Source: Trichomonas vaginalis G3 (taxonomy: Eukaryota; Parabasalia; Trichomonadida; Trichomonadidae). Taken from it: a DNA stretch of 64,000 bases. Under the pieces are notes generated by a model. The model worked only from the letters and a program-made list of their open reading frames with translations, had not been told where the DNA came from and made no database searches. Positions within the stretch are counted from its first letter, which is position 1; the number at the start of each line of letters is the position of its first letter. The translations under genes were made by a program, and so were the position numbers. The stretch is taken from the NCBI RefSeq assembly GCF_026262505.1, contig NC_067203.1, positions 21,557,411 to 21,621,410 on the forward strand, in the 5' to 3' direction. Below, piece after piece: positions 1 through 64,000 of the stretch.

Positions 1-94
1 GCCCACCTCTTTGAATCATAGTATCAAAACCATTATTAACGGTTCCTTTTGTCTCTTCTGTGGCATTTCATTAAAAATAAAATTTTAAATTGTA
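1..94 (-). other. partial upstream ORF at window edge
   Basis: One minus-strand frame is open from the window edge to about position 75 (residues beginning NATEETKGTVNNG), downstream of the polymerase gene. It may be the start or end of a neighbouring Maverick gene, but too little is inside the window to name it. Confidence 0.2.
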
Positions 95-2371
95 TTAAAT
101 AAATGGCATACAACATCCATTTTCACAACATACAGCCTTAGTGTGTGCTCCTGTTAATGCAGTCTTACCGATTGTTAAGCGAGTCATTGACCTGTTTTTA
201 AGTTGTAAATTAATATTCTGACCATCAAATATCACTTTATCATTTATTATATCCAAATATTTTTTAGGTGTTAATTGCTTATTTTGTCGTAAACTAACAC
301 CCTTCATTTTTTGTGCAATCTTTTTAAAATCACTTCCATCAATTGAACCGTTGAATGATGTATAACATTTAGGGCATAAAGCAACCATGTTATCACCTTG
401 TTTCTCAATTGCTAAACCCAATAATTTTTTCTCATGTGCTTTTTCTTCAGCTTTATTCTTTAATTTAGGTTTAAATTTCTCATCAAAACAGAAGAAATCA
501 AATGGTGCGAATTTGAAAATGTTTTTATCATAAAATTGTTTATCGGTTACAATTGCTTGAAATGCTTGAGTGTTAGGAAGATTTGGGTCGCCAGCAATAG
601 CCCAATAAGATGAATCAGTATCACCTTCAATGAAATGAAAACGATTAACATCCATGCATTTATACATAAAATCATAAATGAAAACCAAATACCAGTATTT
701 AGCATTATCTAAAGTGAAGAATGCCTCTTGTAAACATGAATCACATCTATAAAATCTATCTTTGAGCATCAGTTGATACGTATCCTCTCCTATTTCTCTT
801 ATGTTTTTAAACTTATTTGACATACATGCAACGCGTGCCTTCTGTGCATTCATTATTTTAGTCTTTGCGTAATTTTGTGTATTCATTGCATCGTAACCAT
901 ATGATCCATTAAGTGAAATCTTGCAAAATAAACTTTTTCCTTTATTTCCTTCTAATTCAGCCTTTTGTCTTTCGTTCATAAATTTGTTCGCAAATTCATT
1001 AAAGCAAGTGTTTTTAGTAAATGTTAAAATTGATTGAATATCATCAATGATAAAATGAAATCTGTCTATTAGATACCATAGATAATAAGAAGAAAATGGT
1101 GGATATTGGTTGTGTGTTGATGCTAACTGAGTTAATTTCCTCTGTTTCTGGTCAACTGGTAGATTGTTTGATTTCATGTAATTATACATAAAACTACCAA
1201 TTGTTTTTTCATCTGTGATAATATCTAAGTTTCTTATTATCGGTAAAAAGTTTATGTAATCATTAATGTATTTTTCATCAATGTGACCCTTTACTTCAGC
1301 CACGAATAAAGTATTTTTCTTCTTAATTATTCCCAGTGTTTTTGCTTTCTTTGTTGCTGTATCACAAATGATAACACCATTCAATCTTCCCGGCATATAC
1401 ATTTTATGGTCAGTATATTGAATGAAATCATGAGGATTAGATGAAAATGATGAAGGATATAATGAATTAAAGTCAACACCAACGAAATGAGTCATAATGT
1501 TGGTGGTGTCCTCATTTGATACAGTTTTAGTTTCTGGATTATATGAAAGTTTATTAATGTGCGTGATTCCTTTAAGATTTACTCTATGTTGAACATTTGA
1601 TAAACCACCAGTAATTCCATTACGGAGAATGTGATAAGCTTCAACTGAATCTAAAGTCATTGGTAAATTATTTTTTAATGCATAATTTCTTAAATTGATT
1701 CTTAAACGTTGAACATCTTCATCTTTATTTGATTTTACGACATTGCAATAACAACACATTAACTGACAATTTTCTTTGGTGTGTGGTTTTTCATTATCGA
1801 TTCTATCCAATGTTGGTTTATTTGCATATGTAAACGCTTTACCACACATTTTGCATTTAGATGAAAGGATTAAATCGTGATAGTATTGAAAATCATCCAT
1901 TGAAACATTATTTTTAGTATCCCTTTCTGCTTTTTCATCTTGTTTCTTATATGATTCAATTTTATATTTCCAATACTTTTTCGTTAATTCAAAACTTGAT
2001 TCTATCTCTTCCTCAGGATATTTTTCATTAGGATTAAAGTCTTTATATGCTAAAGCGTAACGAATCATTGAAGCATTCGATGATAAAGAAAGATTATGAA
2101 GCATGTCAATTTTATAAACAAATGTTTCTTCAATAATTTTATCAATTGGGTCAATCATAATTTCAACATCTTTATTGCAATAATGAATAAAATATTCTAA
2201 TCTATTCTTAAAATTTTTAGCATCATTGAGATATATTTGATAATCACTATCTGATATAGTTTCTTGAGTTAATGCTGAATAAAATGAATCTTGAGTGAAT
2301 GGTTCTTTTATATAATTCTTCTTCGTAATTTTCCCACGTGATGAATTGATAAGGGAAAAAGGATTTAACAC
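95..2371 (-). pseudogene. Maverick protein-primed DNA polymerase B, palm and C-terminal part (frameshifted from its exonuclease domain)
   Basis: Replicates the Maverick genome by protein priming, by analogy with adenovirus and phi29 polymerases. Visible motifs: motif A with Asp300 and SLYPSS (303-308), motif B KISLNGSYG (484-492), motif C GDTDSS (583-588). Residues 173-210 hold a treble-clef HNH-like insertion (CKMC, LDRIDNEKPH, CCYCN) before the palm. The frame opens only through a GTG at 2371, and the preceding exonuclease region lies in another frame, so the gene is broken near 2340-2370. It ends in a Cys-rich tail. It belongs to a different Maverick (element E) whose ends are not in the window. 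The family call is firm; the reading of the break as decay rather than sequence error is less so. Confidence 0.85.
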
Positions 2372-2705
2372 GTGATTTATTGTTTCCGAAATCTTGAGTG
2401 AATTGGTCTAATGTCCCACCCGCTATATAATTTCTGATGTCAATAAATCTCAATTCATATGGAACGTTTGTTTTCTTTACAATGATTTGCTTAAATTGTG
2501 AAGATGAACCCAGCATTGATTTTATTTTCCATTTTGCAGTGTTTAAATCACGAAGAATTAAATTTAAATCAAACTTTCCCGAATTAAAACCTATGATATT
2601 CACTTTATTGAATTCCTCATCTAGAAGTTCTTTAAATGCTTCCTTCTGTTTTTCATTTAATGTATGAGACAAAGTCCCCGCCGTTTGGTCCGTTTGCGAC
2701 TTCAA
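2353..2705 (-). pseudogene. polymerase B 3'-5' exonuclease domain fragment
   Basis: This minus-strand frame overlaps the polymerase ORF and carries exonuclease motifs: GFNSGKFDLNLIL resembles Exo II and FIDIRNYIAGGTLDQF the following conserved strand. It should read directly into the polymerase palm, but the two are in different frames. A frame shift therefore separates proofreading and polymerising parts. The frame closes again at 2705. Confidence 0.75.
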
Positions 2706-2806
2706 TAATTCTTCATATTGTTCTCATATTGTTTCCAATATTGATTTGAGCAACTAGTATGAACATTGTGTTGAAAATAAAACTCAATCCATCAGAAATA
2801 AAAGAA

Positions 2807-3640
2807 TCACTCGAAGTTAAGCAAAAATTCCTCGTATATTGTTTTATCATTTAATTTAACCGTTGATGATACCATGAATGGTTTTAAGTAAAGCTTCAAA
2901 GTTGCACACTCAGAAAGTTGTAATTCTTCTTTAGTCTCTAATGTTCGAAAGTCAAAAGTAATTAATATAATCTTGTTTGGTTTAAGTATTTCCTGCAAAA
3001 TTATGTGCTAATAGCCATTTGATATATCTTCCTGTTTTACGTGATATGTTGGAATGCATATGGTTGCGTGTCTTTTGCAAACCTGAACGTCTTGAATTAA
3101 TCTTACCATTATTTTCTTTACATTTCTCACAATGTTTTTAAAATCGTTCTTTTGGTTTTTCCTTTCTGGTCATCTACGGATAGAAAATAAACTCTCTTCT
3201 TTGCAAATAGGGACAAACTTTATATCCGTGTGAAGTGTATCAACGGTCTAGTTAATTCTGTCAGCGCTGAAGTCTCCAACATTGGACTCATGTGTTAATT
3301 AAAATATTTATGTTTCAACATTCTGGATCTTATCATTAATTGATCCCACTAATTTTGAGCAAAGTCAATACCTTATTTATGTCCAGTCTTCTGGTTGAGG
3401 ATCACAATAATAAAATCAAGTATTAACAATTTAACATTCTGGCCTATACCTCTCACTTTTCTGACTGAAAGTCAAACCCTTCATTTGCAATCTATGGCTT
3501 ATATTAATAGCTTCTACAACAGAGTTTCTAGATATAACACCATCAGGTGCAACATGTTATAAAGCGTTTAAAAACCTCTTACCTTCGCTCTAATTTGATT
3601 TATCTATTTTAGCTGTTCGTCCTTTTGTTCATTTATTGTA
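2807..3640 (-). pseudogene. decayed N-terminal region of polymerase B
   Basis: A 63-codon minus-strand frame (2807-2998) contains KIILITFDFRTLETKEEL, which resembles the Exo I Asp-x-Glu strand with Arg in place of a usual residue. Upstream, short open pieces (for example HMHSNISRKTGRYIKW around 3000-3075) look like the N-terminal part of the same protein, interrupted by many stops. The boundary at 3640 is approximate. This suggests element E is old and no longer active. Confidence 0.5.
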
Positions 3641-5190
3641 AGAATTAAAAAATATATAAAAAGATAAAGTTTATTTTTAAAGCCCATAAAATGAATTAAA
3701 ACACATAATTTTTATCATCTCGCGACGTTGACGAATACATTTTAATTTACTCAGAATGGTACCCTGATACACTATAAATCTATTTCCCCCCGTTCTTATT
3801 TACATTTCACAACTTTGAAACAGGTAATATGATGAATAGCTATAAAGATGATAAAGATGTTTTATGGGTTGCTTCCATTTTGCTTCGAATAAATGAATAA
3901 TATAAATGCTTGTCATAGTTTCATATCTTTTATATTTCTTAATAACGACAATGGGTTAGACTACTTACCACTTCTTCTTCTTCGGTGCTGTTTCTTTACA
4001 TATGAACAACATTATTTGGTACTTCAAAAATGATAACCATCACACAAAATTTTATAGTTCCAATGGTTTCTTTTGATCATTTCTTATCTAAACAATCAAA
4101 AACTTTTATCACGACACCTGTGACATTTTATTTAAATATATAATTTTGGCCTAAAATAATACTCACATGAATCTCTCTTTCTCAATCGTATTTAGTATGC
4201 ATATGTTCACGTTTTTAAGAAAGGCTTTTTTGAAAATCTACTAGAAGCCGAATAGAGTGCGCAGATCGCAGAAAAGAAAGTTGAAAATACATCGCATGGA
4301 TAATCTCATTCAAGTCATAAACTGAAGCTCTCATGTGTATTGAATATTCTGTGCCTTTCTTCTATAAGGGTTCCGTCTAATATCAATCTAATAACATTTC
4401 GTGTGTATGAATTCTGAAGAAACATAATTTTTATATCTCTTCTTCATGAGACCTTTCTATGAAACATCTCTGATCTGAAGCTGGATATTCATATAACCCT
4501 TCTACTTCCATTTTCAATTATATTTTAACTTCTAATAGTCACTGTAATACCTTAATTTTTCATCTATTTACTATCAATCCTTCTATATTTTAATACCAGA
4601 TTTCTCAACAAGAATTCTCCACTCATACGAGCGATTAGTTAAAATGATATCGTATAGTAACTAATTTTTAACTTCGACAAATCATTCCAGGATATGGAAT
4701 GTCCAGGACATTACTACCTGACGACCTAGTGTTCTTCTGGACCATAAAGAGAATATTCTCCTGTATTTCTTCAACTTTTTTGGGATATATAGAATATCTC
4801 ATTATAGCCTTTAGTAATTGGTTCCGTTATATTAAATTCATTCAACAATCTGGAAACTTCTTCACATTCTGGCATATATGTTTGGATAAGAACCGTCTCC
4901 AAAATTTTCAAAATATTTTCTAATTCTGAATTTAGTGAACTTTAAAGATTTCAATGAATTAGTTGTTATACTCATTTATATAAAAATAAAAATAAAAAAA
5001 TAAATTATTTCAAAAATGTAAGACATGAATTTTAAAGTTTATTTTACTGCATTCATGACTCCATGACTTCCAATCAGGATTAAACAATGTTTAATTATTG
5101 GCAATTAACTGACATCATCCTATATATCAGCTTCTTTTATAAGTGATAAATATAAATTATTTTAAAATTAATGTTATTTTTAATGTGTTT
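3641..5190. other. AT-rich DNA without recognisable gene
   Basis: No long or family-like ORF was found on either strand. A 74-codon plus frame (4699-4923) has no recognisable content; its complement shows a short open run with charged residues that could be a very decayed host gene. I see no RNA gene or repeat array here. Confidence 0.4.
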
Positions 5191-5370
5191 TTTATTATGT
5201 ATGCGGCTGAGTGTAACAAATGTCTTTACAATTCATTAAATTTTCAAATCCTTGAATTTTTATTCAAAAACGTAGAATAAAACCGTAAGAACTGAACAAA
5301 ATCGTTCTATATTTGTATGAATTCTTACGGTTTACAAAAAAAATCCACACCCATCCACATATACTACTTA
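5191..5370 (+). repeat. left terminal inverted repeat of the 5191-7057 element
   Basis: It pairs with the reverse complement of 6857-7057. Shared blocks include GGCTGAGTGTAA, TTATTCAAAAACGTA, TATGAATTCTTACG and CCACATATACTACT, separated by small indels. Confidence 0.75.
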
Positions 5371-5748
5371 CATACCTGATTTTTATTACTAAGCAAATAG
5401 TCTGAATCAAGAACTGTGCATATTTCAAATCATGCATGACAATTATAAAAGGAAGAAAGATATAGCTTAATTTAATTTTCGAAATGATCATCAAATTATG
5501 CATGTACGAGAGCTCCAACATATGTGCTGAAGCATTAAATACATTGTTGAAGCAGTTTTCGAAGCAATCCGATGACCATGACATAAAAAAAAGCAGTTTC
5601 AGACGCAATCGTTCCTGTCGAATAGATGAAGCCTTTCTTTGAGATATTTAATGTTCCTAGTGATATCAGAAACATAATCGCCTAACAATCATTTGCAAAT
5701 AGCTTTCAGAAATATAGTTCAGAAAAATAAAAGCTATTTGCCTTATTT

Positions 5749-6557
5749 ATGGGCGAAAACAAGCATGGAAATGTTATTTTGCAGCCTGGAAGCATTGTTC
5801 AGCCAACAGCTCAACTTCAAAATAATACTATGCTTATGAATTGCTTAATAGTATTGACCTAAAATTCATATGTTTCAAGCTACTCCATTGTTGCTCCAGC
5901 CGCTGAAAGGTTCATAAGCAGTTCTGCGAATATTGATAGTCCATTTCGCATCGGAATAGACATTCTTATACATGATAATTGGCCAGGGAAGTATTGTAAA
6001 GAAAGGTGGGGTGGTCACACTTTTATTTACTAGACCTCTTGGATTTAATTATTCAGAAGATATCATCGAAGACTGCAAAAAACTTCCAATGGTTAAAAAT
6101 CAGAGGAACATGTTTTACTAAGCAGCATTCGTGGGCAGGAATCGATGAAGTACTTGCAAACTGTAGCGCTGAATCATTCGGTTGTCAGAGGCTACATGAA
6201 GCTTATGTCAGATTATCCAGTCGAATTTGGCCTCAAAATTTCAAAGTTACCCGCTGTTGTCACTCAAAATGAGATTGTTGACGTATCGGGGGGAAGAACT
6301 CTGTCTTATTGCTTTCTTACTGGGATTCTGGTTCTGAAGGTGAATGTGCTAATTTGATAAAGACTGCGACGGCAATTGGGGCTGCTGAATTCGAAGTGGC
6401 CTTCGAAGACTTCGAATTACCGAATACTTGGTCTTTTTTGTTGAAAATCAGTGAAAGAATAGATCAGAAAATTGTCTTCGAATTGAAGAAGACTATATTT
6501 GATACATGTGATGAATATAGTCTTCTTCAATTTATTGATTCAAAAGATTTATCATGA
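5749..6557 (+). pseudogene. decayed ORF cluster inside the TIR element
   Basis: Several plus-strand frames are open in succession (starting MGENKHGNVILQPGSIV at 5749, then 6006-6272, 6145-6357 and 6309-6557), which is the pattern of one frameshifted gene. The visible peptides (for example IGIDILIHDNWPGKYCKERW and KLPAVVTQNEIVDVSGGR) match no family I recognise. It could be a dead transposase or a captured host gene fragment. Confidence 0.35.
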
Positions 6558-6856
6558 AATCTTTTGAATCATGGTTAGATTGAGTTTTGTTATTGATTCA
6601 AAAGATTTCAAGATAAATGAAGATTTAGAAAAAAAATTGTTTTGTTAACCAAAAAGCAATATAAAGATTTTTAAAATACATTATTTATCAAAAACTATTG
6701 TTTTTCAATTAAATATGTATGTTAGAAAGTTCTATGATAAAATTATCTTGAAGCACCATGGTCTCTTAATAATTTGATAATTTCGGGTGCATTTTGTTTA
6801 ATTGCTAAGCTAAGAGGACATTCATTAATATAAAAAGAATTTCATAAAACGATAGT

Positions 6857-7057
6857 AGTATATGTGGAAGGGTTGTGTGACTTTTTTTGTAAACGTAAGA
6901 ATTCATACAATATCGAGCGATTTTATATCATTTTTTTTAACATATGAAGTAAAAAATGTATGATTCTGACGGTTTTTATTCTTACGTTTTTGAATAAATC
7001 AAGATTTAAAATGATACAAAATCGTAAGACATTTACACTCAGCCCAAACATAATGAA
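6857..7057 (-). repeat. right terminal inverted repeat of the 5191-7057 element
   Basis: Inverted partner of 5191-5370, about 20 bases longer because of insertions near 6920-6960. It ends almost directly at the A-tract of the Maverick B left terminus. Confidence 0.75.
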
Positions 7058-7059
7058 AT

Positions 7060-7115
7060 AAAAAAAAAGGTAGTGGGGCTTCCAGGGGCTGCGCCCCTTC
7101 TAGCCCTGAAGATGT
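7060..7115 (+). repeat. left TIR of Maverick B
   Basis: A run of A, then GGTAGTGGGGCTTCCAGG, a 6-bp stem hairpin (AGGGGC TGC GCCCCT, 7085-7099) and TTCTAGCCCTGAAGATGTTTA. The same layout is seen at 24184 and, inverted, at 46759, 55725 and 63942. Confidence 0.85.
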
Positions 7116-7190
7116 TTAGTATAACTTTGTCCGGACAAGTAAGGGTCTATCGTCGCTACAGGAAAAGTTACGGGCGTTCCAAGGAAGTAT

Positions 7191-7370
7191 ACTTTGAGAG
7201 ACTCTTTAGAAACTTTAGACGTTTTACATAACCATCCATGCTTTTACTTTACATCCGATAAAAGTGGTTTGGAAACCGTTATGAGATGGTTAGAGGACAT
7301 ACATGACTATGAGTTTAGATATGACAAGATAGAATATGAGAGAGGTCCTATAAACCGGAGAAAGTGTCAT
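7191..7370 (+). pseudogene. truncated DNA adenine methyltransferase, C-terminal remnant
   Basis: It matches the last third of the methyltransferase at 45096-45914, from LRDSLETLDVLHNHPCFYF to GPINRRKCH, at near identity. The catalytic DPPF motif and the SAM motif are gone. The remnant joins a foreign short sequence on its left and the CATCTGTCAAAAACCG segment on its right, which in intact elements lies upstream of the methyltransferase. A deletion has therefore removed most of this gene next to the TIR. Confidence 0.8.
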
Positions 7371-7409
7371 ACAAACATCTGTCAAAAACCGTTTTTTACT
7401 TCACTTAAA

Positions 7410-9118
7410 ATGCCACGTAAGCTACGTAAGAATATACGTAAGAGGAAGAGAGCATTGAAACATCCAATAGTAAAAACTGACACCACAACAACAGTTGCAA
7501 CAACAAATGCTGAATGACCCCACTATGTTGCAACAAATGTCAAGCAATCCTATGCTTTTAAACCGAGTTCTTGGTGCACAGAGTGGAGGTTTAAGAGCGG
7601 CACTTTTAGCGAAAATGGCAGGCTATGGTGGAGCTGCAGACGGACAGCCTATAACCCCTCAAAGTCAAATGAATTTGAGTTCACTCAAAAATCAAATAAT
7701 CAGATGTCAAAAAGTCAAACATAGACATACAGAAGCAAATAAGTGAAAACGAAAAGAAACTAGAATATGACAGACACACAAAGAAACTCAATGAGTTAAA
7801 CGTAGAGAAAAAGAAGAAAGAAGAACAACTGAAAGAACTAAGTACAGAGGAATATGCGAAAAAAAGTGTCAGAAAAAGCAGCAGAAGTAGCAAAAATGGA
7901 ACAAGATGTTATAAATTTGAAAAACCATACTACTCAATATAAAGTATGCAGATGAAAGAATAAAACAAAAAGCCCTGAAGACATATATGGATAGCGTGAG
8001 TATAAAAATGAAGTTGAAGCAAATGTAAAGGCAGAAAACTTTTACAGTTGCAAAACCAAACCGTACAGTATGAAAACTTAGCACAAGAAAGTAAAAATAA
8101 CGACGCAGCCATGCAAAAGGCAATGAAAAGCGCAGATATAATAAAAGCTAACAATGACTGGTTAGATGCCCAAGCCAACGCTAAAGCAGCCCAACTTATA
8201 GGGTCAATAAGGACAAAAATACAAGCGGATGAAGACAGTTCAAATGAAGCTTTAATGAATGCTGACTTTAAGAACGCCTTCGAGAGCTCTTCATAGTAAG
8301 GTGAAACAATTGAACGACTTCTCATCTGGAAAGAAACTGAAGTCTGAAGTTTTCGACAAAGAGTTAAGAGAAGTAGCACAAAATATGACGAAAATAACAG
8401 ATGCAGCAACGAGACAGGCAGTTCAAAGTGCCTATGACGCCGTTAGAGCAACTGTTGTGGAAAGTCAAGAAAAAGAGTTACAACAGACCAAAACAGACCT
8501 AGTAAATGCTTTTCTTAAAAACGAAAAGTCAGGTAGGACATTATGCTGCAGATGGAACATATGTGCCAGCTGGTGGAACTTATATACCACCAAACCCTCC
8601 AAGAGAAGCACCTGCACCAGGACTACCTAAAACATTTACATCGTCACATGGACACAGACACAGGCATGCACCAAAACCAGCACAACAACCAACACAACAA
8701 CCAACACAACAACCAACACAACAACCAACAAACAACCAGCACACAACCAAACACAAACAACCACCTCCACAACCAGCACAGCAACCAACAGTTCAAAACC
8801 CTGCACAACAACAACCACAAACAGAGCAAGGACATAAAAGAAGTAGAGAACAAGGAAACCAAGAATTCTTAAAAATGCTTAAAGGAAGACTATGGTTACC
8901 CAGATACTCTTGACTTTAGTGACAGATATAAAGAAGCTATTAGAAAGTTCAAGGAAGGAAATACTGACCCGAACCTATTTAGCTTTATGGCTCAGCACCA
9001 AATGGGATATAATTTCAAACCTGGAAAATACAAGCTCGCTAAGGGATATGATTTAATAGCATATCATCCAAATGACATGAACGAATTTACTCCGAGATAT
9101 TTGGTGTCAGATAAATGA
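7410..9118 (+). pseudogene. large Q-rich, coiled-coil structural protein, broken by frameshifts
   Basis: At least five consecutive plus frames follow without a new promoter-like site. In order they hold: a very basic start (MPRKLRKNIRKRKRALKHP, 7410), a QQQM/Gly-rich part (7495-7740), a Lys/Glu coiled-coil (7740-7930), a second helical region (8048-8500), a Pro/Gln tract with PTQQ repeats (8560-8830) and a folded-looking tail (EDYGYPDTLDFSDRYKEAIR, 8890-9117). I read them as one gene with repeated frameshifts. The basic N-terminus and position upstream of the capsid gene suggest a virion or DNA-condensing protein, but no family is recognised. Confidence 0.55.
8679..8738 (+). repeat. 12-bp tandem repeat encoding PTQQ
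   Basis: CAACCAACACAA-type units repeat about four to five times in register with the reading frame, giving PTQQ repeats followed by a degenerate Pro/Gln/His tract. Confidence 0.85.
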
Positions 9119-9134
9119 CAATTCAACTCTCTTC

Positions 9135-10614
9135 ATGAAACGCGTAAAAAATAGAGACGGAACGAAAGAAAAAGGTTATGAATGCGGATGACTTAATAGG
9201 GAACTTGTTGAAAACGGTCTCGGAATATATGAAATGCCAGCAGATGAGGTACAAGAAACTCCACAGGAAGAAGTTCAGATACAACCAGACATGGAAGAAA
9301 TAGTTCAGCAACAACAGCTAGAAGAGCCTGAAGGAAACGAACAAGTCCCTCCTTTGGAAACTAACTTCACAGAACTAGATGAAGATTTGGAACAGCCGAA
9401 AAATCTTGACCCTCAACAAGAGTATGAGGTGAATATGGAATCTTTCCAAGAGTCTAAAAAAAATTCGGCTGACATAGTAGAAGAATATCGAAAAATGTTT
9501 GCCGACATACAAAAGACTCCAACACCAGATGAAAATATTCAGCATAGAATGGAAGTACTGAAAGAAAATGTACGCAAATACAACAACCCTTTTTACTTAC
9601 GACCATATAACGTTCAATCTTTGGCTGAACTCGGTGAAAATAAAAGGTTAAATTTCAACAAAACATATAGAAATGAAACATTGTTTAAAGTTCATTCAGA
9701 ACCTAACCAATATGGAAACAAACCTACTTTTGTTTCTGCAGACTATGGAACTACAATGAGATGGGGTCATAAAGCTAACCCGGATAGGTGGTTCATAAAC
9801 TTACAACCACAATTCCAAGAAGTTGTAGACGCAATGGAAGTGAATGGTGAACCAGATATAGCTGGTATTTTCAGCGCGGCTTTAATGCCATTGAAAGATA
9901 TGAAACATGCAGATATTTTGGACCAGTATGAAATGAACATGGCTGATGGAAATATAACACCTGACGTTCTAGAACATTTATCTCAAAGAACTACACAGAA
10001 CCATAAAGATGGTATATTTGGTGAAGAGTTTAGAAAGAAAGTTAGGGAGAGAGAAGGAAGAGAACCTATTGTACATGACCTTGCAAACGAAAGTTTACAA
10101 AATGTCATAAAAACTTACTTTGCAGACAATGAACTGAGAAGGGATGAATATTTAAGAAAACTCAAATGGACAGTACCAAATGAAATGTTAGTATTGAAAA
10201 ACATGTTCCTTGACAAAATAAAACCAACTACAGAAATAAATGACGCAAGACTGAAACATTGGGTAAAAGCTTTCCCATTCACAAAAGATATTGTTGGTAA
10301 CATGGAAAGAAAACCAGAATGGCTACAAAAAACATATATTTGGAAACGAGCTTATTCCATATGGACAAGCTCTGTTTGAAGAGCTTGAACCGGAAACTCA
10401 GGAAAGAGTCATGCAAACAATACGCGAAGACTCAAATACAAACTATGACAAAATCTTTCTAGGATATAGGTTACCTGAGATGGGCGACCAGAGCCCAAAG
10501 GCAAAAAGGACATGGGAAATTTACAACATACTAGGTGAACATGAGGCAAAGATGCAACAACTTGAAGCAGAGGGCAAGTTACCAAGCGACACAAAGAGAA
10601 GAAGAAGAGAGTAG
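9135..10614 (+). pseudogene. Maverick structural/virion-associated protein, broken
   Basis: The frame from ATG 9135 (MKRVKNRDGTKEKGYECG) meets an in-frame TGA at 9189-9191. It is then open from 9192 through MPADEVQETPQEE (9234) to 10379, and continues in another frame to 10614 (FEELEPETQERVMQTIRED, ending in a basic SDTKRRRRE tail). The first 110 residues are acidic and Q-rich; the middle is a mixed globular sequence (RPYNVQSLAELGENKRLNF). It sits between the Q-rich gene and the major capsid gene, on the same strand. I do not recognise the family; a scaffold, portal-like or penton-associated role is only a positional guess. Confidence 0.55.
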
Positions 10615-10776
10615 AACAAAGTGAAATAGTGAAGAAGTAACTTCATCTAGTGAAAGTAGTGGCAATGAAGGAAAAAGAAGAGTTAAAAACTCAGCCAGGA
10701 AGAAAGTAAAGCTTGGTCCACGTGGGTTCTATTATGACACATAAATCCAACTATTCTATATTTTTACCCATATGAA

Positions 10777-12383
10777 ATGTACGCCGCTCAGAATATAACG
10801 CCAACAGTTTTGGATGCCATGAATGGAAATGTTTCCGAATGGTATAACGAATGCGACAATGCCATTAGAAGGTCAGAAATAGTTCCTGGAACTTACGAAT
10901 ATACAACTGCTGTTTCTTATGGAAACGTAGGTGAGTTTGGAGAAGGTTCTTCAACAACAGTAGATATTGCTTGCGACAGGTTTCATATTATTTCTATTGA
11001 CAACTCATTCTTATACGTGGAACAAGACATTGAAATAAAACCTTCTGCCAAGTTGTCTGACAAGAAAGGTTGCAATGGAATTTTCTATGTCGGATACCAA
11101 TATGCTCCAGAAGTTTTCATGGGATATAAGATATATTCTAACTCTGACTTAGTTCAAACAGTAACATGGGCAAACTATGAATGGTTCGCTTTGAGAAACT
11201 CAGTACAACCACAAGCTAGAGAACAAACAGACCAGTATGCAACTATTGAGAAAATAAGAAGACTTGACCCTAACGTTCCAGGAGTTTATGTTAACCTTTC
11301 TGGTTCAGATGGAAATGCTGTCACTAAAGTAAAACTGAAACTTAGAGTTCCTTTGTCATCTTTCCTCATCTTCAGGTTTTTAAGATACTTGCCAAACTGG
11401 GCAGGAAAAAATTTCTATTGAACTTACTCCAAGCAAAAATAACTTAGTCATTGCACCAACACAAGACCCATTCACTCTTACAGAAGTAGTGGAACAAATA
11501 AAACGTCATTCGCCGACTTTTGCAAAGACAAAGTTGACTTAGACTTTGGTTTCTCAAACCTCAACACTGAAGTAAACTATTATTTCAATGCTGCTGGAAC
11601 TGCTTGGGACCCAGTTAAGTTCACATGCGAAAATTTGAATGCAAGAGAATAGAAAGCAGACTTGCAGTCTATATGTTGGACCCAGATATTTCAAATGCTT
11701 TAGCTGCCAAATATATTGCAGTTCCACTTATGTTCCCTATACACCAAATATCTGTCAAAGACTTTGCAGGTGAAGTTGGAAACCAAAGTGCTGACCCAGG
11801 TGCAAGAACAGATATTGCTTTAACAACTGCAATGAAACATGCAGATACTATGTTTGTACTGTTCAGACGAACTATAAATGACTATTCTTGTTTCTACAAC
11901 CCCGGTATTAAATATCATATAAACATAGATGGCAAATATTATCCAAGAGAAGAATATTCTACAGTTGAGGATATGAGGTCATACAACTTGACATTAGATG
12001 CTATGAACTTTAACAACAACTTCACAACAACCATTAACCCTGAAATGCAAAGTTCTATTATGCCATATGTGAAAGTATGGACTCATACAGGAGGTCAAAA
12101 AACTCAATATACAAATGGAGACCGTTCAAACTTTTGGCTTGGCATTCCATTTGCTGACTCAGAAGACTTTATGGGTGGTATTTCAACTGTTGGTACTGTA
12201 CAAATACAATATACTGGTGACAGAGACGGTCCAGATGAACTGAGAGCAAAGAAGTTTACAAAACCAATAGCACTTTTCACGGAAGATGCTCTTTTGAAGA
12301 TTCGTTCGATGAAACCTGCTGGGGCTCCTCAGATTGGCATAACGACAGCTTCCATCGAGCAGATTTTGGCAGCAGGTCAGTAA
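10777..12383 (+). pseudogene. double-jelly-roll major capsid protein (hexon-like), frameshifted
   Basis: Forms the icosahedral shell predicted for polintoviruses. The ATG follows TATTTTTACCCATATGAA, a start context shared by many genes here. The first part (10777-11421) is beta-rich and contains LKLRVPLSSFLIFRFLRYLP, resembling the conserved strand/loop near the end of the first jelly roll. The rest (11625-12383) includes LAAKYIAVPLMFPIHQIS and FWLGIPFADSEDF. Between 11400 and 11640 the frame changes at least twice (ISIELTPSKNNLVIAPTQDP and FSNLNTEVNYYFNAAGTAW are in other frames). The assignment rests on size, beta-rich pattern, order and those motifs; structure prediction would settle it. 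Confidence 0.7.
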
Positions 12384-12696
12384 GTTGTTCTTGAACTGAC
12401 TTCTCTCCGTCAAATATTGACAGTACGCCAGTTTTGACATAATATTGTATTATAAACTTACCTTTAGAAATATCTGTAAGTTTTGAAGTTATATTTTTGT
12501 CTGCTTCAAGAACTTTCACCATTTCAGTTATACCAACTTTCTTTGCTTTATGAAAATATTTTGGTTCAGCAAAGACTGCTATTCTATAACATTTACCATT
12601 GTTTGTATAAAGAACTATTCTGTCAATGTATTTGTATTGTTTGTGTGTGTAAACTTTGTTCTGCTTCAATTCGAAGAGATACTCAAATACGTCCAT
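12277..12696 (-). CDS. conserved-looking 139-aa protein of unknown function
   Basis: Starts at an ATG (12696) divergent from the 12715 gene, with only 18 bp between the start codons and a T-run in the gap. Its 3' end overlaps the capsid gene antisense by 107 bp. The first 110 residues (MDVFEYLFELKQNKVYTHKQ... VKVLEADKNITSKLTDISKG) look like a real mixed alpha/beta domain. The last 30 residues are encoded antisense to the capsid C-terminus and may be a read-through artefact. No family recognised. Confidence 0.55.
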   Translation of the reverse strand: MDVFEYLFELKQNKVYTHKQYKYIDRIVLYTNNGKCYRIAVFAEPKYFHKAKKVGITEMVKVLEADKNITSKLTDISKGKFIIQYYVKTGVLSIFDGEKSVQEQLTDLLPKSARWKLSLCQSEEPQQVSSNESSKEHLP

Positions 12697-12714
12697 CTTT
12701 TTATTCTAAGTAAA

Positions 12715-13296
12715 ATGTCATTTCCGAAAAATAGAAGCGTAAGTGTTTCAAAAGGTTTAATGGCGGTGGCAGATGTGAAGTTAAATTCACCAACTCAAAC
12801 AAACAGTCAAAGTGTTATTGTCAATGTCAAAGAAAGAGATGTTGAAGTGGGGAAACCATACGAAGACGAAGATGGTATAACAATAGTTCCTGTAAAAGAA
12901 CAACCAACATATCCTGAAGTTAGCAGAGACTTAAGTTCTGTTGCAGATATTCGAAACGACTACCAACAACTGAAAGACAAACTTCAAACTCAGGAGAAGA
13001 TTTGTCAAGCTTTAGGTATAATGTTAAACTTGGTCGAACACAACCCTGTAAAAGTGAACTCATATGTCATTGCACCTCATGAAGTTTTGAAAGAACTATT
13101 GAAACTTTTGACAGAGGCAGACGATATAAACATCAAAGAAATAGAACCCGACGTTAGTTGCTGTGGTGTTTCATATAATGTCATTGACAAGATATACGTT
13201 ATGAAAGGAGGTGAAACGTTGAACTTAAAATATAGTTTCCCAGACGTTATAAAAATATTTGACGACCACAACATTTCATTAAAATTTATTTGCTAA
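12715..13296 (+). CDS. 193-aa coiled-coil protein of unknown function
   Basis: An in-frame TTG-started extension exists upstream, but ATG 12715 (MSFPKNRSVSV) follows TTTTTATTCTAAGTAAA, the usual start context here, and avoids overlapping the divergent gene. The N-terminus is Ser/Val-rich. Residues around 80-130 (VADIRNDYQQLKDKLQTQEK) form a predicted coiled coil, and the end is globular (CCGVSYNVIDKIYVMKGGE). It lies in the capsid-helicase stretch, so a virion or replication accessory role is possible but unproven. Confidence 0.65.
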   Translation: MSFPKNRSVSVSKGLMAVADVKLNSPTQTNSQSVIVNVKERDVEVGKPYEDEDGITIVPVKEQPTYPEVSRDLSSVADIRNDYQQLKDKLQTQEKICQALGIMLNLVEHNPVKVNSYVIAPHEVLKELLKLLTEADDINIKEIEPDVSCCGVSYNVIDKIYVMKGGETLNLKYSFPDVIKIFDDHNISLKFIC

Positions 13297-13302
13297 GTAA
13301 AA

Positions 13303-13533
13303 ATGTCAAAACTTCTTGAAAGATGTTTGAAGAAAAATAATATAGACTTTATTTCATGTAAAGGACTTTACACACTTTTGAACGATATGAAAGACCCTGT
13401 TTTGTTTGTTCGTGTAGACAAAGGAAAGTTCTATGTCTTTACAAAATATTTGAACTTCTTAGACAGAGAACTTCAAGAAACGCCATGTGAAAGTTTAGAT
13501 GAAGTTCTTCTCCACTTTCAGAAAAACTTTTAA
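13303..13533 (+). CDS. 76-aa protein of unknown function
   Basis: Begins 6 bp after the stop of the previous gene (MSKLLERCLKKNNIDFISCK), so the two are likely co-expressed or share a short promoter. The sequence is a small alpha/beta pattern with a basic start and an acidic middle (LFVRVDKGKFYVFTKYLNFL). No motif is recognised. Confidence 0.6.
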   Translation: MSKLLERCLKKNNIDFISCKGLYTLLNDMKDPVLFVRVDKGKFYVFTKYLNFLDRELQETPCESLDEVLLHFQKNF

Positions 13534-13543
13534 ATATATATAA

Positions 13544-14327
13544 ATGGCAGAAGATACAATGGTTTATACTATTACGACTAAAAACCCTGAGTCATATAAT
13601 TCTATAACAACAAACTTACAAAGTCCTCAAGGACGATATTGTAAACTAACTTAAACACAATGACGACTAAAGCTTGTTTTGCTCTTTTGACACCAGAAGA
13701 TTTTATTGTTGTGAATGGTAAAAAATACTCCTTTGAAGATACTTACTCAGATATACCACCAACAGGTTTTGTTGACTTATTTAATACTTTAAGGACGAGT
13801 GTAACATGTGCTGCAACTAGAGCAGGTTTCATTATGTTTGGATGTCCGACTGAGTTTACTATAAACAATATGAGCTATAATACAAAACTTATATCTGGTT
13901 TTTACTACCAACAGTTTCCTATAACAGGAAAAGGTGTCATACAAGGTTTGTCTTTCCATTGACTTTAAGTACACCTATTTTATATATTGTTTCAAACTTA
14001 GGTTCAAAGTGTTATTCGAATGTCGACAGAAACTACTATGACCAAAAGATACTTATGCGTATAAACAACACATTCTCTGCTGTTTGCCTATTGTTCATTC
14101 GAATGCAGAGTTTTCAGCTTAGTAAACTCAAACACTTTAGCAAACATAAACTTAACCTTAGTTGACGCAAACTTTGTTCCTGTAAAACTTTTATGTCCTA
14201 TGTATTTGTCAATGACGGCAGAAAGTTTCGAATTGGAAGATGCAACTGGTGAAAGTATTGTACTAAAGAACAACTTCAACAACAAATAGCTCAAGAACAA
14301 CAAATGCAACAAATAGCTCAAGAATAA
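13544..14327 (+). pseudogene. candidate minor capsid (single jelly-roll, penton-like) protein, frameshifted
   Basis: Starts at ATG 13544 (MAEDTMVYTITTKNPESYNS) after AAATATATATAA. The frame shifts before 13660 (MTTKACFALLTPEDFIVVNG), again near 13960 (STPILYIVSNLGS), again near 14100 (NINLTLVDANFVPVKLLCPM) and probably once more to reach a Gln-rich tail (QLQQQIAQEQQMQQIAQE). The LVDANFVPVKLL strand pair resembles the terminal strands of single-jelly-roll minor capsid proteins of polintons and virophages. Size (about 240-260 residues in all) and position beside the capsid gene agree. The family call is tentative; the frameshifts are clear. Confidence 0.45.
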
Positions 14328-14356
14328 AAAAAAATATTTTTTTTATTTTTATAAAA

Positions 14357-15588
14357 ATGTACAGAATAGATGTTTCAGATTTTTATGACTTCCAAACGTT
14401 CAGAAATATGTGTCCATTTCGAGACTATAACAAAGCAGTCGAGAATTTGAAACGTTTAGTCATTTATGTCGACTCTGCCCCAGAATGTTATGTCATGAAA
14501 GAATGGGATGTTGTCTTTAACAAACCAAGAGCAACAATAGTTCAGAACAAGAATGTAGACAGAAACTTAAGAAAATAAAAGTCGTACAAGTTGGCATGAA
14601 GATGTTAGATGCTTGGGATATCTTATTGTCAAAGTTAGAAGATTTTTCAGTTCGTGGTATAAAGTTTTATACACCTTCTCCAAACTTCTATTCTATCTTC
14701 ACTGGATATATAATACGAACAAGTAGAATGGAAAGAAAATATTAAGAAGCTTGGTTAGACCATGTCAAAGAAATTATATGCAATGGAAACGAAAAGGTTA
14801 TGAGTATATCTTATGTTGGTTTGCAAACATCTTACAACATCCAAGTGCTAAAAATGAAACTGCTCTCATTATAATTGGAAAACAAGGAACAGGTAAGAAC
14901 ACATTCTTTACAGATATCTTATGCAAACTGTTAGAGGTATTCGAACCCTAATATGACAAACTTAGAAAACATCTGCGGTAAATTTAACTCTTCAATAGAG
15001 AATATGAAACTTATAGTATGTAACGAACTTCAAAGTATAGATACAACAAAAGTTTTGAACTCAGATGCTTTGAAGAGTCTTATAACAGACAAAGTTGGAG
15101 TTGTTGAAAGAAAATATAAAGACCAAAGAGTTTGTGAAAATGTTGCAAACTTCATTATGGTTTCAAACAATGCTGTTCCGATGAAGTTAGAAAGTTCTGA
15201 CAGAAGATATGTAGTTGTCAGAACGTCAGAAGCTCATATGCAAGATACAGAATATTTTGACGACTTAGCAGAAACTTTGACATCTGACTTTTACAACCAC
15301 TTGTTCTCATATTTTATGACATTAGATATTTCAAAGTTCAATCCAAGACAAATTCCACATACCGAAGAGAGACAAACATTGTTAGAAGCAAACAAGAGTG
15401 TATATGAACTGTTCATAGATGAAACTGACTTTGAGTGTTTAGATGAAAGGTCATTGTACGATTCGTATAAACAATATTGTCAAGAATATGGTTATATGAC
15501 AGCGTCTAAACGAACATTCTTGGCAAATGTCAAAAGTCTTTTAGACGTACAGAATGGTGTATATACAAAGAAAAATTTTTCTGAGTAA
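14357..15588 (+). pseudogene. SF3 (D5-like) superfamily helicase, frameshifted
   Basis: Unwinds DNA for viral-type replication. The start ATG follows a T-run and TATAAAA. The N-terminal part (AVENLKRLVIYVDSAPECYV) precedes a Walker A motif IIIGKQGTGKN (about 14866-14900) and a later ESSDRRYVVVRTSE segment typical of D5/SF3 C-terminal regions. The IVCNELQSID segment is the Walker B-like strand. Frame changes occur near 14578, around 14720 and at about 14940, so no continuous protein is encoded. The last 211 codons (14953-15588) are intact. Confidence 0.75.
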
Positions 15589-15624
15589 ATTTAAAAAAAA
15601 ATATTTTTTTATCCGATAGAAAAG

Positions 15625-16044
15625 ATGACGAAATTCATCTCAGTAAACAAGTACATGTCAGGACTTAAAGAAGAACTAGACCCATTCACATATTTGAATG
15701 TTTACTTCTACCATTTTGAAAAGTCTTCATTCAGCAAAGTTTGGAACATCGAACCAGTTAAGTTTGCTATTGTGACTAAAAATGGTGCGAAATTTGAAGA
15801 CTTAGACATAGAAGGTTTGTTAACAGTCAAAGAAAGTTTTGACAGAAGGTTCTCAAACCTTAAAGAAGGCAAAGCATACAAACTTGTTATACCTTATGAA
15901 CCAAAGAAAGCAGACGACTATGAATATTATGAGTCTAAAGTTGTAGAAGTTCAAGGTAAATTGGGTAAAAAGATTTTAGAGTCTAAGCCAGTGTTTGCTC
16001 CTAAAGAGGAAGAGAACATTGACATTGACCCAGAAATGTTCTAA
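15625..16044 (+). CDS. 139-aa candidate single-stranded DNA-binding protein
   Basis: Compact, beta-rich domain (YLNVYFYHFEKSSF, PVKFAIVTKNGAKFED, KAYKLVIPYEPKKADDYEYY) followed by a strongly acidic tail ending in EEENIDIDPEMF. An OB-like body with an acidic tail closing on a hydrophobic/aromatic residue is characteristic of SSBs (E. coli SSB, T7 gp2.5). The gene sits directly after the helicase. A copy with 90% or greater identity is at 38982-39401 in element A, next to the same neighbours. The SSB call is inference from tail, size and context. Confidence 0.45.
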   Translation: MTKFISVNKYMSGLKEELDPFTYLNVYFYHFEKSSFSKVWNIEPVKFAIVTKNGAKFEDLDIEGLLTVKESFDRRFSNLKEGKAYKLVIPYEPKKADDYEYYESKVVEVQGKLGKKILESKPVFAPKEEENIDIDPEMF

Positions 16045-16063
16045 AAATAAAATTTTATTTTTA
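16042..16063. terminator. 22-bp perfect palindrome between convergent genes, carrying both stop codons
   Basis: The TAA of the plus gene and the TAA of the minus gene are the two ends of an AT-only perfect palindrome (TAAAAATAAAA and its complement). Each strand therefore reads TAAA at the stop, which is the poly(A) signal known for Trichomonas genes that overlaps the stop codon. The same palindrome is conserved at 38963-38984. Confidence 0.7.
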
Positions 16064-16513
16064 CATGTCATATCTCCCCTTCTCTGGAACTGGCTCAGGT
16101 TCTTTCTTCTCTTCTTCTACTTTCTTTTCTTTCTTTTCTCTCTTCTTCTTTTCTGGTGGAGTTATGTCAAACTTCTCAGAACCATATTTTTGTAAAAGTT
16201 CTTTGTCCTTTAATAGCTCTTCTATTCTGTTTTCTATTTCATCTTCAAGAACAGCGCATGTGTCTTCTTTGCATTCTAAGAAGTTTTGTTGGACTTCATC
16301 TCTCCAAGAGGCGTCATCTCTGTCAACAAGTCTGTCATTGACAAATTTTAAGACTTCTCTGCTTAATGTTTTATGGTTCTTGTCATATTCCCAGAAACAG
16401 AACTTTAGAACAAATTCACCTTTCTTGTTTACACTATGTAAGATTTTATGGTCGACAGATGTTTTGCTGTCGAAAAGCTTGTCTCGAATATAGATGGCGA
16501 AATCGCTAGACAT
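16061..16513 (-). CDS. 150-aa protein with Lys/Glu-rich tail, unknown function
   Basis: An upstream in-frame ATG exists at 16519, but the copy in element A (38510-38965) begins at MSSDFAIYIRDKLF, so 16513 is taken as start. The N-terminal 90 residues are a mixed domain (HKILHSVNKKGEFVLKFCFW) and residues 95-120 form a helix. The tail is KKKREKKEKKVEEEKKEPEP, probably disordered. It is divergent from the packaging ATPase with a 36-bp gap, which suggests shared regulation. Confidence 0.65.
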   Translation of the reverse strand: MSSDFAIYIRDKLFDSKTSVDHKILHSVNKKGEFVLKFCFWEYDKNHKTLSREVLKFVNDRLVDRDDASWRDEVQQNFLECKEDTCAVLEDEIENRIEELLKDKELLQKYGSEKFDITPPEKKKREKKEKKVEEEKKEPEPVPEKGRYDM

Positions 16514-16549
16514 TTTCAAAAAGATAAAAATTTTAATTTTTCTAAAAAT
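16514..16549. promoter_or_regulatory. 36-bp bidirectional promoter region
   Basis: Very AT-rich gap (TTTCAAAAAGATAAAAATTT...) between divergent start codons of the 150-aa gene and the ATPase. T-runs on both strands lie 10-25 bases from each ATG, as elsewhere in these elements. Equivalent gap in element A: 38474-38509. Confidence 0.5.
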
Positions 16550-17425
16550 ATGTTAGAAAAAAAGTTTGCTGACATTGACAAGAAATTTGAGAATGTTTTA
16601 AATAAGAACAAGAGGAAGTTAGAAAATGCTCAGATAAAACCCATACATGACAAGTTCTTATTTGCTCAGAATGGTATAACAGGTCTAATTGCACCGCCTG
16701 GGTCGGGTAAGACTTTCACTTATCTTAAAATGGCTGCACAACAACAAGAACTAGATGAGAAGAACCCATTCTATGAGTTAGTTGTTATTTGTAGTACTTC
16801 TGGTCAATTTGACCAAACCGTAAATTCGTTCAAAGATATTATAAAGAAGTCTAAGTTAGTATGTATAAAAGACTCTGAGTTGTTAGATTGGATAAAGAAG
16901 TACCAAAGAAGAGTTTTGAAGTACAATGCTATAAATGAGTATGTCAATTCGAAGTTTAAAGACCCAAATGAGGAAATGCAGAGAATATTAGAGAAGAAAC
17001 ACTTCAGAAACAAACAGAAAGAGATAGAATACATTTCGAAGAAATTGCAATCTTACGATTGGAAGACTTACCCTCACAGATGTCTTCTTATCTTAGATGA
17101 TTTCGCCTCTCATCCTTTGTTAAAGAACAGAGAACAAGATATGTGTCGAATTCTTAAGAAGCTCAGACACTTCAACATCTCTGTTGTCATTTGTGTACAG
17201 ACAGCCAAGAGTTTAAGTAAGGATGTAAAGAGAATACTTACTGACATTGTACTTTTCCCCGGATTGTCCGAAGACGATTTCATGGAACTTATGAAAGAGT
17301 CCATGGCAGGTAAGTTTGACAGACATGAACTATGGGAGAAGTACAAAGTCATACAAGACCCTCATACTTCTTTCAGAATTCATATCTACGCGAACAAAGT
17401 TCAAATTGTAAAAAGTCAAGCGTAA
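16550..17425 (+). CDS. FtsK/A32-like genome-packaging ATPase
   Basis: Pumps DNA into the capsid; a hallmark gene of Mavericks. ATG 16550 (MLEKKFADIDKKFE) is preferred over the longer frame because that extension would overlap the divergent gene. Walker A APPGSGKT is at residues 48-55 and Walker B LLILDD at 179-184, followed by FASHP and a VVICVQTAKSLS strand (sensor-like). Length 291 aa is normal for the family. A near-identical copy lies at 37598-38473. Intact, unlike the capsid and helicase genes to its left. Confidence 0.9.
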   Translation: MLEKKFADIDKKFENVLNKNKRKLENAQIKPIHDKFLFAQNGITGLIAPPGSGKTFTYLKMAAQQQELDEKNPFYELVVICSTSGQFDQTVNSFKDIIKKSKLVCIKDSELLDWIKKYQRRVLKYNAINEYVNSKFKDPNEEMQRILEKKHFRNKQKEIEYISKKLQSYDWKTYPHRCLLILDDFASHPLLKNREQDMCRILKKLRHFNISVVICVQTAKSLSKDVKRILTDIVLFPGLSEDDFMELMKESMAGKFDRHELWEKYKVIQDPHTSFRIHIYANKVQIVKSQA

Positions 17426-17518
17426 AAAATGTAAGTGTTTAGTCTTAGTCTGTTGTGGTTCTGCAGCTTTCGGTTCTTCTGGCTTTGGAATGGACTCGGT
17501 TGGTGGTACGTCGGACAT
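17330..17518 (-). CDS. possible 62-aa Pro/Glu-rich protein antisense to the ATPase 3' end
   Basis: ATG 17518 (MSDVPPTESIPKPEEPKAAE) reads 62 codons, the last 30 antisense to the ATPase gene. The same frame with the same length exists at 37505-37693 in element A. The non-overlapping part has amino-acid changes there that keep the frame open, so it may be real. A TTG-started version would extend through the adjacent 22-bp repeat array. It could equally be the stump of a deleted gene. Confidence 0.3.
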   Translation of the reverse strand: MSDVPPTESIPKPEEPKAAEPQQTKTKHLHFLRLTFYNLNFVRVDMNSERSMRVLYDFVLLP

Positions 17519-17529
17519 TCGTTTGTGTC

Positions 17530-17905
17530 CTGTCGGAAGGAAGGACTTTTCCTGTTGGAAGGAAGGACTTTTCCTGTTGGAAGGAAAAATTTTTCCTGTT
17601 GGAAGGAAGAGTTCTTCCTGTCGGAAGGAAAATTTTTTCCTGTTGGAAGGAAAATTTTTTCCTGTTGGAAGGAAAATTTTTTCCTGTTGGAAGGAAAATT
17701 TTTTCCTGAAGTTCGACCAAAAAGTTCTCAATTTTCGAAAATTTGAATGGTTTACGGACGGACAACTGGAAAAATTTTTCCTGTTGGAAGGAAAATTTTT
17801 TCCTGTTGGAAGGAAAATTTTTTCCTGTTGGAAGGAAAATTTTTTCCTGTCGGAAGGAAGAGTTCTTCCTGTCGGAAGGAAATTTTTTTCCTGTCGGAAG
17901 GAAGG
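17530..17905. repeat. 22-bp tandem repeat array (GGAAGGAAAATTTTTTCCTG type)
   Basis: About 15 units in two blocks split by a unique stretch (17705-17770). Each unit contains the palindrome GGAAAATTTTTTCC, with variants GGAAGGACTTTTCC and GGAAGAGTTCTTCC that keep the two-fold symmetry. Because 22 is not a multiple of three and no unit contains a stop, long frames are open on both strands; I treat them as repeat artefacts. It is flanked by the CGTCGGACATTCGTTTGTG box that also borders the arrays in element A. Confidence 0.9.
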
Positions 17906-17998
17906 ACTCGGAATGTCAGAAGGATTTGACAAGACAATTTACCATCTAGAGCTACCTGAGCCATCTTTGGTGTCAAGCTTGAAAAATAAATGGTTCAT

Positions 17999-18856
17999 CT
18001 ACTCTACTTGTTTGAAGTTGTCAAAATACTCTGTTATTTTTTCTTTCAGTAGCGGCAAATCTTCTTTGAATGTAAGTATTGTACAACCTTTCATATCATA
18101 GTGTGTTTGAGGTAAAGTATCTTGAACTATTTGTTTCACATCTTCATTTGGTGTCATTGAAATCGGTAAGTTTTCGCGATAGAACCAATTTCTGTTAGAT
18201 TTGTAAATCTTAGCAAGGTCGTAAAAGCTTTTGTTGTTTCTTCTGACTAAATGCAACATAACCATATCTCTGTCTTCTTCATTTTCCATCTCTTCAGTAT
18301 AAATCATATACTTATAGTTCTTTTCCTTTCCTTTTGGTACCGAACGTGGTATTCTTTTCTGAATGTTTTTGTCTTTTGCTTCAAGCTTGTTCTCTAGCTC
18401 TTCACGTTCTTGTCTATGAATTTCGTCAAGAAGTCTGTAAATATACCAAGCATAACGAGGCGAAGCCCACATTGCAACAGCATTTACAAGAAGTCTATGT
18501 ACATACCAGCCTCTCAAACCATTTGGCAATTTTTCACGATTTTCATAGAGTTTTGGCGACTGGGGTTTTTCTCCCACTCGCTGTTCTTCACTGTTTTCAT
18601 GAGTTTTAGGCGACCCCGAAAAAAGTCTGTCTCGCTGTGCTTCATTTAATAGTTCAATAGTGCTTTGGTTCCTAAACCAGTCTTTAGGAAGCTTGGTATC
18701 TGGTGCAAAACATGCTGTCAAAATACTTTGCATTTGGTACATATCGTCTTTGACCGAACGAATGAGACGTAACTGTTTGTTATACTGTATGTACTCGTAT
18801 TCTTCATTTATGGCTTCATGAACGATAGCAGTTGTTGTGTTCTCGGTTGTTGACAT
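17999..18856 (-). CDS. KilA-N domain protein with hairpin-cassette loop and conserved C-terminal domain
   Basis: ATG 18856 (MSTTENTTTAIVHEAINEE) is preferred; a TTG upstream extends the frame. Residues about 20-140 are a KilA-N type DNA-binding domain closing with WYVHRLLVNAVAMWASPRYA. A coiled coil follows (EELENKLEAKDKN), then a C-terminal domain (IPRSVPKGKEKNYKYMIYTE to the end) resembling DUF3627-type tails of poxvirus/NCLDV KilA-N proteins. The loop before YVHR contains two cassettes (RDRLFSGSPKTHENSEE and RVGEKPQSPKLYENREK) that also occur in the array at 19700-19860. Probably a transcription or replication regulator. Paralogs: 35505-35894 and 35984-36810. Confidence 0.75.
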   Translation of the reverse strand: MSTTENTTTAIVHEAINEEYEYIQYNKQLRLIRSVKDDMYQMQSILTACFAPDTKLPKDWFRNQSTIELLNEAQRDRLFSGSPKTHENSEEQRVGEKPQSPKLYENREKLPNGLRGWYVHRLLVNAVAMWASPRYAWYIYRLLDEIHRQEREELENKLEAKDKNIQKRIPRSVPKGKEKNYKYMIYTEEMENEEDRDMVMLHLVRRNNKSFYDLAKIYKSNRNWFYRENLPISMTPNEDVKQIVQDTLPQTHYDMKGCTILTFKEDLPLLKEKITEYFDNFKQVE

Positions 18857-18944
18857 ATCTGTCTTTACATACAAAATAAAAAAAATATTTTATAAAAAAT
18901 TAGCGTTATTTTCTTACTTTCACAAAAGACCAAAAATAAACGCT

Positions 18945-19556
18945 TTACATGTATTTTTCAGCAACTTCGTCAAATAATTTTATAGCTTTACCTATCTCAT
19001 CTACTTCAAACGTTTCTTTACCTTTCGTGGGAGCACCATACATTTTCTCAAACTTTTCAAGTAGTTCTGTTTCTGCAGCTCTCATATTGTTAACAAACAC
19101 AACCTTAACTCTATTGACTATACTGTCATATCTTTGAGTTATATTATATGTTCTTCCTATCTTATATCTCTTTGTATTGAAGTCCTTCGGTTTCTGAACG
19201 ATGTAAAGTAAGCCTTCACTGCAACGTTCCGTATCGAATGAACCATATGTTATGAAGTTATATCCAACAACTGGGTCTAACCATAACAAAACTATTGGTA
19301 TAAGACTTTTGTCGATGAGATATGCTGCAGTTCCATAGAATCTTACCGATATCATCAGCTCAGGATTTCTTGTCAAAATATTCTGAGTAGAAGCATTTTT
19401 AACCCAGTCCTTTGCTTTCTTTCCAAATGGAGATAAAATGTCTGACAAAGAATATTTCTTGTATTTCTTTGAGTATCTTACGTTTAAATCACCAATTCTA
19501 ACCACTTTGGTGTTATTGTCTATCTTTCTAACTGTTTCAAACTCAGTGTTTGTCAT
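18945..19556 (-). CDS. KilA-N-like plus T5orf172/MUG113 GIY-YIG nuclease-like protein
   Basis: 203 aa from an ATG. The N-terminal half (VRIGDLNVRYSKKYKKYSLS... IDKSLIPIVLLWLDP) follows a KilA-N/MSV199-like pattern. The C-terminal half has GLLYIVQKPKDFNTKRYKIGRTYN, the GIY-YIG-family YIV...KIGRT signature, then AAETELLEKFEKMYG and KETFEVDE, typical of T5orf172/MUG113 domains. Likely a DNA-binding nuclease of the homing type. In element A the equivalent sequence is fused to another protein (33787-35091). Confidence 0.65.
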   Translation of the reverse strand: MTNTEFETVRKIDNNTKVVRIGDLNVRYSKKYKKYSLSDILSPFGKKAKDWVKNASTQNILTRNPELMISVRFYGTAAYLIDKSLIPIVLLWLDPVVGYNFITYGSFDTERCSEGLLYIVQKPKDFNTKRYKIGRTYNITQRYDSIVNRVKVVFVNNMRAAETELLEKFEKMYGAPTKGKETFEVDEIGKAIKLFDEVAEKYM

Positions 19557-20420
19557 TTTCTGTCTTTACATACAAAATAAAAAATATTTTTTAAAAAAAA
19601 CTAACGTTATTTTTTTATTTTGTATAAAAGATATGATTTCAGGGATTTTTTTGACGAAGTGCAAAAGTTCTCTTCGTAAAAATATAACAGTTATATAATG
19701 AAATTTGGTCATTTTTTTACTGTTTTCATGAGTTTTAGGCGACCCCGGAAAAAGTCGGGGTCGCAATTTTTCACGATTTTCATGAGTTTTAGGCGACTAC
19801 GGTTTTTTCCCTACTCGCAATTTTTTACGATTTTCATGAGTTTTAGGCGAGTAAGATTTTCTATCTTGTATAAAAGATATGATTTCAGGGATTTTTTTTT
19901 ACGAAGTGCAAAAGTTCTCTTCGTAAAAATATAACAGTTATATAATGAAATTTGGTCATTTTTTTTACGATTTTCGTACGGAATCTCTACCCTCGGTTTT
20001 CCGCGGGTAGCAAACCTATGAGGAAATTCATGAAATTTGGTCATTTTTTCACGATTTTCATACGGAATCTCGACCCTCGGTTTTCCTCGGGTCGCAAACA
20101 TATGAGGAAATTCATGAAATTTGGTCATTTTTTCACGATTTCAGGGATTTTTTTTACGAAGTGCAAAAGTTCTCTTCGTAAAAATATAACAGTTATATAA
20201 TGAAATTTGGTCATTTTTTCACGATTTCAGGGATTTTATGCAAGGCCGAGAATTCTCGGTCTAGAGAAATTTCACTGTTTTCGTACGGAATCTCGTTCCT
20301 CGTTTTTTCGAGGAACGCAAACATATGAGGAAATTCATGATTTTTGGTCATTTTTTTCAGCAAAAATATATTTTAGGTGGAACCAGGTCCCTCGGTCCCT
20401 CGGTCCCTCGGTCAACTAAC
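19557..20420. repeat. array of hairpin cassettes matching KilA-N gene loops
   Basis: No standard gene. Repeated modules: a TTACGAAGTGC...TCTTCGTAA hairpin plus ATAACAGTTATATAATGAAATTTGGTCATT (about 19645, 19890, 20145); SPKTHEN-encoding units with stems GCGACCCCG/CGGGGTCGC (19739-19764); and 84-bp units with the flanks TACGGAATCT and CAAAC-TATGAGGAAATTC around stems CTACCC/GGGTAG (19986), CGACCC/GGGTCG (20070) and CGTTCCTCG/CGAGGAACG (20294). On the minus strand the 84-bp units are in one open frame and encode the same residues as the loop of the KilA-N gene at 35984. A perfect CCGAGAATTCTCGG palindrome lies at 20245. Confidence 0.85.
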
Positions 20421-20925
20421 ATCTTTTTGAAAATGGTGACAACATGACATTTTGACAACAACACAGGAAATAAACTTCATCGTATATGTTTTGTCAAGAC
20501 TTCATCGTCAATGAGCGTAAATCAGACAAAAATATATTTTAGGTGCTACCATGCTACCATGTGCTACCAGGTCAACTAACATCTTTTTGAAAATGGTGAC
20601 AACATGACATTTTGACAACAGTCCAGGAAATAAACTTCATCGTATATGTTTTGTCATGATTTCATCGTATATGCTTTGTCACCTCTTGAATTTTCATGAG
20701 GGTCCCTCGGTCCCTCGGTCCCTCGGTTAAACGAACTTCTTTTGAAAATGGTGACAACATGACATTTTGACAACAGTCCAGGAAATAAACTTCATCGTAT
20801 ATGTTTTGTCAAGACTTCAGGGATTTTTTTGACGAAGTGCAAAAGTTCTCTTCGTCAAAAAAATACAGTTATATAATGAAATTTGGTCATTTTACTCAGC
20901 AAAAATATATTTCTACCATAAAGTT
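20421..20925. repeat. intergenic repeats with TCCCTCGG triplets and repeated ATGACATTTTGACAACA blocks
   Basis: No gene. GGTCCCTCGG-type 9-bp units (20386-20412, 20700-20727) and a block reading GAAAATGGTGACAACATGACATTTTGACAACA (about 20430, 20590, 20745) recur, with CTTCATCGTATATGTTTTGTCA spacers. Variable arms follow an AAAATATATTTT box (GGTGCTACCATGCTACCATG at about 20540). Confidence 0.75.
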
Positions 20926-21822
20926 TTATAAGCGTTTTACATGGTATATGTTGTGATGGTTCATGACTTTAAACAGTTTTGTAGCTTCTATTTCTTCTTT
21001 TAGTATGTCAAAAGTTTTCACAATGCCGAAAGTTTCTTTATATTTCTTCTTGACATCTGAAAGAAGGAAATCGTCAGCTGTTGGATAGTTTTTGTTCAGA
21101 AATGTCAACATGTCCATTTTATCTTCTGCTGGTTTCTCTACTTCTTTCTTTAAGTCAGCATAGTCGTTTCGCATACGTTCTATCTCTTTGACGGAGTAGT
21201 TATATTTCCTTGTTGCTGCTTTACATTTTGAACATTGTGGGTTCATTTTAGCATTGTACATTGAAATTTGTCCTGCAAGTATGACTAAGGCGTAAATGGT
21301 TTTCTTTAACTCAAAGGCTGCTGGTTTTATTTGTCCGTTCCATACTTTACCTCTTCTATCTTTATCTCTTATCTGCCATACACATTTTGCAACTAACGAA
21401 ACAAAGTTGTCGTAGGTCTTAAACTCCTCCGATTTATATATGTCAATGAAATATACCATATCGCAGTCTTTGTGGTTGCAATGAAATCCAAGAAACTCAT
21501 AGTTACTCTTACGTATGAACTTCTTTATTTCTACTGAGTCAGTTGGTCTGACTTCAATTTCATCGAATTCTGGAATTGTAAGCTTTTGTTGTTGTATTTC
21601 AGGAAGTTTAGGTAGATGGTCAATAATATCCTGCATTTCATAAAGATACTGTTCATTTGTTTCATCTTTTGCAGTGCAATCTAAATCTCCTTGGAGAAGT
21701 TCCTGCTTTATCTTCTGGATTTCTGTTTCGAAAGTATATGAAGAAGGAATGAAGCTTTTCATCTCTACTAACATTGAAGTTGGGTTCATGACTAACGAGT
21801 TTGGTGCTGTTGTTGCTAACAT
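20926..21822 (-). CDS. 298-aa accessory protein with CxxC and helical core, unknown function
   Basis: ATG 21822 (MLATTAPNSLVMNPTSMLVE) is chosen because the homolog in element A (33787) starts with the same block; the longer frame reads through a hairpin module. It shows an acidic helical N-terminus, a central HCNHKDCDMVYFIDIYKSEE segment, NPQCSKCKAA (possible half zinc finger), a coiled coil (SVKEIERMRNDYADLKKEVE) and a C-terminal YPTADDFLLSDVKKKYKETF region that looks like a small winged or D5-associated helical domain. Function unknown; clustered with KilA-N genes. Confidence 0.6.
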   Translation of the reverse strand: MLATTAPNSLVMNPTSMLVEMKSFIPSSYTFETEIQKIKQELLQGDLDCTAKDETNEQYLYEMQDIIDHLPKLPEIQQQKLTIPEFDEIEVRPTDSVEIKKFIRKSNYEFLGFHCNHKDCDMVYFIDIYKSEEFKTYDNFVSLVAKCVWQIRDKDRRGKVWNGQIKPAAFELKKTIYALVILAGQISMYNAKMNPQCSKCKAATRKYNYSVKEIERMRNDYADLKKEVEKPAEDKMDMLTFLNKNYPTADDFLLSDVKKKYKETFGIVKTFDILKEEIEATKLFKVMNHHNIYHVKRL

Positions 21823-21879
21823 GTTCTTACAATAAAAATAAAAACTAACTTTATTTTTTATTTCGGGAAAATTCAAGAG

Positions 21880-22082
21880 TTTTGGTTGAAAAATACGGTG
21901 AGCCAAAAGTGGCTCGACCTCAAAACAAGCATTTTGTGAAGAATATACCAACCGCCGGAATTCCGCGGGTTGCTTTTATACAAAATTCAACGGGTGAAAA
22001 AACAGTATAAGACTAGTTCTGAGATCTCACCACTTCACCTAAAATATATTTTTGCCGAATTCAATAAAAAGAAATGGTTCAT
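21880..22082. repeat. intergenic hairpin module with KilA-N loop cassette
   Basis: Contains GAGCCAAAAGTGGCTC (5-bp stem) and a 65-bp block CATTTTGTGAAG...CAACCGCCGGAATTCCGCGGGTTGC...TTTATACAAAATTCA. That block is also inside the KilA-N genes at 22083 and 32764 and in intergenic DNA at 22977 and 31780. It is followed by ATCTCACCACTTCACC and an AAAATATATTTTT box. Confidence 0.8.
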
Positions 22083-22745
22083 TTACTCACAATATTTTTG
22101 TACAAAACGACCCCAAACTTTTAACCTCTCTTCTGCAGCTTCAAATGCTATCTTAGCGAGTTCATATTCTCTAAATTCTCTCTTTAAATCTTCTTGTTCC
22201 CATTGGTCTAGTTCGTATGGAGAATCTCTATAACCAGAACATATCTCACGTTCATGTTCTATTTGTTTTTCGCACATTTTTCTAACTTCTTGTTCGAACA
22301 AAGGTTTAGCATTCTCTACTGTATCTTCAAGTTCTTCTTCATCTAATTTCTCATGAACTTTCTTGTCTATGGAGTCCATAATTTTTCCAACTGCTATGCA
22401 ATATTTTGGAGAAGCCCACATTGCTATATAGTTTACAAGTCTTGGGTCTACATACGTTCCTCTAACCTGTTTGATTTCATCCGGAATTCCTGCATGAATT
22501 TTGTATAAAAAGCAACCCGCGGAATTCCGCGGGTTGGTATATTCTTCACAAAATGCCTTAAAATACTCTTCCCAGGACTTATTTTCCAACAACCTTCTAA
22601 AGTCTTTCCTAAACTGCTGACACATATTTGTTGCATTTATATAACCATCCTTGTCTCTACGTAAGACTTCAATACCGTTGTAAGTGCCTTTTGTGAATGT
22701 TTCGCCATTAGATTTGTTCGTGAACGTTTTTGCTTCGACTGTCAT
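22083..22745 (-). CDS. KilA-N domain protein (220 aa) with palindromic cassette in its loop
   Basis: DNA-binding KilA-N domain: residues 20-65 GTYNGIEVLRRDKDGYINAT and NMCQQFRKDFRRLLENKSWEE, closing with YVDPRLVNYIAMWASPKYC. Residues around 70-83 (TNPRNSAGCFLYK) are encoded by a 22-bp perfect palindrome inside the coding region (22507-22528). The rest is a charged helical tail (KKVHEKLDEEELEDTVENAK). Intact and starting at an ATG 20 bases after a T-rich stretch. Frameshifted paralog at 32764-33431. Likely a regulator; no nuclease motif seen. Confidence 0.8.
   Translation of the reverse strand: MTVEAKTFTNKSNGETFTKGTYNGIEVLRRDKDGYINATNMCQQFRKDFRRLLENKSWEEYFKAFCEEYTNPRNSAGCFLYKIHAGIPDEIKQVRGTYVDPRLVNYIAMWASPKYCIAVGKIMDSIDKKVHEKLDEEELEDTVENAKPLFEQEVRKMCEKQIEHEREICSGYRDSPYELDQWEQEDLKREFREYELAKIAFEAAEERLKVWGRFVQKYCE
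22507..22528. repeat. perfect palindrome inside a KilA-N coding region
   Basis: AACCCGCGGAA and its reverse complement are adjacent, with no loop. Paralogous copies at 32983 (one mismatch), 21950 and 31797 (mismatched) and 22996 (perfect, but with CGCCGG/CCGGCG arms) show the stem changing on both sides. Confidence 0.9.
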
Positions 22746-22779
22746 TTCAGTTCTTACAATAAAAATAAAAAATATTTTT

Positions 22780-23215
22780 GGGTGGTACGTCGGACATTCG
22801 TTTGTGGCTTAACCGTCGGACATTCGTTTGTGGCTTAACCGTCGGACATTGTCTTGAAACAGTACAAGTCTTGTTCTGAGATCTCACCATCTAACCTAAA
22901 ATATATTTTTGCCGAAAAAAATGAGTTTTGGTTGAAAAATACGGTGGAGCCAAAAATGGCTCGACCTCAAAACAAGCATTTTGTGAAGAATATACCAACC
23001 GCCGGAATTCCGGCGGTTGCTTTTTATACAAAATTCAACGGGTGAAAGAATACGATGAAGTCATGACAAAACATTTACGATGAAATCATGACAAAACATA
23101 TACGAAGAAGTTTATTTCTTGGACTGTTGTCTAAATGTCATGTTGTCACACTTTTTCAGAGAAGTTCGTTTAACCGAGGGACCGAGGGACCGAGGGACCT
23201 GGCTCCACCTAAAAT
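22780..23215. repeat. intergenic repeat block
   Basis: No gene. Holds two to three copies of CGTCGGACATTCGTTTGTGG, an AAAATATATTTTTGCCG box, a GGAGCCAAAAATGGCTC hairpin, the 65-bp KilA loop cassette (22977-23040), TACGATGAAATCATGACAAAAC spacers and three ACCGAGGG units (about 23175-23200). Confidence 0.8.
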
Positions 23216-23222
23216 ATATTTT

Positions 23223-23620
23223 TCAATACTTTTTCAGCACTTTTCCGTAGTTGTATATGAAAGACAATTCGAGATAAAAGTCATAGTACAATGGTATAAT
23301 ATGTTGCACACCATTTGTTGTGAACCAAACTTGAAAGTCAGAGAAACTGTTACTAGGTGGTTCGTAGAATTTAGAAGCAAAGTCATAAAAGTCCTTACCG
23401 ATACATAGAAAACCATTGTTGCTTGAACTGAAACTTGCATGACACATAACATTTTGAGGGTCAAACACGTTTCTATAAACTGTCAAATCTGCTGGTGGAA
23501 GTATAAATTTAAATGGACCATCTGGTGGTAATGGTTCGTTCTGGTTTAGTAACCGAAGAAATTGTGCCCAAGAACGTTTGTAGGGTTGTTAGATTCCCGA
23601 CGATAGGTGTCTTGGAAGAT
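23223..23620 (-). pseudogene. C-terminal fragment of the 282-aa Maverick protein family
   Basis: Matches the end of the 26596-27444 protein: LRLLNQNEPLPPDG, NVFDPQNVMCHASFSS, FYEPPSNSFSDFQVWFTT and IIPLYYDFYLELSFIYNY, but at clearly lower identity, so it is a distinct paralog. A frame change occurs near 23480. The fragment runs into host-like DNA at about 23640, marking where element B was truncated. Confidence 0.65.
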
Positions 23621-23640
23621 TTGCCTGGTGTCATCATAGT

Positions 23641-23979
23641 GTCTTTAAATCAAAAATTTTATTTTGGAGTTAGTTTTATTGATTTTTCAATAAAAAACAT
23701 TTTTAAAACAAGAAAATAAAACGATAAAATATTTATATTTTATATAAGGATCTTATATATTTAAAATAAATATCATTTTATTTTTTTCATTGGTGTCTGT
23801 CAAACCATAATACACTATTCAAAAATTCAATGTGTCTTGCGGTTTCAAAAGACACCTTCAAATTGAACGATAGCACAGACACTATTGAATTTTACCCATT
23901 GTATTTAGTTTTTACCCTTTTTATTTTTAAGAATTAATGACTGAAACAGCCGTTTTGCTATGACCTCAATCACTTTTAT
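23641..23979. other. host-like AT-rich DNA
   Basis: No ORF of interest. A small inverted repeat (GGTGTCT at about 23789 and AGACACC at about 23846) surrounds a segment containing GAATTTTTGAATAG-like inverted words. Otherwise nothing recognised. Confidence 0.4.
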
Positions 23980-24148
23980 TAAGGGTTTCGTTTTGCGAAA
24001 AAAACGTACAATACGCAATTTCGCTAAAAAAACATTTAGCTAGCAATTTCGACCTTTGACTCCACTCAAGACGTCACTTTTTTAATTTTGCGGTATCATA
24101 TTTTTGGAAAATCTTTATGAATATTATATTAAAAGTCTCTTTAATATC

Positions 24149-24154
<6 letters not shown>
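24149..24154 (+). repeat. target-site duplication TATATT, left of Maverick A
   Basis: TATATT directly precedes the A-tract of the left TIR and matches 46787-46792. Six bases is the usual Maverick duplication length. Confidence 0.75.
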
Positions 24155-24185
<31 letters not shown>

Positions 24186-24237
24186 TAGTGGGGCTTCCAG
24201 GCACTTCGTGCCTTCTAGCCCTGAAGATGTTTAGTAT
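24155..24237 (+). repeat. left TIR of Maverick A
   Basis: 29 A residues, then GGTAGTGGGGCTTCCAGG, a hairpin AGGCAC TTC GTGCCT (about 24199-24213) and TTCTAGCCCTGAAGATGTTTAG. The match to the right terminus holds to about 24231, then the two ends diverge until repeat blocks resume. Confidence 0.9.
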
Positions 24238-24246
24238 AAATGAAGT

Positions 24247-24345
24247 CTTAGAGGACAAACATGACTATGAGTTTTGATATGACAAGATAGAATATGAGAG
24301 AGGTCCTATAAACCGGAGAAAGTGTTATATAAACATCTGTCATAT
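24247..24345 (+). pseudogene. methyltransferase remnant next to the TIR
   Basis: Encodes the last part of the methyltransferase (DKIEYERGPINRRKC) with an in-frame stop upstream. It is followed by CATCTGTCA, as in element B. An older, deleted end seems to be retained outside the present methyltransferase copy at 25013. Confidence 0.7.
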
Positions 24346-25012
24346 TACTCAGAATATTATACAGAATTCAATAAAAATAATGTTTAGGGTAGAAGGTTAG
24401 ATAACCTCTTTTCTAACCTCTTTTCTACCCTCTTGAATTTGTCAAGATTTCTTCGTAAATGTTTTGTCAAGACTTCTTCGTAAATGTTTTGTCAAGACTT
24501 CTTCGTAAATGTTTTGTCAAGACTTCTTCGTAAATGTTTTGTCAAGACTTCTTCGTAAATGTTTTGTCAAGACTTCTTCGTAAAATCAGACAAAAATAAT
24601 GTTTAGGGTAGAAGGTTAGATATAACCTCTTTTCTAACCTCTTTTCTACCCTCTTGAATTTTCATGAAATTTACACCAAAAATATACTACTAGGGTCATT
24701 TACGAAGAAATCTCAACAAAGTCTTTACGATGAAATCTCAACAAAACATAGACAAGAAAGTTCATGAGAAATTAGATGAAGAAGTCTTAACAAAGTCTTT
24801 ACGAAGAAATTCATGAAAATTCAAGAGGGTAGAAAAGAGGTTAGAAAAGAGGTTATATCTAACCTTCTACCCTAAAATATATTTTTGGGTCATTTACACT
24901 CATTTACGAAGAAATCTCAACAAAGTCTTTACGAAGAAGTCACAATAAAACGTCTGTCAAAAACCGCTTTTCTGTCACTTTTCAGGAAAAAAACATTTTT
25001 ATTGTATATAAA
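24346..25012. repeat. subterminal repeats of the left arm
   Basis: Three imperfect hairpins of the GGGTAGAAGGTTAGAT...TTCTACCC type (24388, 24606, inverted at 24829) and six tandem 25-bp units CTTCGTAAATGTTTTGTCAA (about 24470-24590). Further TTTACGAAGAAATC spacers follow. The corresponding right-arm stretch is 45915-46690. Confidence 0.85.
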
Positions 25013-25828
25013 ATGAATTTTACAAAACCACCGTTACCGTTCTTTGGAAATAAGAGTAGATGTAAAGATATTATATTGAGAGAACTTAAGAAACTACCGA
25101 ATGGTCTAACATTTGTAGATTTGTTCGGTGGAAGTTTCTATATATCCCATCTGTGCCATACAATTTCCAGACTCAAAGATTATATGCAATGACTTCGACA
25201 ACTATATGGACCGTCTCAAACATATTACCAGACACAAACAATATATTGAAAGTTAAAAGAAAAGATACCTATAGGTAAGATGGAACGTATACCATTAGAT
25301 AAGAAAAATACTGTCAGAGAGGTTTTGAAAAAAGCAGAATATATAGACTGGGATAGTATATCTGCTAGACTATTATATAGTGGTGCTATAAGAGTTCATG
25401 ACATTGAAACACTTATGTCAAAAGTTTTATATCTTAACTATACAAATGTTTTCAAAGAGGACATAGAAAAATATATTGAGGGTATAGAGTTTGTGAGATG
25501 TCATTGGACAGATTTGTATGAAAAATATAAAGACAAGGAAAATGTTTTCTTTATAGTAGACCCGCCGTTCTATAACACATGGGATTTTCAATACCAAGTA
25601 GACTGGACTTTGAGAGACTCTTTAGAAACTTTAGACGTTTTACATAACCATCCATGCTTTTACTTTACATCCGATAAAAGTGGTTTGGAAAGTGTCATGA
25701 GATGGTTAGAGGACATACATGACTATGAGTTTAGATACGATAAGATAGAATATGAGAGAGGTCCTATAAACTGGAGAAAGTGTCATAACAAAGAAATTTT
25801 ACTAGTAAGTAAATGTGGTTTGAAATAG
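25013..25828 (+). pseudogene. DNA adenine methyltransferase, left-arm copy, three indels
   Basis: Same gene as 45096-45914 but with a 2-base loss near 25160, a 1-base gain near 25225 and a 2-base loss near 25250. The frame is lost and then restored. The first 45 codons and the last 182 (from 25280) are intact, including DPPFYNT. It probably gives no full-length enzyme. Confidence 0.85.
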
Positions 25829-25944
25829 GACTACTTGTTTTAGGTTTTTTCCATTGTGTCATTTATTTATTTGACGTGGCAGAAAAGTACAGAGAATATG
25901 AAGATGAACCAATGCCTGCAAATGTTCAGTATATGTACTCGTAA
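25813..25944 (+). CDS. 43-aa one-TM microprotein
   Basis: ATG 25813 lies inside the end of the methyltransferase in another frame (16-bp overlap). The peptide starts MWFEIGLLVLGFFHCVIYLF, a membrane-spanning helix, followed by a charged segment (EKYREYEDEP) and QYMYS. It is present in all four arms (44982-45111 frameshifted, 53955-54086 and 62790-62921 intact) with the same length, so selection on it is plausible. Function unknown; membrane-associated by prediction. Confidence 0.65.
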   Translation: MWFEIGLLVLGFFHCVIYLFDVAEKYREYEDEPMPANVQYMYS

Positions 25945-25967
25945 GAGATATTTTTATCTAATATTAA

Positions 25968-26330
25968 ATGGACGCACAGAACTTAGCAAATGCACAGCAA
26001 CCTGGACAACCAAACCCAGAGAATATTCCAAATGAAGTTAGAATACAAACTGCAATGGCAAACTATGGTCAAGTGCCAACAGATGTACAAATGCAAACTG
26101 CCATGTCAAATGACGCTGCGTTAGGCTTACCACCATGGTATGCAAATATGAGATGGAAAGAGTTTTATACAAACCCCGAAGTGGGATATAAACAACTCTA
26201 TGCAGATGACGCGAACACAGGAGTTGACCCAGAATATGTTTTCTACCAGAGGAGAAACAGAATGTATGAGCTCCAGTTAAAGAATGCTATGGAACTCAAC
26301 AGGAAACGTAAGAGACTAGGCGGACATTAG
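25968..26330 (+). CDS. 120-aa conserved arm protein with basic C-terminus
   Basis: Follows TTTTTATCTAATATTAA before the ATG. The N-terminus is Gln/Asn/Pro-rich (NLANAQQPGQPNPENIPNEV) with two related segments (VRIQTAMANYG and VQMQTAMSND). The centre is aromatic (LPPWYANMRWKEFYTNPEVG) and the end basic (ELNRKRKRLGG). It is identical in all four arms, which is striking compared with decayed neighbours. It may be a virion or DNA-associated protein; family unknown. Confidence 0.7.
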   Translation: MDAQNLANAQQPGQPNPENIPNEVRIQTAMANYGQVPTDVQMQTAMSNDAALGLPPWYANMRWKEFYTNPEVGYKQLYADDANTGVDPEYVFYQRRNRMYELQLKNAMELNRKRKRLGGH

Positions 26331-26348
26331 ATTTTTACATATAGTAAA

Positions 26349-26591
26349 ATGGGTTTCTTTGGAAGAATAGGAAACTTCTTTCGAAATGTTGGAAGAGGTA
26401 TATGGAATGGAATAAAATCTGTCGGAAGAGGAATTTGGAACGGAGTCAAAAATATTGGTAAAAGAGTAGGTCAGTTTGTTGGTATTATACCTAAAGACCC
26501 TGAACCAGAAGAACAAGCTCCTGTTATACAACAGCCTGAACCTGCACCACAGTCTAGTTGGCAACCAAATCCAACACCTCAACCGTATTAA
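26349..26591 (+). CDS. 80-aa amphipathic, membrane-active-like peptide
   Basis: The first 45 residues (MGFFGRIGNFFRNVGRGIWN...) form a cationic amphipathic helix containing a tandem 11-residue repeat VGRGIWNGxKx. The rest is a Pro/Gln/Glu tail (PEPEEQAPVIQQPEPAPQSS). The organisation recalls the membrane-lytic helix of adenovirus protein VI, which polintons could use to leave endosomes; this is inference from composition only. The copies at 44335-44577 and 62143-62385 are intact (the latter with substitutions that keep the helix), while the one at 53311-53550 is frameshifted. Confidence 0.65.
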   Translation: MGFFGRIGNFFRNVGRGIWNGIKSVGRGIWNGVKNIGKRVGQFVGIIPKDPEPEEQAPVIQQPEPAPQSSWQPNPTPQPY

Positions 26592-26595
26592 AAAA

Positions 26596-27444
26596 TTATA
26601 TTTTTACCGTTCGATAGTAGTTGTATATGAAACTAAGTTCTAAGTAAAACGCATGGTATAATGGAACTATTCTCTTTCTTCCATCTGTTGTAAACCATAC
26701 TTGAAAGTCTGAAATACTTCCACTTGGTGGTTCATATAGCTTTGTAGGTTTTTCGTAAAAGTCATTTGCCAAGCATAAAAAAGAGTTTTGTGCACCAGAA
26801 AATGAAGCATGAACTATAATAGCAGCTGGGTCGAAAACATCTTTAAATAAATATGGTTCATCTCTTGCATATCGACTGTAAATATTTGCTAAAGGAAGTT
26901 CGACTTTCTGATTTAACATTCTTTGCAAATAATACCATGACATTGCAGTGAATTCTGTATATATTTGTTCGTCTTTCTTTGGATTGTCTTCGTAGATTTG
27001 AAATGACACTTGTGAATTTTGTTTGTCATATACAATTCTCACATAAAGTGTGCTCTCGGTATTTGCATATTCATCAGCATATTTTGCATAACATGAATTT
27101 ATTTTATCTTCTATATTTTTTAACGCAGTCTGTAGAGAAGATGAAAGGTCAACTTGTATTAGCTCAATTTCTTCCCACATTTTTCGTTTCCCTTCAGATA
27201 TATAATCTATATGAAACCTTACAATAAATGGAAAACTTTTATCTTCTACAGACACAAACTTCATTCTACGAAAGCCAATAGCTTTTGTGACAGATGGGTC
27301 TCTTAGCCATCTTAATGGGTAGTCAAAACGATAGCCTTCATGCTTTACGGTCTCTGTCTCAAACTTTTGACCGACATTAGTAAAAAGTTCATCTAATGGT
27401 TTAGTTGTAGCAACTCTTGAATTTTCTTTTTCTATTGGAAGCAT
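26596..27444 (-). CDS. 282-aa Maverick arm protein, unknown function
   Basis: Conserved pieces: KPLDELFTNVGQKFETETVK, YRFDYPLRWLRDPSVTKAIG, a beta-rich middle (FPFIVRFHIDYISEGKRKMW) and a C-terminal domain NSFLCLANDFYEKPTKLYEP...SDFQVWFTTDGRKRIVPLY. Paralogs at 31490 (truncated), 48257/57219 and 61298 share the N-terminal RFDYP-RWL-KAIGFRR signature. It is divergent from the fibre gene across 18 bp, so a structural role linked to the fibre is possible. No enzyme motif seen. Confidence 0.65.
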   Translation of the reverse strand: MLPIEKENSRVATTKPLDELFTNVGQKFETETVKHEGYRFDYPLRWLRDPSVTKAIGFRRMKFVSVEDKSFPFIVRFHIDYISEGKRKMWEEIELIQVDLSSSLQTALKNIEDKINSCYAKYADEYANTESTLYVRIVYDKQNSQVSFQIYEDNPKKDEQIYTEFTAMSWYYLQRMLNQKVELPLANIYSRYARDEPYLFKDVFDPAAIIVHASFSGAQNSFLCLANDFYEKPTKLYEPPSGSISDFQVWFTTDGRKRIVPLYHAFYLELSFIYNYYRTVKI

Positions 27445-27462
27445 ATTTTATCTAGAATAAAA
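27445..27462. promoter_or_regulatory. 18-bp bidirectional promoter (282-aa gene / fibre)
   Basis: ATTTTATCTAGAATAAAA is all that separates two divergent ATGs. It reads as a T-run plus TCTAGA core in both directions. The same sequence lies at 43466-43482, 52441-52457 and 61280-61297 with small changes. Confidence 0.6.
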
Positions 27463-28698
27463 ATGTCGAAAGAAACAGCGTCTATGAGAGAAATACAACA
27501 CAACCGACAACTCATTTTGCAAGCTCTAAATAAGAACACAACAAACTTTTCAAACTATTCTAAGATATCTGAGTCATTGAAAGAAGGAAACTTAAAACTG
27601 ACGATAAACCCAATGACAGATGAGTTTCTGTTTCAAGACAGTAAGAACCATACTGTTTGTATAAATCCAACAAAAAGAACTTTAAACGAGAAACCTATAG
27701 ATGAACTTCTTTTGAAAGCAGATATTGACAACAAAGCTGACAAAGAGTATGTAGATGCAACAAGAGACTATATTCTCGCATGGACAGATAGAACATACCC
27801 ACAAAAACACCATACACATAACATCTATGACGTAGATGAACTACCAGCAATGTTAGATGACAAAGCGGATAAAACATATGTTGACAATAAAATGTCAAGT
27901 GAAGTGACAAGAGCTGACAAAGAATATTCTAAAAAGACTCATACACATACCATTGCAAATATTACAAACTTACAAGAAACCTTAAACAGGAAAAGTGACG
28001 TTGGACATACACACGATTTCTTCGCAACTGTTGGTATAGAAAATATTGAAGGAACGGTTGAAGAAACTGGTGGGGATGTATTAAATTGGAAACCTCCTAA
28101 CTTTCCACAAGGTTTAACATCGGATGAAGACATAACAACGATGAGATACATTAGATGTAGAAATGTCTATGTCATGGAGGATGAAAACAAAGTTAAATTC
28201 ACTGCTCAAGATTTATATGATAAAAAAGCTGACAAAACAGAGCTTCAAACGTTAAAGACAGAAATACTTCAAACAGTATATCCTATAGGTTCTATTTACA
28301 CGTCAATGAACTCTACCAGACCAGAAGTAGTACTTGGTTTTGGAACTTGGACTCAAATAGTCGACAGGTTTTTGTATTGTGCAAACTCTTCAAAGGAAAC
28401 AGGTGGAAGTAAAACGATTTCAGGTGCAAATTTACCTGCGCACAGTCACTACGTAAGTTTAACTACATCTGAAGCAGGTTTGCATAGTCATAGATTTTGG
28501 GATTGGTCAGGAATGACAAAAGGTAAAGGATATGATGTTAAAGAGGACGTTAAGTTTGCTATAAATTGTTACTGGAGTAACACTGAGGTAGGAGGAAGCC
28601 ATACACATCGCGTTTCAGGATATACGCAAACAACGGGACAAAGTAAAGACTACATGCCACCTTACATGACAGTTTACGCATGGTATAGAAATGCTTAG
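27463..28698 (+). CDS. phage-like trimeric fibre with gp10-type C-terminal receptor domain
   Basis: 411 aa, intact. After a helical start (residues 1-50) come repeats of KADKxYVD type (about 86-98, 133-145, 255-265), typical of phage tail-fibre shafts. Three HxH motifs (HTH at 117-119, 160-162, 182-184) resemble the metal-binding histidines of T4 gp37. Residues 273-411 (YPIGSIYTSMNSTRPEVVLG, FGTWTQIVDRFL, NLPAHSHYVSL, YMPPYMTVYAWYRNA) match the baseplate gp10 C-terminal/collar-type domain of tailed phages. Probably the virion attachment fibre. Its stop codon overlaps the integrase stop by 3 bases. Confidence 0.8.
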   Translation: MSKETASMREIQHNRQLILQALNKNTTNFSNYSKISESLKEGNLKLTINPMTDEFLFQDSKNHTVCINPTKRTLNEKPIDELLLKADIDNKADKEYVDATRDYILAWTDRTYPQKHHTHNIYDVDELPAMLDDKADKTYVDNKMSSEVTRADKEYSKKTHTHTIANITNLQETLNRKSDVGHTHDFFATVGIENIEGTVEETGGDVLNWKPPNFPQGLTSDEDITTMRYIRCRNVYVMEDENKVKFTAQDLYDKKADKTELQTLKTEILQTVYPIGSIYTSMNSTRPEVVLGFGTWTQIVDRFLYCANSSKETGGSKTISGANLPAHSHYVSLTTSEAGLHSHRFWDWSGMTKGKGYDVKEDVKFAINCYWSNTEVGGSHTHRVSGYTQTTGQSKDYMPPYMTVYAWYRNA

Positions 28699-29652
28699 TC
28701 GTCATTTTCAACTTCTTTAGCATATTCGTCAGGAGTTGTCTTATATTTGTTAGGAACTGTCTTTGAAAGTATACCACCTTGAACTTTGACAAGTTTGAAA
28801 CGAGGTCTGACAATAGTCGTTTTATCTTCTGCTTGCAGTGTGTACATTTTGCCATGTTTGCCTAAAACTTCATAATATTCTCTTGTATACTTTCTTCTAT
28901 TTTTACGAACACGAATGTGAGTACCTGTCGAGTTCCCATTGTTGTCATAGTCAATAGTATTTTCATATGGGTCGCGTTTAGGTATTTCTATTTTTACTTT
29001 GTCACCTTTCTTAAGTTTGAAGCCTGGCATTCTTTCTTGTTTGTCTCTTTTGACTAAACTATTAAATATATAGTCTTTCTCTAAGTCGGGTTGTTTTTCA
29101 TTTCTTCGGGGAGTGGTTTCCCAAACCTTTTTGTTTACGGTTATTGTAAATATTTAAAACTTGTCTCATCTTTGCCATGGAGAAATGTCTATATTTGTCG
29201 TCATATGACATTTCATCTACTTCACCACCTTGTGGTTGGTTTAAGTCTCTTAAGATTTTTATACAACTGTCAATGACACCAAGAGCAGAATGGTTTTGGT
29301 CGACAATGAAATATTGGTTTACATTTTTTGAACGCAGATAGTTTTTAATATCGTCTGATTTGAAAGAACTTTCACAGTCAGATGTCAGTTTTGTTGGATG
29401 GTATTTGTCAACGAATATTGTCAAAGCAGTTTTCACATCTAAAATATTTTTGGACTGTAATGGTATGGCTTCACAGTATCTTGTGTTTTGACCAACAAAT
29501 ATTAGCCAGTATGGTGGTCCGTCTTCTCTATACCTCGGAATGTTTTCCAAGATATCCATAAACCAAGCATTTGGTGTTGAACTAAAGATTTTTACCATGA
29601 GTGCTTTCTTTGTTGCTTTAGAAACATAGGGGTCCTTGTTTGGATTCGTCAT
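28695..29652 (-). pseudogene. retrovirus-like integrase, left-arm copy with 1-base deletion
   Basis: Equivalent to the intact 41272-42231 gene. A run of five C in that gene is four here (about 29107-29112), so the frame stops at HSPKK; the C-terminal DNA-binding domain remains open from 28695 to 29030. All catalytic residues are on the 5' side of the break. The right-arm copy can supply the enzyme. Confidence 0.85.
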
Positions 29653-29669
29653 TTTTTAACCCATAAGAA
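29653..29669. promoter_or_regulatory. 17-bp bidirectional promoter (integrase / 133-aa gene)
   Basis: TTTTTAACCCATAAGAA separates two divergent ATGs. Same spacing at 41255-41271 and 50891-50907. Confidence 0.55.
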
Positions 29670-30071
29670 ATGGGTTTATTTGGCGCATTAGCAGGAGTTG
29701 CATCCAGATTTTTGCCCGCAGTGGGAACACTAGCCAGAGGTGCATTTGGAATTGGAAGGAAGATTTTGAGTACATTAGGTATACTGAAAGAGAAAGCACA
29801 ACCTATTATACAAACTGTACAGAAAGGTTGGGAGGTAGCACGAGATGCAGCAAATCTTATTCCAAATCCTGAAACAAGAGGAAAAGTTCAAGGATGGATG
29901 GACAATGTAGGAAGAGAAGCAGGAAACTACTATAACAAAGCAAATGACTACTATAACCAAGCAGGGCACTATATGGACCAAGGTGAAAGATTCTTTAACA
30001 GAGGATATAACCATGCACAACAGTGGGTAAACAATAACCAACCTCAACCGCCTCAAACTTGGGGAATGTAA
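29670..30071 (+). CDS. 133-aa amphipathic protein, possible membrane-lytic virion protein
   Basis: Begins MGLFGALAGVASRFLPAVGT, a glycine/alanine-rich hydrophobic helix with a match to the N-myristoylation pattern (Gly2, Ala6). A basic helix follows (RKILSTLGILKEKAQPIIQT), then a tyrosine/asparagine-rich repeat (YYNKANDYYNQAGHYMDQGE) and a Gln/Pro tail. The architecture suggests a pVI-like membrane-disrupting or membrane-anchoring capsid protein, by inference. Intact copies at 40853-41254 and 50489-50890; broken at 58505. Confidence 0.65.
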   Translation: MGLFGALAGVASRFLPAVGTLARGAFGIGRKILSTLGILKEKAQPIIQTVQKGWEVARDAANLIPNPETRGKVQGWMDNVGREAGNYYNKANDYYNQAGHYMDQGERFFNRGYNHAQQWVNNNQPQPPQTWGM

Positions 30072-30090
30072 AGTTTTTTACTGAGATGAA

Positions 30091-30246
30091 ATGAACAATA
30101 CAGCATTGAGACAAATGGGTTCAAGATGGATTTGTCGACTTCCAGCAGTTACACAACCACGTGTTTGTCAAGTTCTTCCTATACCTCAGGAAGTTTTAGA
30201 CCGACTTAAAAAACCTAAACAACCAGTTGAAAACAAACCAAACTAA
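30091..30246 (+). CDS. 51-aa conserved small protein
   Basis: Starts after TTTTTTACTGAGATGAA, the same leader as the next gene. The peptide (MNNTALRQMGSRWICRLPAV, ending VLDRLKKPKQPVENKPN) has two Cys and a basic tail. Present at 40678-40833 (same length), 50317-50469 (one codon shorter) and 58333-58486 (frameshifted). In-frame codon loss in one copy argues that it is translated. Function unknown. Confidence 0.6.
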   Translation: MNNTALRQMGSRWICRLPAVTQPRVCQVLPIPQEVLDRLKKPKQPVENKPN

Positions 30247-30265
30247 AATTTTTTACTGAGATGAA

Positions 30266-30832
30266 ATGACCGAAGAAGTTGAAACGGTAGATTTGACACC
30301 ACAAACAAAAAGTTCAGAACCATTGTCAAAACCTGTCAAAGAACTTACAGATGAAGAGAAAAATTCAATAATAGAAAGTGCCAGGTCTGGAAATACAAAC
30401 CCTAACTATAAAGTCACTTTTCATAGAAATGGAACGGCTAGTATCTCAAAAAAGAAACAGACTCTCACAAATAAAATATTGAAGTCTGAAGGAGCTTTCG
30501 AGACAACAGATGGAAAAGTTTACTTCACTGACCATCAGTTCATTATAGAACATCTCATTGACTTAGAGTCGAAATATTCTAAACTTTACAACAAACACAA
30601 AAAGTTGAAAGGAAAACAAAAACAAATGGCATATGATATTTATGAAGATGTTAACGACACAACCATACCTGCAAGTGAGGTAAAGTCAGAGGAACCGAAA
30701 AGTGACGAAAAACCGATAGAAGAAGGGAAGCCAAAAACTGAAGATAAACCAAAACCAAAGTTTAGTCAACCTTCATTAGCTGGTATGGGTTGGCGTCAAA
30801 GGCTTCTGGTAGCTGGTGGTTACGTAAAGTAA
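30266..30832 (+). CDS. 188-aa conserved arm protein, unknown function
   Basis: Acidic Thr/Ser start (MTEEVETVDLTPQTKSSEPL), a helical middle with a lysine-rich coiled coil (LESKYSKLYNKHKKLKGKQK), a disordered Lys/Glu/Pro stretch, and a C-terminal SLAGMGWRQRLLVAGGYVK motif kept in all copies. Copies at 40074-40658 and 49713-50297 are 194 aa; this one lacks six residues in the disordered part. The conserved end may be a protein-binding or targeting signal. Confidence 0.65.
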   Translation: MTEEVETVDLTPQTKSSEPLSKPVKELTDEEKNSIIESARSGNTNPNYKVTFHRNGTASISKKKQTLTNKILKSEGAFETTDGKVYFTDHQFIIEHLIDLESKYSKLYNKHKKLKGKQKQMAYDIYEDVNDTTIPASEVKSEEPKSDEKPIEEGKPKTEDKPKPKFSQPSLAGMGWRQRLLVAGGYVK

Positions 30833-30879
30833 AGAAAAAAATATTTTTTTAAAAAATATATTTTTTTATTTTATTTGAA

Positions 30880-31464
30880 ATGTACGCTGAGTTTGTTGGA
30901 ACAGACCGTTGGAAAACTTGTTTGTTAGATGAGAAATATGAAATTCACTGTTGTGAGTCATTTGAAGTCAGAAACAAAAAGACAAAAAGAGTTTTAAGCG
31001 GATGGGAGCAAAAAGACGGATATGCTGATATGAAGATGGGTGGAAAACACTATCTTAAACATGTTGTCATTGCAACTCATTTTATACCGAACCCTAACAA
31101 TTTACCTTTTGTAGACCATATAAACCGTATAAGAAACGACAATAGACTTGAAAATTTACGTTGGGTTACTCGTTCTGAAAACAATAAGAACAAAGGCAAA
31201 TTTGGAGATATAGTATTCGAATTTGTCGACGAACTAGAAGATGAAGCAATTGAAATTACAGACTATGGCAAGCATACGTTTGAGTTTTACTACTATAGCG
31301 AAGAACAAGACTCTTTCTACTTTTATACCGGTGTAAACTATAGAAAATTACAAGTATGTTTTACTAAGGCGGGCTATGCTCATGTAAACGCTAGAGATAC
31401 AGATGGAAAATACGTTCAAATACTTCTTAACAAATTCAAGAAGCTATATGGCATACCATTTTAA
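30880..31464 (+). CDS. HNH homing-type endonuclease
   Basis: 194 aa. The HNH_3 pattern is clear: HVVIATHFIPNPNNLPFVDH, INRIRNDNRLENLRWVTRSE, N. The preceding segment (WKTCLLDEKYEIHCCESFEV, TKRVLSGWEQKDGYADMKMG) is NUMOD4-like. A C-terminal domain of about 90 residues (TFEFYYYSEEQDSFYFYTGV) may bind DNA. The copy at 39442-40026 differs at several residues in the NUMOD4-like part, more than other arm genes. The start follows a long T/A tract. Confidence 0.8.
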   Translation: MYAEFVGTDRWKTCLLDEKYEIHCCESFEVRNKKTKRVLSGWEQKDGYADMKMGGKHYLKHVVIATHFIPNPNNLPFVDHINRIRNDNRLENLRWVTRSENNKNKGKFGDIVFEFVDELEDEAIEITDYGKHTFEFYYYSEEQDSFYFYTGVNYRKLQVCFTKAGYAHVNARDTDGKYVQILLNKFKKLYGIPF

Positions 31465-31489
31465 AACAGTATATTTTTACATATATTAA

Positions 31490-31636
31490 ATGCTTCGGGT
31501 TGAAAAACAAAGAACAAAAGTAGCAGATACAAAACAAACATTTTATGAGCTTACAAAGGGTGTTATGAATGAATTCAGCAACATACATCCTGACCTCGTT
31601 CATTTTGTTGCTAAATTCAGTAAAAATATATTTTAG
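31490..31636 (+). pseudogene. truncated paralog of the 48257-type protein (N-terminal 48 codons)
   Basis: Starts in the standard context (TATTTTTACATATATTAA) with MLRVEKQRTKVADTKQ, nearly the N-terminus of the 48257-48907 protein (MLQVEKQRTKVVDTKP). It loses similarity after about 16 codons and stops inside an AAAATATATTTTAG box. The left arm has been cut here and joined to the repeat block. Confidence 0.7.
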
Positions 31637-31899
31637 GTGAAGAGGTGAGATTTCACCTCTTTTTTCACCTGTTTTTTCACCCTCATGAATTTTCATGAAT
31701 TTTGTGCTGAATTCGACAAAAATGAGTTTTTGGTTGAAAGAATACGGTGGAGCCAAAAGTGGCTCGACCTCAAAACAAGCATTTTGTGAAGAATATACCA
31801 ACCCGCGGAATTCGGCGGGTTGCTTTTTATACAAAGTTCAACAGGTGAATTTTCATGAATTTCCTTAAGATAGAAAAAAAGTGAGTTAAAATGAGATGT
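31637..31899. repeat. intergenic hairpin modules
   Basis: GGTGAAGAGGTGAGATTTCACC...TTCACC hairpin (a different arm sequence on the same scaffold as the GGGTAGAA modules), a GGAGCCAAAAGTGGCTC stem and the 65-bp KilA loop cassette (31780-31845) with a one-mismatch CCCGCGGAATTCGGCGGG stem. No gene. Confidence 0.8.
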
Positions 31900-32265
31900 T
31901 TACTGAACTGGCTGAATGCCGCCTTCTGTAGTTATGTAGAATGGTTGACCAGAGAAGTGGAACAGTGCTCTGAGAATTTGTATAATTCGTGGAATTGGAC
32001 TCTCTCTGTTTGGTATTTTTATCCAAGGACGCTTGGCAAAGAACTTAACAAGAGCTTCTCTTTTGGCGTCCTTTATGTCGTCGAAAGGAGTGTTTTCTGG
32101 TATTTGAATTGGAATTCCGGTTTCAATTTCGATTTTCAGCGCACCTCTTCCAGACAACCAGAAGCCGAGGGACTTGTTGGCTTTGTCCTTGCCCAAATAC
32201 TGCTTAACAACTTCATTTATCTCTATAAGGTAAATTGCCTCATCTAATGGCTCGATGTTGTCCAT
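31900..32265 (-). CDS. 121-aa protein of unknown function
   Basis: ATG 32265 (MDNIEPLDEAIYLIEINEVV). Central GFWLSGRGALKIEIETGIPI and a basic helix KDAKREALVKFFAKRPWIKI. A 33-codon relative of the first part is at 36821-36922 (ELDPLDEAIYLIEINELVKD). Each lies immediately beside a 21/22-bp repeat array, with the gene start facing the array. No family recognised; the repeated association with the arrays is the only clue. Confidence 0.5.
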   Translation of the reverse strand: MDNIEPLDEAIYLIEINEVVKQYLGKDKANKSLGFWLSGRGALKIEIETGIPIQIPENTPFDDIKDAKREALVKFFAKRPWIKIPNRESPIPRIIQILRALFHFSGQPFYITTEGGIQPVQ

Positions 32266-32269
32266 TGTA

Positions 32270-32690
32270 CTTTTTCAGAACAATACTTGTACTGTTTCAG
32301 AACAATACTTGTACTTTTTCAGAACAAGACTTGTACTTTTTCAGAACAAGACTTGTACTTTTTCAGAACAATACTTGTACTTTTTCAGAACAATACTTGT
32401 ACTTTTTCAGAACAAGACTTGTACTTTTTCAGAACAAATTTCCCGTAAAAGCTCTCAATTTGTGAGAAAAATTTTCTGTTTCAGAACAAGACTTGTACTT
32501 TTTCAGAACAATACTTGTACTGTTTCAGAACAATACTTGTACTTTTTCAGAACAAGACTTGCACTGCTTCAGAACAATATTTGTACTGTTTCAGAACAAT
32601 ATTTGTACTGTTTCAAGACAATATTTGTACTGTTTCAAGACAATATTTGCACTGCTTCAGAACAATATTTGTACTTTTTCAAGACAATGT
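32270..32690. repeat. 22-bp tandem repeat array (TTGTACTTTTTCAGAACAAT type)
   Basis: About 18 units, each with an ACAA-TAC/GAC-TTGT dyad. A unique spacer lies at 32430-32475. Variants GTACTGTTTCAGAACAA and CACTGCTTCAGAACAA occur. All frames are open because the unit lacks stops; the ORFs are artefacts. The right border is the GTCCGACGGTTAAGCC/CACAAACGAATGTCCGACG box. Confidence 0.9.
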
Positions 32691-32763
32691 CCGACGGTTA
32701 AGCCACAAACGAATGTCCGACGGTTAAGCCAAAAATATTTTTTATTTTTATTGTAAGAACAGT

Positions 32764-33431
32764 ATGTCAGTCGAAGCAAAAACGTTCACGAACAAATCTA
32801 ATGGCGAAACATTCACAAAAGGCACTTACAACGGTATTGAAGTCTTACGTAGAGACAAGGATGGTTATATAAATGTAACAAATATGTGTCAGCAGTTTAG
32901 GAAAGACTTTAGAAAGTTGTTGGAAAATAAGTCCTGGGAAGAGTATTATACGGCATTTTGTGAAGAATATACCAACCGCCGGAATTCCGACGGTTGCTTT
33001 TTATACAAAGTTCATGCAGGAATTCCTGATGAAATCAAACAGGTTAGAGGAACGTATGTAGACCCAAGACTCGTAAACTATATATTGCAATGTGGGCTTC
33101 TCCAAAATATTGTATAGCAGTTGGAAAAATTCTGGACTCCATAGACAAGAAAGTTCATGAGAAGTTAGATGAAGAAGAAGAACTCGAAGATACAGTAGAA
33201 AATGCTAAACCTTTGTTCGAAGAAGAAGTTAGAAAAATGCATGAAAAACAAATAGAACATGAACGTGAGATATGTTCTGGTTATAGAGACTCTCCATACG
33301 AACTAGACCAATGGGAACAAGAAGATTTAAAGAGAGAATTTAGAGAATATGAACTCGCTAAGATAGCATTAGAAGCTGCAGAAGAGAAGTTAAAAGCTTG
33401 GGGTTGTTTTGTACAAAAATATTGTGAGTAA
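32764..33431 (+). pseudogene. KilA-N domain protein, frameshifted
   Basis: Paralog of 22083-22745 with about 95% identity. A 2-base insertion near 33086 (TATATATTGC against TATATAGC) breaks the frame just before the AMWASPKYC helix. The loop cassette reads TNRRNSDGCFLYK here, with one mismatch in the DNA palindrome. The C-terminal tail (33090-33431) remains open. Confidence 0.85.
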
Positions 33432-33786
33432 ATGAACCATTTTGTTGCTGAATTCAATAAAAATATATTTTAGGGTAGAAGGTTAGATATAACCTGTTTT
33501 CTAACCTCTTTTCTACCCTCTTGAATTTTCATGAATTTCATCGTAAATGTTTTGTCAAGACTTCTTCATAAATGTTTTGTCAAACATGAACGTAAATGTT
33601 TTGTCAAGACTTCTTCATCGTAATGAGTGTAAAGGACCCAAAAATATATTTTAGGGTAGAAGGGTAGCTCTACCCTCTTTTCTACCCTCTTTTCTACCCT
33701 CTTGAATTTTCATGAATTTTCCCGAAATAAAAAATAAAACTAACTTTATTTTATTTATTTTTTTTATTTTGTATAAAAAAATAAAA
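33432..33786. repeat. intergenic hairpin modules
   Basis: Two AAAATATATTTTAGGGTAG modules (33464, 33643). The second has arms GGGTAGAAGGGTAG/CTACCC instead of GGTTAGA/TCTAACC. TCGTAAATGTTTTGTCAAGA spacers lie between. A T-rich stretch (33740-33785) precedes the next ATG. Confidence 0.8.
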
Positions 33787-35091
33787 ATGTCAACAATCGG
33801 CACAACAACAATTCAAACAACTACAGCACCAAACTCTTTAGTCATGAACCCAACTTCAATGTTAGTAGAGATGAAAAGCTTCATTCCTTCTTCATATACT
33901 TTCGAAACAAAAATCCAGAAGATAAAGCAAGAACTTTTAACAAGTAATTTAGACTGTAGTGCGAAAGATGAAACAAATGAACAGTATCTTTATGAAATGC
34001 AGGATATTATTGACCATCTACCTAAACTTCCTGAAATACAACAACAAAAACTAACCATTCCCGAATTTGACGAAATAGAAGTCAGACTGACTGACTCAGT
34101 AGAAATAAAGAAGTTCATACGAAAGGTAAACTATGAATTCCTTGGATTTCATTGCAACCACAAAGTCATGGACATTGACCTTTACAAATCCGAAGAATTT
34201 AAGACCTACGACAACTTTGTTTCGTTAGTTGCAAAATGTGTTTGGGAAATAAGAGATAAAGATAGTAGGGGTAAGGTATGGAACGAACAAATAAAACCCG
34301 CTATGTTCGAGATGAAGAAAACCATTGACGCCTTAGTCATACTAGCAGGTAAGATTTCAATGTACAATGCTAAAATGAACCCACAATGTTCAAAATGTAA
34401 AGCAGCAATGAGGAAATATAACTACTCCGTCAAAGAGATAGAAAGAATGAGAAACGACTATGCAGATTTAAAGACAGAAATGTCAAACAATGAGTTTGAA
34501 ACAGTTGGAAAGATAGACAATGACACCAAAGTGGTTAGAATAGGTGATTTAAACGTAAGATACTCAAAGAAATACAACAAATATTCTTTGTCAGACATTT
34601 TATCTCCATCTGGAAAGAAAGCAAAGGACTGGGTTAGAATTGCTTCTAGTCAGAAAATTTTGACAAGAAATCCTGAGCTTATGATATCGGTAAGATTCTA
34701 TGGAACTACAGCATATCTCATCGACAAAAGTCTTATACCAATAGTTTTGTTATGGTTAGACCCAGTTGTTGGATATAATTTCATAACATATGGTTCGTTC
34801 GACTCAGAACGTTGCAGTGAAGGCTTACTTTACATCGTTCAGAAACCGAAGGACTTCAATACAAAGAGATATAAGATAGGAAGAACATTTAATATAACTC
34901 AAAGATATGACAGTACAGTCAATAGAGTCAAGGTTGTGTTGGTTAACGATATGAGAGCTGCAGAAACAGAACTACTTGAAAAGTTTGAGAAAATGTATGG
35001 TGCTCCCATAAAAGGTAAAGAAACGTTTGAAGTAGATGAGATAGATAAAGCTATAAAATTATTTGACGAAGTTGCTGAAAAATACATGTAA
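33787..35091 (+). CDS. fusion: helical accessory protein plus KilA-N-like/GIY-YIG nuclease
   Basis: 434 aa from ATG 33787 (MSTIGTTTIQTTTAPNSLVM). Residues 1-about 232 correspond to the first three quarters of the 20926-21822 protein, ending at MRNDYADLKTE. The rest, from MSNNEFETVGKIDND, is the whole 18945-19556 protein including YKIGRTFN and KETFEVDE. The retained internal Met marks the junction. The deleted part would contain the last 70 residues of the first protein. The frame is fully open, so a chimera could be made; it is unlikely to be a sequence error. Confidence 0.75.
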   Translation: MSTIGTTTIQTTTAPNSLVMNPTSMLVEMKSFIPSSYTFETKIQKIKQELLTSNLDCSAKDETNEQYLYEMQDIIDHLPKLPEIQQQKLTIPEFDEIEVRLTDSVEIKKFIRKVNYEFLGFHCNHKVMDIDLYKSEEFKTYDNFVSLVAKCVWEIRDKDSRGKVWNEQIKPAMFEMKKTIDALVILAGKISMYNAKMNPQCSKCKAAMRKYNYSVKEIERMRNDYADLKTEMSNNEFETVGKIDNDTKVVRIGDLNVRYSKKYNKYSLSDILSPSGKKAKDWVRIASSQKILTRNPELMISVRFYGTTAYLIDKSLIPIVLLWLDPVVGYNFITYGSFDSERCSEGLLYIVQKPKDFNTKRYKIGRTFNITQRYDSTVNRVKVVLVNDMRAAETELLEKFEKMYGAPIKGKETFEVDEIDKAIKLFDEVAEKYM

Positions 35092-35504
35092 AAATAACGT
35101 TTACCATGTAAAACGCTTATAAAATAACTGGGGTAGAAAAGAGGTTAGAAAACAGGTTATATCTAACCATCTACCCTAAAATATATTTTTTGGTCATTTA
35201 CGCTCATTACGAAGAAGAAGTTTCGACAAAACATATATGAAGAAGTTTCGACAAAACATATATGAAGAAGTCTTGACAAAACATATATGAAGAAGTCTTG
35301 ACAAAACATTTACGATGAAATCATGAAAATTCATGAAAATTCACGAGGGTAGAAAAGAGGTTAGAAAACAGGTTATATCTAACCTTCTACCCTAAAATAT
35401 ATTTTTGCTGAAAAATGACCAAATTTCATGAATTTCCTTAAGATAGAAAAAATAAAGTTAGTTTTTTATAAAATATTTTTTTTATTTTGTATGTAAGAAC
35501 ATAT
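35092..35504. repeat. intergenic hairpin modules
   Basis: Two inverted GGGTAGAAAAGAGGTTAG...TCTAACC-TCTACCC hairpins (35138, 35345) and TATATGAAGAAGTCTTGACA spacers, then a T-rich leader. No gene. Confidence 0.8.
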
Positions 35505-35894
35505 ATGACAACAACAGAGAACACAACAACAGTTATAGTCCATGAAGCTATAAATGAAGAATATGAGTGGGTTCAGTTTAACAAACAGTTACGTCTCATT
35601 CGTTCGGTCAAAGATGACATGTACCAAATGCAAAGTATTTTGACAGCATGTGCTACACCAGATACTAAGAAACCACAAGACTGGTTTGAATTAAATAGCA
35701 CTCATGAACTTTTGAGTGAGTTCGAACATGTAGAACTTAAAAAGATGTACCAAGACAGACAAAACTTACCATCGTATCTAAAAGGTATATATGTTCATAA
35801 GTTCCTAGTTAGTTCAATAGCAATGTGGGCTTCACCTCGCTATGCTTGGTATATTTACAGACTTCTTGACGAAGTTGCTGAAAAATACATGTAA
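35505..35894 (+). CDS. short KilA-N protein with tail borrowed from the GIY-YIG gene
   Basis: 129 aa, ATG 35505 (MTTTENTTTVIVHEAINEEY). The KilA-N domain matches the 17999 and 35984 proteins to WASPRYAWYIYRLLDE, then ends VAEKYM, which is exactly the end of the GIY-YIG proteins (LFDEVAEKYM). The DNA match continues past the stop into the 3' flank (TGTAAAGCGTTTATTTTTGG). Its loop (SEFEHVELKKMYQDRQNLPS) has no hairpin cassette. A recombination at the shared LxDE codons explains the chimera. Confidence 0.7.
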   Translation: MTTTENTTTVIVHEAINEEYEWVQFNKQLRLIRSVKDDMYQMQSILTACATPDTKKPQDWFELNSTHELLSEFEHVELKKMYQDRQNLPSYLKGIYVHKFLVSSIAMWASPRYAWYIYRLLDEVAEKYM

Positions 35895-35983
35895 AGCGTT
35901 TATTTTTGGTCTTTTATACAAGATAGAAAAAATAAAGTTAATTTTATTTTTTTTATTTTTTTATTTTGTATGTAAAGACAGAT

Positions 35984-36810
35984 ATGTCAACAACAGAGAA
36001 CACAACAACAGTTATAGTCCATGAAGCCATAAATGAAGAATACGAGTACATACAGTATAACAAACAGTTACGTCTCATTCGTTCAGTCAAAGATGACATG
36101 TACCAAATGCAAAGTATTTTGAATACTCTTCGTTCTACAAAGCAAGCACGTCATTGGTTTGAAAACCAACAGACAAAAGAACTTTTAGAAGAATTTCCTC
36201 ATATGTTTGCGAGTGGTAGAAAACCGCGGAACGAGATTCCGTACGAAAATCGTAAAAATTTGCCAAATAGTTTGAAAGGATATTATGTTCATAGACTTCT
36301 TGTAAATGCTGTTGCAATGTGGGCTTCGCCTCGTTACGCTTTTATATTTTCATGATGTTAGATGAAATTCATAGACAAGAACGTGAAGAGATGGAAAAGA
36401 AACTTCATGCAAAAGATGAAGTCATTGAAGCAAAAGACAAAACCATACAGAAAAGAATACCACGTTCGGTACCAAAAGGAAAGGAAAAGAACTATAAGTA
36501 TATGATTTATACTGAAGAGATGGAAAATGAAGAAGATAAAGATATGGTTATGTTGCATTTAGTCAGAAGAAACAACAAAAGCTTTTACGACCTTGCTAAG
36601 ATTTACAAATCTGACAGAAATTGGTTCTATCGCGAAAACTTACCGATTTCAATGACACCAAATGAAGATGTGAAACAAATAGTTCAAGATACGTTACCTC
36701 AAACACACTATGATATTAAAGGTTGTACAATACTTACCTTCAAAGAAGATTTGCCATTGTTAAAGGAAAAAATAACAGAGTATTTTGACAACTTTAAACA
36801 AGTAGGGTAA
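35984..36810 (+). pseudogene. KilA-N protein with hairpin-cassette loop, frameshifted
   Basis: ATG 35984 (MSTTENTTTVIVHEAINEEY). The loop before YYVHRLLVNAVAMWASPRYA contains EEFPHMFASGRKPRNEIPYE NRKN, the same residues and frame as the 84-bp units at 19985-20120. A frame change at about 36340 separates this from the coiled coil and C-terminal domain (IPRSVPKGKEKNYKYM to 36810), which match the 17999 protein. Confidence 0.8.
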
Positions 36811-36820
36811 ATTTCAATCT

Positions 36821-36922
36821 TTATTTTTCAAGCTTGCCTTTTACATTCTGCCTGAGGAAGTCTTTAACAAGCTCGTTAATTTCAATTAGATAAATTGCTT
36901 CGTCTAAGGGGTCAAGCTCCAT
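36821..36922 (-). pseudogene. 33-codon relative of the 121-aa protein
   Basis: ATG 36922 reads MELDPLDEAIYLIEINELVK then DFLRQNVKGKLEK and a stop. The first 20 residues match 31900-32265. Probably a truncated copy; it could be a micro-ORF. It borders the 21-bp array. Confidence 0.5.
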
Positions 36923-36929
36923 ACTGAGT

Positions 36930-37490
36930 CAGTACAATATTGTACTTTTTCAAGACAATGTTGTATAAATTCAGTACAATATTGTACTTTTTCAAGACAA
37001 TGTTGTATAAATTCAGTACAATATTGTACTTTTTCAGAACAATGTTGTATAAATTCAGAACAATGTTGTATAAATTCAGTACAATGTCTCTCAAATTTGA
37101 GTACGGCTGTACTTTTTCAGAACAAGTCTTGAACTTTTTCAGAACAATGTTGTACTTTTTCAAGACAATGTTGTACTTTTTCAAGACAATGTTGTACTTT
37201 TTCAAGACAATGTTGTACTTTTTCAGAACAATGTTGTATAAATTCAGTACAATATTGTACTTTTTCAGAACAATGTTGTATAAATTCAGTACAATGTCTC
37301 TCAAATTTGAGTACGGCTGTACTTTTTCAGAACAAGTCTTGAACTTTTTCAGAACAATGTTGTACTTTTTCAAGACAATGTTGTACTTTTTCAAGACAAT
37401 GTTGTACTTTTTCAAGACAATGTTGTACTTTTTCAAGACAATATTGTACTTTTTCAAGACAATATTATATTGTTTCAGAACAAAGACGGT
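36930..37490. repeat. 21-bp tandem repeat array (TTGTACTTTTTCAAGACAATG type)
   Basis: About 26 units including TTGTATAAATTCAGTACAATA variants, with a larger internal duplication (37085-37150 and 37290-37350 share ATGTCTCTCAAATTTGAGTA). Since 21 is a multiple of three, frames on both strands give 7-residue repeats (such as KYNIVLK); I treat these as artefacts. The right border carries the same CACAAACGAATGTCCGACG box as the other arrays. Confidence 0.9.
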
Positions 37491-37504
37491 TAAGACACAA
37501 ACGA

Positions 37505-37693
37505 ATGTCCGACGTACCACCAACCGAGTCCATTCCAAAGCCAGAAGAACCGACAGCCCCAGCACCACAACAGACTAAGACTCAAACTCTTACATTTTTA
37601 CGCTTGACTTTTTACAATTTGAACTTTGTTCGCGTAGATGTGAATTCTGAAAGAAGTATGAGGGTCTTGTATGACTTTGTACTTCTCCCATAG
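37505..37693 (+). CDS. possible 62-aa Pro/Glu-rich protein antisense to the ATPase 3' end
   Basis: Counterpart of 17330-17518: MSDVPPTESIPKPEEPTAPA, same length and stop. Substitutions in the non-overlapping part are conservative in composition. Translation is unproven. Confidence 0.3.
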   Translation: MSDVPPTESIPKPEEPTAPAPQQTKTQTLTFLRLTFYNLNFVRVDVNSERSMRVLYDFVLLP

Positions 37694-38473
37694 TTCATGT
37701 CTGTCAAACTTACCTGCCATGGACTCTTTCATAAGTTCCATGAAATCGTCTTCGGACAATCCAGGGAAAAGTATGATATCAGTAAGTATTCTCTTTACAT
37801 CCTTACTTAAACTCTTGGCTGTCTGTACACAAATGACAACTGAAATGTTAAAGTGTCTGAGCTTCTTAAGAATTCGACACATGTCTTGTTCTCTGTTCTT
37901 TAACAAAGGATGAGAAGCAAAGTCATCTAAGATAAGAAGACATCTATGAGGGTAAGTCTTCCAATCGTACGATTGCAATTTCTTCGAAATGTATTCTATC
38001 TCTTTCTGTTTGTTTCTGAAGTGTTTCTTCTCTAATATTCTCTGCATTTCCTCATTTGGGTCTTTAAACTTCGAATTTATATACTCATTTATAGCATTGT
38101 ACTTCAAAACTCTTCTTTGGTACTTCTTTATCCAATCTAACAACTCAGAGTCTTTTATACATACTAACTTAGACTTCTTTATAATATCTTTGAACGAATT
38201 GACGGTTTGATCGAATTGACCAGAAGTACTACAAATGACTACTAACTCATAGAATGGGTTCTTCTCATCTAGTTCTTGTTGTTGTGCAGCCATTTTAAGA
38301 TAAGTGAAAGTCTTACCCGACCCAGGTGGTGCGATTAGACCTGTTATACCATTCTGAGCAAATAAGAACTTGTCATGTATAGGCTTTATCTGAGCATTTT
38401 CTAACTTCCTCTTGTTCTTCTTCAAAACATTCTCAAATTTCTTGTCAATGTCAGCAAACTTTTTTTCTAACAT
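37598..38473 (-). CDS. FtsK/A32-like genome-packaging ATPase (element A copy)
   Basis: Near-identical to 16550-17425, with the same start context (MLEKKFADIDKKFE), Walker A APPGSGKT and Walker B LLILDD. The longer frame to 38575 would overlap the divergent 38510 gene. Its presence in an element without capsid genes suggests it was carried along in the recombinant centre. Confidence 0.9.
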   Translation of the reverse strand: MLEKKFADIDKKFENVLKKNKRKLENAQIKPIHDKFLFAQNGITGLIAPPGSGKTFTYLKMAAQQQELDEKNPFYELVVICSTSGQFDQTVNSFKDIIKKSKLVCIKDSELLDWIKKYQRRVLKYNAINEYINSKFKDPNEEMQRILEKKHFRNKQKEIEYISKKLQSYDWKTYPHRCLLILDDFASHPLLKNREQDMCRILKKLRHFNISVVICVQTAKSLSKDVKRILTDIILFPGLSEDDFMELMKESMAGKFDRHELWEKYKVIQDPHTSFRIHIYANKVQIVKSQA

Positions 38474-38509
38474 ATTTTTAGAAAAATTAAAAATTTTATC
38501 TTTTAGAAA

Positions 38510-38965
38510 ATGTCTAGCGATTTCGCTATCTATATTCGAGACAAGCTTTTCGACAGCAAAACATCTGTCGACCATAAAATCTTACATAGTGTAAACAAGA
38601 AAGGTGAATTTGTTCTAAAGTTCTGTTTCTGGGAATATGACAAGAACCATAAAACATTACAAAGAGCAGTCTTAAAATTTGTCAATGACAGACTTGTTGA
38701 CAGAGATGACACCGATTGGAAAGATGAAGTCCAACAAAAGTTCTTAGAATGCAAAGAAGACACATGCGCTGTTCTTGAAGATGAAATAGGAAACAGAATA
38801 GAAGAGCTATTAAAGGACAAAGAACTTTTACATAAATATGGTTCTGAGAAATTTGACATAACTCCACCAGAAAAGAAGAAGAAGAGAGAGAAGAAAGAAA
38901 AGAAAGTAGAAGAAGAGAAGAAAGAACCTGAACCAGTTCCAGAGAAAAAGAAATTTGACATGTAA
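38510..38965 (+). CDS. 151-aa protein with Lys/Glu-rich tail, unknown function
   Basis: Copy of 16061-16513: MSSDFAIYIRDKLFDSKTSV, ending in a KKKKREKKEKKVEEEKKEPE tail and PEKKKFDM. One residue longer in the basic run. Divergent from the ATPase and convergent with the SSB-like gene. Confidence 0.65.
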   Translation: MSSDFAIYIRDKLFDSKTSVDHKILHSVNKKGEFVLKFCFWEYDKNHKTLQRAVLKFVNDRLVDRDDTDWKDEVQQKFLECKEDTCAVLEDEIGNRIEELLKDKELLHKYGSEKFDITPPEKKKKREKKEKKVEEEKKEPEPVPEKKKFDM

Positions 38966-38984
38966 AAATAAAATTTTATTTTTA
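38963..38984. terminator. 22-bp perfect palindrome carrying both stop codons
   Basis: Same sequence and role as 16042-16063: TAA of the plus gene and TAA of the minus gene are the palindrome ends, with TAAA on each strand. Confidence 0.7.
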
Positions 38985-39401
38985 GAACATTTCTGGGTCA
39001 ATGTCAATGTTCTCTTCCTCTTTAGGAGCAAACACTGGCTTAGACTCTAAAATCTTTTTACCCAATTTACCTTGAACTTCAACTATCTTAGACTCATAAT
39101 ATTCATAGTCGTCTGCTTTCTTTGGTTCATAAGGTATAACAAGTTTGTATGCTTTGCCTTCTTTAAGGTTTGAGAACCTTCTGTCAAAATTTTCTTTGAC
39201 TGCTAACAAACCTTCTATGTCTAAGTCTTCAAATTTCGCACCATTTTTAGTCACAATAGCAAACTTAACTGGTTCGATGTTCCAAACTTTGTCAAATGTA
39301 GACTTTTCAAAATGGTAGAAGTAAACATTCAAATAAGCGAATGGGTCTAGTTCTTCTTTGACTTCTGTCATGTACTTGTTGACTGAAATATATTTCGTCA
39401 T
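38982..39401 (-). CDS. 139-aa candidate single-stranded DNA-binding protein (element A copy)
   Basis: Close copy of 15625-16044 (MTKYISVNKYMTEVKEELDP), with the acidic tail EEENIDIDPEMF unchanged while the N-terminal 50 residues vary (FAYLNVYFYHFEKSTF). Conservation of the tail supports an SSB-type role, by inference. Upstream DNA (39402-39436) joins directly to the inverted right arm. Confidence 0.45.
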   Translation of the reverse strand: MTKYISVNKYMTEVKEELDPFAYLNVYFYHFEKSTFDKVWNIEPVKFAIVTKNGAKFEDLDIEGLLAVKENFDRRFSNLKEGKAYKLVIPYEPKKADDYEYYESKIVEVQGKLGKKILESKPVFAPKEEENIDIDPEMF

Positions 39402-39441
39402 CTTTTCTATCGGATAAAAAAATATTTTTTTTTAAAACGTT

Positions 39442-40026
39442 TTAAAATGGTATGCCATATAGCTTCTTGAATTTGTTAAGAAGTATTTTAACGCATTTTC
39501 CATCTGTATCTCTAGTGTTTACAAAAGCATAGTCTTCCTTAGTAAAACATACGTGTAATTTCCTATAGTTTACGCCGGTATAAAAGTAGAAAGAGTCTTG
39601 TTCTTCGCTATAGTAGTAAAACTCAAACGTATGCTTGCCATAGTCTGTAATTTCAATTGCTTCATCTTCTAGTTCGTCGACAAATTCGAATACAATATCT
39701 CGAAATTTGCTTTTGTTCTTATTGTTTTCAGAACGAGTAACCCAACGTAAATTTTCAAGTCTATTGTCATTTCTTATACGGTTTATATGGTCTACAAAAG
39801 GTAAATTGTTAGGGTTCGGTATAAAATGAGTTGCAATGACAACATGTTTAAGATAGTTTTTTCCACTCATCCTCATCATAGCATATCCGTCATTTCGCTC
39901 CCATTCGCTTAAAACTCTTTTTGTCTTTTTTTTTCTGACTTCAAATGACTCACAACAGTGAATTTCATATTTCTCATCTAACAAACAAGTTTTCCAACGG
40001 TCTGTTCCAACAAACTCAGCGTACAT
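39442..40026 (-). CDS. HNH homing-type endonuclease, right-arm copy
   Basis: Same family and length as 30880-31464, with FVDHINRIRNDNRLENLRWV intact. Differences cluster in residues 32-57 (RKKKTKRVLSEWERNDGYAM) and near 160-175. Its stop lies at the inversion junction of element A. Confidence 0.8.
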   Translation of the reverse strand: MYAEFVGTDRWKTCLLDEKYEIHCCESFEVRKKKTKRVLSEWERNDGYAMMRMSGKNYLKHVVIATHFIPNPNNLPFVDHINRIRNDNRLENLRWVTRSENNKNKSKFRDIVFEFVDELEDEAIEITDYGKHTFEFYYYSEEQDSFYFYTGVNYRKLHVCFTKEDYAFVNTRDTDGKCVKILLNKFKKLYGIPF

Positions 40027-40073
40027 TTCAAATAAAATAAAAAAATATTTTTTTTAAAATATGTTGTTTTCTT

Positions 40074-40658
40074 TTACTTAACATAGCCACCAGCTACCAA
40101 AAGTCTTTGACGCCAACCCATACCAGCTAATGAAGGTTGACTTGGTTTAGTTTGGAAACTAACCTTTGGTTTTGGTTTATCTTCAGTTTTTGGCTCACCT
40201 TCTTCTATCGGTTTTTCGTCACTTTTTGGTTCACCTGACTTTACTTCACTTGCAGGTATGGTTGTGTCGTCAACATCTTCGTAAATATCATATGCCATTT
40301 GTTTTTGTTTTCCTTTCAACTTTTTGTGTTTGTTGTAAAGTTTAGAATATTTCGACTCTAAGTCAATGAGATGTTCTATAATGAACTGTTGGTCAGTGAA
40401 GTAAACTTTTCCATCTGTTGTCTCGAAAGCTCCTTCAGACTTCAATATTTTATTTGTGAGAGTCTGTTTCTTTTTTGAGATACTAGCCGTTCCATTTCTA
40501 TGAAAAGTGACTTTATAGTTAGGGTTTGTATTTCCAGACCTGGCACTTTCTATTATTGAATTTTTCTCTTCATCTGTAAGTTCTTTGACAGGTTTTGACA
40601 ATGGTTCTGAACTTTTTGTTTGTGGTGTCAAATCTACCGTTTCAACTTCTTCGGTCAT
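40074..40658 (-). CDS. 194-aa conserved arm protein, right-arm copy
   Basis: Like 30266-30832 but with VSFQTKPSQPSLAGMG near the end, which the left copy lacks in part. The C-terminal GWRQRLLVAGGYVK is unchanged. Leader TTTTTTACTGAGATGAA before the ATG. Confidence 0.65.
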   Translation of the reverse strand: MTEEVETVDLTPQTKSSEPLSKPVKELTDEEKNSIIESARSGNTNPNYKVTFHRNGTASISKKKQTLTNKILKSEGAFETTDGKVYFTDQQFIIEHLIDLESKYSKLYNKHKKLKGKQKQMAYDIYEDVDDTTIPASEVKSGEPKSDEKPIEEGEPKTEDKPKPKVSFQTKPSQPSLAGMGWRQRLLVAGGYVK

Positions 40659-40677
40659 TTCATCTCAGTAAAAAATT

Positions 40678-40833
40678 TTAGTTTGGTTTGTTTTCAACTG
40701 GTTGTTTAGGTTTTTTAAGTCGGTCTAAAACTTCCTGAGGTATAGGAAGAACTTGACAAACACGTGGTTGTGTAACTGCTGGAAGTCGACAAATCCATCT
40801 TGAACCCATTTGTCTCAATGCTGTATTGTTCAT
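40678..40833 (-). CDS. 51-aa conserved small protein, right-arm copy
   Basis: Same length and start (MNNTALRQMGSRWICRLPAV) as 30091-30246; leader TTTTTTTACTGAGATGAA. Confidence 0.6.
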   Translation of the reverse strand: MNNTALRQMGSRWICRLPAVTQPRVCQVLPIPQEVLDRLKKPKQPVENKPN

Positions 40834-40852
40834 TTCATCTCAGTAAAAAAAT

Positions 40853-41254
40853 TTACATTCCCCAAGTTTGAGGCGGTTGCGGTTGGTTGTTGTTTACCCA
40901 CTGTTGTGCATGGTTATATCCTCTGTTAAAGAATCTTTCACCTTGGTCCATATAGTGCCCTGCTTGGTTATAGTAGTCATTTGCTTTGTTATAGTAGTTT
41001 CCTGCTTCTCTTCCTACATTGTCCATCCATCCTTGAACTTTTCCTCTTGTTTCAGGATTTGGAATAAGATTTGCTGCATCTCGTGCTACCTCCCAACCTT
41101 TCTGTACAGTTTGTATAATAGGTTGTGCTTTCTCTTTAAGTATACCTAATGTACTCAAAATCTTCCTTCCAACTCCAAATACACCTCTGGCTATTGTTCC
41201 CACTGCGGGCAAAAATCTGGATGCAACTCCTGCTAATGCGCCAAATAAACCCAT
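40853..41254 (-). CDS. 133-aa amphipathic protein, right-arm copy
   Basis: As 29670-30071 with substitutions in the N-terminal region (VGTIARGVFGVGRKILS). The myristoylation-like start MGLFGALAG is kept. Confidence 0.65.
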   Translation of the reverse strand: MGLFGALAGVASRFLPAVGTIARGVFGVGRKILSTLGILKEKAQPIIQTVQKGWEVARDAANLIPNPETRGKVQGWMDNVGREAGNYYNKANDYYNQAGHYMDQGERFFNRGYNHAQQWVNNNQPQPPQTWGM

Positions 41255-41271
41255 TTCTTATGGGTTAAAAA

Positions 41272-42231
41272 ATGACGAATCCAAACAAGGACCCCTATGT
41301 TTCTAAAGCGACAAAGAAAGCACTCATGGTAAAAATCTTTAGTTCAACACCAAATGCTTGGTTTATGGATATCTTGGAAAACATTCCGAGGTATAGAGAA
41401 GACGGACCACCATACTGGCTAATATTTGTTGGTCAAAACACAAGATACTGTGAAGCCATACCATTACAGTCCAAAAATATTTTAGATGTGAAAACTGCTT
41501 TGACAATATTCGTTGACAAATACCATCCAACAAAACTGACATCTGACTGTGAAAGTTCTTTCAAATCAGACGATATTAAAAACTATCTGCGTTCAAAAAA
41601 TGTAAACCAATATTTCATTGTCGACCAAAACCATTCTGCTCTTGGTGTCATTGACAGTTGTATAAAAATCTTAAGAGACTTAAATCAACCACAAGGTGGT
41701 GAAGTAGATGAAATGTCATATGACGACAAATATAGACATTTCTCCATGGCAAAGATGAGACAAGTTTTAAATATTTACAATAACCGTAAACAAAAAGGTT
41801 TGGGAAACCACTCCCCCGAAGAAATGAAAAACAACCCCGACTTAGAGAAAGACTATATATTTAATAGTTTAGTCAAAAGAGACAAACAAGAAAGAATGCC
41901 AGGCTTCAAACTTAAGAAAGGTGACAAAGTAAAAATAGAAATACCTAAACGCGACCCATATGAAAATACTATTGACTATGACAACAATGGGAACTCGACA
42001 GGTACTCACATTCGTGTTCGTAAAAATAGAAGAAAGTATACAAGAGAATATTATGAAGTTTTAGGCAAACATGGCAAAATGTACACACTGCAAGCAGAAG
42101 ATAAAACGACTATTGTCAGACCTCGTTTCAAACTTGTCAAAGTTCAAGGTGGTATACTTTCAAAGACAGTTCCTAACAAATATAAGACAACTCCTGACGA
42201 ATATGCTAAAGAAGTTGAAAATGACGACTAA
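41272..42231 (+). CDS. retrovirus-like (RVE) integrase with chromo/SH3-like C-terminal domain
   Basis: 319 aa, intact; catalyses insertion of the element. RNase H-fold core: first Asp at 33 (WFMDIL), second at 92 (LTSDCESSFKS), and a third acidic residue at 128 that is Asp (LGVIDSC) where retroviral enzymes have Glu, spaced 35 residues. The C-terminal domain (GFKLKKGDKVKIEIPKRDPY, EYYEVLGKHGKMYTLQ, IVRPRFKLVKVQGG) is SH3/chromo-like. No N-terminal HHCC zinc motif is visible. Divergent from the 133-aa gene across 17 bp; its TAA overlaps the fibre stop. Confidence 0.85.
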   Translation: MTNPNKDPYVSKATKKALMVKIFSSTPNAWFMDILENIPRYREDGPPYWLIFVGQNTRYCEAIPLQSKNILDVKTALTIFVDKYHPTKLTSDCESSFKSDDIKNYLRSKNVNQYFIVDQNHSALGVIDSCIKILRDLNQPQGGEVDEMSYDDKYRHFSMAKMRQVLNIYNNRKQKGLGNHSPEEMKNNPDLEKDYIFNSLVKRDKQERMPGFKLKKGDKVKIEIPKRDPYENTIDYDNNGNSTGTHIRVRKNRRKYTREYYEVLGKHGKMYTLQAEDKTTIVRPRFKLVKVQGGILSKTVPNKYKTTPDEYAKEVENDD

Positions 42232-43465
42232 GCATTTCTATACCATGCGTAAACTGTCATGTAAGGTGGCATGTAGTCTTTACTTTGTCCCGTTGTTTGC
42301 GTATATCCTGAAACGCGATGTGTATGGCTTCCTCCTACCTCAGTGTTACTCCAGTAACAATTTATAGCAAACTTAACGTCCTCTTTAACATCATATCCTT
42401 TACCTTTTGTCATTCCTGACCAATCCCAAAATCTATGACTATGCAAACCTGCTTCAGATGTAGTTAAACTTACGTAGTGACTGTGCGCAGGTAAATTTGC
42501 ACCTGAAATCGTTTTACTTCCACCTGTTTCCTTTGAAGAGTTTGCACAATACAAAAAACCTGTCGACTATTTGAGTCCAAGTTCCAAAACCAAGTACTAC
42601 TTCTGGTCTGGTAGAGTTCATTGACGTGTAAATAGAACCTATAGGATATACTGTTTGAAGTATTTCTGTCTTTAACGTTTGAAGCTCTGTTTTGTCAGCT
42701 TTTTTATCATATAAATCTTGAGCAGTGAATTTAACTTTGTTTTCATCCTCCATGACATAGACATTTCTACATCTAATGTATCTCATCGTTGTTATGTCTT
42801 CATCCGATGTTAAACCTTGTGGAAAGTTAGGAGGTTTCCAATTTAATACATCCCCACCAGTTTCTTCAAACCGTTCCTTCAATATTTTCTATACCAACAG
42901 TTGCGAAGAAATCGTGTGTATGTCCAACGTCACTTTTCCTGTTTAAGGTTTCTTGTAAGTTTGTAATATTTGCAATGGTATGTGTATGAGTCTTTTTAGA
43001 ATATTCTTTGTCAGCTCTTGTCACTTCACTTGACATTTTATTGTCAACATATGTTTTATCCGCTTTGTCATCTAACATTGCTGGTAGTTCATCTACGTCA
43101 TAGATGTTATGTGTATGGTGTTTTTGTGGGTATGTTCTATCTGTCCATGCGAGAATATAGTCTCTTGTTGCATCTACATACTCTTTGTCAGCTTTGTTGT
43201 CAATATCTGCTTTCAAAAGAAGTTCATCTATAGGTTTCTCGTTTAAAGTTCTTTTTGTTGGATTTATACAAACAGTATGGTTCTTACTGTCTTGAAACAG
43301 AAACTCATCTGTCATTGGGTTTATCGTCAGTTTTAAGTTTCCTTCTTTCAATGACTCAGATATCTTAGAATAGTTTGAAAAGTTTGTTGTGTTCTTATTT
43401 AGAGCTTGCAAAATGAGTTGTCGGTTGTGTTGTATTTCTCTCATAGACGCTGTTTCTTTCGACAT
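42228..43465 (-). pseudogene. phage-like fibre, right-arm copy with two 1-base insertions
   Basis: Sequence otherwise equals 27463-28698. An extra T near 42872 and an extra T in the run near 42550 (both homopolymers) split it into three frames. The gp10-like domain and KADK repeats are all still recognisable. The intact left-arm copy can supply the protein. Confidence 0.85.
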
Positions 43466-43482
43466 TTTTTTCTAGATAAAAT

Positions 43483-44331
43483 ATGCTTCCAATAGAAAAA
43501 GAAAATTCAAGAGTTGCTACAACTAAACCATTAGATGAACTTTTTACTAATGTCGGTCAAAAGTTTGAGACAGAGACCGTAAAGCATGAAGGCTATCGTT
43601 TTGACTACCCATTAAGATGGCTAAGAGACCCATCTGTCACAAAAGCTATTGGCTTTCGTAGAATGAAGTTTGTGTCTGTAGAAGATAAAAGTTTTCCATT
43701 TATTGTAAGGTTTCATATAGATTATATATCTGAAGGGAAACGAAAAATGTGGGAAGAAATTGAGCTAATACAAGTTGACCTTTCATCTTCTCTACAGACT
43801 GCGTTAAAAAATATAGAAGATAAAATAAATTCATGTTATGCAAAATATGCTGATGAATATGCAAATACCGAGAGCACACTTTATGTGAGAATTGTATATG
43901 ACAAACAAAATTCACAAGTGTCATTTCAAATCTACGAAGACAATCCAAAGAAAGACGAACAAATATATACAGAATTCACTGCAATGTCATGGTATTATTT
44001 GCAAAGAATGTTAAATCAGAAAGTCGAACTTCCTTTAGCAAATATTTACAGTCGATATGCAAGAGATGAACCATATTTATTTAAAGATGTTTTCGACTCA
44101 GATGCTATTATAGTTCATGCTTCATTTTCTGGTGCACAAAACTCTTTTTTATGCTTGGCAAATGACTTTTACGAAAAACCTACAAAGCTATATGAACCAC
44201 CAAGTGGAAGTATTTCAGACTTTCAAGTATGGTTTACAACAGATGGAAGAAAGAGAATAGTTCCATTATACCATGCGTTTTACTTAGAACTTAGTTTCAT
44301 ATACAACTACTATCGAACGGTAAAAATATAA
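43483..44331 (+). CDS. 282-aa Maverick arm protein, right-arm copy
   Basis: Identical to 26596-27444 apart from VFDSDAIIV for VFDPAAIIV. Intact in both arms. Confidence 0.65.
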   Translation: MLPIEKENSRVATTKPLDELFTNVGQKFETETVKHEGYRFDYPLRWLRDPSVTKAIGFRRMKFVSVEDKSFPFIVRFHIDYISEGKRKMWEEIELIQVDLSSSLQTALKNIEDKINSCYAKYADEYANTESTLYVRIVYDKQNSQVSFQIYEDNPKKDEQIYTEFTAMSWYYLQRMLNQKVELPLANIYSRYARDEPYLFKDVFDSDAIIVHASFSGAQNSFLCLANDFYEKPTKLYEPPSGSISDFQVWFTTDGRKRIVPLYHAFYLELSFIYNYYRTVKI

Positions 44332-44334
44332 TTT

Positions 44335-44577
44335 TTAATACGGTTGAGGTGTTGGATTTGGTTGCCAACTAGACTGTGGTGCAGGTTCAGGCTGTTGTAT
44401 AACAGGAGCTTGTTCTTCTGGTTCAGGGTCTTTAGGTATAATACCAACAAACTGACCTACTCTTTTACCAATATTTTTGACTCCGTTCCAAATTCCTCTT
44501 CCGACAGATTTTATTCCATTCCATATACCTCTTCCAACATTTCGAAAGAAGTTTCCTATTCTTCCAAAGAAACCCAT
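44335..44577 (-). CDS. 80-aa amphipathic peptide, right-arm copy
   Basis: Identical protein to 26349-26591. Convergent with the 282-aa gene, only 3 bp between stop codons. Confidence 0.65.
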   Translation of the reverse strand: MGFFGRIGNFFRNVGRGIWNGIKSVGRGIWNGVKNIGKRVGQFVGIIPKDPEPEEQAPVIQQPEPAPQSSWQPNPTPQPY

Positions 44578-44595
44578 TTTACTATATGTAAAAAT

Positions 44596-44958
44596 CTAAT
44601 GTCCGCCTAGTCTCTTACGTTTCCTGTTGAGTTCCATAGCATTCTTTAACTGGAGCTCATACATTCTGTTTCTCCTCTGGTAGAAAACATATTCTGGGTC
44701 AACTCCTGTGTTCGCGTCATCTGCATAGAGTTGTTTATATCCCACTTCGGGGTTTGTATAAAACTCTTTCCATCTCATATTTGCATACCATGGTGGTAAG
44801 CCTAACGCAGCGTCATTTGACATGGCAGTTTGCATTTGTACATCTGTTGGCACTTGACCATAGTTTGCCATTGCAGTTTGTATTCTAACTTCATTTGGAA
44901 TATTCTCTGGGTTTGGTTGTCCAGGTTGCTGTGCATTTGCTAAGTTCTGTGCGTCCAT
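44596..44958 (-). CDS. 120-aa conserved arm protein, right-arm copy
   Basis: Identical protein to 25968-26330; leader TTTTTATCTAATATTAA. Confidence 0.7.
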   Translation of the reverse strand: MDAQNLANAQQPGQPNPENIPNEVRIQTAMANYGQVPTDVQMQTAMSNDAALGLPPWYANMRWKEFYTNPEVGYKQLYADDANTGVDPEYVFYQRRNRMYELQLKNAMELNRKRKRLGGH

Positions 44959-44981
44959 TTAATATTAGATAAAAATATCTC

Positions 44982-45111
44982 TTACGAGTACATATACTGA
45001 ACATTTGCAGGCATTGGTTCATCTTCATATTCTCTGTACTTTTCTGCCACGTCAAATAAATAAATGACACAATGGAAAAAACCTAAAAAGTAGTCCTATT
45101 TCAAACCACAT
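44982..45111 (-). pseudogene. one-TM microprotein, right-arm copy, 2-base deletion
   Basis: The CCTAAAACAAGTAG of the other copies reads CCTAAAAAGTAG here (about 45083-45092), so the 130-bp interval no longer keeps frame. The start and the C-terminal codons are otherwise conserved. Confidence 0.7.
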
Positions 45112-45914
45112 TTACTTACTAGTAAAATTTCTTTGTTATGACACTTTCTCCAGTTTATAGGACCTCTCTCATATTCTATCTTATCGTATCTAAACTCATA
45201 GTCATGTATGTCCTCTAACCATCTCATGACACTTTCCAAACCACTTTTATCGGATGTAAAGTAAAAGCATGGATGGTTATGTAAAACGTCTAAAGTTTCT
45301 AAAGAGTCTCTCAAAGTCCAGTCTACTTGGTATTGAAAATCCCATGTGTTATAGAACGGCGGGTCTACTATAAAGAAAACATTTTCCTTGTCTTTATATT
45401 TTTCATACAACTCTGTCCAATGACATCTCACAAACTCTATACCCTCAATATATTTTTCTATGTTCTCTTTGAAAACATTTGTATAGTTAAGATATAAAAC
45501 TTTTGACATAAGTGTTTCAATGTCATGAACTCTTATAGCACCACTATATAATAGTCTAGCAGATATACTATCCCAGTCTATATATTCTGCTTTTTTCAAA
45601 ACCTCTCTGACAGTATTTTTTTTATCTAATGGTATACGTTCCATCTTACCTATAGGTATCTTTTCTTTTAACGCTTTCAATATATTGTTTGTGTCTGGAA
45701 TATGTTTGAGACGGTCCATATAGTTGTCGAAGTCATTGCATATAATCTTTGAGTCAGGAAATACAGTATGGCACAGATGGGATATATAGAAACTTCCACC
45801 GAACAAATCTACAAATGTTAGACCATTCGGTAGTTTCTTAAGTTCTCTCAATATAATATCTTTACATTTACTCTTATTTCCAAAGAACGGTAACGGTGGT
45901 TTTGTAAAATTCAT
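45096..45914 (-). CDS. DNA N6-adenine methyltransferase (Dam/D12 class), intact
   Basis: 272 aa. N-terminal PPLPFFGNKSKCKDI (residues 6-20) and FVDLFGGSFY (34-43) form the SAM-binding start typical of D12-class enzymes. The catalytic motif IV is DPPFYNT (184-190), a variant of DPPY with Phe. It transfers methyl from SAM to adenine N6. Trichomonas genomes are known to carry N6-methyladenine and Maverick-linked methyltransferases. It is the outermost gene of each arm. Copies: 25013 and 54071 broken, 62906 intact. Confidence 0.85.
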   Translation of the reverse strand: MNFTKPPLPFFGNKSKCKDIILRELKKLPNGLTFVDLFGGSFYISHLCHTVFPDSKIICNDFDNYMDRLKHIPDTNNILKALKEKIPIGKMERIPLDKKNTVREVLKKAEYIDWDSISARLLYSGAIRVHDIETLMSKVLYLNYTNVFKENIEKYIEGIEFVRCHWTELYEKYKDKENVFFIVDPPFYNTWDFQYQVDWTLRDSLETLDVLHNHPCFYFTSDKSGLESVMRWLEDIHDYEFRYDKIEYERGPINWRKCHNKEILLVSKCGLK

Positions 45915-46690
45915 TTTATATACAATAAAAATGTTTTTTTCCTGAAAAGTGACAGATGTTTTATTGTGACTTCTTCGTAAAGACTTTGTTGTGACTTCTT
46001 CGTAAATGAGTGTAAATGACCCAAAAATATATTTTAGGGTAGAAGGTTAGATATAACCTCTTTTCTAACCTCTTTTCTACCCTCTTGAATTTTCATGAAT
46101 TTCTTCGTAAAGACTTTGTTAAGACTTCTTCATCTAATTTCTCATGAACTTTCTTGTCTATGTTTTGTTGAGATTTCATCGTAAAGACTTTGTTGAGATT
46201 TCTTCGTAAATGACCCTAGTAGTATATTTTTGGTGTAAATTTCATGAAAATTCAAGAGGGTAGAAAAGAGGTTAGAAAAGAGGTTATATCTAACCTTCTA
46301 CCCTAAACATTATTTTTGTCTGATTTTACGATGAAATCTTGACAAAACATTTACGAAGAAGTCTTGACAAAACATTTACGAAGAAGTCTTGACAAAACAT
46401 TTACGAAGAAATCTTGACAAAGTCTTTACGATGAAATCTTGACAAATTCAAGAGGGTAGAAAAGAGGTTAGAAAAGAGGTTATATCTAACCTTCTACCCT
46501 AAACATTATTTTTGTCTGATTTTACGATGAAGTTTTGACAAAGTCTTTACGATGAAGTTTTGACAAAGTCTTTACGATGAAATCTTGACAAAGTCTTTAC
46601 GATGAAATCTTGACAAAGTCTTTACGATGAAATCTTGACAAAACATGAAAAACATATATAATTTGTGAAAAGCTCCTGGAAGACCCGTAT
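45915..46690. repeat. subterminal repeats of the right arm
   Basis: Three GGGTAGAAGGTTAGATATAA-type hairpins (46034, inverted at 46255 and 46455) and a run of 25-bp TTTACGATGAAATCTTGACA units (about 46320-46640). No gene. Confidence 0.85.
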
Positions 46691-46757
46691 ATAAGAACTT
46701 CATTTCTCCTAAACATCTTCAGGGCTAGAAGGCACGAAGTGCCTGGAAGCCCCACTA

Positions 46758-46786
<29 letters not shown>
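46691..46786 (-). repeat. right TIR of Maverick A
   Basis: CTAAACATCTTCAGGGCTAG, hairpin AGGCAC GAA GTGCCT, GGAAGCCCCACTACC (ends 46759), then 27 T. Inner part CTGGAAGACCCGTATATAAG repeats a degenerate form of the terminal CTGGAAGCCC word. Confidence 0.9.
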
Positions 46787-46790
<4 letters not shown>

Positions 46791-46792
46791 TT
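46787..46792 (+). repeat. target-site duplication TATATT, right of Maverick A
   Basis: Matches 24149-24154; the first T is shared with the T-tract of the TIR. Confidence 0.75.
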
Positions 46793-48256
46793 TCATATTT
46801 TTATCGATTTTTAAAGTTTTTGCGAAAAGTATTCAATTATTTTTGCTATTTGGTCGGGTAAATGTCAGATTTGCGACATTTTCTGATATGATATTCAGAT
46901 TCTACGTTGATAATAATGCTTATAGAACCCTCTTGCTATTGTGTCAAAATTGCGAAACCGATAGCAAAAATATCTCGCAATATCAAAATTGAGATATTGA
47001 GTGAATTATGCATTATAGAGATTAAAAATCTGATTTGTGAAAACATCTCATCAGTTTCTAGCTAATTCAAAAATCTTTACTATCTTATTCGATTAAAATG
47101 AAAAGGGAATAGTTTCATTATGCTTTAAATGACAGCCTTATAATATAATCATAGTTTTCGCTCAATATGCAGCATTTTTTTTTCGAAATCTATGGTCAAT
47201 ATCCTAAATACTGATTGCTTTGCATTCATATCTCTTACATTTTCTATACCCACATCACTATTCATTGCTATTCCTATCTTTTTCATTTTTGTTTGTTTCT
47301 CATAATTTCTCAAAAAACACGATAACTTGATATTTGTAAATATCATACTTTATAACGTAAATAAGAACTTGACCTATTAAGAAAAGCAGTAATGAAAAGA
47401 AAATCTGAAATTCATAAAAATTACAAGTTTCTGATGACAATTAGCTTAATTAAACCAGGTACAAGATTATATAATTGTATTTTCTATCCAATTATCCATA
47501 TAATATCTTATCCAGAAAAAATAACTTGATCAATACCAAATGATTTTTTAACTAGTAAATAAAGTATTTTCTTTACACACACATTGTATATCATAGTTTT
47601 TTTTTTGGTTTCGCAAAACATCCAAAAACAAATATGCTATAAAAGTGACAATTTTAGCAAAACGAAACCCTTACTTTTATTTATTATTTTAAATATTATT
47701 TAATTTTATTATTTGAATAGGCCAACTTATATTTGAGAAGCTCAATTTGAGACCACTTAAAACATTGAAATATCATAAATATTGAAATATTAAAAAGTGT
47801 ATTTCAAAATATTGAAATTATAAAAATTTATAATACTGAAATTGAGACAAATTAATAAATTCAATGCGTTTTTTTTGAAATAACTCTCAAATATTATTTT
47901 TTTGTTTATTTAATGATGAATAAATATGATTGCTTTAGTCAATCATAAAAACTAATTTAAGTTTAAAATAATGAAAGGATAATTTGATCGTTTTTTAAAA
48001 TACAATTATTTTTGATGATTTGCAAGAATCTTTGAAAAGAATATAATATAGGTTCTATTTTTGTAAAATTTATCCAAATCATGTATTACATAAATTACGA
48101 TTAAAACGATGAAAGAACCAAAAAGTGTGTTTTGTGTTTTGTTGTTGCGTGTTGGATGCGGGATCCTGTTATTTCCGAAATCGACAAAAAATTTGGAAAT
48201 TTAATTTCCGAAATCGAAATTATATTAATGTTTTTAATATTCTTATATCAAAAGGA
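46793..48256. other. host-like flank, first copy
   Basis: No convincing gene: a 65-codon minus frame (47149-47346) and a 67-codon plus frame have no family features. It includes the right half of the 17-bp TIR element (to 47673), followed by AT-rich DNA. The whole stretch recurs at 55759-57218 with scattered indels. Confidence 0.6.
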
Positions 48257-48907
48257 TTAAAGTTCATTAAGAGAAAAACAATTCTTCTTCTTCAATCTAT
48301 TGGCGCATTTATTTCTACACGCCAATAAGAAAGGGAAAATTATAAGACCCCATGGTGTCTTCAAAACGCTAATTTTTGATATTTTTAACAACCCTAAACG
48401 TTTGTCTACTCCCCAAAATAAAAACTCCGTATTTCTTGGAGGGTTAATTTCAATCTTTTGAAATGAAACGGTTGAGTTCATCTTGTCATATTCTAGTTTC
48501 AGATAGTATGTTCCATTTAGTAAAGAGTCGTATTTTTCTTGAAATTCCCAATAGTATTTGTTTATTTGAGTTTGAAAGTCATTTAGAGTTTTCTCAAGAC
48601 TTTCGTCTGAACGAACTGTAAAGATTCTCATTTCGTCAAATTTGTCTATAAGACCATCAGAACCTTTATACTGCCCATGAAAATATACTGCGAACATAAA
48701 TGCGTTAGTTCTATTTGAAAACAAAACTCTTCTAAATCCTATTGCCTTTGCATCTGAAGGACTTTGAAGCCAACGAATTGGATAGTCAAACCTGTATGCT
48801 CGGGATGAAATTTCTTCATCTGAAATATTCCTACCAGCATTTGTAAAGATATAGTCTAACGGTTTTGTATCTACTACTTTTGTTCTTTGTTTTTCAACCT
48901 GAAGCAT
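48257..48907 (-). pseudogene. 282-family paralog truncated by host DNA
   Basis: ATG 48907 (MLQVEKQRTKVVDTKPLDYI) with YRFDYPIRWLQSPSDAKAIG and a beta-rich middle as in the 26596 protein, but only about 35-40% similar overall. Similarity ends around SFQKIEINPP; the last 50-60 codons read into flanking DNA. The conserved C-terminal domain is lost. This marks the truncated inner end of arm C. The full-length form is not in the window. Confidence 0.7.
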
Positions 48908-48962
48908 TTAATATATGTAAAAATATATTGTTTTAAAAACGTTTTTACTTCATATTTCTCAT

Positions 48963-49682
48963 CTAACAAACATGTTGTCTGACTGCTTGAGGGTTAGGTT
49001 TGTACCATTCGAACTTGACGCTTGCAATCCCTTCAATTCCATTCAAAATGTCTGAGTCTGAGTCAAACATTTGTTCTCTCTTTGTAGTCTTGAAAGCGTC
49101 AAGAAGTTGTGCGGCTGTTGTGACATTGCCATGTGCATAGTAAATGCGACTATCCAAATCTGTTATAGTCAATCTGAGATTGTGTCCTTTCTTATTTCCG
49201 TCTTGTATGGCAGCAAGTACACCCATGAAGCCTTCTTTGTTCTTTCCTTCGTCAAAGTTTACTGTAAAGGTTCTACCAGATGTAATTTGGCTTCTAACCT
49301 CACGGTACTTCTCATATGCATATCTTGTTCTTTCCATGGGAGCATGACCATCCTCTGCACTACCTTTTTTCCTTCTCAAAGGATGCAATTGTTTGTCATG
49401 TTTCCAGTAGAATCTGGCAAAGCCGTCGTGTCTTTCAACTTGAGGTTCACTAATATCGAAAGGTATGTCCATAAGACGTTCTTCTTCTAACCTCTCTAGT
49501 CTGTTTGGATAATTTGCACGTGCTGTTTCCAAATCCATTTCGTAGCGAAGACCAGACAATTTGTCATAGACTTTTATGGGTCTTCCCTTCCTATATTTAA
49601 AATTCTTCGAAACTCTCCAACCATATCTTTGCAACTCTGCTTTTATTCTAGCAGATTTTCTATCCATTCTATATGGGGGCAT
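48963..49682 (-). CDS. 239-aa protein replacing the HNH gene, unknown function
   Basis: Occupies the HNH position of the arm. The N-terminal 65 residues (KAELQRYGWRVSKNFKYRKG, RPIKVYDKLSGLRYEMDLET) resemble small basic DNA-binding modules of homing and phage nucleases. The middle is charged (EKYREVRSQITSGRTFTVNF), followed by LTITDLDSRIYYAHGNVTTA. No catalytic motif is recognised. Just after its stop the DNA reads CATATTTCTCATCTAACAAA, a relic of the HNH gene start, so the HNH gene was swapped out by recombination. Confidence 0.6.
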   Translation of the reverse strand: MPPYRMDRKSARIKAELQRYGWRVSKNFKYRKGRPIKVYDKLSGLRYEMDLETARANYPNRLERLEEERLMDIPFDISEPQVERHDGFARFYWKHDKQLHPLRRKKGSAEDGHAPMERTRYAYEKYREVRSQITSGRTFTVNFDEGKNKEGFMGVLAAIQDGNKKGHNLRLTITDLDSRIYYAHGNVTTAAQLLDAFKTTKREQMFDSDSDILNGIEGIASVKFEWYKPNPQAVRQHVC

Positions 49683-49712
49683 TTCAAATAAAATAAAAAA
49701 ATATTTTTTTCT

Positions 49713-50297
49713 TTACTTTACATAACCGCCCGCTACCATAAGTCTTTGACGCCAACCCATACCAGCTAATGAAGGTTGACTTGGTTTAGTTTCCAAACTA
49801 AACTTTGGTTTTGGTTTATCTTCAGTTTTTGGTTTCTCTTCTTCTATCGGTTTTTCGTCACTTTTCGGTTCCTTTGACTTTACTTCACTTGCAGGAACAG
49901 TTGTGTCGTCAACATCTTCATAAATATCATATGCCATTTGTTTTTGTTTTCCTTTCAACTTTTTGTGTTTGTTGTAAAGTTTAGAATATTTTGACTCTAA
50001 GTCAATGAGATGTTCTATAATGAACTGTTGGTCAGTGAAGTAAACTTTTCCATCTGTTGTCTCATAAGCTTTTTCAGACTTCAATATTTTATTTGTGAGA
50101 GTCTGTTTCTTTTTTGAGATACTTGCCGTTCCATTTTTATGAAAAGTGACTTTGTAGTTAGGGTTTGTATTTCCAGACCTGGCACTTTCTATTATTGAAT
50201 TTTTCTCTTCATCTGTAAGTTCTTTGACAGGTTTTGACAATGGTTCTGAACTTTTTGTTTGTGGTGTCAAATCTACCGTTTCAACTTCTTCGGTCAT
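49713..50297 (-). CDS. 194-aa conserved arm protein, arm C copy
   Basis: Homolog of 40074-40658 with several substitutions (SEKAYETTDGKVYF, TTVPASEVKSKEPK), C-terminus GWRQRLMVAGGYVK. Intact. Confidence 0.65.
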   Translation of the reverse strand: MTEEVETVDLTPQTKSSEPLSKPVKELTDEEKNSIIESARSGNTNPNYKVTFHKNGTASISKKKQTLTNKILKSEKAYETTDGKVYFTDQQFIIEHLIDLESKYSKLYNKHKKLKGKQKQMAYDIYEDVDDTTVPASEVKSKEPKSDEKPIEEEKPKTEDKPKPKFSLETKPSQPSLAGMGWRQRLMVAGGYVK

Positions 50298-50316
50298 TTC
50301 ATCTCAGTAAAAAATT

Positions 50317-50469
50317 TTAGTTTGGTTTGTTTTCAACTGGTTGTTGTTGTTTTTTAAGTCGGTCTAAAACTTCCTGAGGTATAGGAAGAACTTGACAAAC
50401 ACGTTGTGTAACTGCTGGAAGCCGACAAATCCATCTTGAACACATTTGTCTCAATGCTGTATTGTTCAT
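50317..50469 (-). CDS. 50-aa conserved small protein, arm C copy
   Basis: As 40678-40833 but one codon shorter (VTQRV for VTQPRV) and with MC for MG near the start. In-frame change. Confidence 0.6.
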   Translation of the reverse strand: MNNTALRQMCSRWICRLPAVTQRVCQVLPIPQEVLDRLKKQQQPVENKPN

Positions 50470-50488
50470 TTCATCTCAGTAAAAAATT

Positions 50489-50890
50489 TTACATTCCCCA
50501 AGTTTGAGGTGGTTGAGGTTGGTTATTGTTTACCCACTGTTGTGCATGGTTATATCCTCTGTTAAAGAATCTTTCACCTTGGTCCATATAGTGTCCTGCT
50601 TGGTTATAGTAGTCATTTGCTTTGTTATAATAGTTTCCTGCTTGTCTTCCTACATTGTCCATCCATCCTTGAACTTTTCCTCTTGTTTCAGGATTTGGAA
50701 TAAGATTTGTTGCATCTCGTGCTACATCCCAACCTTTCTGTACAGTTTGTATAATAGGTTGTGCTTTCTCTTTAAGTATACCTAATGTACTCAAAATCTT
50801 CCTTCCAACTCCAAATACACCTCTGGCTATTGTTCCCACTGCGGGTAAAAATCTAGATGCAACTCCTGCTAACGCGCCAAATAAACCCAT
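50489..50890 (-). CDS. 133-aa amphipathic protein, arm C copy
   Basis: As 40853-41254 with a few substitutions (GWDVARDATNLIPNPE, NVGRQAGNYY). Intact. Confidence 0.65.
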   Translation of the reverse strand: MGLFGALAGVASRFLPAVGTIARGVFGVGRKILSTLGILKEKAQPIIQTVQKGWDVARDATNLIPNPETRGKVQGWMDNVGRQAGNYYNKANDYYNQAGHYMDQGERFFNRGYNHAQQWVNNNQPQPPQTWGM

Positions 50891-50907
50891 TTCTTATAGG
50901 ATAAAAA

Positions 50908-51942
50908 ATGACGAATCCAAACAAGGACCCCTATGTTTCTAAAGCGACAAAGAAAGCACTCATGGTAAAAATCTTTAGTTCAACACCAAATGCTTGGTTT
51001 ATGGATATCTTGGAAAACATTCCGAGGTATAGAGAAGATGGACCACCATACTGGCTAATATTTGTCGGTCAAAACACAAGATACTGTGAAGCCATACCAT
51101 TATGGTCCAAAAATATTTTAGATGTGAAAACTGCTTTGACAATATTCGTTGACAAATACCATCCAACAAAACTGACATCTGACTGTGAAAGTTCTTTCAA
51201 ATCAGACGATATTAAAAACTATCTGCGTTCAAAAAATGTAAACCAATATTTCATTGTCGACCAAAACCATTCTGCTCTTGGTGTCATTGACGGTTGTATA
51301 AAAATGTTAAGAGACTTAAACCAACCACAAGGTGGTGAAGCAAATGAAATGTCATATGACGACAAATATAGACACTTCTCCATGGCAAAGATGAGACAAG
51401 TTTTAAATATTTACAATAGCCGTAAACAAAAAGGTTTGGGAAACCACTCCCCCGAAGAAATGAAAAACAACCCTGACTTAGAGAAAGACTATATATTTAA
51501 CAATTTAGTCAAAAGAGACAAACAAGAAAGAATGCCGGGCTTCAAACTTCAGAAAGGTGACAAAGTAAAAATAGAAATACCTAAACGCGACCCATATGAA
51601 AATACTATTGACTATGACAACAACACGAACCCGACAGGTACTCACCTTCGTGTTCGTAAAAATAGAAGAAAGTATACAAGAGAATATTATGAAGTTTTAG
51701 GCAAACATGGCAAAATGTACAGACTGCAAGCAGAAGATAAAACTACTATTGTCAGACCTCGTTTCAAACTTGTCAAAGTTCAAGGTGGTATACTTTCAAA
51801 GACAGTTCCTAACAAATATAAGACAACTCCTGACGAATATGCTAAAGAAGTGGAACATGACGACTACCAAACAAAGTTGCGAAGAAATCGTGTGTATGTC
51901 CAACGTCACTTTTCCTGTTTAAGGTTTCTTGTAAGTTTGTAA
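50908..51942 (+). CDS. integrase, arm C copy with aberrant C-terminal extension
   Basis: Catalytic core and SH3-like domain as in 41272-42231 (D-D-35-D conserved, LGVIDGC). The normal stop is lost: a deletion joins codon EVEHDDY to the antisense of the fibre gene, adding about 26 foreign residues. Probably still active, as the extension follows the last domain. Confidence 0.8.
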   Translation: MTNPNKDPYVSKATKKALMVKIFSSTPNAWFMDILENIPRYREDGPPYWLIFVGQNTRYCEAIPLWSKNILDVKTALTIFVDKYHPTKLTSDCESSFKSDDIKNYLRSKNVNQYFIVDQNHSALGVIDGCIKMLRDLNQPQGGEANEMSYDDKYRHFSMAKMRQVLNIYNSRKQKGLGNHSPEEMKNNPDLEKDYIFNNLVKRDKQERMPGFKLQKGDKVKIEIPKRDPYENTIDYDNNTNPTGTHLRVRKNRRKYTREYYEVLGKHGKMYRLQAEDKTTIVRPRFKLVKVQGGILSKTVPNKYKTTPDEYAKEVEHDDYQTKLRRNRVYVQRHFSCLRFLVSL

Positions 51943-52440
51943 TATTTGCAATGGTATGTGTATGAGTCTTTTTAGAATATTCTTTGTCAGCTCTTGTCAC
52001 TTCACTTGACATTTTATTGTCAACATATGTTTTATCCGCTTTGTCATCTAACATTGCTGGTAGTTCATCTACGTCATAGATGTTATGTGTATGGTGTTTT
52101 TGTGGGTATGTTCTATCTGTCCATGCGAGAATATAGTCTCTTGTTGCATCTACATACTCTTTGTCAGCTTTGTTGTCAATATCTGCTTTCAAAAGAAGTT
52201 CATCTATAGGTTTCTCGTTTAAAGTTCTTTTTGTTGGATTTATACAAACAGTATGGTTCTTACTGTCTTGAAACAGAAACTCATCTGTCATTGGGTTTAT
52301 CGTCAGTTTTAAGTTTCCTTCTTCAATGACTCAGATATCTTAGAATAGTTTGAAAAGTTTGTTGTGTTCTTATTTAGAGCTTGCAAAATGAGTTGTCGGT
52401 TGTGTTGTATTTCTCTCATAGACGCTGTTTCTTTCGACAT
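51880..52440 (-). pseudogene. fibre N-terminal half, arm C copy, deleted and frameshifted
   Basis: Retains the N-terminus and KADKxYVD repeats (51880-52440), but everything after HTHDFFAT, including the gp10-like domain, has been deleted up to the integrase stop. A 1-base loss near 52322 also breaks the first 55 codons. Confidence 0.85.
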
Positions 52441-52457
52441 TTTTTTCTAGATAAAAT

Positions 52458-53306
52458 ATGCTTCCAATAGAAAAAGAAAATTCAAGAGTTGCTACAACTA
52501 AACCATTAGATGAACTTTTTACTAATGTCGGTCAAAAGTTTGAGACAGAGACCGTAAAGCATGAAGGCTATCGTTTTGACTACCCATTAAGATGGCTAAG
52601 AGACCCATCTGTCACAAAGCTATTGGCTTTCGTAGAATGAAGTTTGTGTCTGTAGAAGATAAAAGTTTTCCATTTATTGTAAGGTTTCATATAGATTATA
52701 TATCTGAAGGGAAACGAAAAAATGTGGGAAGAAATTGAGCTAATACAAGTTGACCTTTCATCTTCTCTACAGACTGCGTTAAAAAATATAGAAAGATAAA
52801 ATAAATTCATGTTATGCAAAATATGCTGATGAATATGCAAATACCGAGAGCACACTTTATGTGAGAATTGTATATGACAAACAAAATTCACAAGTGTCAT
52901 TTCAAATCTACGGAGACAATCCAAAGAAAGACGAACAAATATATACAGAATTCACTGCAATGTCATGGTATTTATTGCAAAGAATGTTAAATCAGAAAGT
53001 CGAACTTCCTTTAGCAAATATTACAGTCGATATGCAAGAGATGAACCATATTTATTTAAAGATGTTTTCGGCTCAGATGCTATTATAGTTCATGCTTCAT
53101 TTTCTGGTGCACAAAACTCTTTTTTATGCTTGGCAAATGACTTTTACGAAAAACCTACAAAGCTATATGAACCACCAAGTTGAAGTATTTCAGACTTTCA
53201 AGTATGGTTTACAACAGATGGAAGAAAGAGAATAGTTCCATTATACCATGCGTTTTACTTAGAACTTAGTTTCATATACAACTACTATCGAACGGTAAAA
53301 ATATAA
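52458..53306 (+). pseudogene. 282-aa arm protein, arm C copy, multiple indels
   Basis: Same gene as 43483-44331 with 1-base indels near 52618, 52725, 52795, 52975 and 53025 and a nonsense change near 53182. Most lie in homopolymers. Confidence 0.85.
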
Positions 53307-53310
53307 TTTT

Positions 53311-53550
53311 TTAATACGGTTGAGGTGTTGGATTTGGTTGCCAACTAGACTGTGGTGCAGGTTCAGGCTGTTGTATAACAGGAGCTTGTTCTTCTGGTTC
53401 AGGGTCTTTAGGTATAATACAACAAACTGACCTACTCTTTTACCAATATTTTTGACTCCGTTCAAATTCCTCTTCCGACAGATTTATTCCATTCCATATA
53501 CCTCTTCCAACATTTCGAAAGAAGTTTCCTATTCTTCCAAAGAAACCCAT
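53311..53550 (-). pseudogene. 80-aa amphipathic peptide, arm C copy, frameshifted
   Basis: Three 1-base losses near 53420, 53464 and 53485 relative to 44335-44577. Confidence 0.8.
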
Positions 53551-53568
53551 TTTACTATATGTAAAAAT

Positions 53569-53931
53569 CTAATGTCCGCCTAGTCTCTTACGTTTCCTGT
53601 TGAGTTCCATAGCATTCTTTAACTGGAGCTCATACATTCTGTTTCTCCTCTGGTAGAAAACATATTCTGGGTCAACTCCTGTGTTCGCGTCATCTGCATA
53701 GAGTTGTTTATATCCCACTTCGGGGTTTGTATAAAACTCTTTCCATCTCATATTTGCATACCATGGTGGTAAGCCTAACGCAGCGTCATTTGACATGGCA
53801 GTTTGCATTTGTACATCTGTTGGCACTTGACCATAGTTTGCCATTGCAGTTTGTATTCTAACTTCATTTGGAATATTCTCTGGGTTTGGTTGTCCAGGTT
53901 GCTGTGCATTTGCTAAGTTCTGTGCGTCCAT
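53569..53931 (-). CDS. 120-aa conserved arm protein, arm C copy
   Basis: Intact and identical in protein to 44596-44958, although neighbours on both sides carry indels. Confidence 0.7.
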   Translation of the reverse strand: MDAQNLANAQQPGQPNPENIPNEVRIQTAMANYGQVPTDVQMQTAMSNDAALGLPPWYANMRWKEFYTNPEVGYKQLYADDANTGVDPEYVFYQRRNRMYELQLKNAMELNRKRKRLGGH

Positions 53932-53954
53932 TTAATATTAGATAAAAATATCTC

Positions 53955-54086
53955 TTACGAGTACATATACTGAACATTTGCAGGCATTGGTTCATCTTCA
54001 TATTCTCTGTACTTTTCTGCCACGTCAAATAAATAAATGACACAATGGAAAAAACCTAAAACAAGTAGTCCTATTTCAAACCACAT
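53955..54086 (-). CDS. 43-aa one-TM microprotein, arm C copy
   Basis: Intact copy of 25813-25944, overlapping the methyltransferase end. Confidence 0.65.
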   Translation of the reverse strand: MWFEIGLLVLGFFHCVIYLFDVAEKYREYEDEPMPANVQYMYS

Positions 54087-54886
54087 TTACTTACTAGTAA
54101 AATTTCTTTGTTATGACACTTTCTCCAGTTTATAGGACCTCTCTCATATTCTATCTTATCGTATCTAAACTCATAGTCATGTATGTCCTCTAACCATCTC
54201 ATGACACTTTCCAAACCACTTTTATCGGATGTAAAGTAAAAGCATGGATGGTTATGTAAAACGTCTAAAGTTTCTAAAGAGTCTCTCAAAGTCCAGTCTA
54301 CTTGGTATTGAAAATCCCATGTGTTATAGAACGGCGGGTCTACTATAAAGAAAACATTTTCCTTGTCTTTATATTTTTCATACAACTCTGTCCAATGACA
54401 TCTCACAAACTCTATACCCTCAATATATTTTTCTATGTTCTCTTTGAAAACATTTGTATAGTTAAGATATAAAACTTTTGACATAAGTGTTTCAATGTCA
54501 TGAACTCTTATAGACCACTATATAATAGTCTAGCAGATATACTATCCCAGTCTATATATTCTGCTTTTTTCAAAACCTCTCTGAAGTATTTTTTTTATCT
54601 AATGGTATACGTTCCATCTTACCTATAGGTATCTTTTCTTTTAACGCTTTCAATATATTGTTTGTGTCTGGAATATGTTTGAGACGGTCCATATAGTTGT
54701 CGAAGTCATTGCATATAATCTTTGAGTCAGGAAATACAGTATGGCACAGATGGGATATATAGAAACTTCCACCGAACAAATCTACAAATGTTAGACCATT
54801 CGGTAGTTTCTTAAGTTCTCTCAATATAATATCTTTACATTTACTCTTATTTCCAAAGAACGGTAACGGTGGTTTGTAAAATTCAT
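54071..54886 (-). pseudogene. adenine methyltransferase, arm C copy, frameshifted
   Basis: 1-base losses near 54514 and 54585-54590 and at the start (54875) relative to 45096-45914. Motif IV is still encoded. Confidence 0.85.
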
Positions 54887-55723
54887 TTTATATACAATAA
54901 AAATGTTTTTTTCCTGAAAAGTGACAGATGTTTTATTGTGACTTCTTCGTAAAGACTTTGTTGTGACTTCTTCGTAATGAGTGTAAATGACCCAAAAATA
55001 TATTTTAGGTAGAAGGTTAGATATAACCTCTTTTCTAACCTCTTTTCTACCCTCTTGAATTTTCATGAATTTCTTCGTAAAGACTTTGTTAAGACTTCTT
55101 CATCTAATTTCTCATGAACTTTCTTGTCTATTTTGTTGAGATTTCATCGTAAAGACTTTGTTGAGATTTCTTCGTAAATGACCCTAGTAGTATATTTTTG
55201 GTGTAAATTTCATGAAAATTCAAGAGGGTAGAAAAGAGGTTAGAAAAGAGGTTATATCTAACCTTCTACCCTAAACATTATTTTTTGTCTGATTTTACGA
55301 TGAAATCTTGACAAAACATTTACGAAGAAGTCTTGACAAAACATTTACGAAGAAGTCTTGACAAAACATTTACGAAGAAATCTTGACAAAGTCTTTACGA
55401 TGAAATCTTGACAAATTCAAGAGGGTAGAAAAGAGGTATAAAAGAGGTTATATCTAACCTTCTACCCTAAACATTATTTTTGTCTGATTTTACGATGAAG
55501 TTTTGACAAAAGTCTTTACGATGAAGTTTTGACAAAGTCTTTACGTGAAATCTTGACAAAGTCTTTACGATGAAATTGACAAAGTCTTTACGATGAAATC
55601 TTGACAAAACATGAAAAACATATATAATTTGTGAAAAGCTCCTGGAAGACCCGTATATAAGAACTTCATTTCTCCTAAACATCTTCAGGGCTAGAAGGCA
55701 CGAAGTGCCTGGAAGCCCCACTA

Positions 55724-55752
<29 letters not shown>
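54887..55752 (-). repeat. subterminal repeats and TIR of arm C
   Basis: Same order of GGGTAGAA hairpins and 25-bp units as 45915-46690, with small indels, then a TIR identical to A's right TIR (hairpin AGGCAC/GTGCCT, GGAAGCCCCACTACC ending 55725, T-tract). Confidence 0.9.
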
Positions 55753-55756
<4 letters not shown>

Positions 55757-55758
55757 TT

Positions 55759-57218
55759 TCATATTTTTATCGATTTTTAAAGTTTTTGCGAAAAGTATTC
55801 AATTATTTTTGCTATTTGGTCGGGTAAATGTCAGATTTGCGACATTTTCTGATATGATATTCAGATTCTACGTTGATAATATGCTTATAGAACCCTCTTG
55901 CTATTGTGTCAAAATTGCGAAACCGATAGCAAAAATATCTCGCAATATCAAAATTGAGATATTGAGTGAATTATGCATTATAGAGATTAAAAATCTGATT
56001 TGTGAAAACATCTCATCAGTTTCTAGCTAATTCAAAAATCTTTACTATCTTATTCGATTAAAATGAAAAGGGAATAGTTTCATTATGCTTTAAATGACAG
56101 CCTTATAATATAATCATAGTTTTCGCTCAATATGCAGCATTTTTTTTTTCGAAATCTATGGTCAATATCCTAAATACTGATTGCTTTGCATTCATATCTC
56201 TTACATTTTCTATACCCACATCACTATTCATTGCTTATCCTATCTTTTTCATTTTTGTTTGTTTCTCATAATTTCTCAAAAAACACGATAACTTGATATT
56301 TGTAAATATCATACTTTATAACGTAAATAAGAACTTGACCTATTAAGAAAAGCAGTAATGAAAAGAAAATCTGAAATTCATAAAAAATACAAGTTTCTGA
56401 TGACAATTAGCTTAATTTAACCAGGTACAAGATTATATAATTGTATTTTCTATCCAATTATCCATATAATATCTTATCCAGAAAAAATAACTTGATCAAT
56501 ACCAAATGATTTTTTAACTAGTAAATAAAGTATTTTCTTTACACACACATTGTATATCATAGTTTTTTTTTTGGTTTCGCAAAACATCCAAAAACAAATA
56601 TGCTATAAAAGTGACAATTTTAGCAAAACGAAACCCTTACTTTTATTTATATTTTTAAATATTATTTAATTTTATTATTTGAATAGGCCAACTTATATTT
56701 GAAAGCTCAATTTGAGACCACTTAAAACATTGAAATATCATAAATATTGAAATATTAAAAAGTGTATTTCAAAATATTGAAATTATAAAAATTTATAATA
56801 CTGAAATTGAGACAAATTAATAAAATCAATGCGTTTTTTTTGAAAAACTCTCAAATATTATTTTTTTGTTTATTTAATGATGAATAAATATGATTGCTTT
56901 AGTCAATCATAAAAACTATTTAAGTTTAAAATAATGAAAGGATAATTTGATCGTTTTTTAAAATACAATTATTTTTGATGATTTGCAAGAATCTTTGAAA
57001 AGAATATAATATAGGTTCTATTTTTGTAAAATTTATCCAAATCATGTATTACATAAATTACGATTAAAACGATGAAAGAACCAAAAAGTGTGTTTTGTGT
57101 TTTGTTGTTGCGTGTTGGATGCGGGATCCTGTTATTTCCGAAATCGACAAAAAATTTGGAAATTTAATTTCCGAAATCGAAATTATATTAATGTTTTTAA
57201 TATTTTATATCAAAAGGA
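55759..57218. other. host-like flank, second copy
   Basis: Matches 46793-48256 throughout, including the 17-bp TIR end (about 56622-56638), with a dozen or so 1-2 base differences. No gene. Confidence 0.8.
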
Positions 57219-57867
57219 TTAAAGTTCATTAGAGAAAAAACAATTCTTCTTCTTCAATCTATTGGCGCATTTATTTCTACACGCCAATAAGAAAGGGAAA
57301 ATTATAAGACCCCATGGTGTCTTCAAAACGCTAATTTTTGATATTTTTAACAACCCTAAACGTTTGTCTACTCCCCAAAATAAAAACTCCGTATTTCTTG
57401 GAGGGTTAATTTCAATCTTTTGAAATGAAACGGTTGAGTTCATCTTGTCATATTCTAGTTTCAGATAGTATGTTCCATTTAGTAAAGAGTCGTATTTTTC
57501 TTGAAATTCCCAATAGTATTTGTTTATTTGAGTTTGAAAGTCATTTAGAGTTTTCTCAAGACTTTCGTCTGAACGAACTGTAAAGATTCTCATTTCGTCA
57601 AATTTGTCTATAAGACCATCAGAACCTTTATACTGCCCATGAAAATATACTGCGAACATAAATGCGTTAGTTCTATTTGAAAACAAAACTCTTCTAAATC
57701 CTATTGCCTTTGCATCGAAGGACTTTGAAGCCAACGAATTGGATAGTCAAACCTGTATGCTCGGGATGAAATTTCTTCATCTGAAATATTCCTACCAGCA
57801 TTTGTAAAGATATAGTCTAACGGTTTTGTATCTACTACTTTGTTCTTTGTTTTTCAACCTGAAGCAT
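57219..57867 (-). pseudogene. 282-family paralog truncated by host DNA, second copy
   Basis: Copy of 48257-48907 with a 1-base loss near 57716 and another near 57841, so only 57219-57734 stays open. Confidence 0.75.
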
Positions 57868-57922
57868 TTAATATATGTAAAAATATATTGTTTTAAAAAC
57901 GTTTTTACTTCATATTTCTCAT

Positions 57923-58332
57923 CTAACAAACATGTTGTCTGACTGCTTGAGGGTTAGGTTTGTACCATTCGAACTTGACGCTTGCAATCCCTTCAATTCC
58001 ATTCAAAATGTCTGAGTCTGAGTCAAACATTTGTTCTCTCTTTGTAGTCTGAAAGCGTCAAAAGTTGTGCGGCTGTTTGTGACATTGCCATGTGCATAGT
58101 AAATGCGACTACAAATCTGTTATAGTCAATCTGAGAGTTGTGTCCTTTCTTATTTCCGTCTTGTATGGCAGCAAGTACACCCATGAAGCCTTCTTTGTTT
58201 TTTCCTTCGTCAAAGTTTACTGTAAAGGTTCTACCAGATGTAATTTGGCTTCTAACCTCACGGTACTTCTCATATGCATATCTTGTTCTTTCCATGGGAG
58301 CATGACCATCCTCTGCACTACCTTTTTCCTTC
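57923..58332 (-). pseudogene. C-terminal part of the 239-aa protein, arm D
   Basis: Matches the last 130 codons of 48963-49682 with several indels (near 58050, 58075, 58111). A deletion at about 58333 joins KKEKGSAEDG to the end of the 51-aa gene and removes the N-terminal half and the whole 194-aa gene. Confidence 0.8.
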
Positions 58333-58486
58333 TTTAGTTTGGTTGTTTTCAACTGGTTGTTTAGGTTTTTTAAGTCGGTCTAAAACTTCCTGAGGTATAG
58401 GAAGAACTTGACAAACACGTTGTGTAACTGCTGGAAGCCGACAAAATCCATCTTGAACCCATTTGTCTCAATGCTGTATTGTTCAT
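58333..58486 (-). pseudogene. 51-aa small protein, arm D copy, frameshifted
   Basis: Extra A near 58444 (GACAAAATCC against GACAAATCC) and loss of the normal stop context at the deletion junction. Confidence 0.75.
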
Positions 58487-58504
58487 TTCATCTCAGTAAA
58501 AAAT

Positions 58505-58904
58505 TTACATTCCCAAGTTTGAGGCGGTTGAGGTTGGTTATTGTTTTACCCACTGTTGTGCATGGTTATATCCTCTGTAAAGAATCTTTCACCTTGGTCC
58601 ATATAGTGTCCTGCTTGGTTATAGTAGTCATTTGCTTTGTTATAATAGTTTCCTGCTTGTCTGGAAACATTGTCCATCCATCCTTGAACTTTTTCTCTTG
58701 TTTCAGGATTTGGAATAAGATTTGTTGCATCTCGTGCTACTCCCAACCTTTCTGTACAGTTTGTATAATAGGTTGTGCTTTCTCTTTAAGTATACCTAAT
58801 GTACTCAAAATCTTCCTTCCAACTCCAAATACACCTCTGGCTATTGTTCCACTGCGGGTAAAAATCTAGATGCGACTCCTGCTAACGCGGCCAAATAAAC
58901 CCAT
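58505..58904 (-). pseudogene. 133-aa amphipathic protein, arm D copy, frameshifted
   Basis: Indels near 58513, 58546, 58578, 58740, 58850 and 58890. The central YYNKANDYYNQAGHYMDQGE stretch is conserved. Confidence 0.8.
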
Positions 58905-58921
58905 TTCTTATGGGTTAAAAA

Positions 58922-59878
58922 ATGACGAATCCAAACAAGGACCCCTATGTTTCTAAGACAACAAAGAAAGCACTCATGGTAAAAATCTTTAGTTCAACAC
59001 CAAATGCTTGGTTTATGGATATCTTGGAAAACATTCCGAGGTATAGAGAAGATGGACCACCATACTGGCTAATATTTGTCGGTCAAAACACAAGATACTG
59101 TGAAGCCATACCATTATGGTCCAAAAATATTTTAGATGTGAAAACTGCTTTGACAATATTCGTTGACAAATACCATCCAACAAAACTGACATCTGACTGT
59201 GAAGTTCTTTCAAATCAGACGATATTAAAAACTATCTGCGTTCAAAAAATGTAAACCAATATTTCATTGTCGACCAAAACCATTCTGCTCTTGGTGTCAT
59301 TGACGGTTGTATAAAAATGTTAAGAGACTTAAACCAACCACAAGGTGGTGAAGCAAATGAAATGTCATATGACGACAAATATAGACACTTCTCCATGGCA
59401 AAGATGAGACAAGTTTTAAATATTTACAATAGCCGTAAACAAAAAGGTTTGGGAAACCACTCCCCCGAAGAAATGAAAAAACAACCCTAACTTAGAGAAA
59501 GACTATATATTTAATAGTTTAGTCAAAAGAGACAAACAAGAAAGAATGCCGGGCTTCAAACTTCAGAAAGGTGACAAAGTAAAAATAGAAATACCTAAAC
59601 GCGACCCATATGAAAATACTATTGACTATGACAACAATGGGAACCCGACAGGTACTCACTTCGTGTTCGTAAAAATAGAAGAAAGTATACAAGAGAATAT
59701 TATGAAGTTTTAGGCAAACATGGCAAAATGTACAGACTGCAAGCAGAAGATAAAACTACTATTGTCAGACCTCGTTTCAAACTTGTCAAAGTTCAAGGTG
59801 GTATACTTTCAAAGACAGTTCCTAAAATATAAGACAACTCCAGACGAATATGCTAAAGAAGTGGAACATGACGACTAA
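58922..59878 (+). pseudogene. integrase, arm D copy, frameshifted
   Basis: Indels near 59203 (SDCEVL for SDCESS), 59480, 59660 and 59824. The region of the second catalytic Asp and beyond is out of frame. Confidence 0.85.
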
Positions 59879-61279
59879 GCATTTCTATACATGCGTAAAC
59901 TGTCATGTAAGGTGCATGTAGTCTTTACTTTGTCCCGTTGTTTGCGTATATCCCGAAACGCGATGTGTATGGTTTCCATCTCCCTGAGTGTTACCCAGAA
60001 ACAATTTATAGCAAACTGAACGTTGTCTTTAACATCATATCCTTTACCTTTTGTCATTGCTGACCAATCCCAAAATTTATGCTTATGCCAACCTGCTTGA
60101 GATGTACTTAAATCTATGTAGTGACTGTGTGCAGGTAAGTTTTCACCTGAAATCGTTTTACTTCCACCTGTTTCCTTTGAAGAGTTTGCACAATACAAAA
60201 ACCTGTCGACTATTTGAGTCCAAGTTCCAAAACCAAGTACTGTTTCTGGTCTGGTAGAGTTCATTGACGTATAAATAGAGCCTATAGGATATAATGTTTG
60301 AAGTATTTCTGTCTTTAATGTTTGAAGCTCTGTTTTGTCTGCTTTCTTGTCATATAAATCTTGAGCAGTGAATTTAACTTTATTTTCATCCTCCATGACA
60401 TAAACATCTTTACATCTAATGTTTCTCATCGTCGTTATGTCGTCATCCGATGTTAAACCTTGTGGAAAGTTAGGAGGTTTACAATATAATGCATCCCCAC
60501 CAGTTTCTTCAACCGTTCCTTCAATACTTTCTATAGCAACAGTTGTAAAACTTGTATGTGTATGAGTCTTATTTGCTTTCTTCTCTAACTCATCGTTAAC
60601 ATAAGTTTTATCTGCTTTAAGGTCTAAACATCCTGAAACCCATCCTGTATCGCTTTAGTTTTTAAAATCTTCGATGTCCATTCATGGTACCAGTCAACCC
60701 TTTCTATAATTCTTTATTTTTTCATCCACATATTCCTTATCTGCTTTCTTCTCAAACTTACTAGCCACATATTCCTTATCCGCTTTCTTTTCAAGGCTAA
60801 CGTTTAAGTCTGTTATTTCAGATATAGAATGTGTATGAGTCTTTTTAGAATATTCGTTTTCAGCTCTTGTCACTTCACTTGACATTTTATTGTCAACATA
60901 TGTTTTGTCTGCTAGTTCAGGATGAGTATGTTCTTTTGTTGCATAAGCTTTGTTAGCTCTTTCTTCTTCTTTTGCTATTGCATCGTCTACATATTCTTTG
61001 TCAGCTTTGTTGTCAACATCTGCTTTCAAAAGAAGTTCATTTATAGGTTTCTCGTTTAAAGTTCCTTTTGTTGGATTTATACAGACAGTATGGTTCTTAT
61101 TGTCTTGAAATAGAAACTCATCTGTCATTGGGTTTAATGTCAGTTTTAAGTTTCCTTCTTTTCAATGACTCAGATATCTTAGAATAGTTTGAAAAGTTTG
61201 TTGTGTTCTTATTTAGAGCTTGCATAATGAGTTGTCGGTTGTGTTGTATTTCTCTCATAGACGCTGTTTCATTTGACAT
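59875..61279 (-). pseudogene. fibre, arm D variant, frameshifted
   Basis: C-terminal gp10-like half open (60429 to 59875) except for small indels near its end; N-terminal half open at 61128-60694. The shaft differs from element A: extra units such as VDDAIAKEEERANKAYATKE, HTHPELADKTYVDNK, and KKADKEYVASKFEKKADKEY. The part between 60480 and 60690 is scrambled. This shows that shaft length and repeat number vary between elements. Confidence 0.8.
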
Positions 61280-61297
61280 TTTTATTCTAGATAAAAT

Positions 61298-62138
61298 ATG
61301 CTTTCAATAGAAAAAGAAATTCAAGAGTTGCTACAACTAAACCATTAGAGAACTTTTTACTAATGTCGGTCAAAAGTTTGAGACAGAACCGTAAAGCATG
61401 AAGGCTATCGTTTTACCCGTTAAGATGGTTAAGAGACCCATCTGTCACAAAAGCTATTGGCTTTCGTAGAATGAAGTTCATTTCAGAAGCCATACATGGT
61501 TTCCCATTTACGGTCGGTTTTGAAGTTCGATACTATAACAAAGAAAAACGTATGTATGAGAAATTTGAACAGGGAAAACTTTTACAAGTGAATTTGCTTG
61601 TAAACTTAGAAACAACTCTTCAAGCTTTTCAAGAAAAAATAAACGATATCTATATCGAATATGCAAACCAGTATAACATTGACGAAGGAGAATACCATCT
61701 CGATATTATTTATGACAGGAAAAATGCAACTGTTAAAATCAATAGAATAGAAGACCTTGGAGAAAACGTTTATATTTCTACAAAATATAACAACTTGGCA
61801 TGGTATAGATTTATGAGGATGTTAAATCAGCCTGCAGCATATCCAGTACACCCAGACTTTTATGAAGTCGAAAACCCTAATGGAACATATGAAAATGTTT
61901 TCGACCCAGCTGCTATTATTGTTCATGCTTCATTTTCTGGCGCCCAAAACTCTTTCTTATGCTTGGCAAATGACTTTTACGAAAAACCTACAAAGTTATA
62001 CGAACCGCCGAGTGGAAGTATTTCAGACTTTCAAGTATGGTTTACTACAGATGGAAGAAAAAGAATAATTCCATTATACATGCGTTTTACTTAGAACTTA
62101 GTTTCATATACAACTACTATCGAACGGTAAAAATATAA
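61298..62138 (+). pseudogene. 282-family variant with divergent middle, frameshifted
   Basis: N-terminal part as in 43483 but with indels (61318, 61350, 61388, 61415). From 61471 the middle is a different sequence (FISEAIHGFPFTVGFEVRYY...DIIYDRKNATVKINRIEDLG). The C-terminal domain from VFDPAAIIVHASFSG is again near-identical to element A. A 1-base loss near 62080 breaks the last codons. The pattern is one of domain-level mosaicism. Confidence 0.8.
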
Positions 62139-62142
62139 TTTT

Positions 62143-62385
62143 TTAATACGGTTGAGGTGTTGGATTTGGTTGCCAACTTGACTGTGGTGCAGGTTCAGGC
62201 TGTTGTATAACAGGAGCTTGCTCTTCTGGTTCAGGGTCTTTAGGTATAATACCAACGAACTGACCTACTCTTTTACCAATATTTTTGACTCCGTTCCAAA
62301 TTCCTCTTCCTACGGTTTTTATTCCATTCCATATACCTCTTCCAACTCTTCTGAAGAAGTTTCCAATACTACTGAAGAAACCCAT
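62143..62385 (-). CDS. 80-aa amphipathic peptide, arm D variant
   Basis: Intact. Starts MGFFSSIGNFFRRVGRGIWN, with substitutions that keep glycine spacing and positive charge; the tail is identical to the other copies. Confidence 0.65.
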   Translation of the reverse strand: MGFFSSIGNFFRRVGRGIWNGIKTVGRGIWNGVKNIGKRVGQFVGIIPKDPEPEEQAPVIQQPEPAPQSSWQPNPTPQPY

Positions 62386-62403
62386 TTTACTATATGTAAA
62401 AAT

Positions 62404-62766
62404 CTAATGTCCGCCTAGTCTCTTACGTTTCCTGTTGAGTTCCATAGCATTCTTTAACTGGAGCTCATACATTCTGTTTCTCCTCTGGTAGAAAACATAT
62501 TCTGGGTCAACTCCTGTGTTCGCGTCATCTGCATAGAGTTGTTTATATCCCACTTCAGGGTTTGTATAAAACTCTTTCCATCTCATATTTGCATACCATG
62601 GTGGCAAACCTAACGCAGCGTCATTTGACATGGCAGTTTGCATTTGTACATCTGTTGGCACTTGACCATAGTTTGCCATTGCAGTTTGTATTCTAACTTC
62701 ATTTGGAATATTCTCTGGGTTTGGTTGTCCAGGTTGCTGTGCATTCGCTAAGTTCTGTGCGTCCAT
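62404..62766 (-). CDS. 120-aa conserved arm protein, arm D copy
   Basis: Protein identical to the other three arms despite several silent nucleotide changes (for example GGCAAACC for GGTAAGCC near 62604). Confidence 0.75.
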   Translation of the reverse strand: MDAQNLANAQQPGQPNPENIPNEVRIQTAMANYGQVPTDVQMQTAMSNDAALGLPPWYANMRWKEFYTNPEVGYKQLYADDANTGVDPEYVFYQRRNRMYELQLKNAMELNRKRKRLGGH

Positions 62767-62789
62767 TTAATATTAGATAAAAATATCTC

Positions 62790-62921
62790 TTACGAGTACA
62801 TATACTGGACATTTGCAGGCATTGGTTCATCTTCATATTCTCTGTACTTTTCTGCCACGTCAAATAAATAAATGACACAATGGAAAAAACCTAAAACAAG
62901 TAGTCCTATTTCAAACCACAT
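62790..62921 (-). CDS. 43-aa one-TM microprotein, arm D copy
   Basis: Intact; one silent change (GTC for GTT) in the Val-Gln codon pair. Confidence 0.65.
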   Translation of the reverse strand: MWFEIGLLVLGFFHCVIYLFDVAEKYREYEDEPMPANVQYMYS

Positions 62922-63724
62922 TTACTTACTAGTAAAATTTCTTTGTTATGACACTTTCTCCGGTTTATAGGACCTCTCTCATATTCTATCTTGTCATATC
63001 TAAACTCATAGTCATGTATGTCCTCTAACCATCTCATAACGGTTTCCAAACCACTTTTATCGGATGTAAAGTAAAAGCATGGACAGTTATGTAAAACGTC
63101 TAAAGTTTCTAAAGAGTCTCTCAAAGTCCAGTCTACTTGGTATTGAAAATCCCATGTGTTATAGAACGGCGGGTCCACTATAAAGAAAACATTTTCCTTG
63201 TCTTTATATTTTTCATACAACTCTGTCCAATGACATCTCACAAACTCTATACCCTCAATATATTTTTCTATGTTCTCTTTGAAAACATTTGTATAGTTAA
63301 GATATAAAACATTTGACATAAGTGTTTCAATGTCATGAACTCTTATAGAACCACTATATAATAGTCTAGCAGATATACTATCCCAGTCTATATATTCTGC
63401 TTTTTTCAAAACCTCTCTCACAATATTTTTGTTATCTAATGGTATACGTTCCATCTTGCCTATAGGTATCTTTTCTTTTAACGCTTTCAATATATTGTTT
63501 GTGTCTGGAATATGTTTGAGACGGTCCATATAGTTGTCGAAGTCATTGCATATAATCTTTGAGTCTGGGAATATTGTATGGCACAAATGGGATATATAGA
63601 AACTTCCACCGAACAAATCTACAAATGTTAGACCATTCGGTAGTTTCTTAAGTTCTCTCAATAGAATATCTTTACATTTACTCTTATTTCCAAAGAACGG
63701 TAACGGTGGTTTTGTAAAATTCAT
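62906..63724 (-). CDS. DNA N6-adenine methyltransferase, arm D copy
   Basis: 272 aa, intact, a slightly diverged allele of 45096-45914 (HTIFPDSK, LDNKNIVREV, NCPCFYF). PPLPFFGNK, VDLFGGS and DPPFYNT are unchanged. Confidence 0.85.
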   Translation of the reverse strand: MNFTKPPLPFFGNKSKCKDILLRELKKLPNGLTFVDLFGGSFYISHLCHTIFPDSKIICNDFDNYMDRLKHIPDTNNILKALKEKIPIGKMERIPLDNKNIVREVLKKAEYIDWDSISARLLYSGSIRVHDIETLMSNVLYLNYTNVFKENIEKYIEGIEFVRCHWTELYEKYKDKENVFFIVDPPFYNTWDFQYQVDWTLRDSLETLDVLHNCPCFYFTSDKSGLETVMRWLEDIHDYEFRYDKIEYERGPINRRKCHNKEILLVSKCGLK

Positions 63725-63955
63725 TTATATATAATAATAAAAATGTTTTTTCCTGAAAAGTGACAGAAAAGTGACAAAACATGAAAACATATATAATTTG
63801 TGAAAAGCTCCTGGAAGCCCTCCGAATAAAAACTTCATTTATACTAAACATCTTCAGGTCTAGAGGGCGCAACGCGCTTGGAAGCCCTCCGAATATAAAC
63901 TTCAGGGCTAGAAGGGGCGCAGCCCCTGGAAGCCCCACTACCTTTTTTTTTTTTT
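63725..63955 (-). repeat. right TIR of arm D with iterated terminal words
   Basis: The short subterminal stretch lacks the 25-bp array. The terminal motif CTGGAAGCC(C/T)CCGAATA...AACTTCA is repeated about three times before the end. Each copy carries a hairpin, the outermost with arms AGGGGC GCA GCCCCT. Ends CCCCACTACC (63942) plus 13 T. Confidence 0.85.
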
Positions 63956-64000
63956 GAATATGAAACCAATAAATCAAAACTGAGATATAAATATATTGGA

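Follow-up and report, generated by a model that had tools for sequence, protein, structure and literature searches.

Palindromic loop cassettes of KilA-N genes and their intergenic copies in Trichomonas vaginalis

KilA-N genes and loop copies in the window

The window, the whole stretch of 64,000 nucleotides that was analysed, sits inside the 180.85-Mb genome of Trichomonas vaginalis, and five of its eight scanned proteins scored above the cut-off for PF04383, the KilA-N domain. Gene A (17999..18874, minus strand; PF04383, 2.9e-27), whose relatives are T. vaginalis G3 proteins, carries two cassettes (RDRLFSGSPKTHEN and SEEQRVGEKPQSPKLYENREK) in its loop at 18530..18634 (minus), and gene B (22083..22745, minus; PF04383, 8.3e-26) contains a 62-bp B unit at 22495..22556 (minus) with the palindrome CAACCCGCGGAATTCCGCGGGTTG at 22513-22536. 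A second B gene (32764..33431, plus strand; palindrome CAACCGCCGGAATTCCGACGGTTG at 32973-32996) and gene E (35966..36810, plus) are each broken into two reading frames, and the left arm of the gene E loop (36191-36256, plus) is degenerate. An earlier, sequence-only reading of this DNA had counted three KilA-N types with such a loop. The loops are indeed present, but the types were undercounted: the loop lies directly before the conserved G-x-Y-V/I-H/D strand in four groups, namely A, E, B, and the paralogue B2 (GGTCGAGCCAAAAGTGGCTCGACC), and there is also an 'ISLDR' cassette.

Copies of the loops were found at all four intergenic places named by that reading, as A-type ('SPKTHEN'), E-type ('EIPYENR'), and B-type ('TNPRNSAGCFLYK') units, so that every loop recurs in non-coding DNA next to the genes. 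An A-type array with 54-bp spacing occupies 19703..19886 on the minus strand, 19703-19850 of it matching the loop of gene A, with the hairpin GCGACCCCGGAAAAAGTCGGGGTCGC (plus strand) at 19739-19764. The same strand holds E-type units at 19962..20029 and 20035..20113 (83.8% and 83.5% to the gene E loop), an 'ISLDR'-type unit at 20240..20273, whose cassette also occurs in a gene loop (at locus L003) and in arrays of other loci, and a third E-type unit at 20267..20336 (CGTTCCTCG/CGAGGAACG). On the plus strand, a B2 loop (AKSGSTSKQAF) is joined in frame to a B loop (CEEYTNRRNSAGCF) at 21902..21989, and a further unit of B2 loop and B loop lies at 22931..23037 with the palindrome CAACCGCCGGAATTCCGGCGGTTG at 22996-23019. 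Remnants of a B2 KilA-N gene span 31529-31790, comprising the post-loop part of a pseudogene at 31529..31642 (plus; tblastn with P0004, 2.4e-10) and a remnant that reaches up to its loop, where a B unit (31779-31840) joins it in frame, the two together covering 31695..31840 (plus).

The B-type units at 21929-21989, 22976-23037, and 31779-31840 all correspond to one 62-bp stretch of gene B, with 93.5-96.8% identity. Searching the genome with the B-unit pattern GAATATACCAAC-N(10-20)-GTTGCTTTTTATACAAA returned 303+299 = 602 matches while the reversed control returned 0, so the recurrence of this unit is not due to chance; the E-type gene-context pattern gave 49+46 matches, with 0 for its control. 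The SPKTHEN and EIPYENR units had been described as keeping the reading frame of the gene, which is not always the case: one unit of the A array in the window has an in-frame stop. Among the matches listed, 16 are non-gene A units, and 3 of them contain an extra base that disrupts the 54-bp register.

Palindromes, loop variability and arm covariation

The loops of B, B2, and E are encoded by a GC-rich palindrome with ~10 bp per arm, and the hairpin of the gene A loop is weak. The palindrome starts 23-26 residues ahead of G-x-Y-V/I-H/D, a similar position across different loop sequences. Single units were assayed for folding against 200 shuffles each, and the description of the cassettes as hairpins proved right for the gene B unit (z -5.25, 0/200 shuffles folding as well), the intergenic B unit at 22931..23037 (z -3.68, 0/200), and the A array (z -3.94, 1/200), but not for gene A (z -0.91, 30/200), the gene E allele of the window (z -1.49, 17/200), or the E array unit at 20031-20120 (z -1.50, 20/200), none of which was significant. 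At the level of whole ORFs, the loop palindrome was the best hairpin in 11/11 rows for intact B genes (ten distinct genes, as L017 and L020 hold one identical gene) and in 8/8 intact B2 genes, and it was unmatched by 30 codon shuffles in 10/11 and 6/8 of these, respectively. For the A/E genes, the cassette was not the best hairpin of the ORF in 4/9, and 10 to 30 of 30 codon shuffles equalled the best hairpin score in 8/9. Scans of viral contigs and genome contigs returned no DNA of KilA-N relatives from other species. The loops of relatives could be encoded as palindromes with the maximum score of 9/9 in 23 of 39 rows, for which other segments of the same protein equalled the score at a share of 0.00-0.33, mostly ~0.1; this result is weak because the rows are not independent and six are T. 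vaginalis B2 proteins.

The loop is variable, as had been claimed, and no part of gene B varies more: across 17 genes, pi was 0.141 in the core vs 0.031 in each of the outer flanks. Turnover is rapid in group A, where loops differ in 35 of 49 protein pairs that have <=2 differences over 228 flank residues. Cassette gain, loss, and chimerism are all seen in gene loops. In a tree of 17 B genes built without the unit, core alleles were scattered over the clades, and many supports were low.

The two arms of the palindrome covary across the 95 E gene copies even though the matched changes alter amino acids: paired changes, for example from F-N to S-D, T-V, or S-E, alter both residues. Among 33 distinct in-frame E cores, 275/330 positions form Watson-Crick pairs, compared with 238.2 (sd 5.8) when arms were reassigned (0/5000), a test that takes no account of relatedness among copies. 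Covariation of the B arms was weak in distinct gene cores, where 302/5000 reassignments reached the observed value; in arrays, 10/5000 did. One mismatched arm pair is present in 7/95 E copies, and mismatched intermediates are common. The spacer is inverted in 1/95 E gene copies (AAAA to TTTT, C3:17843034), and CCCGCGGAAAACAGCGGG is present as its reverse complement in 2/100 B copies among the matches listed. Arm homogenisation with spacer inversion, in coding genes too, is the mark of template switching given in published passages on this process (PMC8604942; PMC8794818), and both marks, arm complementarity by matched changes and spacer inversion between otherwise equal copies, were found here. 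That both arms changed simultaneously is something I infer rather than see. Selection on a DNA or RNA hairpin would likewise produce arm covariation. The E cores do not show the variation of a diversity-generating retroelement, which is confined to adenine positions of a template repeat: all bases take part in their changes, and the changes come in pairs.

Origin of the arrays and competing explanations

The shoulders of the units contain F, E, and Y residues that vary little or not at all among relatives from other species and metagenomes. All three B units of the window (3/3) join B2 loops in frame, an intact gene at L003 is preceded by a truncated KilA-N copy that holds three cassettes, and several array units run on into KilA-N pseudogene sequence. 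A/E cassettes were found within 900 bp upstream at 7/9 A/E genes, with all 28 matches on the strand of the gene, and within 900 bp downstream at 0/9. The conserved codon shoulders, the in-frame B2-B fusions, and the truncated copy argue that array units are not independent insertions; they look like loops remaining from duplicated KilA-N genes. The sequence-only reading had suggested that the arrays may be donors or landing sites, and had held that units always extending into other KilA-N sequence would mark them as gene remnants. Such extension was found for several units, alongside the conserved codon shoulders, so that the reading is in part refuted on its own terms, and the same two observations speak against landing sites of mobile hairpins. 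Decay of duplicates alone leaves unexplained why loops outlive the remainder of the gene.

The best explanation, to which I give a probability of roughly 0.55, is template switching across the palindromes combined with shuffling and amplification of cassettes by recombination, the arrays being eroded duplicated genes. During copying of the virus-like Maverick element, a template switch between the inverted-repeat arms would make the arms match again, and would sometimes invert the spacer, so that several wing residues are replaced at once. Unequal or ectopic exchange among the many loops would add, drop, and swap cassettes, and the same exchange process would amplify the loops to which duplicated KilA-N genes had been worn down. 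The arrays may also return variants to genes, although the data do not require it.

A dedicated donor system, in which the adjacent KilA-N gene receives copies of silent array cassettes that change its DNA-binding wing, is unlikely, even though shoulders are conserved and the core variable in genes and arrays alike, arrays lie immediately upstream of and co-oriented with the gene in L003 and L005-L008, and intact genes such as P0221 have chimeric and multi-cassette loops. The core allele was common to the gene and its nearest array unit in 16/33 pairs vs 7.1 expected (0/20,000 permutations), and the concordant pairs include one with a rare allele (C2:19359095). However, five of the 33 pairs, all concordant, lie at exactly 563 bp, and concordance was not accepted as proof of donation because copied elements (co-descent) could explain the sharing between gene and array. 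Some array cores seldom occur in genes, as with CCACC-type cores, which made up 9/100 intergenic vs 1/100 gene rows among the matches listed, and other gene copies suffice as donors. Recombination was likewise rejected as proof: four-gamete violations (core-left 24/44, core-right 7/16, across the core 31/44, within the left flank 51/105, within the right flank 67/153) are spread over the whole gene, so the core is no clear recombination hot spot. Silent-cassette antigenic variation is known from Borrelia vlsE and Anaplasma msp2, which resemble the present case in their variable core, conserved shoulders, and partial copies beside a complete gene, all of which are present here; unlike in those systems, the protein carrying the loop binds DNA and is encoded by a mobile element, the cores are palindromic, and donation is only a candidate. 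Donation is also disfavoured by Table 2 of a published RNA-Seq survey, in which 1 of 3,183 'Kil-A_N-terminal_domain_protein_1' ORFs was expressed and Maverick KilA-N genes were almost silent (PMC7845603).

Less probable still is that the palindromes, both within the KilA-N genes and ahead of them, are operators to which KilA-N proteins bind for autoregulation of their own genes. The KilA-N domain binds DNA, and the wing of the related PCG2 is described as reading a GC palindrome core, CGCG (PMC4333399). In several A/E genes, cassettes directly precede the start, a second palindrome copy lies within the coding region, and regular 86-bp arrays are found at L017-L020, which are one locus. Yet the stem sequence varies with pairing kept, which suits a structure or a process better than recognition of one fixed sequence, and the near silence of KilA-N genes in the published survey (PMC7845603) also weighs against operators, as does the count of 0/8 B2 genes with their own cassette upstream.

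An origin by insertion of mobile palindromic elements (RPE, REP, or MITE-like), in frame in the case of KilA-N genes and also in intergenic DNA, would fit the short, sharp-ended units, which are in frame in genes and abundant elsewhere, and the ends of the B unit, which lie near the outer stem in its predicted fold, but this is highly improbable and largely refuted, since the shoulders are ancestral, conserved codons, no empty site was seen among the material examined, units neighbour KilA-N remnants, and three loop probes had no match in the window outside two KilA-N clusters (E < 0.02). Rickettsia palindromic elements are likewise read in frame within proteins and have copies outside genes; those are inserted in unrelated genes, whereas here the palindrome belongs to the ancestral loop of the gene, and insertion into pre-existing coding sequence of unrelated genes, as for an element of this type, is contradicted by the shoulders conserved in orthologues and, within the window, by probe matches that lie in the KilA-N clusters.

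The probable DNA-binding wing and possible implications for the elements

The loop, placed before G-x-[YW]-V, probably corresponds to the DNA-binding wing position of the APSES relative PCG2, with which it was equated by motif, position, and literature (PMC4333399); structure searches of solved structures returned no KilA-N or APSES match. The same Maverick/Polinton elements and their KilA-N genes have been described in T. vaginalis with thousands of copies, and palindromic loops and cassette arrays are absent from the passages on Maverick KilA-N genes in these papers (PMC7845603; PMC4862756). No description of palindromic wing cassettes was found among the titles and abstracts listed from open-licence PMC papers, the best 6 to 20 of up to 884 matches. 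Inverted repeats shaped by template switching, as published, share homogenised arms, spacer inversion, multi-residue coding replacement, and maintained hairpins with the cassettes, but the published events concern many unrelated genes (PMC8604942; PMC8794818), whereas here a single homologous loop of a DNA-binding gene is affected across several groups of genes and also has amplified copies in non-coding DNA.

In this coding DNA, the positions that covary are those that pair in the DNA, and amino-acid positions are coupled with them (F-N, S-D, T-V); the 602 B-unit matches and 95 E gene copies constitute genome-scale natural data for weighing template switching against selection. Should the wing determine specificity as in PCG2, template switching and cassette shuffling would offer a mobile element a simple route to alter the binding of its regulator. 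A targeted diversification of the wing, with palindromes letting replication rewrite both sides and silent arrays from former KilA-N genes donating cassettes, is doubtful; if true, the elements would keep changing their DNA-binding specificity, for example as a means of evading repression, whether by sister elements or by the host.

Loop units in genes and arrays

The KilA-N genes of the window (G000:C1:21557411-21621410, in a genome of 180,853,573 bases and 86 contigs) fell into two clusters at 17.9-23.1 kb and 31.5-36.8 kb, and their nearest protein relatives were Trichomonas vaginalis G3 proteins. The sequence-only reading that their variable loops recur in intergenic arrays was confirmed and extended: the loops of KilA-N genes A (17999-18874, minus strand), B (22083-22745, minus strand), and E (starting at 35966, plus strand) were repeated at all arrays it had named, and 3/3 intergenic B copies in the window matched the identical 62-bp span of the gene B unit. 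Genome-wide, the B-unit pattern gave 303+299 matches, with 96+130 when followed by gene sequence and 193+175 when followed by TTCA-A/C-C (the intergenic form), against zero each time for the reversed control; details of the latter two types come from the first 100 of each set. The E unit occurred in gene context 49+46 times (control 0; all 95 listed). A fourth KilA-N group, B2 (221 aa, 'KEYGRAKSGSTSKQAFYELTKG'), carried GGTCGAGCCA-AAAG-TGGCTCGACC at the same loop place in four of eight loci, and imperfect forms in the remaining four.

Several neighbouring genes and repeats were also seen. A short KilA-N gene just upstream of gene E (35487-35894, plus strand) has the same end (DEVAEKYM) as the T5orf172 gene and is a chimeric KilA-N copy. 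DUF3839 and T5orf172 domains shared one 459-aa ORF at 33712-35091 (plus strand), and were separate genes (18945-19556, 20926-21822) in the other element. An additional repeated hairpin, (T)ACGAAGTG...CTTCGT(A), lay among the cassettes at 19640-19690, 19890-19935, 20145-20190, and 20820-20865, and upstream at two other loci (L007, L008), and had no match among the KilA-N loops seen. An inverted repeat, AGGGTAGAAGGTTAG...CTTTTCTACCCT, had many copies (24386-24873, 33472-33700, 35346-35393, 46036-46500, 55225-55468), and further palindromic units (of the types GGAAGGAAAATTTTTTCC, AGAACAAGACTTGTACT, and ACAATGTTGTACT) were arrayed in tandem between Maverick genes at 17560-17900, 32255-32701, and 36940-37578.

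Variability and palindromes of the loop

Across 17 B genes, the core had a pi of 0.141, compared with 0.031 in each outer flank; the shoulders had 0.000 (left) and 0.052 (right). After the core, the next distinct peak of the alignment (0.112) was its last window. Near-identical A-group pairs (at most two differences in 228 flank residues) differed in their loops in 35/49 cases and in loop length in 13/49. These loops were modular, with lengths of 21, 33, 39, 40, or 51 residues (114 parsed proteins among 120 listed) and steps that mostly tracked an 18-residue (54-bp) cassette or parts thereof; in the A-group protein P0221 the loop was a chimera with an A-type left half and an E-type right half. 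The N part had 70 residues in 113/114 parsed proteins, and the length after the loop varied too (176 residues in 93/114).

In the B, B2, and E loops, the palindromes are a feature at the DNA level. The loop palindrome, which began 26 or 25 residues ahead of G-x-Y-V/I, was the top-scoring hairpin of the full ORF in 11/11 intact B gene rows (10 different genes, as L017 and L020 hold the same one) and 8/8 intact B2 genes, and 0/30 codon shuffles matched it in 10 of the B rows and six of the B2 genes (2 or 3 in the others). At L044, an intact E-type gene had its palindrome at -23, reached by 4/30 shuffles. The A hairpin was weak: in the eight A/E genes other than L044, 10-30 of 30 shuffles reached the best score, and in 4/9 A/E genes the best hairpin was not the cassette. 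Folding backed these results only in part, with z against shuffles of -5.25 for gene B, -3.68 for intergenic B, and -3.94 for an A array, and weaker values for gene A (-0.91), one E array unit (-1.50), and the degenerate gene E allele in the window (-1.49).

The 39-nt E core had an in-frame length in 91/95 gene copies, with 37 distinct cores overall. The 33 distinct in-frame cores showed 275/330 Watson-Crick pairs versus 238.2 (sd 5.8) with arms reassigned (0/5000, relatedness uncorrected), and matched changes altered the amino acid on both sides (F with N, S with D, T with V, S with E). The spacer AAAA was inverted to TTTT in one of the 95 copies; in B, CCCGCGGAAAACAGCGGG also occurred as its own reverse complement in two among the 100 copies listed. 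Covariation among distinct B cores was weaker, the observed value being reached by 302/5000 reassignments for genes and 10/5000 for intergenic units.

Origin of the arrays

The F, E, and Y codons flanking the B palindrome showed little or no variation among relatives from Tritrichomonas, Histomonas, and metagenomes, which makes the B unit gene sequence rather than an insertion. In 3/3 window intergenic B units the B2 loop preceded in frame ('...GGAKSGSTSKQAF' then 'CEEYTN...'), and B2 pseudogene pieces lay in the second cluster (31529-31642, 31695-31790). At L003, three cassettes lay in a truncated KilA-N copy upstream of an intact gene, and at L005-L008 the arrays stopped about 70-80 bp before the ATG. 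Among A/E loci, picked mostly by KilA-N score, cassettes lay within 900 bp upstream of 7/9 genes (28/28 matches on the gene's strand) and within 900 bp downstream of 0/9; 0/8 B2 genes had their own cassette upstream. B loci, picked by their units and with one gene counted twice, were left out of these counts. Elsewhere, B units with many different palindromic cores were repeated in tandem with an 86-bp period (L017-L020, which overlap at one place). The arrays most probably consist of loop cassettes that former KilA-N genes left behind.

Three copies of a helical piece of the B gene (DKKVHEKLDEE...), each joined to repeat sequence, lay outside both clusters, at 24733-24855 (plus), 46054-46176 (minus), and 55024-55140 (minus). 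At L014 (~1013, minus strand), B-gene 3' coding sequence (AAGAAAGTTCATGAGAAATTAGATGAAGAA) was followed, as read by eye, by a B unit; the junction suggests recombination at a short sequence that the array linker shares.

Possible donation, mechanism, and function

The interpretation given in the sequence-only reading is supported in part, and its proposal that arrays serve as donors for loop diversification stands as a possibility. An intergenic unit of the TTCA-A/C-C form lay within 1.5 kb of 33/63 B gene units, and 16 of these 33 had the core allele of the nearest one, with 7.1 expected (0/20,000 permutations). In five gene-array pairs with a shared allele, the spacing was 563 bp each time; these five probably derive from the copying of a single element, and the concordance may therefore reflect co-descent. 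As recombination signals were also distributed along the whole gene, array-to-gene donation is no more than a possibility.

Matched arms with inverted spacers are the expected product of template switching between inverted-repeat arms. Single strands, if formed while Mavericks are copied by their own polymerase, as Polinton biology suggests, would favour such switching. It is described as giving these products along with amino-acid replacement runs in yeast coding genes (PMC8604942) and as able to keep stems paired (PMC8794818). Selection for the hairpin could also have given rise to the palindromes, as could binding of palindromes by the KilA-N protein itself. The wing of PCG2, an APSES protein related to KilA-N, is reported to read CGCG in the minor groove through its QXGXGXXQ motif (82-89) (PMC4333399; PMC4862756); the KilA-N loop, which precedes the conserved G-x-Y-V/I, may on this motif be equated with such a wing.

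T. vaginalis is reported to hold about 5,000 Maverick copies (PMC7845603) and more than 1000 KilA-N domains (PMC4862756). In Table 2 of PMC7845603, small RNAs cover 2,546 of the 3,183 ORFs in the class 'Kil-A_N-terminal_domain_protein_1', and one of the 3,183 is expressed above threshold. Given this near-silence, any function would be limited to conditions or strains with active elements.
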